From positions 186,001-250,000 of the forward strand of contig JAFDZS010000007.1 of NCBI GenBank assembly GCA_018266775.1: a stretch of DNA of 64,000 bases, in the 5' to 3' direction. The DNA comes from Bacteroidota bacterium. Its GTDB lineage: Bacteria; Bacteroidota; Bacteroidia; Chitinophagales; Chitinophagaceae. Positions 1 through 64,000 of this stretch are shown piece after piece. The notes under the pieces are model-generated. The model saw nothing but the letters and a program-made list of their open reading frames with translations, ran no database searches and had not been told where the DNA came from. Position numbers and translations under genes: made by a program. Within the stretch, counting starts at the first letter, position 1. Each line of letters begins with the position of its first letter.

Positions 1-679
1 CTTTACAATAAATAATTATACCAGCGTGGTCAAACAACTTTGCTTTTTCCCGTACTTTCTCCATCATACTGATAAAACCTTCGCTGTGCGCTTCGCCAAT
101 ATTGGTAAACACGCCAATATTGGGTTGTATCATTTTCTCCAGCTTTTCCATTTCGCCGGGTTGCGAAATTCCTGCTTCAAAAATACCGAGTGTATGCGAT
201 GGATTGATTTGCCAGATGCTTAACGGTACACCAATTTGTGAGTTATAACTTTTGGGGCTTCTTACAATATTATTATCGGGCTGCAGTAATTGGTGTAACC
301 ATTCTTTCACTATTGTTTTTCCGTTACTGCCGGTAATGCCAATCACCGGTAAAGCAAATTGTTTGCGGTGCCATGCCGTTAACTGCTGCAGTGCGGTTAA
401 AACATCTGCCACTGCAATAATATTGGCACCTTTATATGCGGCCGCTTCAAATGTGAAAGATTGTTGCACCACAAAATTCCGTACACCTTTCTGGTATAAC
501 TCTTTTATAAAAGCCTGGCCCTGGCGCCTCGGCCCGGGAATGGTAAAGAATATGGTAGTGGCCGGAAATAATAGTTTCCTGCTGTCTGTCAACAGGTGTT
601 CAACAGGTGCATCCGCGGCGCTTTCATTGATGAGTGTGCCGGAAATTATAGCTGCAATATGTTTGGATGTATACAACAC
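1..679 (-). CDS. murF: MurF-type ligase, N-terminal part (probably MurF/alanine racemase fusion), runs off the left edge
   Basis: Reading the minus strand from a GTG at 679 (or the adjacent TTG at 676) gives about 226 open codons to the window edge. No ATG is available because a stop lies three codons upstream. Near residues 29-36 it carries the 'LLTDSRKL' Mur-ligase start signature, at 117-122 the ATP-binding loop GSNGKT, then the 'SPKSYNSQIGVPLS' and 'FEAGISQPGEME' segments typical of MurF. The enzyme adds D-Ala-D-Ala to UDP-MurNAc-tripeptide in the cytoplasm. In Bacteroidota this N-terminal sequence type is usually fused to alanine racemase; that part would lie outside the window, so the fusion is inferred. 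It starts 29 nt after terC and may be the last gene of the gldF-gldG-terC unit. Confidence 0.88.
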   Translation of the reverse strand, partial: MLYTSKHIAAIISGTLINESAADAPVEHLLTDSRKLLFPATTIFFTIPGPRRQGQAFIKELYQKGVRNFVVQQSFTFEAAAYKGANIIAVADVLTALQQLTAWHRKQFALPVIGITGSNGKTIVKEWLHQLLQPDNNIVRSPKSYNSQIGVPLSIWQINPSHTLGIFEAGISQPGEMEKLEKMIQPNIGVFTNIGEAHSEGFISMMEKVREKAKLFDHAGIIIYCK

Positions 680-708
680 TGCATTTCATTGTAAAAAAAT
701 ATTAGCAA

Positions 709-1662
709 TTATTCGTTATCGGGTATTCCTTTACGTTTTACATCAATAGAATACACTATTGACCCACTGATGCAAACCACAATTACCGCCAGCGATACCC
801 AAACCGGTACATGTACCCAATGTTCCGCCAGCATTTTTACACCAATGAACAACAATACAATGGCAATGCCCTGCTGCAGGTAATCGAATTTGCTGGCTGC
901 ACCACGCAACACAAAAAACAGGCTGCGCAAACCCAGTACTGCAAATATATTGGAAGAATAGATCAATAATTTTTTTGTGGGATCCGGAATAATGGAAAAC
1001 ACAGCCGGTATGGAATCTACTGCAAATACAATATCGATCAGCCCCAGCATCACCACCACCATCGAGAGTTTGGTGAAGTATGCTTTTTTGTTTCGGGTAA
1101 TGATGAACCTGCCGTTCGGTTCCTCTGTTGTAGTACGCATGAATTTGTTCATGAAACGGAATGCCCAGTTTTCTTCAGGGTTAAACTCTTCCTCATCGCT
1201 GCTGGCAAACATCTTTATACCAGTATATACCAGGAAGGCGCCAAAAATATACATGACCCATTCCCATCGTGCCACGGTTGCGCTGCCCACCGCAATAAAC
1301 AATATTCTGAATACGATGGCCATTAAAATACCCAACAGTAAAACACGGGAGTAATTATTTTCTTTTACTTTAAAGAAATTGAAGATGATGATGAAAACAA
1401 AAATATTGTCGATAGACAGCGACCACTCCAGTAAATACGCCGAGATGTAAGAAATGGCATCGGCTTTTCCATGGCCTGCTTCATTTTCATACCAGATAAA
1501 AGCGCAAAAAGCCAGTGACAGTAATACCCAGAAAACTGTTTGCACCAACGCCTGCGTCATGCTGATGACATGATTTTTTTTACTCAACAGCCCCAGGTCC
1601 AGTATCAATGCTACAATAATCACAGCACCAAATACCAGGTATATCAACTGCGTTTTGTCCAT
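709..1662 (-). CDS. TerC/Alx family integral membrane protein
   Basis: 317 residues with about eight hydrophobic helices. The two family signatures are the acidic intramembrane motifs in 'LEWSLSIDNIFVF' (first half) and 'IDIVFAVDSIPAVFSI' (second half). Family members (TerC, Alx, MeeF/MeeY) export manganese or help load metal onto exported proteins; substrate here is not determinable. ATG start at 1662, only 6 nt after the gldG stop, so translation is probably coupled to the gldFG transcript. A cytoplasmic acidic loop (SSDEEEFNPEE) separates the halves. Confidence 0.9.
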   Translation of the reverse strand: MDKTQLIYLVFGAVIIVALILDLGLLSKKNHVISMTQALVQTVFWVLLSLAFCAFIWYENEAGHGKADAISYISAYLLEWSLSIDNIFVFIIIFNFFKVKENNYSRVLLLGILMAIVFRILFIAVGSATVARWEWVMYIFGAFLVYTGIKMFASSDEEEFNPEENWAFRFMNKFMRTTTEEPNGRFIITRNKKAYFTKLSMVVVMLGLIDIVFAVDSIPAVFSIIPDPTKKLLIYSSNIFAVLGLRSLFFVLRGAASKFDYLQQGIAIVLLFIGVKMLAEHWVHVPVWVSLAVIVVCISGSIVYSIDVKRKGIPDNE

Positions 1663-1668
1663 TACAAG

Positions 1669-3396
1669 TTATTTGGTGTATTTGGTTCTCCGCCTCCATT
1701 GGTACAATACCGCAAAAAGAAAAACAATCAATACAGGTACTGCAATGTTGATCAGTTGCCAGGTGGTTTTTCCGGAAGTGACTTTTTTACTGTCCAGCAG
1801 GCGCAGTGTATAATCTTTTGCCTTTGCTTCTTCCAGGCCGGATGAGTTGACTAAGTAATCCAGGCAGTTTTGTACAAAATCCCTGTTGGCAAACTGGTAA
1901 TTATATTGTGTGCCGGCGGTATAGCGGTTTACGCCCATCGGCATCGGCCCATCTTTGTCAATTGCATTCAATACCATATCCCCATCTCCCACTACAATAA
2001 TTTTATTATCGCGTAAACATTGCTGCTGAAAAATCCCGCCCACTGTTTTTAAAGAATCGTTCATTGCCTGCGGCAGCCTGTTGGTAAACATGGATTGAAA
2101 CTTACCTTCCAGCAAAACGGCTACAGGAATATTCGCTTTCTTAAATTTATCATCTTCCGGTGCATTCACATTTTCTTTTCCGCTGATTAATGCCGGCGTA
2201 CTGATGATGCGTGCATTGGACGATGAACTCAGCAGCACCGTTTTTTTTATGCCATCGGCTTCAACGGTATCAACAGAGTTCACAAACTGCCCCGATACCA
2301 AACCTAAATTCTTATTAATAACATGATTGGATTTTGTCTCAAACAAAGGAAAATAATTCCAGTGCAGGTATTCCATTTGCGCACTGCCATTGGTTACAAA
2401 GGGAAGGAAATCGCATTGGAGATCCATCACCAGGTCGGGGTTAATGCGCACACCATATTTAAATAGTAAATCATCCAGGTTCAGCCCGCGGTCGTAAGCC
2501 ACCACCTGGTTGCTCATACTTTTTAAACTGTCCAGCTCTGCATCCAGCTTATCAATAAACAAAAGCAGTTTTCCGCCATGCATTACAAATTGATCCAGCT
2601 TCAGTTTTTCCATATCTGTAAACTTCAGCGTGGGTTTTACTATAATTACCAATTTAAAAGTATCTGGTATTACCGGTTGTGTGTTCAGGTTAAAAGTTTT
2701 GAGGTCAAACTCTTTCTGTAAAACATTATTGGCAAGGTCATAACTTCTGTAATCGCCGGGTTCTCCATTACCGATAGAATAGGCGATCAATGGTTTTTCA
2801 GGATGCGTTAATTTGTAGATGGCATCGGCAAACCGGAACTCCATTAAGGCTTCTGCACTGTTCAGTTCAGCATAAGAAATTCGGCCATCAGCATTAGGTC
2901 CGCTGATTCCTTTCGCTTCAAACAAAACCACAGGCAGTGTATCCGTTTTATAATGTACCAGTGCTACAGGGTAAACGTACTGCTGCTGTTCACCCGATTT
3001 TATTTGTGCTTTGATATTGATTGGCGTTAAACCCGCAGCCGTCAGCCTGTCGCCCCAGGGTGTTGCACTGCCTGCCGCCACATCATCCGGACTGATAAAA
3101 TTGAATTGAAATTTATTACCGGCTACTTCTTTAAACTCACTTAAAATTTCATTACTGCTGTTGGCTAATTTTTTAAACCCGCTGGGTAAATCGCCTTTTA
3201 AGAATACATCTACCTGCACCGTTTCGTCTAAGCTTTTGAGTATTTTTTTGGTTGGTGTGGAGAGTGTAAATCTTCTTTCGTTGGTAAAATCAATGCGGGT
3301 ATGATATAGTGATGCCAGCCAATTAATGAGCACCAGTAACACAATAGTTACCGGCAGCCACAATTTACCTGACCATGATTTTTTCGATCCGCTCAT
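1669..3396 (-). CDS. gldG: Gliding-associated ABC transporter substrate-binding component GldG
   Basis: 575 residues. An N-terminal membrane helix (about residues 13-31) is followed by the segment 'RRFTLSTPTKKILKSL' typical of GldG/ABC_transp_aux proteins, a large periplasmic ABC-auxiliary domain, and a second helix near the C-terminus (about 545-565) ending in a basic tail. GldG works with the GldF permease and the GldA ATPase, needed for gliding and T9SS function in Flavobacterium johnsoniae. The ATG lies 1 nt after the gldF stop. gldA is not in this window, so the ATPase must be encoded elsewhere. Confidence 0.93.
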   Translation of the reverse strand: MSGSKKSWSGKLWLPVTIVLLVLINWLASLYHTRIDFTNERRFTLSTPTKKILKSLDETVQVDVFLKGDLPSGFKKLANSSNEILSEFKEVAGNKFQFNFISPDDVAAGSATPWGDRLTAAGLTPINIKAQIKSGEQQQYVYPVALVHYKTDTLPVVLFEAKGISGPNADGRISYAELNSAEALMEFRFADAIYKLTHPEKPLIAYSIGNGEPGDYRSYDLANNVLQKEFDLKTFNLNTQPVIPDTFKLVIIVKPTLKFTDMEKLKLDQFVMHGGKLLLFIDKLDAELDSLKSMSNQVVAYDRGLNLDDLLFKYGVRINPDLVMDLQCDFLPFVTNGSAQMEYLHWNYFPLFETKSNHVINKNLGLVSGQFVNSVDTVEADGIKKTVLLSSSSNARIISTPALISGKENVNAPEDDKFKKANIPVAVLLEGKFQSMFTNRLPQAMNDSLKTVGGIFQQQCLRDNKIIVVGDGDMVLNAIDKDGPMPMGVNRYTAGTQYNYQFANRDFVQNCLDYLVNSSGLEEAKAKDYTLRLLDSKKVTSGKTTWQLINIAVPVLIVFLFAVLYQWRRRTKYTK

Positions 3397-3397
3397 G

Positions 3398-4120
3398 CTA
3401 TTTTTTACGGAGATTTTTAACGGTGATCAACAGGAATAAATAAATAATGCTCAGGAAATACACCAGGTCGCGGCTGTCGAGCACACCCCTGCTGATGCTT
3501 CTGTAATGAAAATCGATACCCAGCATTTCCACATAATAATCCGGCCCATTCTCTAAAAAAGATAATTTACTCAGTGCATTAAAACCAAAGTATATAACCA
3601 GGCAGGCAAACACACTGATTAAAAAAGCCACCACAGCATTACTGGTAAAACCACTGCAACAAAGGCTGATGGCAGCAAATACTGCAGCCAGAAAAAATAA
3701 GCCAATATAACTACCCGTAATACCGCCGCTGTCGATTCCGCCCTGCGCACTTAATTTTTTTATGGTAACGATATAAATAAACGTGGGCACAATTACAAAA
3801 AGCAAAACGATTAATACCGACCAGTATTTTCCCAGCACAATCTGCCATCGGGTAAGCGGTTTGGTTTGCAGAATTTCGAATGTGCCGGTTTTAAATTCTT
3901 CCGACAGGCTGCGCATGGTTATGGCTGGTACCAGGAAGAGTAAGATCCAGGGTGCCAGTTCGAAAAATTTATCCAGCGTGGCATACCCATAATCGAACAG
4001 GTTACTGTCTTTCAGTACAAATAAAAACAACCCGTTGACTACCAGGAAAAGGATGATGGCAATATACCCGGTAAGGTTACTGAAAAATTGCTGCAGTTCT
4101 TTTTTACAAATGCTCCACAT
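3398..4120 (-). CDS. gldF: Gliding-associated ABC transporter permease GldF
   Basis: 240 residues, ABC-2 type permease with six predicted helices. It starts 'MWSICKKELQQFFSN' and carries the family loop 'TMRSLSEEFKTGTFEILQTKPLT' region between helices 2 and 3. First gene of the minus-strand unit gldF-gldG-terC-murF. A 464-nt gap upstream (4121-4584) should hold its promoter. Assigned as GldF rather than a generic ABC-2 permease because gldG follows directly. Confidence 0.92.
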   Translation of the reverse strand: MWSICKKELQQFFSNLTGYIAIILFLVVNGLFLFVLKDSNLFDYGYATLDKFFELAPWILLFLVPAITMRSLSEEFKTGTFEILQTKPLTRWQIVLGKYWSVLIVLLFVIVPTFIYIVTIKKLSAQGGIDSGGITGSYIGLFFLAAVFAAISLCCSGFTSNAVVAFLISVFACLVIYFGFNALSKLSFLENGPDYYVEMLGIDFHYRSISRGVLDSRDLVYFLSIIYLFLLITVKNLRKK

Positions 4121-4411
4121 GGGGGTTCAAAATTGCTGCAATTTACTATTTAACCGGTTAATTTACAGTGTTAAATTCTTCCACAGCTTTGTTTATTATG
4201 TTAGCAGCGGTAAAGAAAAGTTCGGGAAAAAAATATTTTTTCGGCTTTTACGCAGCGCTTTTAAAAAAGGCCTTGTCTTTCTCCCGGATATGCTGCTAAA
4301 CAACCGGCAGTTTTACTTGTACAAATTTTAAGGCCTGGGTTAAGTTATACAAACAATCGCTTTAAAATTTATAAAACACACCGAAAGTTGTTTGCCCAAA
4401 ACCAACTGCTG

Positions 4412-4442
4412 AAAAGTCCCCCGAAAACCGGGGGACTTTTTT
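4412..4442. terminator. Bidirectional rho-independent terminator
   Basis: A 12-bp perfect stem (arm AAAAGTCCCCCG) with a loop of about five nt is flanked by an A-run on one side and a T-run on the other. It lies upstream of gldF and downstream of iscA. Confidence 0.8.
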
Positions 4443-4523
4443 ATGGATTCATTCAATGAAACGCATCTATACAAAACAATCATAATATTCCACAAGGAAT
4501 TCAAATAACACCTTTATGAAAGC

Positions 4524-4552
4524 AAAAGCCCTCAACAATGTTGGGGGCTTAA
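4524..4552 (-). terminator. Terminator downstream of iscA
   Basis: Arms AAGCCCTCAACA and TGTTGGGGGCTT pair over 12 bp with one G-T. On the minus strand a TTTT stretch follows. It lies 33 nt after the iscA stop and fits termination of the isc operon. Confidence 0.7.
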
Positions 4553-4584
4553 TTATATATTACCGGAGCGAAGCTTGAGCTTCA

Positions 4585-4935
4585 CTATACTGCAAAACTT
4601 TCTCCACAACCGCAACTGCGGCTGGCATTAGGATTATTGAAGAAGAACCCTTTGCCATTTAACCCATCACTAAACTCCAGTTCAGTATTTACGAGGTATA
4701 AAAAACTCTTCAGGTCGCAAACCATTTTAATGCCTTTATCTTCAAAAGACTGGTCCATCGGTTTTACTTCGTTATCAAAATCCATTTTGTAACTCAGCCC
4801 GCTGCACCCACCGCCTACTACTCCAATTCTTAAAAAATAAGAAGGGTCCTCTGCAATGCCTGCTTCCTGCATCAGCGTAACCACTTTCTGTTTGGCTTTA
4901 TCACTGATGTATATTGAATTATCTGTCGCTACCAT
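4585..4935 (-). CDS. iscA: HesB/IscA-family iron-sulfur carrier
   Basis: 116 residues, A-type carrier fold. The three invariant cysteines are present: Cys44 in 'GGCSGLSY' and Cys108/Cys110 in 'SCGCGESF'. It accepts Fe-S clusters from the IscU scaffold and passes them to target proteins. Third gene of iscS-iscU-iscA, 60 nt after iscU. It could equally be named sufA or erpA; the operon favours IscA. Confidence 0.92.
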   Translation of the reverse strand: MVATDNSIYISDKAKQKVVTLMQEAGIAEDPSYFLRIGVVGGGCSGLSYKMDFDNEVKPMDQSFEDKGIKMVCDLKSFLYLVNTELEFSDGLNGKGFFFNNPNASRSCGCGESFAV

Positions 4936-4995
4936 ACAATTTTTAAATTTACATTCTCTTTAAAGCCCCTTCTTTGGAGGTGTTTGGAGAAGCGC

Positions 4996-5415
4996 TTAGT
5001 GAACTACGCTTTCATCGAATTTAATTGCTTCAAGGCCATTTTTAACACGGTAATCGTTGATAGCGGCTTTGATGGCATCTTCTGCCAAAACTGAACAGTG
5101 GATTTTTACCGGGGGAAGGTTTAATTCTTCCACGATATCCATATTATCAATTTTCAATGCTTCGTCAACGCTTTTACCTTTCAGCCATTCTGTGGCTAAA
5201 GAAGATGAAGCGATGGCTGAACCGCAACCAAAGGTTTTAAATTTAGCATCTGTAATTACGCCGGTAGCGTCATCAACCTGTATTTGCAGTCGCATAACAT
5301 CGCCGCATTCCGGTGCACCTACCAATCCTGTACCTACATTTTTACTTGCCTTATCCAGTGTGCCCACATTTTTGGGGTTCTGGTAGTGATCAATAACTTT
5401 TTCTGAATATGCCAT
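4996..5415 (-). CDS. iscU: Fe-S cluster assembly scaffold IscU
   Basis: 139 residues from the ATG at 5415 (MAYSEKVIDHY). A longer frame opens at 5454 but its extra 13 residues are unlike the family. Cluster ligands are all present: Cys37 (with Asp39), Cys64 and Cys107, plus the 'LPPVKIHCSVLAEDAI' region. In HscA-dependent systems the LPPVK motif is the chaperone contact; here it reads LPPVK although no hscA/hscB lies next to it. It builds clusters from IscS-derived sulfur. Confidence 0.94.
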   Translation of the reverse strand: MAYSEKVIDHYQNPKNVGTLDKASKNVGTGLVGAPECGDVMRLQIQVDDATGVITDAKFKTFGCGSAIASSSLATEWLKGKSVDEALKIDNMDIVEELNLPPVKIHCSVLAEDAIKAAINDYRVKNGLEAIKFDESVVH

Positions 5416-5436
5416 AAAAAAAATTTGAAAATGTTG

Positions 5437-5517
5437 CAATATGCAAATGTGCAAATCTGCATATCGGAAATATTCTTATTTATTCAACCGGCAAATTTGC
5501 ACCTTTGCCGATTTGCC
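5437..5517. repeat. Intergenic 'gcaaat' hairpin cluster between iscS and iscU
   Basis: The gap and the end of the iscU leader hold repeated gcaaat/atttgc words, including an ATGCA...TGCAT inverted pair near 5442-5463 and GGCAAAT...ATTTGCC at 5490-5517. These can form hairpins between the two reading frames. Function unknown; an mRNA processing or attenuation role is only a guess. Confidence 0.45.
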
Positions 5518-5522
5518 ATTTA

Positions 5523-6740
5523 TTAATGCGCTGCCCATTCAATTGTATTCAGGTCAATTCCTTCTTTATACATTTCCCAAAGCGGGCTCATTTCTCTTAA
5601 TTTATTTACGGTGTCTGTAATTGCTTTGATGGTATAATCAATTTCCTCTTTTGTAGTAAAGCGGCTCAACCCAAAACGAAGCGAACTGTGTGCCAGGTCA
5701 TCACCAAGCCCCAATGCTTTCAACACATAACTTGGTTCCAGTGATGCGGACGTACAGGCACTGCCACTGCTGAGGGCAATGTTCTTATTAAAGCCCATCA
5801 ATAAACCTTCGCCTTCCACATGTTTGAAAGAGATATTACATACATGCGGCAAACGGTGTTCACGGCTGCCATTTACATAAGACTCTTCAATTTTCAGCAA
5901 TTCTGTTTCCAGGTAATTCCTCAGTTCTGCAATGCGTTTGGTATCTTCTTCCATCTGCAAACGACAAACTTCACAGGCTTTACCAAATCCAACAATTCCC
6001 GGAACGTTTAAGGTACCGCTTCTCATGCCACGTTCATGACCGCCACCGTCCATCTGTGCGGTTACTTTTACCCTTGGATTTTTACGGCGTACATATAATG
6101 CACCCACACCTTTGGGGCCATACATTTTATGTGCACTGAACGCCATCAGGTCGATGCCATCTTTGTTTACATCTACAGGAATTTTTCCCACTGCCTGCGT
6201 ACCATCCGTAAACAGCAGTACACCATGCTTACGTGCAATAGTGCTGAGTTCTTTTATCGGCATCACCGTACCGATTTCATTATTGGCATACATGATGGCA
6301 ATTAAAATAGTGGTAGGCTTTATTGCTGCTTCCAGTTCTTTCAAATCTATCAAACCATCAGGCTGTACCTGCAGGTAAGTTACTTCCCCACCCAACTTTT
6401 CGATGTGTTTACAGGTATCCAGTACCGCTTTATGTTCTGTTACTGCGGTGATGATATGATTGCCTTTGCTGGCATACATTTCAAAAACACCTTTCAGTGC
6501 CAGGTTATCACTTTCTGTTGCGCCGCTGGTGAAGATGACTTCTTTTGGATCGGCACCAATCAGTTTGGCCACCTGTTCACGGGCATAATCCACTGCTTCT
6601 TCAGCTTCCCATCCAAAGGGATGGTTGCGGCTGGCCGCATTACCAAAATGCTGTGAAAAATAAGGCAGCATAGTTTCCAGTACAACAGGGTCAACTGGTG
6701 TAGTGGCATTATTGTCGAGATAAATAGGCAACTTCAGCAT
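5523..6740 (-). CDS. iscS: Cysteine desulfurase IscS
   Basis: 405 residues, fold-type I PLP enzyme releasing sulfur from L-cysteine as an enzyme persulfide. PLP lysine is Lys205 in '[12 protein letters not shown]', and the catalytic cysteine is Cys329 in the group I/IscS loop '[17 protein letters not shown]'. Length matches IscS (about 404) and exceeds SufS loops. First gene of the isc operon, with no iscR, hscB, hscA or fdx neighbours, so this is a reduced isc operon. Confidence 0.95.
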
Positions 6741-6775
6741 AAAATCAATCCTTTTAGTTTCTGTTCGTAATAACG

Positions 6776-6783
6776 CAAATTTA
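6776..6783 (-). promoter_or_regulatory. Putative iscS promoter -7 element
   Basis: On the minus strand TAAATTTG matches the Bacteroidota -7 consensus TAnnTTTG, followed by CGTTATTAC. It lies 36 nt before the iscS ATG. The same TAAATTTG-nGTTATTAC layout occurs before nadE (41283-41290). No perfectly spaced -33 TTTG was found. Confidence 0.5.
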
Positions 6784-6873
6784 CTGCAAAAGGTTCTATT
6801 TTAGTGATGCAAACACCGGGCAGGGGTTCAATTTACCGATTTCGTAAACCGGTGTGCATAAACCGCAAATAAT

Positions 6874-7275
6874 ATGCTTAAACCAGAACACATCGGGATT
6901 GCTGTAAAAGAATTAAACACCTCCATCCCATTGTTTGAAAAATTACTGAATACACCCTGTTACAAGACGGAAATGGTGGCATCTGAAAAAGTAAACACTG
7001 CTTTTTTTATGGCAGGCAATACCAAAGTGGAATTGCTGGAAAGCACTGACCCTAATGGTGTTATTGCAAAATTTATTGCCAATAAAGGTGAAGGAATGCA
7101 CCACATAGCCTTTTCAGTTGATAATATTTACGCTGAAATGGACCGCCTCAAAAATGAAGGTTTTATTTTACTGAATGAGACCCCCAAAGAAGGCGCTGAC
7201 AATAAACTGATTTGTTTTTTGCACCCCAAAAGCACCAATGGGGTTTTAGTAGAATTGTGTATGGATAAAAAATAA
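6874..7275 (+). CDS. mce: Methylmalonyl-CoA epimerase
   Basis: 133 residues, vicinal-oxygen-chelate (glyoxalase) fold made of two beta-alpha-beta-beta-beta modules. It begins 'MLKPEHIGIAV', with metal-ligand type His6, 'GEGMHHIAFSVDNI' and a C-terminal 'VLVELC' glutamate. Converts (R)- and (S)-methylmalonyl-CoA in propionate/succinate interconversion. Divergent from iscS. The following sensor kinase starts 11 nt after the stop, so the two may share a transcript. Confidence 0.9.
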   Translation: MLKPEHIGIAVKELNTSIPLFEKLLNTPCYKTEMVASEKVNTAFFMAGNTKVELLESTDPNGVIAKFIANKGEGMHHIAFSVDNIYAEMDRLKNEGFILLNETPKEGADNKLICFLHPKSTNGVLVELCMDKK

Positions 7276-7286
7276 CCAGCCCAACT

Positions 7287-10235
7287 GTGCTGAAAAAGAT
7301 TTGCTGTATCATACTCTCGGCTTGCTTTACTGTAAGTGCCACTGCCCAGGCAGGAACCAATGCTGTGCTCTATACCCTCACTGAAAAAGATGGCCTGACA
7401 GATAACGTAGCTAATTGCTTTTTCCAGGACAGTTGCGGGGTGATGTGGATAGGCACCAATTACGGGTTAAACAGTTTTGATGGCTCGGTAATTACAACTT
7501 TTCGTTCCGGAACTGCACCCGGCACACTACCAGATAATGCTATCAACGATATCAGGGAAGATGAACACAGGACTTTGTGGATTGCTACAGGCAATGGCTT
7601 GGCAAGCTATAGCCTCAACCAACATTCGTTTATGGTTTTCCGTTACGATTCCAATAACGCCGTTTTAAACCGTTACTACAGCATTGCAATAAATGGAAAC
7701 AACATTTACATTGCTACAGAAGAAGGCTTGCTGTTATTTAATATCCCAGCTAAAAAATTCAGCCTTTACAAAAGCAAAGACGGGGCCGCTAACCGTATCA
7801 CAAAAATTTTTATTGATCACCAGAAAAAAATCTGGTTGGGTACTTATGCCGGGCTTTGGCAATTTAATAGCAGCACCAATACTTTTGTTCCTTTCGATAC
7901 TCCGGCAAATGATCCCCAATATGATGAACTGGTTACTGACATCCTGGAAGACCATAGCGGCCAATTATGGTTTGGTTGCTGGAATAAAGGTTTGAAAAAA
8001 TGGAATGCGGCATCTGGAAATATTGAATCGCTGCTGAATTGGAAAAACAGCAACGGTAATATAACCAGTATTGCCGAACAAAAAAATGCTGATGGCCATT
8101 ATAGTCTTTGGCAAACCGCCGGTTTATGTAAACCGGACAGTACCCTGCATACTTTTGTTTACCTTGAAAACGGGCATAAACCCATAACCGGTAACCGGTT
8201 GTATTGTGACAGGAATAATGTGCTGTGGATTTCCACCAACGAAGGAGTCAAAATATATAATCCTGCAAAACAGTATTTTCATACCACCATTCTTTCATCG
8301 TATGTACCACTTACTTCACAGGGTATTGCATTATACCCGATGAAAAACGAGTTTTTACTGGGTGGCGAAGGTGGTACTGCTCTCATTCTTTTTTCTGATT
8401 CAGTCAAACTCATCAAAAATTATTCAGCTTCCGTTTCCAACGGCGCTGCTATTATGTTCATTACAAGAGATACTAAAGATCAGTTTTGGCTTTGCAGCTC
8501 CAACGGGTTATTTATATTTGATTCGTCTTTAAAGAAAAAAGAGTGGCTAATACATAACGATAAAGACTACACGTCATTACCCAAAAACTTTCTGAATTAT
8601 GTTTTGCACCGTAAAGATGGCAGCACATGGATATTACCATGGCGCAAAGGCGTATGGACAATGGACTTAGCCAACAAAAAATTTTACCGGGTTACAACAA
8701 CAAAAGGAGACACACTTTTACCATCGAGCAATTTATCCAAAGCGTTGGAAGATGTGAACGGCAATATCTGGATCAGCGATTTCAGCGGCGGCATTTTTAA
8801 ATATAAACCTTCAACCGGCGCAGTAAAAAATTTAATCCGGCAAAGACGTTTCTCCAACGAATACCTGGCCAAAAATAAATTGTGGACCGTAAGTTCATAT
8901 GAGGTTTTTGCTGTGGACATTTCAACTGACAGTGTGGAGCGTTATCCATTGCCCGAAGGAAAAAATAAATACGAGTACGATTTTATACCTGATCAAAACG
9001 GGTGGTTGTGGATTGCAACAAAAACCGGGTTACTGGCCTTTAATACCAGTACCAAACAATTCAAAAGTTTTACGGCAGATGATGGCTTATACAATAACGA
9101 CCTGGATATAAATTTTGCTATACTGTCTGATGGTAACATCCTCATGGCTTCTGGTACCACTGCGGTTACATTTTCGCCTTCGATAGTTCAGCAGGAAGTT
9201 ACTCCCCCACACCTTATTTTCACTGCTGCTAAAACAGATGAAAAAGAAGTATCTGATACTGGCGGTGTGCTCACCTTTTCATGGAATGAAAAAAGCATAC
9301 AGTTTAACTGGGCATTACTTAACTACTCCAACCCGTTAGGCAATTTGTATTATTATAAACTCGATGGTATCGACCGCAGCTGGCAATTTGCCGGTAACAG
9401 GGGGCAGGTAATTTTTAACAGCCTTGAGCCCGGAAGTTATCTTTTTCATTATAAGGGCGCCACATCAGATGGAGTAATGAGTGAGGAAAAAACGATCCGT
9501 ATCATCATCCGTCCGCCCTTCTGGAAAACATGGTGGTTTATTTTGCTGAGTATTTCATGCATTGCCGCGTTATTTTATGCTGCAGTAAAATACATCTCTC
9601 AACGTAACCTGAAAGAACAACTATTATTACTGGAAAAAGAACAGGCAGTTGAAAAAGAACGCAACCGCATCAGCCGTGATATGCATGATGAACTCGGCAG
9701 CGGCCTTACCAAAATTGCCATTCTTACAGAAGTAATTAAAACAACTCAAGAGGGTAATGAACACATTGATAAGATCAGTGAAACAGCCCGTGGCCTGGTA
9801 GATAACCTGGATGAAATGGTTTGGGCATTAAATCCTCAAAATGATTCGCTGGATAAACTGGCTGCTTATATTGCCGAATACGCCAACCAGTTTATGGATG
9901 GCTCGGGCATCGATTGCAACATTACATTACCGGATGAAATCAGTCCACTGTATATCAGTGAAGAAAAACGGCGCAATCTTTTTATGGTGGTAAAAGAATT
10001 TTTGAACAATACGATTAAACACAGTGGTGCCAAAAACGTATGGGTACAGTTAAAACAATTCAATCAACACTTCGAGTTGTTATTACAGGACGATGGGCAT
10101 GGTTTTGATATAAATCAGACCAGTGAAACAGGAAATGGTTTGAAGAATATACAACAACGTATTGCAGGTATTGGGGGCACCGCAGTATTTGACAGTAGTG
10201 ATAAAGGAACCAGCCTGCAGATTAAGATCGTGTAA
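7287..10235 (+). CDS. Periplasmic beta-propeller sensor histidine kinase (HisKA_3 type)
   Basis: 982 residues from a GTG at 7287, giving a signal peptide (MLKKICCIILSACFTVSATAQ). Residues about 25-660 are Reg_prop repeats (recurring 'lWIgT..GL..f') forming two propellers; a Y_Y_Y domain follows (about 685-735), then one membrane helix (about 748-770) and a cytoplasmic kinase. The phospho-accepting His lies in 'DMHDELGSGL' (about residue 800); the ATPase has the N-box 'VKEFLNNTIKHSGA', 'DDGHGFD' and 'GNGLKNIQQR'. It lacks the receiver and AraC domains of hybrid SusR-type sensors, so output must pass to the regulator 67 nt downstream. Ligand unknown. Confidence 0.93.
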   Translation: MLKKICCIILSACFTVSATAQAGTNAVLYTLTEKDGLTDNVANCFFQDSCGVMWIGTNYGLNSFDGSVITTFRSGTAPGTLPDNAINDIREDEHRTLWIATGNGLASYSLNQHSFMVFRYDSNNAVLNRYYSIAINGNNIYIATEEGLLLFNIPAKKFSLYKSKDGAANRITKIFIDHQKKIWLGTYAGLWQFNSSTNTFVPFDTPANDPQYDELVTDILEDHSGQLWFGCWNKGLKKWNAASGNIESLLNWKNSNGNITSIAEQKNADGHYSLWQTAGLCKPDSTLHTFVYLENGHKPITGNRLYCDRNNVLWISTNEGVKIYNPAKQYFHTTILSSYVPLTSQGIALYPMKNEFLLGGEGGTALILFSDSVKLIKNYSASVSNGAAIMFITRDTKDQFWLCSSNGLFIFDSSLKKKEWLIHNDKDYTSLPKNFLNYVLHRKDGSTWILPWRKGVWTMDLANKKFYRVTTTKGDTLLPSSNLSKALEDVNGNIWISDFSGGIFKYKPSTGAVKNLIRQRRFSNEYLAKNKLWTVSSYEVFAVDISTDSVERYPLPEGKNKYEYDFIPDQNGWLWIATKTGLLAFNTSTKQFKSFTADDGLYNNDLDINFAILSDGNILMASGTTAVTFSPSIVQQEVTPPHLIFTAAKTDEKEVSDTGGVLTFSWNEKSIQFNWALLNYSNPLGNLYYYKLDGIDRSWQFAGNRGQVIFNSLEPGSYLFHYKGATSDGVMSEEKTIRIIIRPPFWKTWWFILLSISCIAALFYAAVKYISQRNLKEQLLLLEKEQAVEKERNRISRDMHDELGSGLTKIAILTEVIKTTQEGNEHIDKISETARGLVDNLDEMVWALNPQNDSLDKLAAYIAEYANQFMDGSGIDCNITLPDEISPLYISEEKRRNLFMVVKEFLNNTIKHSGAKNVWVQLKQFNQHFELLLQDDGHGFDINQTSETGNGLKNIQQRIAGIGGTAVFDSSDKGTSLQIKIV

Positions 10236-10302
10236 TGCACCTACTACTAATTTACCATTAGTACGGTAAGCGCAAAAGCAATTCATCATTTACATTTGTA
10301 TT

Positions 10303-10926
10303 ATGGCAATTAAAGTAGCAATAGCTGAAGATATAGATGACATCCGCAATGGATTGCACCTTATCATTAATGCCACTGAAGGATTTGAATGTGATTGCAT
10401 TTGCCGTAACGGCCATGAAGCCATTGAAAAAATTCCTGCCTGTCAACCCGATGTGGTATTAATGGATATTAACATGCCGGGCATTAATGGAGTGGAAGCT
10501 GTACGAATATTAAAATCGAAGATGCCCGGCACACAATTTATGATGTGTACCATTTATGAAGAAGATGAGCATGTGTTTGAAAGTTTAAAAGCGGGCGCCA
10601 CCGGTTATATTTTAAAAAAAACGCCACCAGCCAGATTGCTGGAAGCTATTCAGGAAATTTACCAGGGTGGCAGCCCGATGAGCAGCACCATTGCCCGTAA
10701 GGTAATGACTTCATTCAGCGATCAGCAGGTGCACCAGCCTGTAGATGATCTTACTGCAAGAGAACGTGAAATTCTGCAGCAACTCAGCCGTGGCCTTCAA
10801 TATAAAAACATCGCTGCCAATCTCTCATTAAGTACCGAAACCATACGCACCCACATCCGTAACATTTATGAAAAACTGCAGGTGCATACCAAAGATGAAG
10901 CCCTGCGTAAAGCCTATAAAAGCTAA
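10303..10926 (+). CDS. NarL/FixJ-family response regulator
   Basis: 207 residues. Receiver domain at 1-120 with acidic pocket (Glu9, Asp10), phospho-acceptor Asp55 in 'VVLMDINMPG' and Lys in 'YILKKTPP'. A LuxR-type helix-turn-helix lies at about 145-205 ('LTAREREILQQLSRGL', 'ETIRTHIRNIYEKL'). It is the evident partner of the preceding kinase. The six exported-protein genes beginning 100 nt downstream are candidate targets by position only. Confidence 0.95.
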   Translation: MAIKVAIAEDIDDIRNGLHLIINATEGFECDCICRNGHEAIEKIPACQPDVVLMDINMPGINGVEAVRILKSKMPGTQFMMCTIYEEDEHVFESLKAGATGYILKKTPPARLLEAIQEIYQGGSPMSSTIARKVMTSFSDQQVHQPVDDLTAREREILQQLSRGLQYKNIAANLSLSTETIRTHIRNIYEKLQVHTKDEALRKAYKS

Positions 10927-11026
10927 CCTTTATCTATACCGCAAACCGGTTACCACTCTTTTACTACTCTCTGCGTATTGCTGAATATGCTGCAACACAA
11001 TAGGTTTACACCATTAAAACCTGAGT

Positions 11027-12043
11027 ATGAAACATCTTGCCTTATTTCTTTTCTTAACCATTCCTCTTTTTACCATTGCCCAGGAAATTGATGCTTATAA
11101 AAATTACAATTTCATAGCCGGTGAAAAAACATTGTTTGAAGACAATTTTATTTACAGCAAAACTGAAAAGCCTTTGAACAAATGGTCATTGCTGGGCGGT
11201 AAAGCTTCTTTGTTCCAGCAAGACAGTACATTCTGCATGAGTGTGGATGAATACTATACAAAACTAAAACCGGTATTGTTTAAAACAAAACAACTGCCAG
11301 ACAGTTTTTCTATTGAATATGACACCTGGTTAGATAATGGTTACGACGGTAACCCGGGCATAGAAATTCACCTGGCAAACGGAGACCGTGAAATTATTAT
11401 CACACCTAATAAACACGACTTGTCTGTATCTTATCCCAACGATGGAAGAGCCTCTAAAGACAACCCGGAACCTTATTTTGGTGAAAATAAATTTTACGAC
11501 AGGTGGGTACATATTTCAATTTCGGTATACAAAAAACAATTAATGATTTATTTGGATCAGTACCCTATGATCGATCTTGCTGACTGCAGATTGCAACCTC
11601 AAAATATTATCGTTACAGGTAACACATCGCAAAGCATGAAAATTTTGTTGAAAAATTTTCGTGTGGCAACAGGTTTTCCCCAAAAGATAAAATTAGACAA
11701 TGGAAAATTTATTACACGTGGAATCAAGTTTGATGTAAACAAGGCAACAGTGAAACCGGAAAGCATTACGATTCTTAAAATGGTACAGCAATTCCTGGCT
11801 GAAAATCCTGCTGTAACTTTTGAAATTGGCGGCCATACAGATGGTGATGGCAATGATGGATACAACATGACTTTATCACAACAACGTGCAGATGCAGTAA
11901 AAAGCCAACTGGTAAAAATGGGTATTGATGGGGCACGCCTCACTACCAAAGGGTATGGCAAAACCAAGCCCATATCAGACAATACCACACCTGAAGGTAA
12001 GGCCAACAACCGCAGGGTGGAATTTGTAAAAACCAATAAATAA
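11027..12043 (+). CDS. OmpA-family lipoglycan-binding protein with N-terminal LamG-like domain
   Basis: 338 residues. Signal peptide (ending near 'TIAQ'), a beta-rich N-terminal domain (about 35-215) resembling concanavalin-like/LamG folds ('SIEYDTWLDN', 'RWVHISISVYKKQLMIYLDQYP'), then an OmpA C-terminal peptidoglycan-binding domain (about 225-336) with 'GGHTDGDGNDGYNMTLSQQRA' region and 'NNRRVEF'. It should sit in the periplasm bound to peptidoglycan. No transmembrane barrel is present, so it is not classical OmpA. Confidence 0.88.
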   Translation: MKHLALFLFLTIPLFTIAQEIDAYKNYNFIAGEKTLFEDNFIYSKTEKPLNKWSLLGGKASLFQQDSTFCMSVDEYYTKLKPVLFKTKQLPDSFSIEYDTWLDNGYDGNPGIEIHLANGDREIIITPNKHDLSVSYPNDGRASKDNPEPYFGENKFYDRWVHISISVYKKQLMIYLDQYPMIDLADCRLQPQNIIVTGNTSQSMKILLKNFRVATGFPQKIKLDNGKFITRGIKFDVNKATVKPESITILKMVQQFLAENPAVTFEIGGHTDGDGNDGYNMTLSQQRADAVKSQLVKMGIDGARLTTKGYGKTKPISDNTTPEGKANNRRVEFVKTNK

Positions 12044-12054
12044 TACCTGTCCCG

Positions 12055-12075
12055 GGCCGGGTATTTTTCCCGGCC
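12055..12075 (+). terminator. Hairpin after the OmpA-family gene
   Basis: 7-bp GC stem GGCCGGG/CCCGGCC with a TATTTTT loop, starting 12 nt after the stop codon. The T-rich stretch is in the loop rather than after the stem, so it may be a weak terminator or a processing hairpin. Confidence 0.45.
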
Positions 12076-12121
12076 TCATATTCTTTCTATATAAATTCAG
12101 CAGTTCATTCAATTTACCATT

Positions 12122-12739
12122 ATGAAATGGCTTATTATCATCATGCTTTCTTTTGCAGGTTTAGTTGCACATGCGCAACAATACCCCAATAGTGATTTTA
12201 AAAAATGGAATGAATACGGCTGCCCCGAAAACTGGAACTGTAATAATGATGCAGACTGTAAAGGGAAAGTAGCCATCGCAGATAAAACAAAAGGCGGCGT
12301 AAAACTTATAGTGATGCACTGTTTCGATCCCAAAAGGGATGAACGCAGCAATAACGTCAACCTGAGTTATGATGATATGAGTGTCAAGATTCCCAAAGGG
12401 AAAAAGGTGAAAATTTCATTTGATTATACTTATGTACCTGCAGGCGAGGACGCAGCATACATTAAACTGGATGCTGATTTTGATGACCTGCCTGATAATG
12501 TATCGCCTTCATTTATATATGGCGCTAATGATAAAGGCATTTTAAAATCCGGCAGCAATATTCATGTTGATTGTTACCTGGCCTACTCTGTTAACCTGGT
12601 GAAAAGCTTTATTGCGCCGCAGTCACTTTCAGCTGCTTCACTACGCACCACATTCGGTATTATGCCTGCTGACAACACCACTGATGTTCATAAAGGCACC
12701 ACACTAATTATTCATCACATCAAATTTGAATTGGAATAA
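12122..12739 (+). CDS. Exported protein of unknown function, beta-sandwich type
   Basis: 205 residues. Signal peptide (MKWLIIIMLSFAGLVAHAQ) and then 'YPNSDFKKWNEYGCPENWNC', the pattern (x-N-x-D-F-x-x-W ... P-x-x-W) found at the start of Bacteroidota carbohydrate-binding-like beta-sandwich domains. Four cysteines fall in the first part of the mature protein, suggesting disulfides. No catalytic motif and no T9SS C-terminal signal seen. Its stop is 2 nt before the next ATG, so they are co-transcribed. Function not recognised. Confidence 0.8.
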   Translation: MKWLIIIMLSFAGLVAHAQQYPNSDFKKWNEYGCPENWNCNNDADCKGKVAIADKTKGGVKLIVMHCFDPKRDERSNNVNLSYDDMSVKIPKGKKVKISFDYTYVPAGEDAAYIKLDADFDDLPDNVSPSFIYGANDKGILKSGSNIHVDCYLAYSVNLVKSFIAPQSLSAASLRTTFGIMPADNTTDVHKGTTLIIHHIKFELE

Positions 12740-12741
12740 CA

Positions 12742-13725
12742 ATGAAAAAAATATTCTTTTTTAGCGCCACCATGCTGTTATGGTACAATAGTTACGCCCA
12801 GGATAATAATTATGGTGTAAAAGGTTTCTTTCCACAAACAATGGCTGTTACGGATTCATCACCCGTTAACTATAATGGCATCAAAGCCGGTTATGAAATA
12901 AAATCTATTGATCTCGATAGTAAAAAAGACAACCAGGGTAAATACAAGATTACGTTTTATGTCACCAATACTTCTACTGAGGCAAAGATCATGTACCAGA
13001 GTACAACCTTCATGGGGCACTCGGGTCCTATCAGTAACAATTTTGCATTGTTCAAATGCCTGAATGCTACTGGCGCAAGGTTTACCAATAAAATGTGCAC
13101 GATGGAATTGCAGCCCTGCCGCATGAATGCAAAAGTGGAGGATAAAGACTGTAACGGCAAAACCACTGTTAACTCGCGGCAGGTGGAAATTGGGTACTGG
13201 ATCAAACCCGGTGAAACCGTTTCAAAAACTTACCCGATGTATGTACCGCAAAATGAGAAACCGAATATCACAGTAACATTTAATCCGGAGGTGGCCAACC
13301 AAACCGGCATCATGATGAATGGCGGCAACAATACTGTTCAACTCAATAATAGTAACGCATTTGTGCACATAAAAAACTTTGCATTCAATACTTACCTCAA
13401 CAATCAAAGCGGTAACCTGCAATGCACCACCATTGAAAACGGCTGGTGGAGTGCGGAATGGCAAATGATTCCTGTACAGGGAACAGAAAATTTTTACATC
13501 GTAAACCATTGGAAGAATACGTACCTCAGCGGTAACGGAAGCTGGTTAACAGATAATATGAATGCCCCGGAATCAATGTGGACGGTGCAGGAAAGCAGTA
13601 CGCCCAATGTGTACTATATCAAAAATATAAGTAACAGTGCAAGATTATTTGTGGATGGCGGCATGCTCAAACTCAGCAGCAGCTTTATCAGCAATGACAA
13701 TTCTTCTAAATGGCTTATTCAATAA
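12742..13725 (+). CDS. Exported protein with C-terminal beta-trefoil (ricin-like) domain
   Basis: 327 residues with a signal peptide (ending 'NSYAQ'). Residues about 20-195 form an unrecognised beta-rich domain with several cysteines. Residues about 205-327 contain three sequence repeats, each opening with an I-x-N strand ('VHIKNFAF', 'FYIVNHWK', 'YYIKNISN') and closing on a tryptophan ('AEWQMIP', 'SMWTVQ', 'SKWLIQ'), the three-fold pattern of a beta-trefoil such as RICIN or fascin. It probably binds a carbohydrate or another surface ligand; this is inferred from the fold pattern only. Confidence 0.78.
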   Translation: MKKIFFFSATMLLWYNSYAQDNNYGVKGFFPQTMAVTDSSPVNYNGIKAGYEIKSIDLDSKKDNQGKYKITFYVTNTSTEAKIMYQSTTFMGHSGPISNNFALFKCLNATGARFTNKMCTMELQPCRMNAKVEDKDCNGKTTVNSRQVEIGYWIKPGETVSKTYPMYVPQNEKPNITVTFNPEVANQTGIMMNGGNNTVQLNNSNAFVHIKNFAFNTYLNNQSGNLQCTTIENGWWSAEWQMIPVQGTENFYIVNHWKNTYLSGNGSWLTDNMNAPESMWTVQESSTPNVYYIKNISNSARLFVDGGMLKLSSSFISNDNSSKWLIQ

Positions 13726-13812
13726 TGTTTTACAGCTAAAACATTATTACTGCAATCAAATAAAATATTTATTGCGATCCTGATTTTTATTACAGACATA
13801 AATCTTATTAAG

Positions 13813-14394
13813 ATGAAAACAATAGTATCTGTGTTATTAATGATGTGCTGCTTTGCTTCAGCAGCCCAACGTTCGACTGCAAAAAAAACATCAAAGCCCG
13901 TTCCCAAAATCATACTGCCTCCTAAAAAAGGCATTGACCCTGCCGCGAGCGTTATCAGTATCGTCATTGATTACAACGGGGAAAAAACTACAATACTCAA
14001 TACACAATTTGAAACGTGGGGCGGCACCACCATGCCTAACGGTACCGGAAAAGCGATTATTTTATCTTATGGCGCCAGCAACAGTAAAAAAAATGATGCC
14101 AGCTTTAACTGGATGTTTACCATACCACAGGCTGAAATAGGAAATTATACTATTGGCGAGAAAACTGGTGACGGAGGCCCTGCTGCAAGCCTTCAATTCT
14201 CCACAACAGCTTTTCCAAAAATACCAATGTTCCTGTGCAAAAGCGGAGGTATAACCATCAGTGACTGCCCATTGCCTGGTGGTTTTGTAAAAGGCACATT
14301 CAATGTTGTGCTGGAAGGTGGCGTGAATACAGATGGCGTGATAGAAACAAGTCCATACAATGTAAGTGGAAACTTCAGCATTTTAAGACAATAA
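13813..14394 (+). CDS. Exported protein with DUF6252-like C-terminal module
   Basis: 193 residues. Signal peptide (ending 'SAAQ'), a short basic proline-rich stretch, then a beta-rich domain ending in 'GGITISDCPLPGGFVKGTF' and a final 'YNVSGNFSILRQ'. This G-x-(I/V)-x-G-x-F ... G-x-F ending recurs in the next two proteins and recalls DUF6252-type Bacteroidota envelope proteins. Function unknown. The 87-nt upstream gap is AT-rich and may hold its own promoter. Confidence 0.8.
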   Translation: MKTIVSVLLMMCCFASAAQRSTAKKTSKPVPKIILPPKKGIDPAASVISIVIDYNGEKTTILNTQFETWGGTTMPNGTGKAIILSYGASNSKKNDASFNWMFTIPQAEIGNYTIGEKTGDGGPAASLQFSTTAFPKIPMFLCKSGGITISDCPLPGGFVKGTFNVVLEGGVNTDGVIETSPYNVSGNFSILRQ

Positions 14395-14426
14395 AATATT
14401 TATTCTTCAGTATAAAAATCACCAAC

Positions 14427-15770
14427 ATGAAATACGGTATTATCATTGCTTCATTTTTACTGCTTACCCCTTCTTCTTATGCCCAACGGCCTTCTACAAA
14501 GGCAGAGCATGACGAAGATGCAAGAGTATTACAGATCATCTCTTCTTCCATGCCTAAAGACATTGCAGAAGCACCAGACCCAGACGAAAGGAGTAATAAT
14601 GGAATCGGCGGCAATTCTTCTGACCTCAGTGGCATCAGCGGATTCCATAATAATATGAATTTTGCCACACGCAATACTTTTGAACATTATTATAAAGCCG
14701 ATTACAACTTTAAAAAAATTCCTGATGAACTGGCTGCCGAATTAAATCCCATCATCAACCAGGCAAAAGACAAAACGGATGTTGCTTCACTGGAAGCCAT
14801 TTATAAAATCAGCAACTGCACCATTATTGTGAGTGTGAACCAATTTAACGAGGGTAACGAAATTCATTCCTTTTATCCAATCGCCGCTTTTAAATCGCCT
14901 TATTCCAATGTGGCATTCCGCGATAATAAAGGCTATGAAACTATTTTATTTTTTGGCGCCTGCAAACCTGTGCTTTCATCTGAAGATGGTGAAGGCCCCG
15001 ATGGTAAACCCGGTAAAACGTACCGGGTGGAAGATAAAGCCAAACTGCAGATTGGAACTGTGATACAAACCATTGCCATCAGTATTGATGCACATCCCGC
15101 CATTGCTGCGTATATGCTGAAACACATGAACGTTGAAAAAATAAAAGCATTACTGGGCACTGGTAAATTCAGCGACGATGTAACAGAATCTGAACTGAAA
15201 AAATATTTTGCTGAAAAACCAGTAAAACCAGTGGTGCCGGGGATGAATGGCATTTCATTTACCTATGTTGATGAAGCCGGTAGGGAGCAGCAATTTAGTT
15301 TGCAGGGTGCACCACGGCCCATTCCCTCTGGTGGCGGTATACATGATTGCAGTGTGCTGGAAAACCACAATGAAAATGCCAAAGTATTGGAAAATGCAGA
15401 ATTACGAATAGATCTTGCAGATAAAAAGTATGAATTTATTGTAAATATCACTGTACCCATAGTTCGTACAACCGGCGAAGTTACCGCCACCTATCAAAGC
15501 GATCACGATTACCTGGTGATGTGGAGCGCTAACCTGGTCAACAGTAATAAGGAACACCTTATACTCTTCCCTGATGAGATACATATAAAAGTAACGAAAT
15601 GGGCACCAGTTGGCGATTTTATTGAAGGCACTTTTTATGGTACCGCCACATCATCTGATCCCAAAGACCCCAATGGCTCTCCTAATACGGCATTAAAATA
15701 TACCATCAAAAATGGCAAATTCAAAATGCGACGGATTGAAGACATTATTCAAACACCGGGTTTACAATAA
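14427..15770 (+). CDS. Large exported protein of unknown function sharing the C-terminal module
   Basis: 447 residues, signal peptide ending 'SSYAQ'. The mature N-terminus is acidic and Ser/Gly-rich ('DPDERSNNGIGGNSSDLSGI'); the middle region (about 80-290) is not recognised. The last about 120 residues carry 'EIHIKVTKWAPVGDFIEGTF' and 'IKNGKFKMRR', matching the ends of its two neighbours. No catalytic motif noted. Probably a periplasmic or surface protein acting with them. Confidence 0.8.
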   Translation: MKYGIIIASFLLLTPSSYAQRPSTKAEHDEDARVLQIISSSMPKDIAEAPDPDERSNNGIGGNSSDLSGISGFHNNMNFATRNTFEHYYKADYNFKKIPDELAAELNPIINQAKDKTDVASLEAIYKISNCTIIVSVNQFNEGNEIHSFYPIAAFKSPYSNVAFRDNKGYETILFFGACKPVLSSEDGEGPDGKPGKTYRVEDKAKLQIGTVIQTIAISIDAHPAIAAYMLKHMNVEKIKALLGTGKFSDDVTESELKKYFAEKPVKPVVPGMNGISFTYVDEAGREQQFSLQGAPRPIPSGGGIHDCSVLENHNENAKVLENAELRIDLADKKYEFIVNITVPIVRTTGEVTATYQSDHDYLVMWSANLVNSNKEHLILFPDEIHIKVTKWAPVGDFIEGTFYGTATSSDPKDPNGSPNTALKYTIKNGKFKMRRIEDIIQTPGLQ

Positions 15771-15800
15771 CCTTTTACATCCCTTCTTAAAAAAATTTTT

Positions 15801-16883
15801 ATGAAAAAAATATGCTTCCTGTTACTGGTATTGAGCTGCCGTGTATCCCATGCGCAGAATGTTTTACCTGTTTATGACCCTGATCAATATGGCTTTGAGC
15901 CACAACCCGCCAACCTTTATCTGCAGGCCAGTAAAAATTTATGCGAACTGAATGAAACAATAAATGTAAATGTGCGTATGCTGATGACGGATAAGAATTC
16001 TGAAGTGCCGTATCATTTCGAATATAAATTCCGTGATTTTACAGATGCCCCCTGGCAGGTAGGCGATTTTAAAATTATCAGCGGCGGCGGCAGAATTATT
16101 ATGACTGATGGCAATGTGGCACAAATACAAATGCCTGCCACCATGCCTAAAGAAAAAGCGGTATTAGTGCAGGTAACCATGAAGCCCATTATACCCAAAT
16201 ATGCACAGGTACAACTATTCACCACCATCTACCTGGAAGATAACGACAATGTGTTTTATTTTAACTGCAGTTATTTAGGTATCAACAATGAAAAATATGT
16301 GGTGAAGTTTAATGGTGGAGCATTGGCAAATTCAGATGCCTCAGCAAAAAAAGCCATTGACAAAAACATTGCACAGGCCAAGAAAAAAGCAGGTGAATAC
16401 TCCATGAAAGCCGCTGCTGGTGAAGTAGCGGCCACATCTGCAGGTTTCGATTTATCCCAATTAACCAGTAATGCCAAGGCAATTTATGCACCCGACGATG
16501 ATGTAACTACTATTCTGTTCAACAGTGATAACATTGAAATGGTCAATGGTGTGAAAACAAGTTCGAAGAGAATGTACTCCATTGTATTGAGTTTTCCCGG
16601 AAAAACTACAGGTTCATTCAAAATAAAAGCCAATAAAAAAGTCACGGCAACCGTAACATTGCCCACCATTTACCCGGGTTATGCCTGTACCTGTGCAGAT
16701 GATCCTGATGATCCGCACCACCCTTCATGCCTGGGTGGTACTATTGAGATCACAAAATATAACGGTAAAGAAATTGAAGGACGGATAATGGGTTATCTGG
16801 AATCGCAGGATGGAACCAAAAACCCTCCACCAACATTTTACAGCACGCTTAATGGCAAATTCAAAGTGCAACTGGCCAACTGA
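15801..16883 (+). CDS. Exported protein of unknown function sharing the C-terminal module
   Basis: 360 residues, signal peptide ending 'VSHAQ'. Mature part starts with a tandem of beta-rich sequence (about 25-165), then an Ala/Lys-rich helical stretch (about 180-215, 'ASAKKAIDKNIAQAKKKAGE'), then a C-terminal domain with a Cys/Asp/His cluster ('ACTCADDPDDPHHPSC', a possible metal site) and the shared ending 'TIEITKYNGKEIEGR ... LNGKFKVQ'. Last gene of the exported-protein island; ends 5 nt from the convergent hydrolase gene. Confidence 0.8.
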   Translation: MKKICFLLLVLSCRVSHAQNVLPVYDPDQYGFEPQPANLYLQASKNLCELNETINVNVRMLMTDKNSEVPYHFEYKFRDFTDAPWQVGDFKIISGGGRIIMTDGNVAQIQMPATMPKEKAVLVQVTMKPIIPKYAQVQLFTTIYLEDNDNVFYFNCSYLGINNEKYVVKFNGGALANSDASAKKAIDKNIAQAKKKAGEYSMKAAAGEVAATSAGFDLSQLTSNAKAIYAPDDDVTTILFNSDNIEMVNGVKTSSKRMYSIVLSFPGKTTGSFKIKANKKVTATVTLPTIYPGYACTCADDPDDPHHPSCLGGTIEITKYNGKEIEGRIMGYLESQDGTKNPPPTFYSTLNGKFKVQLAN

Positions 16884-16888
16884 GCCGG

Positions 16889-17527
16889 TTATTGCATAAA
16901 CGGGTTGTACAATTTTTCTTCCCCGATGGTGGTGTGCGGCCCGTGCCCGCTGTACACCACCGTTTCATCGGGGAGTGTAAACAATTTTTCTTTGATGGTA
17001 TTGATGAGTTGCGCATGATTGCCTCCAGGCAAATCGGTGCGGCCAATACTCCTGTTGAACAATACATCTCCCCCAATCAAAAAACCCTGTACCTTACAGT
17101 AAAAACATACATGCCCCGGTGAATGGCCTGGGGCTTCAATAACAGTTAATATATCGTTTCCAATCGTAACGGTATCCCCTTCTTTAAAATATACCAGTTC
17201 CCCGGTATAATTATCAAAAGGCATATTATACATCAGTGCTGCTGTTGGTGCCATTTGTAAAAGCGGCAACTCCTTTTCATGAATATGAGCAACCAGCCCA
17301 AAGGTTTCTGCGATGTATTTATTGCCAAAAACATGATCGAGGTGGCAATGGGTATTCAGCAATAATATTGGCTTAAGGTCATTCTTTTCAATAAACCCCA
17401 CCAATTGTTCTTTTTCAGCATCAAAATAACAACCGGGGTCAATAATGGCACAATTCTTAAACTCATCGTACAGCAAATACGTATTTTCCTGTATGGGGCT
17501 GAAAACAAAGGAGGCTATTTTTAACAT
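16889..17527 (-). CDS. MBL-fold metallo-hydrolase (glyoxalase II-like)
   Basis: 212 residues. The binuclear metal motif THCHLDH is at His60, His62, Asp64, His65, and further ligands lie in 'APGHSPGHV', 'LIGGDVLFNRSIGR' and 'YSGHGPHTTIGEE'. It resembles the YcbL/glyoxalase-II-like branch that hydrolyses S-acylglutathione-type or related thioesters; true substrate undetermined. It lacks the C-terminal domain of classical glyoxalase II. Confidence 0.9.
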   Translation of the reverse strand: MLKIASFVFSPIQENTYLLYDEFKNCAIIDPGCYFDAEKEQLVGFIEKNDLKPILLLNTHCHLDHVFGNKYIAETFGLVAHIHEKELPLLQMAPTAALMYNMPFDNYTGELVYFKEGDTVTIGNDILTVIEAPGHSPGHVCFYCKVQGFLIGGDVLFNRSIGRTDLPGGNHAQLINTIKEKLFTLPDETVVYSGHGPHTTIGEEKLYNPFMQ

Positions 17528-17681
17528 TCAGGTATAATTTTGATCAAAATAATTAATTATAAAACAGCTAATTTTAAGGTATAAATCATACTTTACGCAA
17601 AGTAACACCAGTTTGTGTAAACCACCTGAATTAAACATCAGTGGAGAGAACAATTTTAAGATACCGTTCAATTTAGAAGAT

Positions 17682-20600
17682 ATGCAATTACCAAAGAGCG
17701 CCACCGACAGACCGGATTCATCAGAACCCCAACAACGTATACTTACCCGACGTACAATCATACTTTCCTTGTTGCTTTCAGCTTTCAGCTTTGGGCATTT
17801 TGCTGCGCTTGCACAGGTTAATGCGGTGGAATTTGGAAAGAACCGGGTACAATACAAAAAGTTTAAATGGCAGTACTACCAAACCAAAAACTTTAATGTG
17901 TATTACAACCAGGGTGGTGAAGAGCTGGCCAAGTTTGTAGCACAGAGTGCCGAAAAAGAATTGCCACAAATTGAAACCGCTGCCGAATACAGCCTGCAGC
18001 GCCGTGCAAACATTATAGTGTACAACAGTTACGCAGATTTGCAGCAGAGCAATATTGGTTTGGGTATAGATTGGATCAATACCAGTGGCGCCACCAAATT
18101 AGTGAATAATAAAATGGCTGTTTATTTTGATGCAGACCATGCCAAACTCCGCCTTCAAATACGCACCGGCATTGCACAGGTAATTACCGACAATATTTTG
18201 TTTGGAGATGACCTGGGTGAATTTGCAGGCAACCAGGCATTACTTGATCTGCCCAAATGGTTAACCGATGGTTATGTTGCTTATTTAGCCGAAAACTGGA
18301 GTACTGATCTTGATGATGAATTGAAAAGCGAAATACTCAGCGGCGATTATAAAAACTTTTACCGTTTTGTGTATGCCAGGCCCGAAATTGCAGGGCATGG
18401 CTTCTGGTATTACATCCAGGAAAAATACAAGAAAGAAAATGTAACCTATCTCCTGTACCTGGCACGCATCTACAAAAACCTGAATAAAGCCTGCCAGCAG
18501 GTTTGCAAAATGAAGTTTAAAGATGTGCTGGCAGATTTTATGGAGTATGAAAATGATAAGTATTATAATGATATCACCAAGCGCAAACCTTATCCTAAAG
18601 GAAGTTATATTGAAGGTTTCGACATTAATAAAAGGCTCGATTATTTTCGTTTCAACGTGAACCCGGCGAAGAAAAGCCATTCTTACGTGGTGATGCAGTA
18701 CAAAAGAGGTATTGTACGGGTTATCTATAATGATGAAGATGTAAATAAAACACTGCTGAAATACGGTGTACGCAGCCAGCAAAATGAAATCAATCCCAAC
18801 TATCCCATTATGGCATGGGATCCGCGAGGTACCAGGATTGCCGTAATTTATACCCTTGAAGGAAAGATCAATTTATTTGTGTATGACCTGCTGACTAAAT
18901 TAAAAACCACTAAGCTGGACCTTACCAAAGATTTTGACCTGGTGCAGGATTTCAGTTATATGGTGAATGCAAATACGTTGCTGATCACCGCTGTGAAGAA
19001 TGGGCATACAGATATTTTTACCCTGGATATTCAGAAAGAAAAAGTAAAACAGATCACTAATGATGTGTATGATGACCGTGATGCTTCCTTTGTGGCATTC
19101 CCCAATAAAACGGGAATTCTCTTTGCCAGCAACCGCCCCAACTCAACTGCAAAGGGTGGAGATACGACTTTACCGAGCAACTATCATTACAATGTTTTCA
19201 TGATCACGAATTTTGGTGACAAACCTGAATTAAACCAGATCACACAATTATCTAACCTGAAATATGGCAATGCCCGTTCGCCCATGCAATATAACGTGAA
19301 CCACTTCACTTTTGTGAGTGATGAAAATGGTGTGGGCAACCGTTATGCAGGTTTCTTTACCACCAAAGCCGCAGGGTTAGATACGCTGGTATTGATTGCA
19401 GATGACATCCTGCGCAACCCATCGCCTAAAGAAGTGGACAGTGCTTTGCGGGTGCATAAAAAAACAGATGTTGATTCTGTCGCCGTTGTATCAGTAACTA
19501 ACGATTCTGCATACACTTTTCCCATCACCAATTATGAAAGTAAATTGTATGAAACCAGGATTGCCGGCGACAACAACCAGGTAAGTGAAGTAACACGGCA
19601 AAGTGACGAAAAAGTACTGTACAAATTAAAGATCAATGAAGATGCATTACGCAGGCGTAATATTACCGCCCAGCCTACGGCATATATGAAGCAGAAAATG
19701 GCAGAGTATAAATTAGCTTCCGCAGAAAGAAATATTAAGGGGCCGGATGCACCTGCAGCAGATACAGCGAAAAAACAGGATGATTTCTTCCAGTCGGAAT
19801 TTGCCAAAGAAAAACCCGACAGCAGCAGCAATGCCCAGGACAAAACAGTTTCGGGAGAAAGCAGCCAGAATGAAACTATTTTAAAAACCATCAAGCATTA
19901 CATTTATAAGCCACCCAAATTTTATGTTGAAGATGGTTCTGCAGGTTTCAGCAATTCCGTTTTGATTAACCGGTACCAACCATTCGGTGGTGCCAAACAA
20001 TCTGGCCCTATCAGGCTGGGTTCGTCCACGCCATTAAACGGTTTGATCCGCATAGGCACTTCTGAATTACTGGAAGACGTAAAAATTACCGGTGCTTATA
20101 AAATTTCCACCAACCTTAAAGACAATGAATGGTATGTTAACTACCAGAATTTGAAAAGAAGGATTGACTGGGGCGTTTCTTATTACCGGAATGTGGAAGC
20201 GGTAGGTTTCAGTGATGGTAACGTAACCTATCCCGGTCATGAATATACGAATTTGTACCAGGGCAATATTTCCTATCCCTTTGATGTGCATAAAAGCATT
20301 CGTTTCAGCACGGGCATCCGTTCAGACAAAGACGTGATCAGTGGTGTGGATCCATTGTCTATTTCAGTTGAAAGCAATAAAACACTTTATTCAGTTTCCC
20401 GACTGGAGTTTGTGTACGACAATACACTCAACCCCACCATGAACATCTGGAATGGTTTGCGGTATAAAGCGTATTTAGACTGGAATTACCAGGTGAATAA
20501 AGTGGTGAATGCAGATGGACCACAAACCTTTAATTTAGGTTTTGATGCCCGCTACTACTATCCCATCTTCCAGAATTTTATCTGGGCAGGAAGGGCGGCT

Positions 20601-21179
20601 GGTGATTTCAGCTGGGGCAATCAAAAATTCATTTATTACCTCGGTGGTGTTGATGGATGGCTGATGTTTGGCAGCAATCAAAAAATTGATCCAACAACAG
20701 GCAATGTGATCAAAGAAAGGTATTATAACAGCAGTACACCTGTTGCAAGTGATCAATCTTATGCCTTCCAGAGTTTGGCTGTGAATATGAGAGGATTTAT
20801 TCAAAATATTGCCAATGGAAATAATTATGTGGTAATGAACAGCGAATTCCGTTTACCGGTGTTCAGTACATTATTAAAACGCCCGATCAATAATGCCTTC
20901 CTGCGTAACTTCCAGTTGGTACAATTTACTGACCTGGGTACTGCATGGAATGGAAATTATAACAGCATTAAACGCCCCAGCACTTATATCAGCAATTCCG
21001 ATAACAGCGCAACTGTGATTATTAAAGCCGGTGGTGTGGGCCCGTTTGCGGGTGGTTATGGGTTTGGTGCCCGCAGTACATTGCTCGGTTATTTCCTGAA
21101 GTTTGATGCCGGCTGGCCTATGAGTGGCGTGTTTAAAGGCAAACCCATTTTATATTTTGCCATGGGACTGGATTTTTAA
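17682..21179 (+). CDS. Very large TolB-like propeller / outer-membrane barrel protein
   Basis: About 1165 residues from the ATG at 17682, which places the signal segment 'RRTIILSLLLSAFSFGHFAALAQ'-region properly. The frame opens at 17613 but those 23 residues do not look like an export signal. N-terminal region (to about 300) is peptidase-MA-like, with 'LPKWLTDGYVAYLAE' but no HExxH zinc motif seen. Next come WD40/TolB-type repeats (about 330-600, 'IMAWDPRGTRIAVIY', 'GILFASNRPNS'), a charged Ser/Ala-rich linker, and a C-terminal surface-antigen-like barrel (about 820-end) finishing in aromatic 'YFAMGLDF'. Homologues are annotated as TolB-like translocation proteins; the role is not known. Confidence 0.82.
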   Translation: MQLPKSATDRPDSSEPQQRILTRRTIILSLLLSAFSFGHFAALAQVNAVEFGKNRVQYKKFKWQYYQTKNFNVYYNQGGEELAKFVAQSAEKELPQIETAAEYSLQRRANIIVYNSYADLQQSNIGLGIDWINTSGATKLVNNKMAVYFDADHAKLRLQIRTGIAQVITDNILFGDDLGEFAGNQALLDLPKWLTDGYVAYLAENWSTDLDDELKSEILSGDYKNFYRFVYARPEIAGHGFWYYIQEKYKKENVTYLLYLARIYKNLNKACQQVCKMKFKDVLADFMEYENDKYYNDITKRKPYPKGSYIEGFDINKRLDYFRFNVNPAKKSHSYVVMQYKRGIVRVIYNDEDVNKTLLKYGVRSQQNEINPNYPIMAWDPRGTRIAVIYTLEGKINLFVYDLLTKLKTTKLDLTKDFDLVQDFSYMVNANTLLITAVKNGHTDIFTLDIQKEKVKQITNDVYDDRDASFVAFPNKTGILFASNRPNSTAKGGDTTLPSNYHYNVFMITNFGDKPELNQITQLSNLKYGNARSPMQYNVNHFTFVSDENGVGNRYAGFFTTKAAGLDTLVLIADDILRNPSPKEVDSALRVHKKTDVDSVAVVSVTNDSAYTFPITNYESKLYETRIAGDNNQVSEVTRQSDEKVLYKLKINEDALRRRNITAQPTAYMKQKMAEYKLASAERNIKGPDAPAADTAKKQDDFFQSEFAKEKPDSSSNAQDKTVSGESSQNETILKTIKHYIYKPPKFYVEDGSAGFSNSVLINRYQPFGGAKQSGPIRLGSSTPLNGLIRIGTSELLEDVKITGAYKISTNLKDNEWYVNYQNLKRRIDWGVSYYRNVEAVGFSDGNVTYPGHEYTNLYQGNISYPFDVHKSIRFSTGIRSDKDVISGVDPLSISVESNKTLYSVSRLEFVYDNTLNPTMNIWNGLRYKAYLDWNYQVNKVVNADGPQTFNLGFDARYYYPIFQNFIWAGRAAGDFSWGNQKFIYYLGGVDGWLMFGSNQKIDPTTGNVIKERYYNSSTPVASDQSYAFQSLAVNMRGFIQNIANGNNYVVMNSEFRLPVFSTLLKRPINNAFLRNFQLVQFTDLGTAWNGNYNSIKRPSTYISNSDNSATVIIKAGGVGPFAGGYGFGARSTLLGYFLKFDAGWPMSGVFKGKPILYFAMGLDF

Positions 21180-21201
21180 TGAAATATTTTTTATTGATAC
21201 C

Positions 21202-21229
21202 AAAGGGCTGAATATTCAGCCCTTTTTTT
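21202..21229. terminator. Bidirectional terminator between convergent genes
   Basis: A perfect 24-nt palindrome (arm AAAGGGCTGAAT) is followed by a T-run on the plus strand and an A-run on the other side. It lies between the giant barrel gene and the DUF1361 gene, and serves both. Confidence 0.85.
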
Positions 21230-21866
21230 ATAAATCCACCTTAATCGCTTTAATGGAAACAAACAATAAATAAAACAAAGCGGTAAGCAAAACTGTTATG
21301 CCCCATGTTTGCCAATAAATAACGGGGTTAATGATACGCACTGCAATGGTACCAAACAAATGCAACGGATTTTGCAATACATCCCAACTGTTCCACCGCA
21401 GGAAACGGCCGAGATACACACCAAAAGAGCCAAAGAATAATACCGCGATCATTACTACATGTACAAACTGTGGTTTCATTTTGAAAGAAAGATAAAATTC
21501 CAGCCGCAATAATGAAACAAAGCCCATCAATAACCCTGCAATTGATGCTGTGAACAATAAAATGGCGTCGAACCATTTGGGTACAATCGTGTCCAGGTCA
21601 AGATGAATTAAATCTGTTACAATGTACAGTGCGTTAGGGTAAAAAACGAACCAGCATATTAATGCTGTAAATTGCTGCCACGGCGGCGCAGCAATCAATA
21701 CGCTGAATTTGCTGCTGATCACATAAGGGATCCACGCTAAAAATAAATTCCATACCAGGAATACAAATCCCTGTCCGCCGGTATATATAAACCGTATCGC
21801 CATCATTATTGCAATAAGCGCAAAAAAAGCAAATAACACATTTTGAAACCTGATGTTAGTTTTCAT
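21228..21866 (-). CDS. DUF1361 integral membrane protein
   Basis: 212 residues with six to seven hydrophobic helices. Family signatures are 'WNLFLAWIPY' and 'FYPNALYIVTDLIHL'. Function of DUF1361 is unknown. Last gene of the six-gene operon; its ATG begins 1 nt after the diacylglycerol-kinase-like stop, so translational coupling is likely. Confidence 0.85.
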   Translation of the reverse strand: MKTNIRFQNVLFAFFALIAIMMAIRFIYTGGQGFVFLVWNLFLAWIPYVISSKFSVLIAAPPWQQFTALICWFVFYPNALYIVTDLIHLDLDTIVPKWFDAILLFTASIAGLLMGFVSLLRLEFYLSFKMKPQFVHVVMIAVLFFGSFGVYLGRFLRWNSWDVLQNPLHLFGTIAVRIINPVIYWQTWGITVLLTALFYLLFVSIKAIKVDL

Positions 21867-21867
21867 A

Positions 21868-22431
21868 TTAAAGTGAGTGAATAAAAGAAATAATTTTAGG
21901 AAGAAAAATAAACAGCGCCACCACTACACTACCCGATGCTGCAATCAATACTGCACCTGCGGCCATGTCCTTAATCATTTTTATGATGGGATGTTGTGAG
22001 GGTTCTATCATATTACACAACCGTTCCAGGGCACTGTTCAGCAATTCAGCGGTTAATACGAATGCGATACAAATGATCACTGCCGCCCATTCCAATGGCG
22101 ACAACTTTAAAAAATATCCCATCAAACCAACCAGTAATGCTGCACAACAATGTATCCTGAAATGAATTTCGTTTTTCAGGCAAGTTGTAATACCACGCCA
22201 GGCATACTTAAAAGCAAATAATCGTTTCCTGATTCGTGAACTAACGGCAATAGCTGTTACTATAAGCAATGCAATACTTACCAGCAATAAAATCAACGCG
22301 GCGGTATTCACCATCATCCATGCTGTCTCGTTTAAGTTGTTACGCAGCCGCGATGCACATACATATCCTGTTACTGAAATAAGCATCAGCAAAATGGAAA
22401 CCACTACATACCGGGTTGTTTTTATTTTCAC
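21868..22431 (-). CDS. Diacylglycerol kinase / undecaprenol kinase-like membrane enzyme
   Basis: About 187 residues from a GTG at 22431, which lies 11 nt after the preceding stop; an ATG at 22467 would overlap that gene by 25 nt. Two extra N-terminal helices (not in E. coli DgkA) precede a DgkA domain (about residues 75-187) with 'AWRGITTCLKNEIHFRIH' and the catalytic 'LLNSALERLCNMIEP'; the aspartate of 'IKDMAAGAVL' follows. It phosphorylates a lipid alcohol at the inner membrane, most likely undecaprenol or diacylglycerol. Length exceeds single-domain DgkA because of the N-terminal extension. Confidence 0.85.
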   Translation of the reverse strand: MKIKTTRYVVVSILLMLISVTGYVCASRLRNNLNETAWMMVNTAALILLLVSIALLIVTAIAVSSRIRKRLFAFKYAWRGITTCLKNEIHFRIHCCAALLVGLMGYFLKLSPLEWAAVIICIAFVLTAELLNSALERLCNMIEPSQHPIIKMIKDMAAGAVLIAASGSVVVALFIFLPKIISFIHSL

Positions 22432-22442
22432 AGTATAAATAT

Positions 22443-22658
22443 TCAGGATGTTTTTTCTGCCACCCATTTCCACCAAAAAGCTGTATAGCTGGCATATACA
22501 AATACGCTGTACCATGCATCAGTTACTGAATGTGCATTGCGATTGATGGAAAATAGTACAGGAACCATAAATAAAGCAGCTAACAGCGTAACAATAAAAC
22601 CGGCAGGGTGAATGGGCATATAAACCCATGCTGTTTTACGAAACAAAATCTTTTTCAT
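22443..22658 (-). CDS. Small two-helix membrane protein
   Basis: 71 residues: 'MKKILFRKTAWVYMPIHPAG', helix one at about 19-36 and a second aromatic helix at about 48-65 ('VFVYASYTAFWWKWVAEK'). It overlaps the radical SAM stop by 23 nt and ends 11 nt before the kinase start, which supports it being a real operon member. Function unrecognised. Confidence 0.75.
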   Translation of the reverse strand: MKKILFRKTAWVYMPIHPAGFIVTLLAALFMVPVLFSINRNAHSVTDAWYSVFVYASYTAFWWKWVAEKTS

Positions 22659-24153
22659 ATTTGAGTGGCTTAAGTTGCCATAACGCCGGTTGCTCCTGCG
22701 CCAACCAAAAGTCTTTCAGCAACATTTTCTTTCTACTCAGCCGGGTTACAAAAAAGAACTGGAACAATTCATAAAACCAAACTCTTCTGCCGATGTTGGT
22801 GTACCAGCGCATCGCACTTCTCAACCTTGCTTCTTTATGAAACAATAATCTTTTCACAGCGCTGGGCCTTGTCTGCATAATGATTTCTATCAATTTTACG
22901 TATAAAATCACAACAGCAGGCGACAAATATTTTGTTGCCATCACCTGGTGTTTATAATCCCATCTTCTTTGATCGGTTAAAATAATTTCTTTGTCTTTCA
23001 CTTCGTCAAAATAAGGTGTCCATTGATGGGGTGTTGCATACAGTAATTGCACCTGGTCAGGATCGTAAGACAATAATTGTTTCAGGCTGTTATAAAAATC
23101 CCTCGTGCGTTCTTCTCCAAAACCCACCACATAAGTGGCCATGGAAAGAATACCATGTTTACGCAGCAATTGAATTGCTTCCTTATCTTTTGATACAGCA
23201 CCTGCCTTTTTTATTTTTTCCAATACCACTTCATCATAATTTTCTATGCCCAGTAAAAACCTTTCGAAGCCCGCCTTTTTATAGAGGTGAAGAAAATCGG
23301 CATCTCTCACAATATTATCTGCACGGATAGAGCCCACTAAAATTAACTGCAGGTTTTTATTGGCGAGGCATTGCAAAAATTCCCGCCAGGGTTTGGGATT
23401 AGAAGATGGATTTTCATCAGCGAAATTGATGACTTCAATTCCATATTTGTAGTGCAGCATTTCAATTTCATCGGCCAGCAATTGCGGATCTCGGTGCCGC
23501 CATTTTTTCCAGAATAAACTCTGTCCGCAATAGGTACACGGATATGGACAGCCTCTTGAAAATTGTATCACCACTGCCTTCCGTTTACCCCAGTACGTGT
23601 AACGGTAATTTCCCATCAGCTCCCAACCCACGCGGTATGCATCAAGATTTTTAATTAATTCCGCAGATGCCGTTTTAACCGGCACACCATTCAAACGCAG
23701 GGCAATGCCCCGCACTGTTTCCAATGATGAACCATGTTCAATTGCGGTAATTAAAGCCAATGCGGTAGCTTCACCTTCACCACAAACAACATAATTTATT
23801 TGCGGGTTATGCTGCAATATTTCATTCCAGTGATAAGTGGGAAATACGCCGCCAACAATAATCGTCAATTTTGGTAACTGCCTTTTGATCATGCGTGTAA
23901 TTGCATTGATGATGGGTTGCGCCGAAGTGGAGCCTGAATGCCCCAGTAAAACTGCATCAGGGTTCCTGTTTAATACTTCAATGCAAATTTTTTTGTATGA
24001 CATCGGACCGAATTCTGCATCCAGCAATTCCACTTTATGGCCAGCATCAATCAATGGCCCGCCGATAGACAATAATCCTAACGGAGGAAGATGTTCATGT
24101 GCCAGCCTGCTGCCAATAGATAAATGTGGCGGATTGATAATGAGTATTTTCAT
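22636..24153 (-). CDS. B12-binding radical SAM enzyme, BchE-like
   Basis: 505 residues. N-terminal cobalamin-binding Rossmann domain (1-140: 'MKILIINPPH', 'LPPLGLLSIGGPLIDAGH', 'VVCGEGE'), then a radical SAM barrel with the [4Fe-4S] motif Cys202-x3-Cys206-x2-Cys209 in 'RGCPYPCTYCGQS', and a C-terminal helical domain (about 390-505). Closest named family is anaerobic Mg-protoporphyrin cyclase BchE and related methyl/cyclising enzymes. No chlorophyll genes are nearby, so the substrate is probably different. Its partners suggest a membrane lipid or another hydrophobic molecule (inference). The canonical B12-binding DxHxxG is not obvious, as in several BchE-like proteins. Confidence 0.9.
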   Translation of the reverse strand: MKILIINPPHLSIGSRLAHEHLPPLGLLSIGGPLIDAGHKVELLDAEFGPMSYKKICIEVLNRNPDAVLLGHSGSTSAQPIINAITRMIKRQLPKLTIIVGGVFPTYHWNEILQHNPQINYVVCGEGEATALALITAIEHGSSLETVRGIALRLNGVPVKTASAELIKNLDAYRVGWELMGNYRYTYWGKRKAVVIQFSRGCPYPCTYCGQSLFWKKWRHRDPQLLADEIEMLHYKYGIEVINFADENPSSNPKPWREFLQCLANKNLQLILVGSIRADNIVRDADFLHLYKKAGFERFLLGIENYDEVVLEKIKKAGAVSKDKEAIQLLRKHGILSMATYVVGFGEERTRDFYNSLKQLLSYDPDQVQLLYATPHQWTPYFDEVKDKEIILTDQRRWDYKHQVMATKYLSPAVVILYVKLIEIIMQTRPSAVKRLLFHKEARLRSAMRWYTNIGRRVWFYELFQFFFVTRLSRKKMLLKDFWLAQEQPALWQLKPLKYEKDFVS

Positions 24154-24164
24154 TGTTGTATATT

Positions 24165-24617
24165 TTAGAGCTGATCAATATTATGAAGTAAAGAACCATC
24201 ACTATCATCATAATCTTCAGGCGGGCTTTTCAGTAACGGTTGCCTGAAAATGATTGCAGCTAAAAGGGACGAGATGACGATACTAATACACAATGGAACA
24301 GGATTACGGTCAATTTCAGAAAGAAAATCACGATATAAGAATGCAGCAACTGCTGAACAAATGAAAACAACAATCAATACCTGCAAGAAATCATCATGAA
24401 TTATTTTACATGCACTCAGTATGCTGGAAACTATTATCGCCGCTATTAATACCGGGATGGAAAGAACGACAGAAAAAATAAACGCAAGTATAAAGTCAGC
24501 GGCAATCGCTCCGTTCCAGCCATGTCCGATGAAACATACGCTGAGTAAAGCATTGATGAAAGATGCCACCGGCCAGATCTTAATATAAGTACCAATCAGT
24601 TTTGAAGAGGTGTTCAT
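24165..24617 (-). CDS. Four-helix membrane protein of unknown function
   Basis: 150 residues with four hydrophobic segments (about 14-35, 44-68, 77-95, 108-125) and an acidic tail 'PPEDYDDSDGSL'. It lies 11 nt from each neighbour in the operon, so it is translated with the radical SAM and ferritin-like genes. No family recognised. Confidence 0.78.
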   Translation of the reverse strand: MNTSSKLIGTYIKIWPVASFINALLSVCFIGHGWNGAIAADFILAFIFSVVLSIPVLIAAIIVSSILSACKIIHDDFLQVLIVVFICSAVAAFLYRDFLSEIDRNPVPLCISIVISSLLAAIIFRQPLLKSPPEDYDDSDGSLLHNIDQL

Positions 24618-24628
24618 AAATTTTTTTA

Positions 24629-25384
24629 TTAAATGGTTACCTGAACGGAAAGATTGTTTGTGTCACTATCATTATCAATGTGCAGTCTGCCGATTGTTTT
24701 ATTCATCTTAATGCGCATTTTATGTAAATACCTGCGCAATGAATTACCCCCTGCTTTAAACAATTTCCTGTGCCCCATCCATACCACAAGTGTAGTGGAA
24801 GCAAAAAAGAATTTATAAAAAATCAATGTTAATGATTGGGCTAACGGCTTTTTGCTATTCAGAATTACAGCAAGCCGCTGCTGCTGAAATTGAATGTGCG
24901 GTGCTTCATCAATCAGTATATCGGTACATATTGCTTTAAGCAATGGGCAGCCTGTGGCATCTTTTAATGATTGATAAAAAATCTGTGCGGCACTTTCTAC
25001 TGTGATCACGGCAAGCGTCCACCATTCCATGCTGGTGTTAAGCCCCCTGATGGTGCGGAACATAGTATCTCCCCAATCTTTTTGAATCCTTGGTTTACCG
25101 ATAGCATCGAGGTACCTGCCCAGATTATTGCCGTGTTTCTGTTCTTCTTTAATAAATAATTTTACAGCCTCTTCATAAAGCGGGTCATTTATTTTCAGTG
25201 CATATTTTTTACTGGCTGCAATTAGGTGCAGGCCATCTGAAGTTTCGCCCAATTGCCAGGCCTGTAATGACCGCAATACCGGCCGCAATTCGTTTTCAGT
25301 GATAACGGGTTGCTGCATCCAGTTAATTCTTTGTTGCTGCAGGTTGACGGTGAAATAGTCAATCCATTGTTGAGAAGTTTTCAT
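24629..25384 (-). CDS. Ferritin-like diiron protein
   Basis: 251 residues. Helix-borne metal ligands fit a carboxylate-bridged diiron site: Glu72 region, Glu81-x2-His84 ('KEEQKH'), Glu130 ('VESAAQ') and Glu160-x2-His163 ('DEAPH'). This is the E-ExxH-E-ExxH layout of rubrerythrin, AcsF and AurF-like oxygenases. A hydrophobic helix near 181-200 suggests membrane association. First well-supported gene of the operon that includes the BchE-like enzyme. AcsF and BchE are the oxygen-dependent and oxygen-independent versions of the same cyclase step in phototrophs, which makes the pairing notable. Actual reaction unknown. Confidence 0.8.
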   Translation of the reverse strand: MKTSQQWIDYFTVNLQQQRINWMQQPVITENELRPVLRSLQAWQLGETSDGLHLIAASKKYALKINDPLYEEAVKLFIKEEQKHGNNLGRYLDAIGKPRIQKDWGDTMFRTIRGLNTSMEWWTLAVITVESAAQIFYQSLKDATGCPLLKAICTDILIDEAPHIQFQQQRLAVILNSKKPLAQSLTLIFYKFFFASTTLVVWMGHRKLFKAGGNSLRRYLHKMRIKMNKTIGRLHIDNDSDTNNLSVQVTI

Positions 25385-25711
25385 GTGTAACGGTTAATTG
25401 TTGATGATGATTGGGTACATGCGCATTTTGGAAGAGATAGTACAACAGGTAAACAGCACTGCAGGGTAAAGTATGCTGCAGCGCTGTTACTGTTTGTTGT
25501 GCTTAGTAAGGGTACAATTGAAAACGGGCCATTAAAAGTGTTTGGGGTAAACATTTTAATTTTTTGTTCTGACAAACTATTTTTCATGTAAAGGATAAAT
25601 GAACAGGTTGTGGTGGAAGCAGAGACAGGCATACAAACTCCCAGTTGCTGTTTGCTTAAACTGGCCAGGTTGATATCGTATATCCGTTTATTCACTTCTA
25701 TTTTAAAAAGC
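25385..25711 (-). other. Long leader between the operator and the ferritin-like gene
   Basis: About 330 nt with no convincing gene. One frame stays open on the minus strand from a TTG at 25725 to a TGA at 25381 that overlaps the ferritin-like ATG by 4 nt (ATGA). Its product (114 residues) is Ser/Thr/Cys-rich, has no recognisable domain, and its start lies inside the palindrome. It could be a real coupled leader peptide, a decayed gene, or chance. I favour a long untranslated leader or gene remnant. Confidence 0.4.
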
Positions 25712-25728
25712 ACTTTGAATTTCAAAGT
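25712..25728. promoter_or_regulatory. Palindromic operator 1 (radical SAM/ferritin operon)
   Basis: ACTTTGAATTTCAAAGT is a perfect palindrome around a central T. It is preceded by AAAAAGC and followed by AAA, the same context as the second copy at 26812-26828. It is placed to control the minus-strand operon starting at 25384. The adjacent winged-helix gene is the obvious candidate binder. Confidence 0.65.
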
Positions 25729-25744
25729 AAAAATATAAAAAAAT

Positions 25745-26041
25745 TTATTTTACACTGCCGATCATTTTTTCCAAAGCTGTTAAATGTGCCTTAAAAGCTT
25801 TTTCTCCCGCTTTGGTTATGGAATAGGTTGTGTTGGTCTTTCGCCCAATGAAACCTTTCTGCACTTTTACATACGTACTTTCTTCCAGTGTTTTTAAATG
25901 ACTGGCCAGGTTCCCATCGGTAATATTGAGGAGTTCTTTCAATTCATTAAAATTCATTTCCGCATTCACCATCAGGGCACTCATGATGCCCAGGCGTATG
26001 CGGCTGTCGAAAATTTTATTTAAGTTTTCAATAAAGTTCAT
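25745..26041 (-). CDS. Winged-helix transcriptional regulator (HTH_34 type)
   Basis: 98 residues: an all-winged-helix protein starting 'MNFIENLNKIFDSRIRLGIM', recognition region 'ITDGNLASHLKTLEES' and wing 'GFIGRKTNTTYSITKAG'. The family resembles small MarR/ArsR-like regulators without a sensing domain. It follows the membrane-protein gene (81-nt gap) and lies 16 nt upstream of operator 1. Both palindromes flank this two-gene unit, so autoregulation plus control of the downstream operon is likely (inference). Confidence 0.88.
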   Translation of the reverse strand: MNFIENLNKIFDSRIRLGIMSALMVNAEMNFNELKELLNITDGNLASHLKTLEESTYVKVQKGFIGRKTNTTYSITKAGEKAFKAHLTALEKMIGSVK

Positions 26042-26122
26042 TGTCCAGTTGCTTTACTAACGCTGCTGTTCTTGTATCATTGATCCGGTCATTCAATATG
26101 TTGCTGTTCAAAATAAACTGCA

Positions 26123-26803
26123 TCAATGTTCAGCGGTCATATTGTTATACTCACCAGTTTCTTTTTCATAACGGTACCACATCACAATTCCGTATATAAT
26201 ATGCAAAATACCAAAACCCGTTGCCCAAAAATAAATACCATACCCCACAAACCAGCAGTTAATGATACCCAGCAATAATTGGCTGTATCCCAAATAACGT
26301 ATTTCCCCTAAAGTGTATTTACCGGCATTTACCAAAGCCAAACCATAAAATATCAGGCATCCCGGTGCTATCAACCCAATATTTCCAAACTGGATTTGGC
26401 GGAACAGGTAAATACCGCCGGCAACCATAGGCACGGCCACATTAACCATTAAACGTTTGGAGGTATATCCCCACATGGGAATATTATTTTTTTTGCTGCG
26501 CAAATATGTAAACAGGAAGGAAGAAAGAAAAGCAGCAATAAATGTAAGCAATGCAATATGAAACAATTTATGACCCATTAATTCGGCCAGCGATTCTGTA
26601 GGCAGGCTTTTGCTTGCTGCATCACGAAATGCTGCGGGACCTCCACTATCCCATACCACTTTGCCACCAAACCATGCCCCCACCAATGCGCACACCCCGG
26701 CAGCCACACCACTTAAGCCGCTCAGGCTGATGAAACGGCTGCTGCGCTCCATCATTTGTTTGATCTGCTGAATATCCTGTAATGATTGCTGTTGCTCATT
26801 CAT
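26123..26803 (-). CDS. Multi-helix membrane protein paired with the regulator
   Basis: 226 residues from the ATG at 26803 (MNEQQQSLQDIQQIKQMMER). A start at 26845 would place the leader through operator 2 and is rejected. About five helices follow an amphipathic N-terminus ('SRFISLSGLSGVAAGVCALVG'). Regulator/membrane-protein pairs of this kind are common in Bacteroidota, with the membrane partner perhaps sensing the signal; the function is unproven. Confidence 0.8.
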   Translation of the reverse strand: MNEQQQSLQDIQQIKQMMERSSRFISLSGLSGVAAGVCALVGAWFGGKVVWDSGGPAAFRDAASKSLPTESLAELMGHKLFHIALLTFIAAFLSSFLFTYLRSKKNNIPMWGYTSKRLMVNVAVPMVAGGIYLFRQIQFGNIGLIAPGCLIFYGLALVNAGKYTLGEIRYLGYSQLLLGIINCWFVGYGIYFWATGFGILHIIYGIVMWYRYEKETGEYNNMTAEH

Positions 26804-26811
26804 AAAAAAGC

Positions 26812-26828
26812 ACTTTGTAATACAAAGT
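26812..26828. promoter_or_regulatory. Palindromic operator 2 (regulator/membrane-protein unit)
   Basis: ACTTTGTAATACAAAGT is a perfect palindrome around a central A, beginning 9 nt upstream of the ATG at 26803. It shares both half-sites (ACTTTG/CAAAGT), spacing and the AAAAAGC flank with operator 1. Its position across the 5' leader suits repression. Confidence 0.7.
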
Positions 26829-26951
26829 AAATATTTGGTTTTCACTTTTGCAAATAAATTTTTGGCTTCATTTTTTTAACGCAGAAAAATTCATTTAAAA
26901 TATTATCTTACATCACCAGCAAAAAAAGTTTACCAATAACTGTTTTAGACA

Positions 26952-29000
26952 ATGAAATTATTTTTCACAGCCCTGCTGTGTGTCTTTTGTGTAAAGGCAA
27001 TACAGGCACAATCCGTAATAGATCCACAGAATATAGAAATTGTGAGAGACAGTTTCGGCATTCCCCATATTTATGCCAATACAGATGCTGAAGCCGCTTA
27101 TGGCCTTGCCTGGGCACATGCGGAAGATGATTTTGAAAGCTTACAACAAGTAGTGCTGCCCACCAAAGGATTGATGGGAAAAGTATTAGGCAAAGCCGGT
27201 GCCGCCGGTGACTATGCTTTTGCTTTGTTCCGCTGCCGCGAAATCACAGCAGAAAAATGGAACACCTTAACTCCGGCTTTCTTAAAATTGATTGATGGTT
27301 ATGTGCAGGGCATTAACCGGTATGCAGCCACTCACCCTAAAGAAGTGTTGCATAAAAAATTATTTCCCATCACAGTAAAAGATTATATCGCTTCATCTGT
27401 TCTTGCACTCACCGTATTCAATGGCGGCGATGCTGCACTGCAGCGCATTTTCAATAACACAGAATGGCAGGCGCCTGAACTGAATAAGAAAGGCAGTAAT
27501 TCCATTGCAGTAAATGCGACTAAAACAACTACCGGAGAAACTTTTTTATTAGTGAATGCCCATCAACCCAACACCGGTCCGCAGGCGTTTTACGAAGCCC
27601 ATATTTGCAGTAAAGAAGGGTTAAATGTTTTAGGCGGATTGCTCGCCGGTGGCCCATGTATCCTTCATGGTGTGAATGAAAACCTGGGCTGGGCGCATAC
27701 GGTTAACTATTGCGACAGGATGGATGAATACCAACTGGAAATGAATCCCGGCCATCCACTGCAATACAAATTTGACGGGCAGTGGGTTGACCTGGAAGTA
27801 AAGACCATTAAACTGCATATCAAAGGTATACCTGTGGCGGTTAAACGAAAAGTATATTGGAGCAAGTACGGCGCCACAATGAAAAATAAAACAGGCTTTT
27901 TCTCCATCAGGCTGGGCGCCAATATGCGTATTGGCGCTTTGCAGGAATGGTATGAAATGGATAAGGCCAAAAACTTCACTGAATTTTATGCAGCATTAAG
28001 TAAACAGGAACTGAGCATGTTTAATATCATGTATGCAGACCGGTATGATACCATCTTTTACATCAATAACGGATTGATTCCTGTTCGCCAACCTGGTTAT
28101 AACTGGAAGCGCACCTTACCGGGAAATACATCGGCTACGCTCTGGACCAATTTCAGAACTATTAAAGAATTGCCGCAATACATTAATCCTTCCAGCGGAT
28201 TTTTATTCAACACCAATCACTCTCCTTTTTTGGCAACGGCAGCAAAAGATAATTTGCAAGCCAGTGCATTTCCCAAAGAAGATGGATGGGAACAATACCA
28301 CCTGAACCGCAGTGTACGTTTCCTGGAATTATTTCCGCAGCAAAACAAACTGAGTTACGAAACATTTAAAGCCATTAAATTCGACAGGCAATACCCTTCT
28401 GTATTGCAATTTCCTTACCGTATTGATAGCATGATGCTCTTAGATACTGTGCTGTATGCTGCATATGCACCGCTTATTTCAACATTAAGAAACTGGGATA
28501 AACGTGGTGATGCCAATAATAAAGGTGCTGCCATTTTTCTTTTAACGTATGAGCATTTAAAGAAACAGTTGCAGGGGCAGGATTCAAGGTTAATCACCAC
28601 AACTGAAGCAGTGGAAACCTACCGCTACATTAACGATTATTTAAAAACAAATTTTGGAAGAACAGACATTACACTCGGTGATTTACAGAAACTGGTTCGT
28701 GGAGATAATGATTGGCCCTTAGGTGGATTGCCCGATCAACTGGCACCGCAATGGACTGCGCCTTATAAAAATGGCACACTAAAATCAATTGGTGGTGATG
28801 GATTAGTGATGTTCATCCGTTTCAGCAAAGTAGGTTTGCCCAAAATTGAAACTATGAATATGTATGGCACCAGTGCAAGGCCCGGCAATAAACATTTCGA
28901 TGACCAGGTGAATCTTTACCTGCACCAGCAAACTAAAACCATGACGCTGGATAAAGCGATTATCTATAAAAATGCGGAACGCATTTATCATCCGCAATAA
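26952..29000 (+). CDS. Penicillin-acylase-family Ntn hydrolase (PvdQ/acylase type)
   Basis: 682 residues, signal peptide ending 'IQAQ'. The alpha-chain starts 'IEIVRDSFGIPHIYANTD', and self-processing should occur before the nucleophile Ser182 in 'KKGSNSIAV'. The beta chain has 'LLVNAHQP' and 'GVNENLGWAHTV' oxyanion/His regions. Family members cleave amide bonds of penicillins, acyl-homoserine lactones or siderophore precursors in the periplasm; the substrate here is unknown. The preceding gap is AT-rich. The gene converges with a YiiX-type gene 12 nt away. Confidence 0.9.
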   Translation: MKLFFTALLCVFCVKAIQAQSVIDPQNIEIVRDSFGIPHIYANTDAEAAYGLAWAHAEDDFESLQQVVLPTKGLMGKVLGKAGAAGDYAFALFRCREITAEKWNTLTPAFLKLIDGYVQGINRYAATHPKEVLHKKLFPITVKDYIASSVLALTVFNGGDAALQRIFNNTEWQAPELNKKGSNSIAVNATKTTTGETFLLVNAHQPNTGPQAFYEAHICSKEGLNVLGGLLAGGPCILHGVNENLGWAHTVNYCDRMDEYQLEMNPGHPLQYKFDGQWVDLEVKTIKLHIKGIPVAVKRKVYWSKYGATMKNKTGFFSIRLGANMRIGALQEWYEMDKAKNFTEFYAALSKQELSMFNIMYADRYDTIFYINNGLIPVRQPGYNWKRTLPGNTSATLWTNFRTIKELPQYINPSSGFLFNTNHSPFLATAAKDNLQASAFPKEDGWEQYHLNRSVRFLELFPQQNKLSYETFKAIKFDRQYPSVLQFPYRIDSMMLLDTVLYAAYAPLISTLRNWDKRGDANNKGAAIFLLTYEHLKKQLQGQDSRLITTTEAVETYRYINDYLKTNFGRTDITLGDLQKLVRGDNDWPLGGLPDQLAPQWTAPYKNGTLKSIGGDGLVMFIRFSKVGLPKIETMNMYGTSARPGNKHFDDQVNLYLHQQTKTMTLDKAIIYKNAERIYHPQ

Positions 29001-29012
29001 GAAAAAAAATCA

Positions 29013-30491
29013 TCACAAATCTTTAGCTGCTTCATTGGCAAACTGCACCAGTTGCCAGTAAGGCGGTCTATAACCATTTTGCTGTTGAAAAGCTTTGGCT
29101 CTTTTTTCCACTTCATTTTTCACCTGTTGGTGCATGGCCACAAATCTTTGGTTCTTCAATGCTTTCGTTGCACTCATCCCTTCAGGAATCATACCCACAC
29201 CACCAAAACGGTTTTTGATCCAGCACCAGGCTTTAATGGTTCTTGCTATGGGCAGCATCCAGGTATTATAATCAATGGTGGCACCGCTGTTGGCTTTTTC
29301 CAATAACGCATCCATGGCTGCATTATCTATGTGATCTTTGTACAACGTTTCAGGGTCACGCCATTCTGCAACGATAGATAATTGCGGATCATACTCCAGG
29401 TCAGACGGCATCTGTGTTACAAAATGTTCCACTCCAAAATCGCTGAGCCAGTTGATAACGCCTTTTGATGAGATGGTGGAAATATTCTGCCACAACTGAA
29501 TACCATGCCTGCGATACCCATACGATCCCACTTCGGAACAAAACATGGAAGTGGTATCATAAAAATTCATTTTAAAATCATAGGGTATGTGTTGCCGTTG
29601 TGCCAGGTTAAACATATCTTTGGCCACTTTCTGCGGCAGCAGAGCATCTTTCTGCATCGCTGGTAAATCGTGCCGCAGGCGCATGACCATAAAGCGCAGT
29701 TTTTTATCTTTTATGTATTGCTCAACGGATGATATAGCCACACCTTTCTCAATATGCGCTTCTATTAAATAAGGGATGTTTGTTTTTTCATCAATGTAGA
29801 TGAGTGCCACGTGGGAAAAATTTCCGGGGTAATCGTTCCCTCTCGATACCAGCGCTGATACTTCTGCCCCACCACGTGACACCAACAGGTCGCCGCTGTG
29901 GACGGTGATTCCAAATATGCTGGTGGATGGCGTTGATGAAGGTTCATCTGTCACCATCATTGCCGGGGTAAAATGAATGGAATCTGTTTGCAGCAATACT
30001 TCTTCTGTGGCCGCCCCCATACCATACAATAGTTTGTACATGGCATTTTTTACGGCAGTATCATTCATGTTCCAATACTGTGATGATTGCTTGATACTGC
30101 GGCGCACTTTATTATAGTACTCCAGCAACCATGCAGTGTTTTGCGGCCTTGCTGCCACCAGGTCGGCCAGTGTGAAAAAATTATTTTCAATTACAGGCAA
30201 TAAACTATCTGCATAGCTGTGGTTACCTGCATTGTAACGCTGGTACAATGCTTCTGCTGCAATTTTAAGTTGTGCCGTTACAGAATCGGTATAAGCGGGT
30301 GGCATTTGCCGGCTATGAATGAATTCCTGTTCCCGTTGTTTCCAGAAGGCATCGCGGTTCCAGGCAAATGGTGATTTACCTGCTGCGGTGATGATGTTGG
30401 TATCAACTTTAAAATCAGGTATCAGTAAGATAAAATACAAGATGGCTAATACTGCGATCGTTTTCAGGAATACTTTTTTCAGTTTTTTCAT
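29013..30491 (-). CDS. YiiX/YebB-like NlpC/P60-superfamily hydrolase
   Basis: 492 residues with one N-terminal membrane helix (about 10-24). The C-terminal half has the permuted papain-like active site: His227 in 'FSHVAL', acidic/His cluster 'IEAHIEKG' and Cys318 in 'MFCSEVG'. Members act on lipids or peptidoglycan-linked amides. The N-terminal about 180 residues are helical and unassigned. It starts 3 nt after the aminotransferase stop, so the two form an operon. Confidence 0.85.
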   Translation of the reverse strand: MKKLKKVFLKTIAVLAILYFILLIPDFKVDTNIITAAGKSPFAWNRDAFWKQREQEFIHSRQMPPAYTDSVTAQLKIAAEALYQRYNAGNHSYADSLLPVIENNFFTLADLVAARPQNTAWLLEYYNKVRRSIKQSSQYWNMNDTAVKNAMYKLLYGMGAATEEVLLQTDSIHFTPAMMVTDEPSSTPSTSIFGITVHSGDLLVSRGGAEVSALVSRGNDYPGNFSHVALIYIDEKTNIPYLIEAHIEKGVAISSVEQYIKDKKLRFMVMRLRHDLPAMQKDALLPQKVAKDMFNLAQRQHIPYDFKMNFYDTTSMFCSEVGSYGYRRHGIQLWQNISTISSKGVINWLSDFGVEHFVTQMPSDLEYDPQLSIVAEWRDPETLYKDHIDNAAMDALLEKANSGATIDYNTWMLPIARTIKAWCWIKNRFGGVGMIPEGMSATKALKNQRFVAMHQQVKNEVEKRAKAFQQQNGYRPPYWQLVQFANEAAKDL

Positions 30492-30494
30492 TTG

Positions 30495-31682
30495 TCAGGG
30501 TTCAATAGTTTGCAGCACTTTGTTGATGATGGTACAGGCAGATTTAATTTCATCAGCAGTGATGGTTAATGGAGGCACAATGCGTAAACAGTTGGATGCA
30601 AATAAAAACCAGTCTGTAAAAACGCCTTCTTCAATCAATGCGTCTATAATTTTTTTATTCAGTTCAAAACTGTTGAATTCAACCGCTATCATCAATCCAC
30701 GGCTGCGGACAGCTTTAACAGCCGGGTGCTGCAATAAAGAAAGAAACAAATTTGCTTTTACTTCAACGGTATCTATTAGTTTTTCATCCAGTAAAATCTG
30801 CATGGCCGCTATGCCCGCTGCGCAACAAACCGGGTGGCCACCAAAGGTATTGATATGCCCCAGCACAGGCTGATGTGTTAAACAATGCATGATATTTTTA
30901 TCAGCAATAAATGCACCCAACGGCATTCCGCCACCTAAAGCTTTGCCCAACAGTAATACATCAGGCTCTACATCAAATTGTTCAAAGGCCCACAATGTTC
31001 CGTTTCTTCCAAAGCCGCATTGTATTTCATCCAGTACCAGCAATGTCCCTGTAGCCGTGCACTTTTCACGTAATGCTTTCAGCCAGTTATGTTGTGGTAC
31101 AATAACGCCTGCTTCGGCCTGTATGGTTTCTGCAATCACGCAGGCAGTTTGTGCTGTAATCTGTTCCAGGTCTTCAAAATGATTATAACGCAGTTGCATA
31201 ATGCCCGGAAGCAGTGGCCTGAATGCATTGCGCCAGTATTCATCGCCCATGATACTTAATGAACCCTGTGTGCTGCCATGATAGGAATGTTTGAAAGAGA
31301 TGATCTGCGTGCGTCCGGTAAATCTTTTGGCCAGTTTCATAGCACCTTCTGTTGCTTCACTGCCACTGGCGGTAAAAAAAACATTGTTTAAAGATGCGGG
31401 CAGATGATGTGTGAGCAATGCAGCGTATTGCGCCTGCGGACTCTGCACCAGTTCGCCGTACACCATAATGTGCATGTACTGGTTCAATTGCTGCTGAATG
31501 GCTGCAACTACTTTGGGGTGGCGATGGCCCACATTGCATACACTGATGCCCCCGATAAGGTCAATGTATTTTTTGCCATCAGCAGCGGTGAGAGTGCTCC
31601 CTTCTGCCTGTACAATTTCCAGCGCTAATGGCGCTTCTGAGGTTTGGCCTACATGAGATAAGAATAGCTGGCGGTTGGTCAT
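30495..31682 (-). CDS. Class III (acetylornithine-type) PLP aminotransferase
   Basis: 395 residues. PLP-site motifs: 'GSEATEGAMKLA' (from 107), 'HSYHGST' (132-138), 'DEIQCGFGRNG' (218-228) and catalytic Lys247 in 'LLGKALGGGMPLGAF'. It transfers an omega-amino group to 2-oxoglutarate; acetylornithine, GABA or ornithine are all possible. No arginine biosynthesis genes lie nearby, so argD is not assigned. Confidence 0.9.
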   Translation of the reverse strand: MTNRQLFLSHVGQTSEAPLALEIVQAEGSTLTAADGKKYIDLIGGISVCNVGHRHPKVVAAIQQQLNQYMHIMVYGELVQSPQAQYAALLTHHLPASLNNVFFTASGSEATEGAMKLAKRFTGRTQIISFKHSYHGSTQGSLSIMGDEYWRNAFRPLLPGIMQLRYNHFEDLEQITAQTACVIAETIQAEAGVIVPQHNWLKALREKCTATGTLLVLDEIQCGFGRNGTLWAFEQFDVEPDVLLLGKALGGGMPLGAFIADKNIMHCLTHQPVLGHINTFGGHPVCCAAGIAAMQILLDEKLIDTVEVKANLFLSLLQHPAVKAVRSRGLMIAVEFNSFELNKKIIDALIEEGVFTDWFLFASNCLRIVPPLTITADEIKSACTIINKVLQTIEP

Positions 31683-31769
31683 GCGCCAAAGTTCGTAAAG
31701 AATGGCCGAATGATAAAAGAATGGTTAACTTGCAGGTAACGAAAGGGTTTTTCCACTAAAATTCATTTT

Positions 31770-32297
31770 ATGCCAGTCATTCTTCCCGTAAAAGGTGTGT
31801 CGCCGGTAATGGGCGCCAATTGTTTTATTGCACCCAATGCCACTGTTGTGGGTGAGGTTACGATGGGTGATGACTGTAGCATCTGGTTCAATGCCGTACT
31901 CCGTGGCGATGTGAATTTCATCCGCATGGGCAATAAGGTAAATGTGCAGGATGGCGCTATTATTCACTGTACTTACCAGAAGTTTGGTACTACTGTTGGA
32001 AATAATGTGAGCATCGGACACAATGCAATTGTACATGGCTGCGTTATAGATGATAATGTACTGGTGGGCATGGGCGCCATTGTGATGGATAATGTCCATA
32101 TTGGCAGTAACAGCATCATTGCCGCCGGGGCTGTGGTGCTTGAAAATACGATTGTGGAGCCGGGTTCGGTTTATGCAGGCATCCCGGCAAAAAAGGTAAA
32201 AGACGTTAGCCAGGAACTGATACACGGTGAAATTGACCGGATTGCCAATAATTATGTGATGTACAGCAGTTGGTTTGCCAACCCCCAACAACCTTAA
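31770..32297 (+). CDS. Gamma-class carbonic anhydrase-like hexapeptide protein
   Basis: 175 residues, left-handed beta-helix. Metal-ligand-type histidines appear in 'GAIIHCTYQ' and 'IGHNAIVHGC', as in YrdA/PaaY/CaiE-type gamma carbonic anhydrases. 'DDCSIWFNAVLRGDV' and 'VYAGIPAKKVKD' are family hallmarks. Activity is not certain because many homologues are uncharacterised. Divergent from the aminotransferase. Confidence 0.9.
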   Translation: MPVILPVKGVSPVMGANCFIAPNATVVGEVTMGDDCSIWFNAVLRGDVNFIRMGNKVNVQDGAIIHCTYQKFGTTVGNNVSIGHNAIVHGCVIDDNVLVGMGAIVMDNVHIGSNSIIAAGAVVLENTIVEPGSVYAGIPAKKVKDVSQELIHGEIDRIANNYVMYSSWFANPQQP

Positions 32298-32369
32298 AAT
32301 ATATAATACCGTACTATAAAAAACATTCGCCGCCTTTTAATTCGCAGCAAAAAAATATATCTTTAAAAC

Positions 32370-32564
32370 ATGAAAAAGTTTATTGTCGCTGTTTTGTGTG
32401 CTTCCTTTTTACTCAGCGGATGCTTCGTAACCAATCTTTTCCGTAAGAAAGAAAAGTATGGCTGCCCCAGCGATGGCCGTAATGTGGGTGCTGAAAAAAT
32501 ATTAGCTGGCGAAAAAGTGAAGAAGGCAAAATACCGCGGCGGTAAAAAAAGTGTAGGCGAATAA
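32370..32564 (+). CDS. Small basic lipoprotein
   Basis: 64 residues. Lipobox LSGC with Cys18 follows an export signal (MKKFIVAVLCASFLLSG). The mature part is 47 residues, lysine/glycine-rich, with one further cysteine. No family recognised; Bacteroidota carry many such envelope microproteins. Confidence 0.75.
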   Translation: MKKFIVAVLCASFLLSGCFVTNLFRKKEKYGCPSDGRNVGAEKILAGEKVKKAKYRGGKKSVGE

Positions 32565-32608
32565 TGCGGGCTGCGGTTGCAGCAACCTATCCAATATCTG
32601 TGATTTTT

Positions 32609-32623
32609 GCCTTGTAACAAGGC
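32609..32623. promoter_or_regulatory. Short palindrome upstream of a small gene
   Basis: GCCTTGTAACAAGGC is a perfect 7+1+7 palindrome 36 nt before the ATG at 32659. It could be an operator or a leader hairpin; no partner copy was noticed. Confidence 0.35.
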
Positions 32624-32658
32624 GGTAAAGTTGTAAACAATATAAAACCCGAATATCT

Positions 32659-32961
32659 ATGTGTTACCAATTAAAAACTGTTAACGGTGCCACTGAAGCA
32701 GTTATCGACGACAACTGCGGCATCTCCAAATTCTACGCTATTGCCACTGCGCTGGCCGATGATTTACAGGTTAAATTTTTAAACCAGGTGGATGATGCTG
32801 AAAGCCTTGACTGGGATTTTCAGTATAAAGACAATTTCCTGACTTTGCATTACAGCATTTTCAACGGCGTAAGTATTTTTCCCCAACAGGTAAAAAGCGT
32901 TAAGAAAGACAGTAATGCAGTAATGGAGGTGGCCAACTACCTGCAAAAAATGGCGTACTGA
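32659..32961 (+). CDS. Small cytoplasmic protein of unknown function
   Basis: 100 residues, no signal peptide or helix. An acidic alpha/beta sequence with 'IDDNCGISKFYAIATALADDL' region and a final helical 'SNAVMEVANYLQKMAY'. Not recognised. Supported as coding by regular composition and a clean ATG; it converges with the exported protein at 32984. Confidence 0.65.
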   Translation: MCYQLKTVNGATEAVIDDNCGISKFYAIATALADDLQVKFLNQVDDAESLDWDFQYKDNFLTLHYSIFNGVSIFPQQVKSVKKDSNAVMEVANYLQKMAY

Positions 32962-32983
32962 TTTTGATAGGTACCAGCAATCA

Positions 32984-33520
32984 TTAATCGCCCTCATAGA
33001 TGGTGACTTCAATTTTAGTCACGATCCGGTTTTCTGTTGTAAAGGAGATCATAGTGCCGGCTTCAAAATCCTGCAGGTTGATGTACTGAATTTTATCTTT
33101 GGCATTTCCTTTTTCTTTGTATTGGTAGTCGTTATAGATATTCATGTCAAATTTATCGTACGCCTGCAGTATTGCCGCTTTTGTACTGCTTATTCCAACC
33201 TGGCTTTTGGTTTTTAAAGTGGTGCTGGTTGATGAAACAGCATACAATTTCCAAATTACCGGTTTCTTACTATCTTCATCATATTCATGCTCGAATACTA
33301 AAGTGTATTCAGCTCCTTTATAATTCACTTTTACTGTATCCATATATTCTGCTGTAAGTGCAGGAATGGTAAGCCCGGATGCTTTCTCAATTTCCGTATT
33401 GTTCATATTAATTTTGAAAGGGCCCATACGCATTGTAGTGATAAGCTCAGTTGCAGGAGCCTGTGCATAGGCCTTACAGGTAAGCATTATAACTAAAACG
33501 AATACACTTATTTTTTTCAT
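32984..33520 (-). CDS. Exported protein of unknown function
   Basis: 178 residues, signal peptide (ending 'KAYAQ'). The mature part is about 155 residues, beta-rich, with 'MGPFKINMNNTEIEKASG' near the start, a pattern also seen in periplasmic proteins with a short conserved 'G.i.lg.s..ev...lG' segment. No catalytic motif. Monocistronic, reading away from rsgA's 3' end. Confidence 0.75.
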   Translation of the reverse strand: MKKISVFVLVIMLTCKAYAQAPATELITTMRMGPFKINMNNTEIEKASGLTIPALTAEYMDTVKVNYKGAEYTLVFEHEYDEDSKKPVIWKLYAVSSTSTTLKTKSQVGISSTKAAILQAYDKFDMNIYNDYQYKEKGNAKDKIQYINLQDFEAGTMISFTTENRIVTKIEVTIYEGD

Positions 33521-33547
33521 TGCTGCTGGTTTGGTGTTTACTGTAGC

Positions 33548-33574
33548 GTGTCAGGCTGAGCCTGCCGAAGCCGG
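33548..33574. repeat. Dispersed intergenic repeat, 'caggctgagcctgccgaag' type
   Basis: The gap between rsgA and the exported protein holds CAGGCTGAGCCTGCCGAAG, a motif I know as a widely dispersed intergenic repeat in many bacterial genomes. It contains the hairpin CAGGC-TGA-GCCTG. Only one copy is seen here. Confidence 0.5.
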
Positions 33575-33626
33575 TTTATTAAATAGTAAACCTGCAATTA
33601 CGAAACTGCTTTTGTTTAATTTTTCA

Positions 33627-34589
33627 TCAATATTTGGTGTCTTCTATACTATCTAAAATGGCACAGTAACTCAGGTAACGGTCCATTTCTATTTCGCCTT
33701 CTTCCACGGCTGTTTTTACTGCACAGTTGGGTTCGTTGGTATGCAGGCAATTGTTGAACTGGCAATGGTGCAAAAGGTTTCGCATTTCAGGAAAATAATG
33801 AGAGAGTTCCTGCCGCGGAATATCCACCAGTCCCAGTTCCCGGATGCCGGGAGTATCAATGATCTTACCGCCGCCGGGTATATCAAACATTTCTGCAAAT
33901 GTTGTTGTATGCAACCCTTTTCCACTCCACCCGCTTACATCCTGCGTTTTCAGCTGCATACCGGGGAATATTTTATTCAGGAAAGATGATTTACCCACAC
34001 CGCTGTGGCCGCTGAGCAACGTAATTTTTTCATTCAGTACATGTTTTAATTCATCCATGCCTTCTCCGGTAATCACACTGATCTTTTTTACGGTGTAACC
34101 AATGTTTTCGTACATGCCTTTCAGTTGTTTAAACTGTTCTTCTTCCTTTTTACGGAACAAATCGCATTTATTGAAAACAATGATGGCAGGGATGTGAAAA
34201 GATTCTGCAGACACTAAGAAGCGGTCTATGAAACCCTGTGATGTTTTGGGTTCTCTTAACGTGGCGAATAATAAAGTTTGATCGAGATTAGAAGCGATAA
34301 TATGATGCTGGTGTTTATTGGCGGGGGAAATGCGGGTGATATAATTATTGCGGTCGTATATTTTGGTGATGATGGCGTTTTGCTCCAGGTCGCTGTCGGT
34401 ATCAATTTCAACTATATCGCCAACTGCAATGGGATTCGTACTCTTCAGTCCATCAATTTTAAATTTGCCCAGTATGCGTGCATTCATTGATGCGTCAGCA
34501 GGTTTGTAACCGTCAGACGCATATCCCGCCGCCTCAGCAGGTTTTACCACGTACCAACTGCCGGTTGATTTATATACTCTTGCCTTCAT
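33627..34589 (-). CDS. rsgA: Ribosome small-subunit-dependent GTPase A, with internal peptide insertion
   Basis: 320 residues from the ATG at 34589 (a TTG at 34598 is the only earlier option). N-terminal OB fold, circularly permuted GTPase with 'NKCD', 'GHSGVGKSS' (P-loop) and 'DTPGIRELG', and a C-terminal zinc site ('CQFNNCLHTNEPNC'). It is a 30S maturation factor. Residues about 17-36, between the first OB strand 'GSWYVVK' and 'ARILGKFKIDG', appear longer than in typical homologues and are encoded by the palindromic repeat at 34490-34545. Confidence 0.93.
   Translation of the reverse strand: MKARVYKSTGSWYVVKPAEAAGYASDGYKPADASMNARILGKFKIDGLKSTNPIAVGDIVEIDTDSDLEQNAIITKIYDRNNYITRISPANKHQHHIIASNLDQTLLFATLREPKTSQGFIDRFLVSAESFHIPAIIVFNKCDLFRKKEEEQFKQLKGMYENIGYTVKKISVITGEGMDELKHVLNEKITLLSGHSGVGKSSFLNKIFPGMQLKTQDVSGWSGKGLHTTTFAEMFDIPGGGKIIDTPGIRELGLVDIPRQELSHYFPEMRNLLHHCQFNNCLHTNEPNCAVKTAVEEGEIEMDRYLSYCAILDSIEDTKY
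34490..34545. repeat. Palindromic repeat element inside rsgA
   Basis: 34490-34522 is an imperfect 33-nt palindrome with ends ATGCGTC...GACGCAT. A further half-copy of the AAACCTGCTGA word lies at 34534-34544. The same arms occur in the intergenic element at 34627-34689. It keeps the rsgA frame open. Confidence 0.6.
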
Positions 34590-34626
34590 TGCCGGCAAAT
34601 TTCAGGAAATAAAATGATATTTTCTT

Positions 34627-34689
34627 ATGCGTCCTGACGGTTTGCGCCATAATAGTTGCGTCTTGGCGGTTATAAACCGTCTGACGCAT
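34627..34689. repeat. Palindromic repeat element between batA and rsgA
   Basis: Arms ATGCGTCCTGACGGTTT (34627-34643) and AAACCGTCTGACGCAT (34674-34689) pair with one bulge. An inner TGCGTCTTGGCGGTT unit (34657-34671) can pair alternatively with the right arm. It lies 7 nt after the batA stop and could also work as a terminator-like hairpin. Confidence 0.65.
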
Positions 34690-34696
34690 GCAACCA

Positions 34697-35698
34697 TTAT
34701 GGAAACTTTTTAAACACGGTAAACTTCAGCAATTGCTCAATAAACAACAACGCCAGTGCTGCCATTACAAATGGAAAGAATTTTTCTGAATAGCGGGTAA
34801 TGGAAGATATTTCCACTTTCGATTTTTCAAGTGTATTAATCTCGTTGTAAATGTTGGAAAGGCTCTCATTGTCTTTTGCCCTGAAATATTTCCCCCCTGT
34901 TTCACCAGCAATTTCTTTCAGCAATTTTTCATCAATAGATACTTTGGCATTTTGCATTTGCACGCCCAGTGGTGTATTCACCGGTTGTGGTGCATATCCG
35001 TCTGTACCCACACCAATCGTATATACTTTTATGCCGAATGTTTTCGCGATTTCTTTGGCCGTTTTAGGATCAATCAAACCGCCATTATTTTCTCCATCGG
35101 TTAATAAGATGATCACTTTACTTTTTGCCGGGCTGGTGCGTAACCGGTCAACACCGGTTCCCAGGCCACTGCCAATCGCAGTTCCATCTTCCAGCAAGCC
35201 GTTATGGATATTCGCAATGGCGCTGATTAAAACCGCATGATCTGTAGTGATGGGGCATTGCGTAAAACTTTCTCCTGCAAAAATCACCACCCCAATACGG
35301 TCTGCCGTACGTTTATTGACAAAATCAGTAGCCACTGCTTTTGCTGCTTCCAAGCGGTTGGGTTGAAAGTCCTGCGCCGTCATGCTGCCGCTTACATCAA
35401 TGCACAACACAATATCTACACCTTCGCCATCTGTTTGCTGCAAGTCGTATTTTGTTTGCGGGCGAGCAATGGCAACAATGATAAAAGCCAATGCCAGCAT
35501 TCTTAATATAAAAGGAAAATGGCGGAATACATTTTTCCACGATGATAAACCTTTTGCACTGGTATCTGATAATATGATAGAACCTGACTGCACGTTATTT
35601 TTTAACGCATACCAAACCACCAGTATGGGTATTACAGCAAACAGCAGGAAAAACCAGGGCTGGCTAAAACTAATATGGTTGAAATAATCAAAAAGCAA
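34697..35698 (-). CDS. batA: VWA-domain membrane protein BatA
   Basis: 333 residues. Two N-terminal helices (about 14-30, 62-78), a periplasmic/cytoplasmic VWA domain (about 95-290) with an intact MIDAS motif (Asp101, Ser103, Ser105 in 'CIDVSGSM'; 'LLTDGENN'), and a C-terminal helix (about 310-328). Bat proteins belong to the Bacteroides aerotolerance group acting with MoxR ATPases. batB and batC homologues are not present here. Confidence 0.88.
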   Translation of the reverse strand: MLFDYFNHISFSQPWFFLLFAVIPILVVWYALKNNVQSGSIILSDTSAKGLSSWKNVFRHFPFILRMLALAFIIVAIARPQTKYDLQQTDGEGVDIVLCIDVSGSMTAQDFQPNRLEAAKAVATDFVNKRTADRIGVVIFAGESFTQCPITTDHAVLISAIANIHNGLLEDGTAIGSGLGTGVDRLRTSPAKSKVIILLTDGENNGGLIDPKTAKEIAKTFGIKVYTIGVGTDGYAPQPVNTPLGVQMQNAKVSIDEKLLKEIAGETGGKYFRAKDNESLSNIYNEINTLEKSKVEISSITRYSEKFFPFVMAALALLFIEQLLKFTVFKKFP

Positions 35699-35701
35699 AA
35701 C

Positions 35702-36658
35702 TTATACAGGTTTATTGTCAGTTTGTTGTTTAATAAATAGTATGGTATTTTTAATTCTTGCCATGCAGTCTTCACTTTCAGCAACTGCTGGTAAATATTT
35801 GGCAAACTTCACTGCATCACCGCAGCGTAATGCAGTGGCTGTTGATGAAATCACCTCTGCCGGTAAATTATTATTACTTAAATGCACGAGTACATCGCCG
35901 GTGGTTTTGTTCATTACACTGAACCGTTGTTTACGGCTGATATACCATTTAAAAATTTCCGCCAGCCGGGCATGATATTTCTTTATGCTTTCATCATCAG
36001 TAAGATTATAGGTTCGTAATTTTTCAAGTTCCTGCAATGCTTCATCGTAAGGGTTTGTTCGTGATGAAAAAACAGGGTCAGCATTTTTCTTCCTGTTCTT
36101 CAGATAACGTACTAAAAAGAATAGGGCAATAACCAGTAACAACGCTGCACCACCAATATAATACCACAAATAACTGGTTACCGTTACTTCCATGATGGGT
36201 TTAATATCACGCAGCTGGTTGGTACTGTCAGCAGGTGCATAACCAACATTGATAGCAATGCTATCCGTTAAAAGGTTTATTGGATTGTTATTGTTTTGAT
36301 TTTTTTCGAATTGTACTGCCAGTGGCGGCGTGTTCCATCTGCCTGAATCAAAACTGGTGATGGTAAATGTTTGCTGAACGATGGTGTTCTTATTGTTGTC
36401 AACCGACGTATCGATTTTACCCCGTTCAACAACATCAAAATGCGGCAGTGAATCAGGAATGTTCAGCCAGTGCAGCCGGAATAAACTGGTATCATAAGTA
36501 GCTACTACTTTATACTGAATCTGTTCACCAATAAGGATGTCAGTTTTATCAGTAAAGGTTTGCAATTGCGGAGCCTGTGCGCAGGTGTGTGTTACAGCGA
36601 ATAGCACCAGCACAAAAAATAATATCCATACTTTTTTTATGTAGCTCCTTCCCATCAT
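35702..36658 (-). CDS. BatD-like membrane protein
   Basis: 318 residues. Signal peptide (ending 'TCAQA'), an immunoglobulin-like beta domain (about 30-155, 'IGEQIQYKVVATYD'), one helix (about 167-187) and a cytoplasmic helical tail ending 'DCMARIKNTILFIKQQ'. It lies 3 nt upstream of batA and 23 nt after the DUF58 gene. Shorter than full BatD proteins; assignment rests on layout and operon. Confidence 0.75.
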   Translation of the reverse strand: MMGRSYIKKVWILFFVLVLFAVTHTCAQAPQLQTFTDKTDILIGEQIQYKVVATYDTSLFRLHWLNIPDSLPHFDVVERGKIDTSVDNNKNTIVQQTFTITSFDSGRWNTPPLAVQFEKNQNNNNPINLLTDSIAINVGYAPADSTNQLRDIKPIMEVTVTSYLWYYIGGAALLLVIALFFLVRYLKNRKKNADPVFSSRTNPYDEALQELEKLRTYNLTDDESIKKYHARLAEIFKWYISRKQRFSVMNKTTGDVLVHLSNNNLPAEVISSTATALRCGDAVKFAKYLPAVAESEDCMARIKNTILFIKQQTDNKPV

Positions 36659-36681
36659 GCCTTGTAATTATGCGCTTGGTT

Positions 36682-37551
36682 TTAATTTCGTTTGATGAAG
36701 AACTGCTGCAGGATTTTTACATAGTCATCATCCGTTCTTACATGCAGTAATTCTGCACCTGCTTTTTTAAAATAGTTTTTACACCGTTCACTCTGCTCCA
36801 TAAAATGCTGCTGGTAATGATACCGTACCAAAGGATTATTGGTATCCATCCATATACTCTTCCCGGTTTCTGCATCCTGCGCCTGTATTAAGCCGGCTTC
36901 AGGTAACTGCATATCCATTTTATCATACACTCTTATACCAATCACGTCATGCTTATTGCCAATTACTTTTAAATCGTTGTCATACCCGCTCGCAATAAAA
37001 TCGCTCATAATAAATGCAATACTTTTTTGTTTTACTGCAGAAGTGAAATATTTAATGGCTTCATCAATATTTGTTCCGCTGGCCTCCGGCTCAACGGTAA
37101 GCAATTGCCTAACGATATACAACGCATGCTGCCTTCCTTTTTTCGGCGCTATATATTTTTCAATTTTATTACTGAAAAAGATCACCCCCACTTTATCATT
37201 ATTGCTGATGGCGCTGAACGTAAGCACTGACGCAATCTCCACCAGCAGGTCCCGCTTTTGCCTTGCAATGGTGCCAAATAAATTGCTGGCGCTGGTATCA
37301 ATCAGCAGCATCACAGTTAACTCTCTTTCTTCTTCAAAAACTTTAGTAAAAGTATGATTGAAACGGGCACTCACATTCCAGTCGATAAACCGTATATCAT
37401 CTCCTGCATAATATTCCCGCACTTCTCTAAAGCTCATACCCTTACCCTTAAACGCAGAATGATATTCCCCCGTAAATAAGTGCGTGGTAATCTTCTTGCT
37501 TTTGATTTCCAGCTCACGTACTTTGCGCTGGATGTCTTCGATAGTTAGCAT
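36682..37551 (-). CDS. DUF58 domain protein of the MoxR-Bat cluster
   Basis: 289 residues. Begins 'MLTIEDIQRKVRELEIKSKK', with the DUF58 core 'GEYHSAFKGKGMSFREVREY' (about 28-47) and 'DDIRFIDWNVSAR', followed by a VWA-like region 'VMLLIDTSASNLFG'. Soluble. DUF58 proteins accompany MoxR AAA ATPases and are thought to link them to VWA partners. Confidence 0.9.
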   Translation of the reverse strand: MLTIEDIQRKVRELEIKSKKITTHLFTGEYHSAFKGKGMSFREVREYYAGDDIRFIDWNVSARFNHTFTKVFEEERELTVMLLIDTSASNLFGTIARQKRDLLVEIASVLTFSAISNNDKVGVIFFSNKIEKYIAPKKGRQHALYIVRQLLTVEPEASGTNIDEAIKYFTSAVKQKSIAFIMSDFIASGYDNDLKVIGNKHDVIGIRVYDKMDMQLPEAGLIQAQDAETGKSIWMDTNNPLVRYHYQQHFMEQSERCKNYFKKAGAELLHVRTDDDYVKILQQFFIKRN

Positions 37552-37577
37552 GATTGGTCGTTGTTGGTTGGCCGTTG
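37552..37577 (+). repeat. Left flank repeat of the four-helix-bundle gene
   Basis: G/T-rich TTGGTCGTTGTTGG...GGCCGTTGAAC sequence. It is similar, in inverted orientation, to 37984-38004 on the other side of the gene (shared words TGATTG, CGTTG, CCGTT). Confidence 0.4.
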
Positions 37578-37585
37578 AACAGCCC

Positions 37586-37951
37586 TTATTTCAAATCAGC
37601 TTTTTGATTATAGTTGATAAAGCCATTTAGCACTTGTAATGATTTTTCCACTGCGGGTATAATCGCACTAAAGTCATCCACAGTAATAATTTCTACCATC
37701 ACCGCAACATTTAATAAAGTCTCTAACTCATACAATGAACCTCTTGCTATATACAGAAATTGTATTGTATCTTTTTTATATTGCCTTCCAAGCCCCTCTG
37801 CAATATTTGCCGGTACAGATACAGCCGCTCTCTTTGTCTGAGAAGTTAAAGCGTACAATTCCTCTTTGGGAAATTTTTTTGTCAATAGGTAAGTTTCTTT
37901 TACCAATTGCATGGCGCTTTTCCATGCATCCAAATTTTTGTAATTAGCCAT
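37586..37951 (-). CDS. Four-helix-bundle (23S rRNA-intervening-sequence-like) protein
   Basis: 121 residues, TIGR02436/four-helix-bundle family: 'MANYKNLDAWKSAMQLVKE' start, 'LTSQTKRAAVSVPANIAEG' and 'QFLYIARGSLYELETLL'. These small proteins occur in rRNA intervening sequences and as scattered single genes; function unknown (nucleic-acid or protein binding is suspected). It interrupts the otherwise conserved moxR-DUF58 neighbourhood, with GTTG-rich repeats on both sides. Confidence 0.9.
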   Translation of the reverse strand: MANYKNLDAWKSAMQLVKETYLLTKKFPKEELYALTSQTKRAAVSVPANIAEGLGRQYKKDTIQFLYIARGSLYELETLLNVAVMVEIITVDDFSAIIPAVEKSLQVLNGFINYNQKADLK

Positions 37952-37983
37952 CGTAAATTATTTAATAAATAGTCATCTTCACT

Positions 37984-38004
37984 AACGGTCAACGATCAAC
38001 AATC
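37984..38004 (-). repeat. Right flank repeat of the four-helix-bundle gene
   Basis: On the plus strand AACGGTCAACGATCAACAATC; its complement resembles 37552-37577. Such GGTCAACGATCAAC words often border four-helix-bundle genes in Bacteroidota genomes, from my general recollection. Confidence 0.4.
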
Positions 38005-38011
38005 ATCTTCT

Positions 38012-39013
38012 TCATGGCACATTCACCACCCTTAATATCTCATCAACAATCTGTTCCACATTTACATTTTCTGCTTCGGCTTCATAAGTAAGGCCAATGC
38101 GGTGGCGCAACACATCTTTACAAATACTTCTTACATCTTCCGGTATTACATAACCCCGTTTGTTTAAAAACGCATACGCTTTAGATGCCAATGCCAGGTT
38201 GATGCTTGCTCTCGGGCTTCCGCCAAAACCGATCAATGGTTTTAATTTGGGCAGGTTATATTTTTCAGGAAAACGTGTGGCAAATACAATATCCAGGATG
38301 TAATGCTCTACCTTTTCATCAATATAAACCTGGCGCACCAGTTCTTTTGCCGTAATGATTTCGCTTGTTGATGCAACAGGATTAATGGGCGCTGCTGTTA
38401 AGCCCATAGTATTTTGCCTGATGATAAGTTGTTCTTCTGCTTTTGTTGGATAACCCACAATCACTTTCAGCATAAAGCGGTCCACCTGTGCTTCGGGTAA
38501 CGGATAGGTTCCTTCCTGTTCAATGGGGTTTTGTGTGGCCAGTACTAAAAAAGGTTCTGGTAGTTTGTAGGTGTTTTCTCCAATGGTAACTTGTTTTTCC
38601 TGCATGGCTTCCAGCAGGGCACTCTGTACTTTTGCCGGGGCACGATTAATTTCATCGGCCAAAATAAAATTAGAAAAGATGGGGCCTTTGCGTACCATAA
38701 ATTCATTCTTTGCCTGGTTGTAGATCATGGTACCCACAACATCAGCCGGCAATAAGTCTGGTGTAAACTGTATACGGCTGAATTCGGCATGCACTGTTTT
38801 CGACAGGGATTTTATGGCCAGTGTTTTAGCAAGGCCCGGCACACCTTCCAGTAAAACATGCCCGTTGCTTAAAAGGCCAATCATTAATCGCTCAATCATG
38901 GTTTGTTGCCCCACAATCACTTTACTGAGTTCATCGTTAATACGGGTTACAAATCCTGCTGCATGCCCTATTTTCTCATTCAGCAAACGGATGTCTTCGG
39001 CTGTTTGTAGCAT
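38012..39013 (-). CDS. moxR: MoxR-family AAA+ ATPase
   Basis: 333 residues from the ATG at 39013 (MLQTAEDIRLLNEK); a start at 39037 adds eight residues and is less family-like. Walker A 'GVPGLAKTLAIKSL', Walker B 'FILADEINRAP', sensor 'LATQNPIEQEGTYPLPEAQ' region and arginine-finger area. It likely acts as a chaperone that matures targets with the DUF58/VWA proteins downstream. First gene of this minus-strand cluster. Confidence 0.93.
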   Translation of the reverse strand: MLQTAEDIRLLNEKIGHAAGFVTRINDELSKVIVGQQTMIERLMIGLLSNGHVLLEGVPGLAKTLAIKSLSKTVHAEFSRIQFTPDLLPADVVGTMIYNQAKNEFMVRKGPIFSNFILADEINRAPAKVQSALLEAMQEKQVTIGENTYKLPEPFLVLATQNPIEQEGTYPLPEAQVDRFMLKVIVGYPTKAEEQLIIRQNTMGLTAAPINPVASTSEIITAKELVRQVYIDEKVEHYILDIVFATRFPEKYNLPKLKPLIGFGGSPRASINLALASKAYAFLNKRGYVIPEDVRSICKDVLRHRIGLTYEAEAENVNVEQIVDEILRVVNVP

Positions 39014-39230
39014 AATGGTAATTTTATTCTTCCCCATTGCCGTTATTGGTTCAGGGTGTACTTTTTGAGTTAAATTTTTCAGGTTTTACACGCTCATGTG
39101 TAAAAATATCATGCCAAAAAATGGCTGTGGCGCAAATTACGAACTCTGCTGCAACATTTATTTTAGCCATTTGATGGGTGGGGCAAAAAACTGTTAAAAT
39201 GACTTTATCTTTAATATAAATTTTAATGCC

Positions 39231-39563
39231 ATGGTAGATCAACAATTAATTACTGCATCTAATCAACTGGAAGGATACCGCGTTACCAAACATTTGGGTA
39301 TTGTACGTGGAATTACGGTACGCAGCCGCAGCCTGCTGGGCAATATAGCCGGCGGATTTCAAACTTTATTTGGTGGTAAAATTTCTATTTATGTTGAACT
39401 CTGCGAGAAAACCCGTGAAGAGGCTTTTCAGCTAATGCTGCAGCATGCTGCTGAACGCGGCGCCAATGCCATCATCAACATGCGTTATGATGCCAATGAA
39501 GTGATGAATGGTGTTACCGAAGTACTTGCTTATGGCACTGCGGTGGTGGTGGAAAAAATTTGA
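39231..39563 (+). CDS. YbjQ/UPF0145 (heavy-metal-binding-domain-like) protein
   Basis: 110 residues: 'VTKHLGIVRGITVRSRSLLGNIAGGF' region and 'AAERGANAIINMRYDA', signatures of the pentameric YbjQ family (DUF74). Cytoplasmic; despite the name, metal binding is unproven. Single gene, opposite to nadE, which ends 18 nt away. Confidence 0.9.
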   Translation: MVDQQLITASNQLEGYRVTKHLGIVRGITVRSRSLLGNIAGGFQTLFGGKISIYVELCEKTREEAFQLMLQHAAERGANAIINMRYDANEVMNGVTEVLAYGTAVVVEKI

Positions 39564-39580
39564 TTGCACTGCGGTAATAA

Positions 39581-41263
39581 TCAGCTCAAATATTTTCCCA
39601 CAATCGGCACACGGCGCCCCACACCAAATGCTTTGGGAGATATTCTTATAATGGGGCAAAACTGGTTGCGTTTATATTCGTTGATGTTCACCATCCGCAA
39701 AACGCGGTCCACCAATGCCGCATCAAAACCCTGCGCTTTAATTTCTTTGGGGCCCTGCCTTTGTTCAATGTACTGGTATAAAATTTTATCCAGTATGCTG
39801 TAGTCTGGTAAAGAATCGGCATCTTTTTGGCCGGGCCGCAACTCTGCACTGGGTGCTTTGGTAATAATATTTTCGGGAATGATTTCTTTTTCCCTGTTGA
39901 TATAACGTGCCAGTGCATACACCTGTAGTTTGTAACAATCGCCCAGCACCCCTAAGCCACCGGCCATATCTCCATACAGCGTTCCATAACCAGTAGCCAG
40001 TTCACTTTTGTTAGAGGTGTTGAGCAGGATGTAACCAAACTTATTGGCAACAGCCATTAACAGGTTCCCCCTTGTACGGCTTTGTATATTTTCTTCTGCA
40101 AGGCTGAAAGGCAGGTTGTTAAAAATGGGTTGCAGTTCCTGCAAAAAACTGTTGTAAATATTTTTGATGGAAACAATATCATAAGGGTTTTGCAAGTTCC
40201 GGCTCAGTTGTTCTGCATCGCTTACCGAATGATCAGTTGAAAATTCTGATGGCATTAATATGGCCCTTACATTTTCTTTACCCAATGCTTCGCAGGCCAG
40301 CGCCAATGTTACAGCACTGTCTATACCGCCACTGCTGCCCAGTATGGCTTTGGTAAAACCCATTTTTGAAAAATAATCTTTGATGCCCATCACAATAGCA
40401 GCATACACCTGTTCAATATTCAGTGCTTCTTCCAGCGTGGAAGGATTTAATTCTTTATCCGGCACACGGCTGGCGGGTTCAAGAACAGGGGCATCAATGG
40501 TACCATCGTCATTTAAAATAAATGATTGCAATGCAGATCGAAAGGATGGCAACTGGCCGCACAGGTTGGCATCTTTATCAAATACATAGGAAGTTCCGTC
40601 GAAGACTACTTCTGTCTGGCTGCCTACTGCATTGCAATAAAATAAGGGCAGTTTGTATTTGGTTACATTGGCTTTAATAATGGCTTTACGGTCTTCATCG
40701 TGTGTGTAATCAAATGGAGATGCAGAAAGGTTCAGCATGATGTCCGGCTGCTGTTTCATTAACTCATCCATCGGGCAAATGCGGTACATGGGGTTATCGC
40801 CCAGGTTCCAGATGTCTTCACAAATGGTTACCGCCAATTTCTTTCCTTTAAACTCCATTACTTTCCAGTCGTATGCAGGTTCAAAATAGCGGTATTCGTC
40901 AAACACATCATAATTGGGCAGGCAGGTTTTCTGTATCACATTTTTAATTTCTTTTTCGTACAGAAAATATGCTGCATTAAATAAGTCTTTGCCATCACGA
41001 ATGGGATTGCGTTGCGGTGCACCCACCAAAACACCGATGGTATCTGCATGTTGTTTAATGGTATCAATGGCCTGGTAACATTTATTGATGAAGTCGTCAA
41101 ATTCCAAAAAGTCTTTCGGTGCATAGCCGCACACACTCAACTCGCTGAACAGGATGAGGTCGCCACCCTGTTGTTTCGCTTCTTCAATTGCTGCAATAAT
41201 TTGCTGCGTGTTGTTTTCAAAATTGCCGATGTGATAGTTTTGCTGTGCTAAAAAAATTTTCAT
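39581..41263 (-). CDS. nadE: Glutamine-dependent NAD+ synthetase
   Basis: 560 residues. N-terminal nitrilase-type glutaminase with Glu41 ('FSELSVCGY'), Lys112 and Cys148 ('VTICEDIW'), and a C-terminal ATP-pyrophosphatase domain with SGGIDS at 311-316 and 'KSELATGYGTLYGDMAGG'. Amidates nicotinate adenine dinucleotide using glutamine-derived ammonia. Together with nadC at 44769-45620 this provides two NAD biosynthesis steps within 5 kb. Divergent from gldB. Confidence 0.96.
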   Translation of the reverse strand: MKIFLAQQNYHIGNFENNTQQIIAAIEEAKQQGGDLILFSELSVCGYAPKDFLEFDDFINKCYQAIDTIKQHADTIGVLVGAPQRNPIRDGKDLFNAAYFLYEKEIKNVIQKTCLPNYDVFDEYRYFEPAYDWKVMEFKGKKLAVTICEDIWNLGDNPMYRICPMDELMKQQPDIMLNLSASPFDYTHDEDRKAIIKANVTKYKLPLFYCNAVGSQTEVVFDGTSYVFDKDANLCGQLPSFRSALQSFILNDDGTIDAPVLEPASRVPDKELNPSTLEEALNIEQVYAAIVMGIKDYFSKMGFTKAILGSSGGIDSAVTLALACEALGKENVRAILMPSEFSTDHSVSDAEQLSRNLQNPYDIVSIKNIYNSFLQELQPIFNNLPFSLAEENIQSRTRGNLLMAVANKFGYILLNTSNKSELATGYGTLYGDMAGGLGVLGDCYKLQVYALARYINREKEIIPENIITKAPSAELRPGQKDADSLPDYSILDKILYQYIEQRQGPKEIKAQGFDAALVDRVLRMVNINEYKRNQFCPIIRISPKAFGVGRRVPIVGKYLS

Positions 41264-41282
41264 AACTGTGCCAGTAATAACA

Positions 41283-41290
41283 CAAATTTA
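41283..41290 (-). promoter_or_regulatory. Putative nadE promoter -7 element
   Basis: Minus-strand TAAATTTG matches the Bacteroidota TAnnTTTG consensus, followed by TGTTATTAC and the ATG 20 nt downstream. The box plus following bases nearly repeat the iscS promoter. Confidence 0.5.
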
Positions 41291-41393
41291 CAGCATTCAA
41301 TGTACTTTTTGCAGGACTTATACGTTAGTGGCAACAGTAAAAAATAAATTGCTGGTACGAATTATTTAATTTCGTGTTTTAGCCAAAATAATT

Positions 41394-42407
41394 ATGAAGT
41401 ATTTACTTTTAGTTGCTTTTACCGCCGCCTTATTCTCCTGCAGCAACAGGAATAAAACGCCTGATGTTTCAGGTATCAAAATTGAACTCACTACACAACG
41501 GTTTGAAAAAGATTTTTTTAAGCTGGACACCACAAATAATTATTCCAATCAACTCAATCAATTGCTGGACCGTTATCCCTCTTTTGGACAGAACTTTATT
41601 TTCCGCATCCTGGGAGCTGACCCTAAATGGAATAATGACAGTATTGCCAGCTATACAAAATTATTCAGCAGCCTGCACCGTAAAGTATATGATACCAGTT
41701 TAATGGTGTTTAATAATTTTTCAGTTTATGAAGCACAGGTAAAAAAAGCATTGCAGTTGGTGAAATATTATTTTCCCAATTATAAACTGCCCACAAAACT
41801 CATAACTTATATCGGGCCATTGGATGGATTCGGCGATATACTTGCTGATGATGCTATTATTGTTGGCCTGCAATTACACCTCGGCAAAAATTTTTCGCTG
41901 TATCATGTGGAAGAAGTGCAGCAGACTTATCCTTCTTACATTACGAACCGTTTTGAACCTTCGTACATCGCCATAAACTGCATGAAGAATATTGTAAGTG
42001 ATTTGTACCCCGAAAAGCTGGAAGATAAATCATTGATCACGCAAATGGTGGAAAAAGGAAAACGTTTATACCTGTTAAGTAAACTACTTCCCAATGAAGA
42101 TGAATATAAATTGATTGGCTACAGCAAACAGCAATTAAAAGAATGTTATGAGAATGAGCAAACCATCTGGGATATGTTCATTAAAAATAACCTGCTTCAA
42201 AATACGGATGAAAACATTGTAAAGAATTATATTGGTGAATCGCCAAAGACGCAGGAACTCGGCGATGCTTCGCCGGGTAATATTGGTGCTTTCAGCGGCT
42301 GGCAGATTGTTAAAAAGTATATGGATAAAAACAGTGGCCTTACTTTACAACAGTTAATGGCGATGGATGATGATACACTTTTCCAGGAAGCCAAATACAA
42401 ACCCTGA
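41394..42407 (+). CDS. gldB: Gliding motility lipoprotein GldB
   Basis: 337 residues. Lipobox with Cys16 (ALFSC), then the family pattern 'QRFEKDFFKLDT', 'LLDRYPSFGQNFI', 'DGFGDILADDAIIVGLQLHLG', 'YPSYITNRFEP' and C-terminal 'SPGNIGAFSGWQIVKKYM'. GldB is an envelope lipoprotein needed for gliding and T9SS function in Flavobacterium johnsoniae. gldC is not adjacent; instead a desaturase gene converges 4 nt away. Confidence 0.92.
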   Translation: MKYLLLVAFTAALFSCSNRNKTPDVSGIKIELTTQRFEKDFFKLDTTNNYSNQLNQLLDRYPSFGQNFIFRILGADPKWNNDSIASYTKLFSSLHRKVYDTSLMVFNNFSVYEAQVKKALQLVKYYFPNYKLPTKLITYIGPLDGFGDILADDAIIVGLQLHLGKNFSLYHVEEVQQTYPSYITNRFEPSYIAINCMKNIVSDLYPEKLEDKSLITQMVEKGKRLYLLSKLLPNEDEYKLIGYSKQQLKECYENEQTIWDMFIKNNLLQNTDENIVKNYIGESPKTQELGDASPGNIGAFSGWQIVKKYMDKNSGLTLQQLMAMDDDTLFQEAKYKP

Positions 42408-42411
42408 TGAA

Positions 42412-43512
42412 TCAGGCAGCCATTTTTTCTGTTATTGCATTTGGTTTTTTGCCCAGCCATTTCATGAACCGGAAATGTGAGGCAATGGCAGCACTCATTG
42501 TTTCATATTGATTATAAGGTAACTGGAACTCCATGCATTTTTTTTGTACAATTTTACTAATTGCAGGATAGTGCACATGGCTTACTTTAGGAAAAAGGTG
42601 ATGTTCAATCTGGAAATTCAATCCGCCGGTAAACCATGAAATAAATTTGTTATTCATGGCAAAATTGGAAGTGGTTCTCAGTTCATGAATAGCCCAGGCA
42701 GCTTCCACGCACTTACTTTCATTAAGCCCAATATATTCAAATTCTGTATTTTCCACTACATGCGCCAATTGAAACACTACAGACAATGTTAGCCCCAATG
42801 CAAAGTGTAATACCAAAAACCCAATAAGCCAGGGCAGAAAACCCCATTTTATTATGGGCAAAGCCATATAGAAAATAACATAGCACAGTTTAGTAAACCA
42901 GAAAATGAATTGATTTTTGGCTGTCATTTTCCATGCGGCAGTAGTATATATTTTTCTTTTGAAGTATTTCACAAAATCCATAATGAATATCCAGAAAATA
43001 GAAGTGAGGCAATAAATCGGAAACAGGTAGATGTGTTGCACCCGGTGTGCCGGCACCCATTTTTGAGTTTCGCACTGCCTTATCATAGGGCTTTTGGCAA
43101 TATCATCGTCTATGCCATCTACGTTAGTATAGGTATGGTGCAGAATGTTATGTTTTTGTTTCCAGAAAAATGAGCTGATGCCTAATGCGTTTGCGGTTAA
43201 GCCCAATGCGTCATTTAACCAGGGCCGTGTGGAGTAACTGCCATGATTGGCATCGTGCATTACACCAAAACCAATGCAGGCACAAACATAACCCATACCC
43301 GCACATAACAGCAGCGCAGAAAGCGCAGAAAGATGCACCAGCATTAATACACTATAACCTGTTACTGCAGCGCCAATTAAAATGATAGTTTTGAGGTGCA
43401 GCCTCCAGTCGCCGGTACGCTTTATTTTTTTTTGATCAAAATAAGCATCCACCGCAGCTTTCAGACTTTGATAAAACTCATTACCCTGGTTAGAAAAGGT
43501 GATTTTAGGCAT
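42412..43512 (-). CDS. Membrane fatty acid (acyl-CoA/acyl-lipid) desaturase
   Basis: 366 residues with three His boxes: HDANH at 86-90, HNILHH at 121-126 and QIEHH at 301-305, plus about four to six helices. The Q at the third box is the front-end (delta-5/delta-6 type) desaturase signature, though no cytochrome b5 domain is fused. It introduces a double bond into membrane fatty acyl chains using O2. Confidence 0.9.
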   Translation of the reverse strand: MPKITFSNQGNEFYQSLKAAVDAYFDQKKIKRTGDWRLHLKTIILIGAAVTGYSVLMLVHLSALSALLLCAGMGYVCACIGFGVMHDANHGSYSTRPWLNDALGLTANALGISSFFWKQKHNILHHTYTNVDGIDDDIAKSPMIRQCETQKWVPAHRVQHIYLFPIYCLTSIFWIFIMDFVKYFKRKIYTTAAWKMTAKNQFIFWFTKLCYVIFYMALPIIKWGFLPWLIGFLVLHFALGLTLSVVFQLAHVVENTEFEYIGLNESKCVEAAWAIHELRTTSNFAMNNKFISWFTGGLNFQIEHHLFPKVSHVHYPAISKIVQKKCMEFQLPYNQYETMSAAIASHFRFMKWLGKKPNAITEKMAA

Positions 43513-43645
43513 AGCAAGATTTTAAAGAAGATAAACTTCGGTTGGCAAGATGTTGAATGTGTGACAAATTATAGTGGTCTTATTAGGTTTGCCTGCTGAT
43601 TTACAGCAACTCAAGATACGGTTTTAATGAATACTAACGCTCTTT

Positions 43646-44032
43646 TTAATTCAATTTGAATGGAGTACTCATTTGGAACGAAGGGATTATCACGGAGAAT
43701 GTTTTTTTATTATTGATATTTTCCATAAGATAAGTGCCCTGCATTTTTCCAATCTCTGTTCGCAGGTTGCACCCGCTGATATATTGATAAAACTCTCCGG
43801 GGTTGATCTGTGGCTGCACACCTACCACTCCTTCGCCTTCCACTTCCCGCAGGCTGCCGTTACTGTCATAAATATACCAGTGGCGGCTAAGCAGTTTTAC
43901 AGGAAATTTATTGTTGTTTTCTATAGTGATTTTGTAGGCAAACATAAACTCATTATTCACCGGGTTGCTGTAATCCGGCTGGTAGTATGTTTCCACGCTG
44001 ATCTTTATACCTTCTGATACCTGCGATACCAT
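43646..44032 (-). CDS. apaG: ApaG domain protein
   Basis: 128 residues, fibronectin-III-like ApaG fold: 'VETYYQPDYS', 'FAYKITIENNN', 'WYIYDSNGSLREVEGEGVVG', 'YQYISGCNLRTEIG', 'MQGTYLM'. Linked genetically to Co2+/Mg2+ tolerance in enterobacteria; biochemical role unclear. Confidence 0.93.
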   Translation of the reverse strand: MVSQVSEGIKISVETYYQPDYSNPVNNEFMFAYKITIENNNKFPVKLLSRHWYIYDSNGSLREVEGEGVVGVQPQINPGEFYQYISGCNLRTEIGKMQGTYLMENINNKKTFSVIIPSFQMSTPFKLN

Positions 44033-44401
44033 AAATGAATAGCTGTTTCAGTAAAAATAATAAGATTTTCGGGTTCTTATTGTTATTGGAGCTTTTTTTG
44101 ACTGTTAATGGTGGGGAGCTTGCCGGTTTTACAAAATGATTGGCCGCAGATACGCAGATGAGGTGAGAAAAGGGGCACGCAGAGGTGCAGAGGACGCTGA
44201 GAAAATTATTTTATCTGTGAAAATAAGTTCAATCGGTGTCATCAGTGTTCTATTTAGCCGCGGATACGCAGATGAGGTGAGAAAAAGGGCACGCAGAGAG
44301 GCAGAGGACGCTGAGAAAATTATGTATCAGTACAGATAAGTGCGATCTGTATCGTCAGTGTTCTATTTTAACGCTAAACAAATTGCCGGAGCCTGAAGGT
44401 A
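44033..44401. other. Intergenic region carrying a 114-nt tandem repeat
   Basis: 369 nt with no gene. The 67-residue reading frame at 44136-44339 is a by-product of the repeat. It separates apaG (reading away) from the SUI1-like gene (stop at 44402). Confidence 0.75.
44144..44369 (+). repeat. Two tandem copies of a ~114-nt 'cgcagatacgcagatgaggtg' element
   Basis: Copy 1 is 44144-44257 and copy 2 is 44258-44369. Both run CCGC(A/G)GATACGCAGATGAGG ... GGGCACGCAGAG ... GAGGACGCTGAGAAAATTAT ... TCAGTGTTCTATTT, with divergence in the second half. Same family as the widespread 'cgcagagacgcagagg' intergenic repeats. Confidence 0.85.
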
Positions 44402-44755
44402 CTACCCGCTTTTCTTTGATTTGGAATAACCGTTTTTTTGCAACCATTGCAATACTTTATCCCTGTTATCGCCCTGCACAATAATTTCCTGATCTTTTAC
44501 TGAACCGCCCGTACCACAATAAGATTTTAATTGTTTGCCTAATGTTTCCAGGTCAGCATCAGTACCAATGAAGCCCGTTATTAAGGTAACCATTTTACCG
44601 GCCCGCTGTTTTTTATCCAGCAGAATGCGCAGGTGCTGTTGCGCAGGTGCCAAAGTTTCAAGGGTATCTTCCTGTTCTGTTTCCGGTTTAAAATCCGGGT
44701 CAGTTGAATAAACGAGTGCGCTAAAAGAATTGAATGTATTTTTTTTCTTGCTCAT
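44402..44755 (-). CDS. SUI1/eIF1-like translation factor (YciH type)
   Basis: 117 residues. Disordered N-terminus, then the SUI1 domain (about 45-112) with 'KQLKSYCGTGGSVKDQEIIVQGD' area, the conserved GTGG-K loop. YciH tunes start-codon selection under stress. It follows nadC by 13 nt and may share its transcript. Confidence 0.9.
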   Translation of the reverse strand: MSKKKNTFNSFSALVYSTDPDFKPETEQEDTLETLAPAQQHLRILLDKKQRAGKMVTLITGFIGTDADLETLGKQLKSYCGTGGSVKDQEIIVQGDNRDKVLQWLQKNGYSKSKKSG

Positions 44756-44768
44756 GGTGCAGTTTCAA

Positions 44769-45620
44769 TTAAAGGAGTTTTGCCTTCAGGCTAAGGTCAA
44801 GGCTTTTGGCCTGGTGAATTACAGCGCCACTGCTGATAAAGTCCACACCGGTGGCCGCATATTCTTCTATGTTATCAAGGTTAATACCACCGCTTGCTTC
44901 GGTTTCATATTTGCCGCCAATAAGCTGTAATGCCCCTGTAATTAAAGCGGGCGTAAAATTATCCAGCATAATACGGTCTACTTTACCGGTAGCCATAACT
45001 TTTTTTACATCGTCCAGGTTTCTTGTTTCCACTTCAATTTTCAGTCCGGGTTTTTGGGTTTGTACATAAGCATAAGCTTTTTCAACAGCTATCTCAATGC
45101 CGCCGCAGTAATCAATATGGTTATCTTTCAGCATAATCATATCGTATAGCCCAAACCGGTGGTTTACGCCACCGCCAATCCTTACCGCTTCTTTTTCCAG
45201 CAGGCGAAAGTTAGGTGTGGTTTTGCGGGTATCTAACAATTTTGTTTTATACCCTTTCAGTTTATCGGTGTATTGCCGGGTTAATGTGGCAATACCGCTC
45301 ATGCGCTGCATGGTATTCAGCACTAATCTTTCGCATTGCAAAATGGTATGTACACGGGCTTCCACATCAAAAGCAACTTCGCCATACTGCATCGTATCGC
45401 CATCTTTTTTATACGCTGTAAAAACAATATCCGGCTGCATAAAACGGAATATTTTTTCGGCAACCGGCATGCCCGCTAAAATACCATCCTGTTTGATCTT
45501 CAATACCGCTTTGCCCCTTGCGCCGGCATCAATACTGCTGAGGGTGGAGTGATCGCCATCGCCAATATCTTCCTGCAATGCATGTTGTATCAGCTGATGC
45601 AATTGTTCGTCATAATTCAT
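44769..45620 (-). CDS. nadC: Nicotinate-nucleotide diphosphorylase (carboxylating)
   Basis: 283 residues. Type II PRTase: 'EDIGDGDHST' at the N-terminus, 'MSGIATLTRQYTDKLKG', 'TRKTTPNFRLLEKEAVRIGG' substrate-binding loop and 'NIEEYAATGVDFISSGAVIH'. Converts quinolinate plus PRPP to nicotinate mononucleotide, CO2 and PPi in de novo NAD synthesis. A TAGCTTTG box at 45626-45633 (minus) is a possible promoter very close to the start. Confidence 0.95.
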   Translation of the reverse strand: MNYDEQLHQLIQHALQEDIGDGDHSTLSSIDAGARGKAVLKIKQDGILAGMPVAEKIFRFMQPDIVFTAYKKDGDTMQYGEVAFDVEARVHTILQCERLVLNTMQRMSGIATLTRQYTDKLKGYKTKLLDTRKTTPNFRLLEKEAVRIGGGVNHRFGLYDMIMLKDNHIDYCGGIEIAVEKAYAYVQTQKPGLKIEVETRNLDDVKKVMATGKVDRIMLDNFTPALITGALQLIGGKYETEASGGINLDNIEEYAATGVDFISSGAVIHQAKSLDLSLKAKLL

Positions 45621-45651
45621 ATTTGCAAAGCTACGGTTTACGGCAAAAGAA

Positions 45652-45673
45652 AACCCCGGAAAATTCCGGGGTT
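45652..45673 (-). terminator. Terminator downstream of the DUF4783 gene
   Basis: 9-bp stem AACCCCGGA/TCCGGGGTT with a four-nt loop and a following T-rich TTTTCTTTT on the minus strand. It separates the DUF4783 gene from nadC. Confidence 0.8.
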
Positions 45674-45698
45674 CCTGTTTATATATGGATGTAAGACA

Positions 45699-46079
45699 TT
45701 ACCTGGTTTCAAATCTTATCTCCTGTAATAATTGCTTATCATTTTTTTGTTTCATGAATACGGTAGTCCGGAACGAACCATTTTTGGTAACCAGTGTGCC
45801 AATGCAGTATTGCGATCCGGCGTTTTCGCCTTTATGAATCACATCGAATCCTTTTACGCCATTGGTATTAAAAAAATCACGTATCACAGCCTCAGCCTGG
45901 TTTTTGCTGTATGTGTTGCTTTTATCCGGCATGGTGATTTCAACAGTATTATCAAAATAGCGGGCAATTTGTGCCGAATCGCCATTTTTTAAAGCATTCA
46001 CCACATCATCAATACTCAGCACCAGGGTAAAGGACGATAATATAAGGCCTGTAGCCATAAGTGTAAAAAAATGTTTCAT
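45699..46079 (-). CDS. DUF4783 periplasmic protein
   Basis: 126 residues, signal peptide (about 1-22) and an NTF2-like/lumazine-type small domain: 'VVNALKNGDSAQIARYFDNT', 'AEAVIRDFFNTNGVKGFDVIHKGE', 'YCIGTLVTKNGSFRTTVFMKQ'. This family is a Bacteroidota-specific DUF often found next to nadC; function unknown. Confidence 0.88.
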   Translation of the reverse strand: MKHFFTLMATGLILSSFTLVLSIDDVVNALKNGDSAQIARYFDNTVEITMPDKSNTYSKNQAEAVIRDFFNTNGVKGFDVIHKGENAGSQYCIGTLVTKNGSFRTTVFMKQKNDKQLLQEIRFETR

Positions 46080-46216
46080 TTAAGGTAGTTTTTGCAAGGT
46101 TTAATTTCACTAAAAGTATGCCAACCCCTGTTAAAACCCAACGGATATGGATAAATTTTCTGGTTAATTCCCTGTTTTGCAACGGTTATTACCGGCAAAT
46201 ATTTTAGTTTTACCAA

Positions 46217-47731
46217 ATGGAAAATAAGAAAGTTATATTGATAATCATGGACGGATGGGGCCTGGGTAAAGTGGAAAGCAGCGATGCCATACAACATGCC
46301 AAAACTCCTTTTGTAAGCAGTTTATATTCAAAATATCCCCATACAACGCTGGTTACCTGTGGTGAAGATGTGGGCTTGCCGGATGGGCAAATGGGCAACA
46401 GCGAAGTAGGCCACCTGAACCTTGGTGCAGGCCGTATTGTGTACCAGGAATTACAGCGTATTAATGTGGCCATCAGAACCGGCGAATTTGCCGCCAATCC
46501 CGCTTTACTCGCAGCTATAGATTATGCCAAACAAAATAACAAAACACTGCACCTGATGGGCCTGGTGAGCGATGGTGGTGTACACTCGCACATTAATCAT
46601 TTAAAAGCTTTAACCTCATTGTGTGCATCAAAAGGATTAACCGATGTTTCAGTGCATGCCTTTACCGATGGCCGTGATACAGATCCCAAAAGCGGGTTGG
46701 GTTTCCTGACTGACCTGCAGCTGCACTTAACCCAGTCTGCCGGTAAGATTGCATCGGTTACCGGCCGTTATTATGCTATGGACAGGGATAAAAGATGGGA
46801 ACGGGTGAAGCTGGCTTATGATGCATTAGTACATGGTACCGGGCACGCAACAGCTGACGTTTTACAGGCCGTAAAAGAATCGTACAATGCAGGTGTTACC
46901 GATGAATTCATTAAACCCATTATCAACAGTACAGTTGTAAATAATACCATTAAAGAAGGCGATGCGGTGATCTGTTTTAACTTCCGTACCGACCGTTGCC
47001 GGGAAATTACCCAGGCTTTAACCCAGCAGGATTTTCCCGATTTTGGTATGCAAAAATTAGTACTGCATTATACCACCATGACGATGTATGATCATACTTA
47101 TCAAAATGTACACATCGTTTTTGAAAATGACAACCTGAATAATACATTAGGTGAAGTTTTGCAGCAAAACCACAAAACACAAATCCGTATTGCTGAAACA
47201 GAAAAATACCCGCATGTGAGTTTCTTTTTCAGTGGTGGAAGAGAAAAAGAATTTGAGGGTGAAAGGCGTATTATGATCCCTTCTCCCAAAGTGGCAACTT
47301 ATGATCTGCAGCCTGAGATGAGCGCTGTTGCTGTTACCGATGCTATCGTAAAAGAAATTGAAACCAACCCTGCAGATTTCATCTGCCTCAATTTTGCCAA
47401 TGCAGATATGGTTGGGCATACCGGTGTTTGGGAAGCAGTGATTAAAGCCGTAGAAACAGTAGATGCATGTGTGGAGAGAGTAACCACGGCTGCATTAAAA
47501 CAGGATTATGCCGTATTCATCCTTGCCGACCATGGCAATGCTGACTATGAAATTAATGAAGATGGTTCGCCCAACACTGCGCATACACTAAACCCTGTTC
47601 CGTTTATTATTGCAGATAATGAATGGAAAGGAACGATCAGGAACGGAAAACTGGGAGATATTGCACCCACCATCTTAACCATGATGCATTTACCCATACC
47701 AGGAGAAATGACCGGCAATGTTTTGATTTAA
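46217..47731 (+). CDS. gpmI: 2,3-bisphosphoglycerate-independent phosphoglycerate mutase
   Basis: 504 residues, alkaline-phosphatase superfamily. 'IIMDGWGLG', nucleophile Ser62 in 'GQMGNSEVGHLNLG', 'FTDGRDTDP', 'GRYYAMDRDKRWER' and C-terminal 'LADHGNADY' and 'LNPVPFI' metal ligands. Glycolysis step interconverting 2- and 3-phosphoglycerate with two Mn2+ ions. Confidence 0.97.
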   Translation: MENKKVILIIMDGWGLGKVESSDAIQHAKTPFVSSLYSKYPHTTLVTCGEDVGLPDGQMGNSEVGHLNLGAGRIVYQELQRINVAIRTGEFAANPALLAAIDYAKQNNKTLHLMGLVSDGGVHSHINHLKALTSLCASKGLTDVSVHAFTDGRDTDPKSGLGFLTDLQLHLTQSAGKIASVTGRYYAMDRDKRWERVKLAYDALVHGTGHATADVLQAVKESYNAGVTDEFIKPIINSTVVNNTIKEGDAVICFNFRTDRCREITQALTQQDFPDFGMQKLVLHYTTMTMYDHTYQNVHIVFENDNLNNTLGEVLQQNHKTQIRIAETEKYPHVSFFFSGGREKEFEGERRIMIPSPKVATYDLQPEMSAVAVTDAIVKEIETNPADFICLNFANADMVGHTGVWEAVIKAVETVDACVERVTTAALKQDYAVFILADHGNADYEINEDGSPNTAHTLNPVPFIIADNEWKGTIRNGKLGDIAPTILTMMHLPIPGEMTGNVLI

Positions 47732-47748
47732 CCTAAACAACAACAAAT

Positions 47749-48267
47749 ATGAAAAAGTTCTTTAAAAGGCTCTTTTGGATTTTACTGGTGGTTTTTGTGA
47801 TCATCCAGTTTTTCAGGCCAAAGAAAAATATTGCTGAAGGAATGAGTGTGAATGACATTACCACAAAATATACTATTCCACAGGATGTACAGGCTTCACT
47901 AAAAACTGCCTGTTACGATTGTCACAGCAACAATACCGTGTACCCCTGGTATAATAATATTCAACCTGTAGCCTGGTGGCTGGCCAACCATGTAAGTGAA
48001 GGTAAAAGAGATTTGAACTTTTCTGAATTTACCACCTATAACATTGGCCGCCAGTACCGGAAACTGGAACAAATAAACAGTGAAATTAAAGAAGGGGAAA
48101 TGCCTTTGAGTTCTTACACTTTAATTCATAAAGATGCTGTTTTAAGTGCGCCTCAAAAAATGGCCATAGCCAGTTGGGTTACGTCCGTTAGGGACAGCAT
48201 CAAAGCACATTATCCTGAAGACAGCCTGAAAAGGCCACAAAAACCGCAACAGGAGCCTGCTAAATAA
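47749..48267 (+). CDS. Haem-binding-domain protein (CxxCH)
   Basis: 172 residues. One N-terminal helix (about 7-22) and a heme c motif 'CYDCHSNNTVYPWYNNIQP', with 'WWLANHVSEGKRDLNFSEF' as the Haem_bd family hallmark. Probably anchored to the inner membrane with heme in the periplasm. It lies 17 nt after gpmI and upstream of the heme importer, so an operon-level link with heme uptake is plausible. Confidence 0.88.
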   Translation: MKKFFKRLFWILLVVFVIIQFFRPKKNIAEGMSVNDITTKYTIPQDVQASLKTACYDCHSNNTVYPWYNNIQPVAWWLANHVSEGKRDLNFSEFTTYNIGRQYRKLEQINSEIKEGEMPLSSYTLIHKDAVLSAPQKMAIASWVTSVRDSIKAHYPEDSLKRPQKPQQEPAK

Positions 48268-48287
48268 TATTTTACTACATTTGCATC

Positions 48288-48803
48288 ATGACTGCTTATC
48301 CTAAAAAAATATGGGGAAGTGCCCTGCTCCTTGTAGTGGCGGCGCCCGTATTATTTTCTGCAGTTTTTTTATTGCGCCAGCAATACCTGCAAAACCAGAT
48401 GCGGGAAAAAATAGAGCAATCGGCGCTACAAATTATCTCTTTACCCGCTTCATCGGTAAAATGGGTTGCCAGCGAAAAAGAAATTTTGGTGGACGGAAAG
48501 TTGTTCGATGTGCAATCTGTACAACTGAATGACGGCGTATATACTTTTTCAGGATTGTTTGATACCGATGAAGATAACCTGATTACAGAATTCAGGCACG
48601 GTTTGCAGCATTCAAAAAATTCCAGTTCCCCTATTGAATCACTGGTGGTAAAATTTCTTTCTCATCCGCTGATCGACTTTCATTCCAGCTTAACTACCCC
48701 CTTTAATAATTGTACTTATATACATCTTCATTACCCCAGATTTACAGAGGCGGTTGCAGTGGCCTGCCTTCACATTAATGCCCCCCCTCCAAAAATGGCA
48801 TAA
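48288..48803 (+). CDS. Membrane-anchored protein upstream of the heme receptor
   Basis: 171 residues. One N-terminal helix (about 10-28), a coiled stretch, then a small beta domain ('EILVDGKLFDVQSVQLNDGVY') and a His/Pro-containing tail. Not recognised as a named family; similar small proteins precede TonB receptors in Bacteroidota, which suggests an accessory role. Start 20 nt after the preceding gene. Confidence 0.7.
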   Translation: MTAYPKKIWGSALLLVVAAPVLFSAVFLLRQQYLQNQMREKIEQSALQIISLPASSVKWVASEKEILVDGKLFDVQSVQLNDGVYTFSGLFDTDEDNLITEFRHGLQHSKNSSSPIESLVVKFLSHPLIDFHSSLTTPFNNCTYIHLHYPRFTEAVAVACLHINAPPPKMA

Positions 48804-48882
48804 ATTGTTTTCTCCAAATTTTTTCTGGCACTAAAAAGCCAGTGCTGTCTATTATTTATATCTGATCAATTCATCATTGTTG

Positions 48883-48911
48883 TGCAACAGCCATAAGTAT
48901 GGCTATGCAAC
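48883..48911. promoter_or_regulatory. Hairpin/operator candidate upstream of the heme receptor
   Basis: AGCCAT and ATGGCT (48889-48904) pair around AAGT, bracketed by two direct TGCAAC words (48883-48888 and 48906-48911). About 50 nt before the receptor ATG. Candidate site for iron/heme-responsive control; I found no cobalamin riboswitch features. Confidence 0.4.
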
Positions 48912-48958
48912 ATAATTACATTTTAGTATTTAACAAACATTACCAAACTTATTAGTTT

Positions 48959-51403
48959 ATGAAACGCATATTTCTATCAGTCATTGTGACCTTATTTTTT
49001 TCAATTACAGCTTTTGCCCAAAAATCGCTGAAGGGTAAAGTGGTGGATGCTGTATCGGGTGCTGTTATACCCGGCGCATCGGTAAGTTTTGCCGGCAATA
49101 CGGGCACCACCACATCAAAAGATGGTGGCTTTAGTGTGGATTGCAGTAAAGCCACTTCCATCATTGTTTCCCATGTGGGGTATGAATCTAAAAGAGTGCT
49201 CATTAAAAATTGCGATGATTTTGTAACTGTTACACTTTCCCCTTCTAACGAAACACTCGGCGAAGTGGAAGTAACTGCTACATCAAGCCAGAATAAATCT
49301 ATTTTATACCAGCCTTCATCCATTACTAAATTATCGCCTGTTGAATTAAAACGCAGCAATGGTTTGTTCCTGGATGATGCCATTAACGGAAATGTACCCG
49401 GTGTTACCATGCAAAGGCGCGCAGTATCATCCGGTCAGCAATTCAACATCCGCGGTTATGGTAACGGATCAAGGGGAACAAGGGGTATCAGCAGCAACTT
49501 CGACGGACAGGGTTATAAATTATACCTGAACGGTATTCCTGTTACTGATGCAGAAGGTATTACCACTATGGACGACCTGGATTTTGGTTCTATCGGCAAT
49601 GTGGAAGTTACCAAAGGCCCTGCTGGTACTTTATATGGTTTGGCTATTGCCGGTGCTGTTAACTTAAAAACACAAAAGCCGGAAGTAGGCAAAACTTCTG
49701 TTGGCCAGGATGTATTGGTGGGCAACTATGGTTTGCAACGGTACACCACACGCTTTGCCACCAGTGGTGAACGATCTTCTATTTTGATCAATTATGGCCA
49801 CCAGAAATCTGATGGTTTTACTGTACACAATGCTTCTAAAAAAGACTTCGTAAATTTTGTTGGCGATTTTCAGCCCAACAGCAAAGAATCTGTGAACACT
49901 TATTTTGGCTACAGCAACAGCTACGACGAAAGAAGTGGTGAATTAACACAGGCGCAATATGATAACAATGATTTCTCAGGAAATATTGAATACATCAAAA
50001 GAAATGCCCACAGTAACGTATACACTGTACGTGCTGGTGTTGGACACACCTATAACTTCAGCAATAAAATTTCCAACACCACTACGCTTTTTGGAACTTC
50101 ATTCACCAGCAATGTAAGTTCTGCCGGTGGTTGGTCTGATAAAAATGCGATGAACTTTGGAATCCGTTCCACCTTCGATACAAAATTTAATTTGAGCAAA
50201 GACGTTTTACTGAGCGGAATCACAGGTGTGGAATCTCAACGCCAATACGCCACTACTGTTGGTTATAGTATGGCTGATCCACAGGGTTCTGCACACGCCA
50301 GTTTATGGAAACTGGGCGATCCTTATTTTATTATCAGTGGGGTTACTTCTGATTTGTACGCGGGTGAATCCACCACTTCAGTATTCAGTGAATGGACGCT
50401 GGCACTGCCTAAAGATTTTTCGATTGTTGCAGGTTTAGGCATCAGCAATATGAGAATTACTTTGGATGACAGGTTTTATGTTGCCGGTAAACCTACACAT
50501 TATGACACTACTTACCGGTCAATGGTTTCTCCTCACATAGCATTTAATAAAGTGTTCAGTAAACAATTGTCTGTATACGCATCATACAGTTCTGGTTATA
50601 AAGCACCCGTAAGTTCTTTCTTCTATATTCCTTATACCAGTGCATTAGGGCCCAACTCCGGTATCATCAACAACCATCTGCAGCCTGAAATGGGCAACCA
50701 GTTTGAAGTGGGCACCAAGGGTGCTATCCTGAAAAGTAAACTGATTTACCAGGTGGCTTTATTCGATGCGTTATTCTCTAAAAAAATGACCACAGTAGCG
50801 GTACCCAATCCCGCTAATACTGCAACATTATACACTTATATGGTTAATGGGGGTAAGCAGGATGACAAAGGTGTTGAAGCATCTGTAAAATATACCATTT
50901 ACGAATCAGAAAAAGGATTCTTTAAAACAATAAATCCTTTCTTCAACCTCACCTATTCAGATTTCAAATACAAAGACTTTACGTACGAAACCGGTACCAC
51001 ACCTGCCAACAAAACTATTTATGATTACAGTGGCCATGCTGTTGCTGGTGTGCCAAAAATCATTACCAACATTGGCGTTGATGCAGCTACCAATCCTGGT
51101 GTTTATTTTAACTTCACTTATTTCTATAAAGATAAGATGCCCGTTACTTCACTGGGTACAACTGATGGTACTGCAACAGCGCCTGAGTACCACGCTTCAA
51201 GCTATAGCCTGTTGAATACTAAAATTGGCTGGCAGGGAAGTTTATCCAAACACTTTGACCTGGATGCATATTTTGGTGTAAATAATATGACAGGAACAAA
51301 ATATCCTATTATGGTATTTGTTAACCAGATACCTGATTTGTATCTTGTAGGCCCAACTAAAGCCAACACTTATGGCGGGGTAAATTTGAAATATAATTTT
51401 TAA
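48959..51403 (+). CDS. hmuR: TonB-dependent heme receptor
   Basis: 814 residues. Signal peptide, CarboxypepD_reg-like domain (about 22-105, 'KGKVVDAVSGAVIPGASV'), plug domain ('GQQFNIRGYG', 'YLNGIPVTDAEG', 'VEVTKGPAGTLYG') and a 22-strand barrel ending in aromatic 'GGVNLKYNF'. Heme is inferred as substrate from the HmuTUV genes downstream. FRAP/NPNL heme motifs were not found, so another iron complex or cobalamin cannot be excluded. Confidence 0.85.
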   Translation: MKRIFLSVIVTLFFSITAFAQKSLKGKVVDAVSGAVIPGASVSFAGNTGTTTSKDGGFSVDCSKATSIIVSHVGYESKRVLIKNCDDFVTVTLSPSNETLGEVEVTATSSQNKSILYQPSSITKLSPVELKRSNGLFLDDAINGNVPGVTMQRRAVSSGQQFNIRGYGNGSRGTRGISSNFDGQGYKLYLNGIPVTDAEGITTMDDLDFGSIGNVEVTKGPAGTLYGLAIAGAVNLKTQKPEVGKTSVGQDVLVGNYGLQRYTTRFATSGERSSILINYGHQKSDGFTVHNASKKDFVNFVGDFQPNSKESVNTYFGYSNSYDERSGELTQAQYDNNDFSGNIEYIKRNAHSNVYTVRAGVGHTYNFSNKISNTTTLFGTSFTSNVSSAGGWSDKNAMNFGIRSTFDTKFNLSKDVLLSGITGVESQRQYATTVGYSMADPQGSAHASLWKLGDPYFIISGVTSDLYAGESTTSVFSEWTLALPKDFSIVAGLGISNMRITLDDRFYVAGKPTHYDTTYRSMVSPHIAFNKVFSKQLSVYASYSSGYKAPVSSFFYIPYTSALGPNSGIINNHLQPEMGNQFEVGTKGAILKSKLIYQVALFDALFSKKMTTVAVPNPANTATLYTYMVNGGKQDDKGVEASVKYTIYESEKGFFKTINPFFNLTYSDFKYKDFTYETGTTPANKTIYDYSGHAVAGVPKIITNIGVDAATNPGVYFNFTYFYKDKMPVTSLGTTDGTATAPEYHASSYSLLNTKIGWQGSLSKHFDLDAYFGVNNMTGTKYPIMVFVNQIPDLYLVGPTKANTYGGVNLKYNF

Positions 51404-51421
51404 ACGAATCTGAAATACTAT

Positions 51422-51454
51422 GAAGGCAGTTGTATACCGACTGCCTTCTTTTTT
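51422..51454 (+). terminator. Terminator between receptor and binding-protein genes
   Basis: 9-bp stem GAAGGCAGT/ACTGCCTTC with a nine-nt loop, then TTTTTT. It lies only 18 nt after the receptor stop and before hmuT, so it probably lowers expression of the ABC genes relative to the receptor rather than ending the operon. Confidence 0.75.
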
Positions 51455-51468
51455 AAATCAAGTTTATT

Positions 51469-52365
51469 ATGAAAAAAATATTTTCACTTGCGGTATTTGC
51501 AATCGTTCTTTCATCATGCGGTCGTTTTGGCAATAAAGAAATTGACGGTACAAAAGACATGCGTATCGTTTGTCTTTCTAAACAATTAACAGAATATGTT
51601 TTTGCATTGGGCAAAGGGCATGACCTTGTTGCAGTTGACCTCAGCAGTACTTACCCCGACAGTGCCAAATTATTAAAAACAGTTGGTTACCACCGGGCAC
51701 TCGCTCCCGAACCAATCATTTCAATGACACCCGATCTCGTCATTCACAGCAATGATATTGGTCCGGACAATGTTCTTCCACAAATCATAAAAGCAGGGCT
51801 TAAAGTAAAAGCTTTTGGTGGCGCAAACACTATAGACAGTGCCAAATTATTACTGAAAGAACTCGGTAAGTTTTTTGGAGAAGAAACAAAAGCAGATTCA
51901 TTGGTAAAAGTACTGGACGCTGGCGTTGCAAGAGCTGCCGATACATTGAAAGCACGGGGCATTACAGATTCCCTGAAAGTTATGATCATTCATTTTGGTT
52001 TGCGCAACAATAATTATTTTGTAATGAGCGGCAGAAATGGTGTTGGCGATAAAATGATCCGCCTCGCTGGCTGCACACCTGCTACGTACGATGGTAAAGG
52101 CGCCCGTGAAATGAGCCCTGAAGCGGTGGCCCTGGCCAACCCTGATGTGATTATTGCTACGGATTATGGTTATGACAAAATGGGCAGTATGGAAAAATTC
52201 ATTGCATCGGTACCCGGTGTGGCATTAACAAACGCTGGAAAAAACAAACGGGTTGTTCGCTTTGAAGAGCATGACCTGATTTATTTTGGTCCGCGTACAG
52301 GCGATAATGTTATTAAATTAATTAACCTGCTTCATCCAGCAACTACCAGTGTTCAGGCAAAGTAA
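51469..52365 (+). CDS. hmuT: Heme ABC transporter periplasmic binding lipoprotein
   Basis: 298 residues, lipobox Cys17 ('VLSSCGRF'). Class III binding-protein fold: 'DMRIVCLSKQLTEYVFALG', 'DLVAVDLSSTYPDSAKLL', 'TVGYHRALAPEPIISMTPDLV', 'YDGKGAREMSPEAVALANPDV'. The Y-x-R-A and SMTPD features match HmuT. It passes heme from the receptor to the permease. Confidence 0.88.
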   Translation: MKKIFSLAVFAIVLSSCGRFGNKEIDGTKDMRIVCLSKQLTEYVFALGKGHDLVAVDLSSTYPDSAKLLKTVGYHRALAPEPIISMTPDLVIHSNDIGPDNVLPQIIKAGLKVKAFGGANTIDSAKLLLKELGKFFGEETKADSLVKVLDAGVARAADTLKARGITDSLKVMIIHFGLRNNNYFVMSGRNGVGDKMIRLAGCTPATYDGKGAREMSPEAVALANPDVIIATDYGYDKMGSMEKFIASVPGVALTNAGKNKRVVRFEEHDLIYFGPRTGDNVIKLINLLHPATTSVQAK

Positions 52366-53401
52366 ATTTTTCTTCCCTTTATTGGCAGTACTACTCGTAG
52401 TCATCATGGTTTGTGCCATTGCATTTGGTACAGTAAAAATCATGCCCGGCGATATGTGGAATTCCCTGGTGCATTATTTCCGCGGAGAAGGTTCTGCCAA
52501 TATCTATGAAGGTGTATTTATTGAAATCAGGTTGCCCAGGGTTTTGCTGTGTGCATTAACAGGAGCCGTACTTTCTGTGAGTGGCGTATTAATGCAGGGC
52601 CTTTTCCGCAACCCAATTGTAGAACCAGGCCTTGTGGGAACCAGCTCCGGCGCTGCATTTGGTGCAGCCATAGTTTTCGTTATTGCAGAAAAATTTCCTC
52701 CTGAAGTAAAAAGTATGATGGGCCCATTCTTAATGCCCGTGATGGCTTTTCTTGGAGGGCTTACAGCAACCTTTTTAGTATATTCATTGGCAAGAAACTC
52801 GGGCAGGGCTTCTGTCATGTCTATATTACTGGTAGGCATAGCCGTAAATGCCGTATGCCTCAGTGGTATTGGCTTTATGAGTTATATAGCCCGTGATCCG
52901 CAGGCACGGAGTATTACTTTCTTCAGCCTGGGTTATTTATCCGGCGCATCCTGGTTGCAGGTAAAAATTCTGTTAGCAGTTGCGGCCATCATGTTTACCA
53001 TAACCTTAAGTTATTCCAAACAACTAAACGCATTATTGCTGGGTGAAGAAGAAGCTGCTTACCTGGGTGTTGATACCAATAAATTGAAAAGAAGAATATT
53101 GATACTGAACACCGCAATGGTGGCCGTTGCCACTGCTTTTGTAGGCGTTATTAGTTTTGTAGGGCTGATTGTACCACATGTTTTGCGGTTACTGATTGGC
53201 AGCGACAATAAAAAATTGTTGCCGGCAGCAATTTTGATGGGCGGGGCTTTGCTCACATTGGCAGACCTTGCTGCAAGGTTAGTATTAGCGCCTGCTGAAC
53301 TGCCCATTGGTGTGGTTACATCACTGGTTGGTGCGCCTGTATTCATCTTTCTTTTAAAACAGTTTAATATACTGCAGCAAAAAGGAGGTGGCAATGCTTA
53401 G
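52349..53401 (+). CDS. hmuU: FecCD-family heme ABC permease
   Basis: 350 residues from a GTG at 52349, overlapping hmuT by 17 nt. Nine to ten helices, 'RLPRVLLCALTGAVLSVSG', 'QGLFRNPIVEPGLVGTSSGA', 'IGFVGLIVPHVLRLLIG'-type segment and the ATPase-coupling EAA-like loop 'GEEEAAYLGVDTNKLKRR'. Forms the translocation dimer. Confidence 0.92.
   Translation: MFRQSKFFFPLLAVLLVVIMVCAIAFGTVKIMPGDMWNSLVHYFRGEGSANIYEGVFIEIRLPRVLLCALTGAVLSVSGVLMQGLFRNPIVEPGLVGTSSGAAFGAAIVFVIAEKFPPEVKSMMGPFLMPVMAFLGGLTATFLVYSLARNSGRASVMSILLVGIAVNAVCLSGIGFMSYIARDPQARSITFFSLGYLSGASWLQVKILLAVAAIMFTITLSYSKQLNALLLGEEEAAYLGVDTNKLKRRILILNTAMVAVATAFVGVISFVGLIVPHVLRLLIGSDNKKLLPAAILMGGALLTLADLAARLVLAPAELPIGVVTSLVGAPVFIFLLKQFNILQQKGGGNA
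53381..53389 (+). promoter_or_regulatory. Strong Shine-Dalgarno for hmuV
   Basis: AAAGGAGGT lies 5 nt before the ATG at 53394 and inside the hmuU coding end. It is unusual in this window, where most genes lack such a site. It decides the ATG at 53394 over the GTG at 53388. Confidence 0.7.
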
Positions 53402-54173
53402 CACAAGGGATATACAATTTCAAATTGGCAAAAAAACCATACTGAAAGGTATTTCGATAGATTTTTTACCCGGTGAATTTGCCATGATTCTTGGCCCTAA
53501 CGGTTCCGGTAAGTCGAGCTTTTTAAAAATCTTCAGCGGGCAAACTGATGTGTACAACGGCAGCGTTCAATACGACAATACGCCACTGAAAAATATTTCG
53601 AAAGAAAAACTCGCAAAATTCCGGGCAGTAATGAGTCAGCAGCCAGAGCTGAATTTTCCATTATCTGTTGGCGAAGTGGTTATGATGGGCAGGTACCCTC
53701 ATTTTGATTTTACCCCAACAAAAAACGACCACCATATTTGCAATGAAGTAATGAACCAGATGAACCTGCATGGTTTTAAAGACAGGAATTACATTACTTT
53801 AAGCGGTGGCGAAAAACAAAGGGTGCAGTATGCAAGGGTATTAGCGCAAATCTGGGAAAGCCCGGCTAATGGCTGTCGTTATCTTTTTTTAGATGAGCCC
53901 TTAAACAATCTTGACATTAACTACCAACAGCAATTTTTGCAACTGGCAAAAATTTTTAAATCGCATAACACAGTACTGATTGCTGTAATGCATGATATTA
54001 ACCTGGCTTTACAGCATGCCGATAAACTGATTTTTTTAAAAGATGGTGAACTGGTTGTTGCCGGCCCGCCTGCAGAAGTGGTGAATGAACAATTAATTGA
54101 ACATGTTTTTGGTGTAAAAAGCACGATTATTGAAAACCCGCTTACACGTCAGCCTTTGTTGATATTTGAATAA
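53394..54173 (+). CDS. hmuV: Heme ABC transporter ATP-binding protein
   Basis: 259 residues. Walker A 'GPNGSGKSS', Q-loop 'MSQQPELNFPLSV', signature 'LSGGEKQRVQ' and Walker B 'YLFLDEPL', then 'VMHDINLALQHADKLI', as in HmuV/BtuD. The start overlaps the hmuU stop by 8 nt. Powers heme import across the inner membrane. Confidence 0.93.
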   Translation: MLSTRDIQFQIGKKTILKGISIDFLPGEFAMILGPNGSGKSSFLKIFSGQTDVYNGSVQYDNTPLKNISKEKLAKFRAVMSQQPELNFPLSVGEVVMMGRYPHFDFTPTKNDHHICNEVMNQMNLHGFKDRNYITLSGGEKQRVQYARVLAQIWESPANGCRYLFLDEPLNNLDINYQQQFLQLAKIFKSHNTVLIAVMHDINLALQHADKLIFLKDGELVVAGPPAEVVNEQLIEHVFGVKSTIIENPLTRQPLLIFE

Positions 54174-54216
54174 AATATGAAACTTTTTGTGGCTGCAACC
54201 GGTCACAATGCTTGAA

Positions 54217-54251
54217 CACAATCGGGGCCGGGGCAATGCTCCGGCCTTATT
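54217..54251 (+). terminator. Terminator after the heme uptake genes
   Basis: Stem GGCCGGGGC/GCTCCGGCC around a three-nt loop, extended by ACAAT/ATTGT. It is 44 nt after the hmuV stop and before the sigma-factor gene. Confidence 0.7.
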
Positions 54252-54430
54252 GTATAAATATCTGCTCCAAAGCATTGCTTTATGCACAGCTAAAACTATC
54301 CTCTAAAGGCGAAAATGCCTTGTTCAACCGCCTCCGATTGTTAAAATTCAATGGTTTTCCCCCCAAATGCAGCAATAGTGTAAAGGATTTTGTCTATATT
54401 TATTGGGTAAACCAAAGCACCTTACCTGGT

Positions 54431-55009
54431 ATGACCGAAGACTTAATACTGTCCGGATGTCTAAAAAATAATGCCGCTGCGCAAGAGGCATTGTATAACC
54501 GTTTCAGCCCGCGGATGCTGGGCGTATGTTACCGGTTTGCCAAAAACAGGGAAGATGCGGAAGACATGCTGCAGGAAGGTTTTATAAAGGTTTTTACCCA
54601 AATTCACCAATACAGGAATGAAGGCGCTTTGGAAGGGTGGATCAGAAGAATTATCGTTCATACCTGTATCAACAACCTGAAAAAAAATAAAAAATTTTCA
54701 GACAGTTTAGATATCATTCACGCACACACGGTACACATTAATGAAGAGATGATTCCTTCAATAATGCAGGCCAAGCAGGTGGTGGAATGTATCAGGATGC
54801 TGCCGATTGGCTACCGCACTGTGCTTAACCTTTATGCCATAGAAGGTTTTCCTCATAAGGAAATTGCTACAATGCTGGACATTGAGGAGAGTACCAGCCG
54901 TAGTCAATATACAAGGGCAAAAGCTATGCTGGAAGAAATTTTACTGAAGAAAAAAATTATTCAAAAACCAAAAGAAAGAACGAGGCTGATGGCATCAGGG
55001 GCACAGTAA
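54431..55009 (+). CDS. ECF RNA polymerase sigma factor
   Basis: 192 residues from the ATG at 54431 (MTEDLILSGCLKNN). The open frame reaches back to 54212 but the earlier part runs through the terminator region and is not sigma-like. Region 2 'QEALYNRFSPRMLGVCYRFA' and 'EDAEDMLQEGFIKVF', region 4 'IGYRTVLNLYAIEGFPHKEI' and 'IEESTSRSQYTRAKAML'. Probably controlled by the protein encoded 57 nt downstream. Confidence 0.93.
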   Translation: MTEDLILSGCLKNNAAAQEALYNRFSPRMLGVCYRFAKNREDAEDMLQEGFIKVFTQIHQYRNEGALEGWIRRIIVHTCINNLKKNKKFSDSLDIIHAHTVHINEEMIPSIMQAKQVVECIRMLPIGYRTVLNLYAIEGFPHKEIATMLDIEESTSRSQYTRAKAMLEEILLKKKIIQKPKERTRLMASGAQ

Positions 55010-55066
55010 CACAATGTTGAAGGACATGATTGCTTTACCAAATTAACTAATAGCTTTTTGTGAAAG

Positions 55067-56836
55067 ATGGAACGAAAATTTTACACTGACGATTTTGAGG
55101 AACTATTAAAGGAAAAGGCCGATGAGTTCAGAATGTACCCTTCCAAACGGGTATGGCACAGCATTTATAATGATCTGCACCCGGCACGCAAATGGCCCTC
55201 TATTGCGATAAGCATGGTTTTGATCATTGCATTATTGATGGTGGGCTATTGGAATAATAAACCTAATACTAATTCAGTAACAGCCCGGCAATCATCCACC
55301 ACTTCTGGCGGTGGAGATAAAGTTGCATCTACCTCAACCAGCAGTTCTGCTGTTGAAACAGCAAAAAATTCATTATCTTTTATTACTTCAGGTCAGCAAC
55401 CAACAGGCAGCAATTTACAGCAACCTGATAACGGCAGTACATTCAATATTAATAATAACAGCAATAATACTGCTACGGCAAAACCTAATTACACCACTTC
55501 ATTTTCCGCCAGCCAGTCAGGGAATAAATTACCACAATCAAAAAATACAGCATCAACCAGGAATGGAAATATTGTAAAAGATAGTCGTGTTAATAATAAA
55601 AATACTGCATCAAGTGCTATAACTGCTGTGGTAATACAAAGCGGCATTGCTGATAATAATGAAACTCCATTCTTTAAACCAGGCAATAATAACGGTACTG
55701 GAAAACCAAATGCTGCTATCAATCATCAAACTGCTGCTAATACAGGTAAAGCTACTGTTAGTGCTGCTTTATCGGGAAGTATTGCCAATGCAAGTGATGG
55801 TGTTATTGCTGATGATCCCTCAAATGAAGAGAAAGAAAGCACTGCAAACAATTTTGCGGGTACAGGAGCAGGACATATAAATAATGGAAATACAGTTAGC
55901 ACTACTCCCATCAATGACCTTACTGCAACCGTAAATGCAGACAAAATAAATAATAAAGAAAAAGAAGCGGATCTGAAAACTGATGCACCAGCTAAAAAGC
56001 TGAAGAGCATCAATAAATTATTGTCAGCAGAAGATGATAAAGTTTGGATAGATAATTATGCTTTTTATAATAAATCCAAACGTAAAAAATGGCAGGACCG
56101 TACAGCGCTTGAATATTACATTACTCCAGGTATTGGCTACCGCAGACTTAGTAATGATGCCAAGTATAATTTACCTGCTTCCTCGCCTTCGGCTGCAAGT
56201 ACTACGGCCCTTGCCGGCGTTGATGCACGAAATGCAGTAACACAAAGGCCTGGCCCCGGATTTGAAGCCGGTGTTTCGCTAAGGTATAAGCTGGCAAAAA
56301 ACCTGGTGGTAAAAGCAGGAGTACAGGCTGATTATACTAATTATGCGATTTATGCCAACGAATTGAATCACCCGGTATTAACTACGCTAATGCTGCTGGA
56401 TCCCAATTCAGGATATCCAACCATGTATGCAGCACATTCAACATTGTCCAATATACCTGGCGTACTGGCTTCGTCTATAGTTCACAATCAAACCTACCAG
56501 GTGTCTTTACCTGTTGGCGCAGCATTTAAGCTGGTGGAAACTAAAAAGCTGGAATGGTATGTGGGCGGTACAGTACAGCCTACCTATGTATTTGGTGGTA
56601 AGGCTTATCTCATTTCTGCAGATCGTGGTTATTATGTTTCCGACCCTTCATTGATTCGCCGCTGGAATGTGAATACAGGCATAGAAACATTTATCAATTA
56701 TAAGTTTGATAATTTCACATTAATGGCCGGGCCGCAGTTAAGGTATCAAATGATGTCTACTTACTACAAAAAATATACAGTAAATGAAAACCTGTATAAT
56801 GTGGGCCTTAAAATTGGTATTGTAAAGAACTTCTGA
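55067..56836 (+). CDS. Trans-envelope protein: cytoplasmic head, inner-membrane helix, long linker and outer-membrane barrel
   Basis: 589 residues. A short soluble head (1-43, 'DDFEELLKEKADEFRMYPSK') resembles anti-sigma-like N-termini, a helix follows at 44-62, then a roughly 270-residue Ser/Thr/Asn/Gly/Ala-rich linker with many NN and KN runs, a charged helix, and a beta-barrel domain (about 340-589, 'LEYYITPGIGYRRLSNDA' to 'YNVGLKIGIVKNF'). The linker is long enough to span the periplasm. Linked to the sigma gene 57 nt upstream, so it may act as its anti-sigma regulator (inference). Confidence 0.85.
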   Translation: MERKFYTDDFEELLKEKADEFRMYPSKRVWHSIYNDLHPARKWPSIAISMVLIIALLMVGYWNNKPNTNSVTARQSSTTSGGGDKVASTSTSSSAVETAKNSLSFITSGQQPTGSNLQQPDNGSTFNINNNSNNTATAKPNYTTSFSASQSGNKLPQSKNTASTRNGNIVKDSRVNNKNTASSAITAVVIQSGIADNNETPFFKPGNNNGTGKPNAAINHQTAANTGKATVSAALSGSIANASDGVIADDPSNEEKESTANNFAGTGAGHINNGNTVSTTPINDLTATVNADKINNKEKEADLKTDAPAKKLKSINKLLSAEDDKVWIDNYAFYNKSKRKKWQDRTALEYYITPGIGYRRLSNDAKYNLPASSPSAASTTALAGVDARNAVTQRPGPGFEAGVSLRYKLAKNLVVKAGVQADYTNYAIYANELNHPVLTTLMLLDPNSGYPTMYAAHSTLSNIPGVLASSIVHNQTYQVSLPVGAAFKLVETKKLEWYVGGTVQPTYVFGGKAYLISADRGYYVSDPSLIRRWNVNTGIETFINYKFDNFTLMAGPQLRYQMMSTYYKKYTVNENLYNVGLKIGIVKNF

Positions 56837-56866
56837 TTCTTATTTATTTTTATAATTAATTTATCG

Positions 56867-56902
56867 CTAAAGGGGCAATAATTTTCGTTATTGCCCCTTT
56901 AG
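56867..56902 (+). terminator. Strong terminator after the trans-envelope gene
   Basis: Perfect 15-bp stem (arm CTAAAGGGGCAATAA) with a TTTTCG loop, 31 nt after the stop codon. Confidence 0.85.
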
Positions 56903-56969
56903 TTAATGAACATTACTGTTTAACAGTTAGCTTTTTGTTTTACCACAGATTCCATTTAATTTTGAATGC

Positions 56970-57572
56970 ATGAGACTTTACTTATCCGCAACCATAGCGT
57001 TGATATTTTTGTTTTCCTGTAATAACAATTCATCAAATGCGGTGCCCGCACAACAAAATGCCGCTACAACAGACACCGGACAGCAGTCTGCTGAAAAGCC
57101 TCATTTCTTTCCCGTTACTGCTTACCTGAAAGGGCAGTTATACGAGATAAAAGAAAAAGGGCTTACCCCAATGCATTATATCACCGTGAATGACCATACC
57201 GACTCTTCTTATTTAAAACTGGATGGGCTGGAACAGGCGGTTCATGAGTTTGTTACTCCGCAAATTGACACCACCAATCTTACTGCTGTTTTTACTGAAA
57301 GCAGTTTTTTGGATCAAACCATCAATGCCTTTACATTTACTTACAACCCGAAAGGGGAATTGCCTGATTCAATCCCCATCAACCACTGGGATGTTTATAT
57401 TGATCCTGAAACACAAAAAGTTAAAAGGATTTATATCGTAAAGAACCTGAACAGCACCATCCTGCAATTAACCTGGCAAAGTGGAGAATGGTGCAAAATA
57501 GTAACGCTGGATAAAACCCCAGACGGTGGATCTAAAGTTATTAAAGAAGAAAAAATTGTGTGGACGTACTAA
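56970..57572 (+). CDS. Lipoprotein of unknown function
   Basis: 200 residues. Lipobox FSC with Cys17, an Asn/Ala/Gln/Thr-rich tether, and then a beta domain with 'FFPVTAYLKGQLYEIKEKG' and 'INHWDVYIDPETQKVKRIY'. No catalytic motif. Ends 6 nt before uvrC and is probably co-transcribed with it. Confidence 0.8.
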   Translation: MRLYLSATIALIFLFSCNNNSSNAVPAQQNAATTDTGQQSAEKPHFFPVTAYLKGQLYEIKEKGLTPMHYITVNDHTDSSYLKLDGLEQAVHEFVTPQIDTTNLTAVFTESSFLDQTINAFTFTYNPKGELPDSIPINHWDVYIDPETQKVKRIYIVKNLNSTILQLTWQSGEWCKIVTLDKTPDGGSKVIKEEKIVWTY

Positions 57573-57578
57573 AAAGCA

Positions 57579-59405
57579 ATGACCCAACAGGAATTTTCTG
57601 CCATCGCTGCCACTATACCGGCAGAACCCGGCATTTATAAATATTTTGATGCTCATAACGAGTTACTGTATGTGGGCAAGGCCAAGCATTTGCGCAAAAG
57701 GGTAAGCTCGTATTTTTCTAAAACTTTTACCAGCTATAAAACGCATGAACTGGTACAGCGTATTCATCACATTGAATTTACTATAGTTAACAGCGAACAG
57801 GATGCTTTTCTTTTGGAGAATACGCTCATCAAAGAATTTCAACCCAAATTCAATATCAATCTCAAAGACGATAAAAGTTATCCTTTCATTGTAATCAAGA
57901 ACGAACCTTTCCCCAGAGTATTTTTCACAAGAAGGAAGATCAATGACGGATCAAAATATTTTGGCCCATACACTTCACTTACCAAAGTGCGGGAACTGCT
58001 GGATTTTATCAAACTGAATATTTCATTACGCACCTGCAAACTCAACCTCTCTGAAAATAATATTAAGAAAGGAAAGTTTAAAGTGTGCCTGGAATATCAT
58101 TTGGCCAATTGCAAAGGCCCATGCGAAGGATTGCAAACCGAAGCTGATTACAATGAAGATTTGGAACAACTGGCGAACCTTTTAAAAGGAAATTTATCGC
58201 CGGTGGTACAGCATTTCAAAAAAGAAATGAAAGCGCATGCCGAAAAATTAGAGTTTGAGAAAGCGCAGGTTTTGCAAAAGAAAATAGAACACCTGTTACA
58301 ATACCAGTCCCGTTCTGCCGTGGTCAATATATCTATAGGAAAAGTGGATGTATTCTCCATTTTTGAAGAAGGTAATACGGCGTATATCAATTACCTCGCC
58401 GTAAATAACGGCGCCATTGTGCAAACCAAAACGATCATCCTGGAAAAGAAACTGGAAGAATCAGCCGCAGAAGTTTTGGCATTTGGCATAGCGCAATTGC
58501 GGTCTGCTTTTGGAAGTGACGCTAAAGAAATTGTTGTGCCTTTTGAAATAGATTATCCTGAAGAAGTTACCATCAGTATTCCCAAAGGCGGTGACAGGAA
58601 AAAGTTGCTGGAACTTTCAGAAAAGAATGTCAATTATTTTAAAGAAGAGCTGAAGCAAAAGAAAACACTGCATCTTGAAGCAACTGCAAAACAATCAGCA
58701 CACCGCATTCTTGAGCAATTACAAAAAGACCTGCAACTCCCTGTTTTACCCAATCACATTGAATGTTTTGATAACTCTAACTTCCAGGGAAGTTACCCTG
58801 TTTCTGCTATGGTATGTTTTTTAAACGGCCAGCCTGCAAGGGCAGAATACAGAAGGTATAAAGTGAAGACAGTTACAGGCATTAATGACTTTGCATCGAT
58901 GAAGGAAGTGGTGTACAGGCGTTATAAACGATTATTAGATGAGGGAAAAACATTACCCCAGCTGGTTATTATTGATGGCGGAAAAGGGCAGCTGAGTGCA
59001 GCAATGCAAAGTGTATCGGAATTGAAGTTACCTTCTACTACTACAGTTGTTGGTTTGGCAAAAAATGAAGAAGAAATATTTTTTCCGGGTGATACTGAAT
59101 CCATCAAATTACCATGGAACAGCGAAAGCCTTAAGCTGATACGCCGCATCAGGGATGAAGTGCATAACCATGGTATTACCTATCACCGTAACCTGCGCAG
59201 CAAGGGAACTTTTAAAAATGAACTGGAGGAAATTAAAGGTATTGGAGAAACCACTGCTGATCTTTTATTAAAAACGTTCCGCTCTGTAAAAAATATCAAA
59301 TTAGCCACTATAGAGGAATTGGAAAATGTTGTAGGCAAAGCCAAAACAAAACTTTTAATCACACATTTTAAGGCAACTGCCGATGAAGCTGAAGCTGATG
59401 AATAA
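57579..59405 (+). CDS. uvrC: Excinuclease ABC subunit C
   Basis: 608 residues. GIY-YIG nuclease at the N-terminus ('PGIYKYFDAHNELLYVGKAK'), a UVR/UvrB-binding motif (about 200-235), an RNase H-like endonuclease ('HIECFDNSNFQGSYPVSAMV') and a terminal helix-hairpin-helix ('GIGETTADLLLKTF'). Makes both incisions in nucleotide excision repair with UvrAB. Confidence 0.97.
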   Translation: MTQQEFSAIAATIPAEPGIYKYFDAHNELLYVGKAKHLRKRVSSYFSKTFTSYKTHELVQRIHHIEFTIVNSEQDAFLLENTLIKEFQPKFNINLKDDKSYPFIVIKNEPFPRVFFTRRKINDGSKYFGPYTSLTKVRELLDFIKLNISLRTCKLNLSENNIKKGKFKVCLEYHLANCKGPCEGLQTEADYNEDLEQLANLLKGNLSPVVQHFKKEMKAHAEKLEFEKAQVLQKKIEHLLQYQSRSAVVNISIGKVDVFSIFEEGNTAYINYLAVNNGAIVQTKTIILEKKLEESAAEVLAFGIAQLRSAFGSDAKEIVVPFEIDYPEEVTISIPKGGDRKKLLELSEKNVNYFKEELKQKKTLHLEATAKQSAHRILEQLQKDLQLPVLPNHIECFDNSNFQGSYPVSAMVCFLNGQPARAEYRRYKVKTVTGINDFASMKEVVYRRYKRLLDEGKTLPQLVIIDGGKGQLSAAMQSVSELKLPSTTTVVGLAKNEEEIFFPGDTESIKLPWNSESLKLIRRIRDEVHNHGITYHRNLRSKGTFKNELEEIKGIGETTADLLLKTFRSVKNIKLATIEELENVVGKAKTKLLITHFKATADEAEADE

Positions 59406-59440
59406 AAAAGGGGCTGGATAGAAATCCTGCCCCGTTTTAA
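59406..59440 (+). terminator. Terminator after uvrC
   Basis: Stem AAAAGGGGC/GCCCCGTTTT with one unpaired G and a 14-nt loop, followed by TTTTAAAA. Starts at the uvrC stop. Confidence 0.6.
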
Positions 59441-59561
59441 AATCCAATATCCTATGAAAAACCGATACAAATATACAGCTGTAATACCCCATTCCAAATA
59501 CCCTTTTAGTGGTATTTTTATGCACATCTATTGAATTTTTTTTGTCAATACCAATTGAAAT

Positions 59562-59589
59562 AAAAAGCCCCGGCATGCCGGGGCTTTTT
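59562..59589. terminator. Bidirectional terminator between uvrC and gldN
   Basis: A perfect 28-bp palindrome (half AAAAAGCCCCGGCA) flanked by A- and T-runs, 21 nt after the gldN stop on the minus strand. It ends gldKLMN transcription. Confidence 0.85.
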
Positions 59590-59610
59590 ACTATTATCTG
59601 AATAAAAATC

Positions 59611-60651
59611 TTAATAACTCCAGAGATCCTGTTCGTAGTTAAATATTTTTTCTTTAATATTTTCACCTTCCAGCAGTTGAAGAATTGGCTGATCTTTTAT
59701 CCCGGCATAATTTCTAATAGCCAGATCGTATGGATTGTCGATCGTGCTTTTAATAATACGGCCGTAGAACATCCTGCTTTCAAACAACTCTTCCCAACTC
59801 ATACGTGCACCAAAGTTTTTGCCATTGTATACTTCGTATTTTGCGAAGATGGGGCGCATATCGGGATAGTATACCCAGAACAATTCACTTTCTCCAAGAT
59901 CAACTCCGGAAGAAGTGATGATCCTTTTTAAAGGTGCTATACCTAATATTCTCCAGAATAAGCGTGAGCTTTCTTTGTCAAAAATCACTTCTTCTTTGAT
60001 CCTGAACTTATAGAAAGAATCTAAGTTAACTTCATTCCTTTTATAAATCACTCCAGTTTGTACACCATTTGAATCATATTGCGGGATGGGCACCTCCGGG
60101 CCAGCAATAACGTTAGCTACATCGGCTTTGGTCATTGGTGTGGTAAACCTGTCATCAATGTTACTGAAAACTGTTACAGCACTGTCCTGGATTGCCTGAA
60201 GCAGTATTGAGATGAAACGCTGGTTTCCATTATTTTCATCTGCAGCATAACGGAAGGGCAGGTTCATTTTTTCCCTTGCATCAATTTCCCTCCAGATTTT
60301 ATGGCGAAACAAAGCATCGTCCGCACGCAGATTTTCGTAAGGTAAAGGCGTCCTGTCTCTTAGCGTTGAAGTTTCAACAGCCTCATCCGGGCGCAGTGAT
60401 GGCAATACCTTTCTAATAGGCAGGCTATCGAACACTTTTGGAGGTGGTGGTGTCACTTTTGCTACTGTATCAGCAACTGCCGGCGTTGGCTTAACAACAC
60501 TCGTTTTTGTTTTTGATTTTGCAGTTTTCTTTGTAGTGGGCCTTTTGGCAGCAGACCTTGTAGTCTTGGTCTTTTTTTGTGCTTCTGCCGAAAAGATTAC
60601 CCCTGTACACAAAACAAACAGGAAACCAATTCGAATAAGATTCTTTTTCAT
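59611..60651 (-). CDS. gldN: Gliding/T9SS protein GldN
   Basis: 346 residues. Signal peptide ending 'FSAEAQ', a Lys/Thr/Ala-Pro linker (about 25-75), and the GldN domain ('DDALFRHKIWREIDAREKMN', 'IRKVLPSLRPDEAVETSTL' region, 'FWRILGIAPLKR', 'LFWVYYPDMRPIFAKYEVYN', 'SWEELFESRMFYGRIIK'). Forms the periplasmic T9SS ring with GldK and docks on GldM. It begins 19 nt after gldM. Confidence 0.95.
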   Translation of the reverse strand: MKKNLIRIGFLFVLCTGVIFSAEAQKKTKTTRSAAKRPTTKKTAKSKTKTSVVKPTPAVADTVAKVTPPPPKVFDSLPIRKVLPSLRPDEAVETSTLRDRTPLPYENLRADDALFRHKIWREIDAREKMNLPFRYAADENNGNQRFISILLQAIQDSAVTVFSNIDDRFTTPMTKADVANVIAGPEVPIPQYDSNGVQTGVIYKRNEVNLDSFYKFRIKEEVIFDKESSRLFWRILGIAPLKRIITSSGVDLGESELFWVYYPDMRPIFAKYEVYNGKNFGARMSWEELFESRMFYGRIIKSTIDNPYDLAIRNYAGIKDQPILQLLEGENIKEKIFNYEQDLWSY

Positions 60652-60670
60652 ATTCTTGATTTAATCTTTT

Positions 60671-62179
60671 TTAATACAATTGAAAGCTTCTTCCATCTAT
60701 TGACCTCACGCCATCAGGGCCCTGTACTTTAATGTTTTCAAAGCTGATACTCGAGCCTGGGCCGCAACGCTGAATCAGGTTAGCTATACCAGCTAAATTG
60801 TTACCAGTTAAGTTTGCTGTGGCCACATTTTGGAAGTTGGCACCACCAAAATAAACTGTGGCACTCACAATGCTGAACTTTAAATCGAAATCAAAGTTTT
60901 CCAGATCTGCACGGCAATATTGCTGGTTTTTGAACGCAACAGCCGTCATTCTTGCTTTACCATCGCCGATTTTGAAAACCGGATCAGGAATTCTTTTGAT
61001 ACGGAATGGGAAAGACGATGTTTTACCGTCAGCTTCAACACTTATGCTAGCTGTTGTTCCACCACTCACTTTTACTGTAAATTTGCCGTTCGATCCACTT
61101 ATTGTTCCTCCCTGCATTGTTACGTGTGTTTTATCCCAACCAGAGCCGGAAGAAATGGTCACTGGGTTATCAACGCCAATATAAAAAACGTTCATTTTAT
61201 CCAGCATTACTGCTGCACCACCTGGAATACCAACAGTATACTCAACTGTTTCATCTAGTGTTTGTTCCTTACCATTTTGATCTCTAAAAGTAATATGAAC
61301 CGGAACGGTTTTGTTCCCGGCACCAGCAGCTACAAAGTCAGCAGAACCATGACCATCAGTAATAGGTACATTTTGACCGCCAATACTAATGGTCGGCGCG
61401 GAGGCAGAACTGTATGCTCCAACACCAGCCTGAATCGTCAGTTTTTGACCTGGCATCACGTAATTCGAAGATTGGCTTATCAAAGGCTTAAACCTGTCAA
61501 AAGTTAATACAACTGAATTAATTTGGTTATTGCAATAAGTTACAATCTGATTTTCTGAATTCTTAATATCATTTTGAAATTTACTGAGCATAGTTAAAGC
61601 TGCAATCGTAGGAGTCATGTGAAAGTAATTGTATTCCCAAGAATTGTCGCCATTACCTGACTGTGACTTTGGTACAGACAGATCAATGGGTAATTTGGTT
61701 GAAAACTCGTTATTAATTTCAGGACTAATAGAAAGAAGATCACTTTTAAGTTGAGTTAGCTTTTGCAAAAGGTTTTTGCCTTCTTTATTGGTAATAAATA
61801 CCCTTGTTGGAGCTTCTAAATCACTTTCATTGAAAGAAGTATCTCCTTTTTCGGGCTTATAACCTGCGGCACGCTTTAACTGATCTTTCAAACTTTCGAT
61901 ATCACCAGAAAGTTTCTCACAGATACTTTTTGCCTTTTGTGCCTGAGGTTCCCAAATTTTTGCTTTTTCAGCAGATTCAGGTTTAGATAACTTTGCAGCT
62001 AATTGTTCAAAAATTGCCTGGTTAGAAGTTTCTATCGAACTGCTTGATTTATCCAAACTGCTCCGAACAGTCTTGAATGCATTTAAAATTTCTGCAGATA
62101 CGTTCAATGCTAAGATGGCCGTCAACACCAAGTACATAATGTTGATCATCTTTTGCCGGGGCTCTTTAGGTAAAGCCAT
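60671..62179 (-). CDS. gldM: Gliding/T9SS motor protein GldM
   Basis: 502 residues. One N-terminal helix (about 12-31, 'INIMYLVLTAILALNVSAEI') that inserts in the GldL ring, then a long periplasmic chain of helical and Ig-like domains ('VYFGGANFQNVATANLTG', 'IVPITDGHGSADFV'-type strands). GldLM forms the proton-driven rotary motor that powers T9SS and gliding. Confidence 0.95.
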   Translation of the reverse strand: MALPKEPRQKMINIMYLVLTAILALNVSAEILNAFKTVRSSLDKSSSSIETSNQAIFEQLAAKLSKPESAEKAKIWEPQAQKAKSICEKLSGDIESLKDQLKRAAGYKPEKGDTSFNESDLEAPTRVFITNKEGKNLLQKLTQLKSDLLSISPEINNEFSTKLPIDLSVPKSQSGNGDNSWEYNYFHMTPTIAALTMLSKFQNDIKNSENQIVTYCNNQINSVVLTFDRFKPLISQSSNYVMPGQKLTIQAGVGAYSSASAPTISIGGQNVPITDGHGSADFVAAGAGNKTVPVHITFRDQNGKEQTLDETVEYTVGIPGGAAVMLDKMNVFYIGVDNPVTISSGSGWDKTHVTMQGGTISGSNGKFTVKVSGGTTASISVEADGKTSSFPFRIKRIPDPVFKIGDGKARMTAVAFKNQQYCRADLENFDFDLKFSIVSATVYFGGANFQNVATANLTGNNLAGIANLIQRCGPGSSISFENIKVQGPDGVRSIDGRSFQLY

Positions 62180-62320
62180 AGTATTTTAGATTTACGGGTT
62201 GTTTAAATTGTTTTTGTTTTCTTTTGTTAGGGGGTTGAAGTTTAAGAATTCAGAAGTTTAGAAGTTTAGAAAACTTCACTACAACTAAGCGCCGTAAACT
62301 ACAAACCGTAAACTATTATT
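62180..62320. repeat. Short direct repeats and hairpin between gldL and gldM
   Basis: 141 nt. Direct repeat CCGTAAACTA at 62292-62301 and 62305-62314; AGAAGTTT repeated twice at 62252-62267; hairpin GAAGTTT-AGA-AAACTTC at 62261-62277. The gap is unusually long for this gene pair and may tune GldL:GldM expression. Confidence 0.5.
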
Positions 62321-63082
62321 TTATCTGCCCTGCATTGCGCTCAGCATATTACCATAAACTGCATTCAGTTTACCAAGGTTGTTAGCCAAAGCTCCAATTT
62401 GTTCTTTTGCTTTATTGGCATCATCAACACTGGCCATCATAGTAGCACTGGCTTCGCTCAGTTTACCGTAGAAGTTGTTTAATGACTTCAGGTGGTTATT
62501 GGCTTCTTTCAATTCCAGTTCGTAAATGGTATTTAATGAGCTCAGGTTTTTAGTTAAACCCTGTACTTGTTCGTGGAAACCTTTTGCAGATTCTGATGCA
62601 TTATTGAATGATGCCATTGAATTAGCACTGGCAGTAAATGCTGCACTCATACTTCCAATTGCAGCAGTAGCTTCTTTAGTTTTAGAACCAAAGTCACTGG
62701 TGCTTTTCACTACATCACTTACATCAGCAATGTTGGCAACTGTTCCGTGTAATTTATTGAAGCTTTCGCCTAATTTTTTCAGGTTGGCAGGGTTGATTTC
62801 TGCTTCCTGCATCATTTTATCCATAGATAACAGTGGATTGGCGCCGGCAACTGCAACTTCCGGAATATCGTCATCTTCTTCATGATGCTTTGGTTTGATC
62901 CACTCTATTGCAGCATAAACGATAAAGATTGCTGTTTCAGTCCACATACCAGTAGTCAGCATTACGTCTGCATAAGACTGGTGAGTTAATTTTGCCCATG
63001 CTGCAAAAATGATTACTGCAGCACCCGCACTTACCAACACATCAATTACTGTTAAGAAGGTTCTTTTTTTGTACTTAGCCAT
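62321..63082 (-). CDS. gldL: Gliding/T9SS motor protein GldL
   Basis: 253 residues. Two inner-membrane helices (about 9-30 and 42-62) with the Glu in 'TETAIFIVYAAIEWIKP' as a likely proton-path residue, and a long cytoplasmic coiled-coil rich in Ala, Ser and Asn. GldL is the stator-like pentamer around two GldM helices. Confidence 0.95.
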   Translation of the reverse strand: MAKYKKRTFLTVIDVLVSAGAAVIIFAAWAKLTHQSYADVMLTTGMWTETAIFIVYAAIEWIKPKHHEEDDDIPEVAVAGANPLLSMDKMMQEAEINPANLKKLGESFNKLHGTVANIADVSDVVKSTSDFGSKTKEATAAIGSMSAAFTASANSMASFNNASESAKGFHEQVQGLTKNLSSLNTIYELELKEANNHLKSLNNFYGKLSEASATMMASVDDANKAKEQIGALANNLGKLNAVYGNMLSAMQGR

Positions 63083-63206
63083 GACGATTAAAATTTAAAT
63101 GTTTTAATGGGGGTTATTTTTTAGTTTGAATGATACAAAAGTTTATAGATTGCCCGCAATTAGTATCACGGGCAGTCTCAATAAGTTTTTAATTTTTGGA
63201 AGTGTT

Positions 63207-64000
63207 TTATTTTTTACCGCCTTTTTTTCCTCCTGCTGGTGGTAAATCAATTACGCAACGGAAACCGATGTAGGATTTAGCAGTATCCATGTATTCGTAG
63301 CTGCGGGTACCGCACCTTAACATAGCTGCTACATCTTTCCAACTGCCACCACGGATTACTTTACGTTTATCACGGGGCTTATCTGTTTCTTTTGCGTTAT
63401 ACCTGATATCAGGGTTCAGGTCGTGTTGAAAGTTATAGGCTCCTTCGTAGTATAATGATGAGGTCCATTCTGCTACGTTACCTGCCATATTATACAGGCC
63501 AAAATCATTCGGCCAGTAAGCATCGGCCCTTACTGTATACAGGCCACCATCTTCAGGATAGTTACCACGGCCAGGTTTGAAGTTTGCCAGTAAACAACCT
63601 TTTTTATTTCTTAAGTAATATCCACCCCATGGATATGCTGCCTGTGAACGGCCGCCACGTGCGGCATATTCCCATTGTGCTTCTGTTGGCAAACGGAAAT
63701 CTGATTCTGGGCTTCTCTTCTTGCTTTCAAGAAATGCATTCAGGTAATGTGTTCTCCATTCGCAGAATGCAGTAGCCTGTTTCCAGTTCACACCCACTAC
63801 AGGATAATTTCCAAAAGCGGGATGGCTGTAATATTGTTTGGCCATTGGCTCGTTGTAAGAATAGGAGAAATCCCTGATCCAGCATAAAGTATCTGGATAT
63901 ATTTTGATCGCTTTCTTAATAATGAATTTGCTGCGTGGAACATTTGGATCCCTGTTCATGGCTGCAGCTTTGTAATCGAATGTTTCTGATTCGTATTCCA
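63207..64000 (-). CDS. gldK: Gliding/T9SS lipoprotein GldK, 5' part outside the window
   Basis: The frame remains open to the right edge, so the signal and lipobox lie outside; an ATG at 63959 is internal. About 264 C-terminal residues visible, with the formylglycine-generating-enzyme (sulfatase-modifying) fold: 'VVGVNWKQATAFCEWRT', 'RLPTEAQWEYAARGGRS', 'YNMAGNVAEWTSSLYYEG', 'VIRGGSWKD', and a basic tail 'PPAGGKKGGKK'. Builds the outer-membrane ring with GldN. The catalytic Cys pair of FGE is not expected in GldK. Confidence 0.94.
   Translation of the reverse strand, partial: EYESETFDYKAAAMNRDPNVPRSKFIIKKAIKIYPDTLCWIRDFSYSYNEPMAKQYYSHPAFGNYPVVGVNWKQATAFCEWRTHYLNAFLESKKRSPESDFRLPTEAQWEYAARGGRSQAAYPWGGYYLRNKKGCLLANFKPGRGNYPEDGGLYTVRADAYWPNDFGLYNMAGNVAEWTSSLYYEGAYNFQHDLNPDIRYNAKETDKPRDKRKVIRGGSWKDVAAMLRCGTRSYEYMDTAKSYIGFRCVIDLPPAGGKKGGKK

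Follow-up and report, generated by a model that had tools for sequence, protein, structure and literature searches.

The window analysed here is a 64,000-nucleotide stretch of contig 22 from a 5.08-Mb Chitinophagaceae genome, and at 21228-25384 it carries six minus-strand open reading frames in the order FER, M150, RSAM, S71, DGK and DUF1361 (Table 1). With DGK taken from the GTG at 22431, the gaps between them are 11, 11, -23, 11 and 1 nt, in agreement with the six genes, their place and their spacing as the initial annotation gave them. Families above the Pfam cut-offs are matched by RSAM (B12-binding and Radical_SAM), DGK (DAGK_prokar) and DUF1361, and the same search returns no family above cut-off for FER, M150 and S71. 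The unit had been taken to start at the ferritin-like gene; its start lies further upstream, because the HTH_34 regulator gene, M240 and a palindrome go along with the cassette in relatives, and this larger unit ends with the six genes. At the other end, the inverted repeat past DUF1361 is a weak terminator candidate, since the region holds 6 terminator-like sites against 5.7 in shuffles. Between HTH_34 and FER lies an open frame (25381-25725) whose TTG start overlaps the palindrome and which bears no signs of a gene; in several relatives a CreD or membrane gene begins at this position, so the frame may be a remnant.

Table 1. Features of the regulator and cassette region, in window positions, from the regulator pair downstream
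Feature	Position	Strand	Basis or remark
Palindrome variant CTTTGTAATACAAAG, likely operator	26813..26827		2 mismatches; just upstream of M240 ATG
M240, conserved membrane protein, first gene of regulator pair	26123..26803	-	ATG at 26803; listed ORF to 26845 from GTG
HTH_34 winged-helix regulator	25745..26041	-	PF13601 100.1 bits, cut-off 27
Palindrome CTTTGAATTTCAAAG, CTTTG-N5-CAAAG, likely operator	25713..25727		exact match
FER, R2-like dimetal (diiron-type) protein, 251 aa	24629..25384	-	ligand conservation, predicted fold
M150, predicted multi-pass membrane protein, 150 aa	24165..24617	-	topology by eye
RSAM, B12-binding radical SAM enzyme, BchE-related clade, 505 aa	22636..24153	-	Pfam, TIGR02026
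S71, short membrane protein, 71 aa	22443..22658	-	topology by eye; 23-nt overlap with RSAM
DGK, membrane extension and DAGK_prokar lipid kinase domain	21868..22431	-	GTG start; ORF listed from 22515
DUF1361 membrane protein	21228..21866	-	PF07099 121.9 bits
10-pair inverted repeat between convergent genes, possible terminator	21202..21225		+ strand scoring

The exact palindrome lies 17 nt past HTH_34 and 328 nt ahead of FER, and the variant precedes M240. With up to two mismatches allowed, 41 of 49 related loci have the palindrome behind HTH_34 (0.0 in shuffles) and 43 of 52 relatives have it ahead of M240 (0.14 in shuffles), the shuffles being mononucleotide ones that keep base composition and not dinucleotides. 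Across 87 loci, exact cores number 14 where base composition predicts 0.34, and the palindrome is present in loci of Chitinophagaceae, Mucilaginibacter and Pedobacter. Its weight comes from position and conservation, since its counts in window and genome are unremarkable: it turns up three times in the whole genome (the reversed control once), the other two copies inside open reading frames, and at three mismatches or fewer the window holds 3 against 7.5 by chance. The HTH_34 protein clears its Pfam cut-off (Table 1), and the CTTTG-N5-CAAAG palindromes are likely the operator of this adjacent regulator, which, judging from the sequence, is also likely to control the cassette.

FER was initially described as a ferritin-like diiron protein, and the alignment upholds this description: all 34 sequences compared, the most distant at 27% identity, share the metal ligands E47, E81, H84, E130, E160 and H163. 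The AlphaFold model (pLDDT 89.7) matches the fold of R2 and R2lox. FER thus has in common with R2lox and with R2 of ribonucleotide reductase a predicted R2-type helical fold, and with R2lox the ligand set E, ExxH, E, ExxH, whereas a FER profile finds no sequence-level match in the PDB at E<=0.1. R2lox proteins are reported to bind fatty acids and oxidise alkanes. The residues joined by the Val/Tyr ether cross-link of R2lox are V72 and Y162 (PMC6399176). At the corresponding positions, as read by offset from the ligands, the 34 FER sequences carry Asp/Glu and Ala/Thr/Val/Ser and no Tyr. Kinship of FER with AcsF was ruled out: no AcsF- or rubrerythrin-family model is matched at E<=0.1 in Pfam and NCBIfam, libraries that contain AcsF models, and the predicted fold is that of R2 / R2lox. 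The FER gene is also found on a 12,526-base contig of G016, a genome of the same genus as the host, and in Ferruginibacter sp. RYN_298 (locus L046).

Gene neighbourhoods were counted for genes up to 4 kb away from FER and on its strand, at the best 80 of 214 FER genome loci, which are not independent of each other (L025 and L026 are one strain, and Mucilaginibacter is over-represented). At these 80 loci, HTH_34 and M240 each occur 53 times, CreD 30, DUF1361 19, DUF4153 15, DGK 7, Coq4-like proteins 5 and S71 once; RSAM and M150 occur at none. The S71 relative (38% identity) sits between HTH_34 and FER in L020. M150 is an orphan by a word-based protein search, in which it matched only itself, and shows a 25% match (E 0.001) to the protein preceding FER in L014; a BacA-like assignment (E 0.0026 and 0.015) was below cut-off and was not used. 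A six-gene unit conserved as such is ruled out by these neighbour counts and by the orphan status of M150, and the conserved six-gene system proposed at first is not upheld.

The kinase is tied to FER by fusion and adjacency. Among the 120 FER homologues listed, 10 carry a fused DAGK_prokar domain, as read in five sequences. In genome G040, whose FER is 28-32% identical depending on alignment, the order is M240, HTH_34, DUF4153, a protein of exo/endonuclease-phosphatase type, a membrane protein, FER and DGK. FER and the lipid kinase, adjacent at about 30% identity and fused in some relatives, are probably the longer-standing partners. DGK itself matches the full-length DAGK_prokar domain (PF01219, 117.7 bits vs a cut-off of 22.3) and solved diacylglycerol kinase chains (E 5e-10 to 2e-8); it shares this domain with the DgkA / DAGK_prokar kinases and differs from them by an additional N-terminal membrane segment.

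Coq4-like proteins, which resemble COQ4 of ubiquinone synthesis, directly adjoin FER in L019, L020, L047, L050 and L069, all from Bacteroidota; the three that were read carry HDxxHx11E, and in Pfam one scores above cut-off, a second falls short of it and the third is unmatched. COQ7 of ubiquinone synthesis is a diiron protein too. A search of the host genome for a Coq4 match found none. In L109 (4764-6924), a flavin amine oxidase gene (PF01593), read as protoporphyrinogen-oxidase-like, is followed after 79 nt by a FER relative.

The frequency of CreD (30) and DUF4153 (15) among the best 80 of the 214 FER loci also fits a membrane-stress unit devoid of small-molecule chemistry, in which HTH_34, CreD and DUF4153 would be accompanied by a FER that stores or detoxifies iron or peroxide, as suits a ferritin-superfamily helical bundle, and by a DGK that recycles diacylglycerol. 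This explanation is improbable, as FER has a six-ligand site and an R2-type enzyme match, and its natural fusion to DGK suggests a common substrate or site.

By family and predicted fold, RSAM is a cobalamin radical SAM enzyme of a BchE-related clade. It has in common with BchE (TIGR02026) the layout of B12-binding and radical SAM domains and the CxxxCxxC motif, of which C202xxxC206xxC209 is invariant in 29 and 25 rows of sequences. The RSAM model (pLDDT 73.7), in which the cysteine loop is poorly modelled, matches the cobalamin radical SAM enzymes TsrM, CysS, TokK and OxsB. With 485.6 bits against the TIGR02026 equivalog cut-off of 481.35, RSAM passes by 4 bits; five relatives from its clade score from 481.3 (Sphingobium, just below the cut-off) to 669.3, while BchE proteins adjoining bch or puh genes reach 816.2 and 847.0, and that of Pseudanabaena 756.3. 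A protein of G619, considered as a Chlorobia BchE reference, was dropped at 367.6 bits, below the cut-off. RSAM is about 27% identical to BchE from photosynthesis islands and 51-56% identical to plasmid proteins of Allocoleopsis and Sphingobium. In a 22-row tree, in which the rows of HpnR, G619 and Sphingobium form long branches, the four BchE-annotated rows group together (97/95) and the RSAM clade of 16 rows stands apart (100/99). The two plasmid proteins, named bchE in Sphingobium (L100, 9115-10566) and Allocoleopsis (L101, 6514-8082), belong to the RSAM clade and not to photosynthetic BchE.

A search for Mg-chelatase H (PF02514) finds none in the five RSAM genomes G000, G093, G454, G459 and G465; as a control, the same model gives three matches in G619 and is detected in 5 of 14 known genomes. 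Genome-wide, the earlier remark that chlorophyll genes are missing holds for Mg-chelatase H/CobN, the single family examined at that scale. Identity of RSAM with photosynthetic BchE is ruled out by the separate clade, the low score and hosts devoid of Mg-chelatase H, and its automatic name BchE is very likely wrong, because it falls in a separate clade, at about 27% identity, in five genomes that have no Mg-chelatase H. RSAM likewise scores far under the cut-offs of the hopanoid and lipid biosynthesis models of its superfamily, which include HpnR, HpnJ and other lipid B12-radical SAM enzymes (TIGR04367, TIGR03471 and TIGR04072: 131.5 of 650, 77.7 of 577.6 and 80.4 of 360 bits). For the BchE cyclase, an in vitro assay exists (PMC13142503).

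These results bear on the suggestion that the cassette performs tetrapyrrole chemistry, with RSAM as the O2-independent and FER as the O2-dependent enzyme that makes or breaks a porphyrin side group. BchE is the closest named enzyme family of RSAM and the FER of L109 adjoins the protoporphyrinogen-oxidase-like protein, but five RSAM genomes have no Mg-chelatase H, the RSAM clade stands apart from photosynthetic BchE (481-669 vs 816-847 bits), and the neighbouring genes of the cassette encode a lipid kinase and membrane proteins. Such chemistry is less likely than a role in lipid modification, and we consider it quite improbable. The initial analogy to BchE and AcsF as oxygen-independent and oxygen-dependent versions of one step survives only in part: FER has no AcsF match, and with RSAM outside the photosynthetic BchE clade the analogy has little footing.

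RSAM is rare. With the host counted in each, it is present in 4 of 394 genomes of the family, 1 of 93 of the genus and 2 of 396 of the order; in the phylum, 2 of 395 genomes have it, namely the host and G619 (36% identity), and it is further found in 1 of 13 genomes of the family of G093 and in 3 of the 41 genomes of FER loci. Each genome contributed no more than 3 scored candidates to the order, phylum and family searches, so weaker relatives may be missed. The gene of the G619 relative (L107, 6925-8951) runs into a membrane gene whose resemblance to PAP2 is weak (E 0.01, below cut-off). All four RSAM-bearing genomes of the family, identified as the same genomes by identical match places, also hold FER, a count that comes without a FER baseline for the sample, and G093 has RSAM and no FER.

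A link between RSAM and the diiron protein nevertheless extends beyond the host, and the neighbourhood search found more than a co-occurrence confined to this genome. Both Pinibacter genomes have the order M240, HTH_34, DUF4153, a membrane-type open reading frame, DGK and DUF1361, with RSAM last, 120 and 92 nt from DUF1361, and with the palindrome at 1 and 2 mismatches; their FER is located on another contig. Additionally, for 9 of 65 close RSAM homologues the longest contig has the same size as that of one of 69 FER homologues, whereas 600 shifted controls give 0.17 on average and never more than 2. Some of these contigs have only 2,956 bases, and 8 of the 9 matches fall among the 15 best RSAM homologues. 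The matching contig sizes suggest that RSAM and FER are linked in these homologues.

RSAM might instead be a passenger, an independent and spreading B12 enzyme that settled in a membrane-stress unit and is unrelated to the reaction of FER and DGK. Its absence from the best 80 of the 214 FER loci, its rarity in family and genus, the unrelated neighbours of RSAM in L096 and L105, the missing FER of G093, and clade members at 53-55% identity on cyanobacterial and Sphingobium plasmids all fit this explanation. Against it, two genera have RSAM within an HTH_34 unit of this kind, each at its own position, RSAM overlaps its neighbour by 23 nt, the same-size contigs exceed the controls, and FER is present in each of the four family genomes. 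A mere passenger is unlikely, although it deserves serious weight. RSAM is an optional, rarely acquired member of the cassette and not part of its core.

The reading that we favour, tentatively and at slightly less than an even chance, is a regulated membrane-lipid or isoprenoid modification cassette in which the R2-type protein and the kinase are the older partners and RSAM is an added, optional step. A lipid or isoprenoid role, suggested from the outset, is rendered plausible by the kinase fused or adjacent to FER, the R2lox-like predicted fold and the Coq4-like neighbours at 5 of the 80 loci, and it is the most economical function of the cassette. RSAM likely adds one further step, with this same membrane lipid or isoprenoid as its target. 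An O2-dependent / O2-independent pairing of FER and RSAM is no more than a possibility; a strict pair is counted against, because G093 has RSAM without FER.

In the working that we propose, the CTTTG-N5-CAAAG palindromes would serve HTH_34 as sites from which to repress both its own gene pair and the cassette, as their position and conservation suggest. On its release, the R2-type FER would hold a long-chain lipid in its helical bundle and oxidise it with O2, a proposal drawn from the predicted fold, the ligands and R2lox, and DGK, by analogy with its family, would phosphorylate a lipid alcohol or diacylglycerol. Methylation or oxidation of an unactivated carbon is known in the cobalamin radical SAM superfamily, and with cobalamin and SAM, RSAM may perform either on that lipid. 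DUF1361 and the small membrane proteins might, at a guess, hold or move it. The boldest form of this proposal is a new lipid pathway of Bacteroidota, in which a single regulator governs an R2-type oxidase that uses O2 and a B12 radical enzyme, both of them modifying one and the same membrane isoprenoid or diacylglycerol, and in which the kinase is physically fused or coupled to the oxidase. It has a small chance of being correct; if true, a single membrane modification would have an O2-dependent and an O2-independent tool, an arrangement without a described counterpart.

Searches of the literature on DUF1361, on HTH/CreD in Bacteroidetes and on Ferruginibacter with radical SAM found no description of this regulon, which comprises a regulator, a palindrome, an R2-like oxidase, a lipid kinase and DUF1361, is testable and occurs in several Bacteroidota genera. 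It also brings to light a clade of proteins from non-phototrophs that are automatically named BchE, yet whose five tested hosts have no Mg-chelatase H. Should the lipid reading be true, membrane-lipid modification in these bacteria would be opened to direct test.
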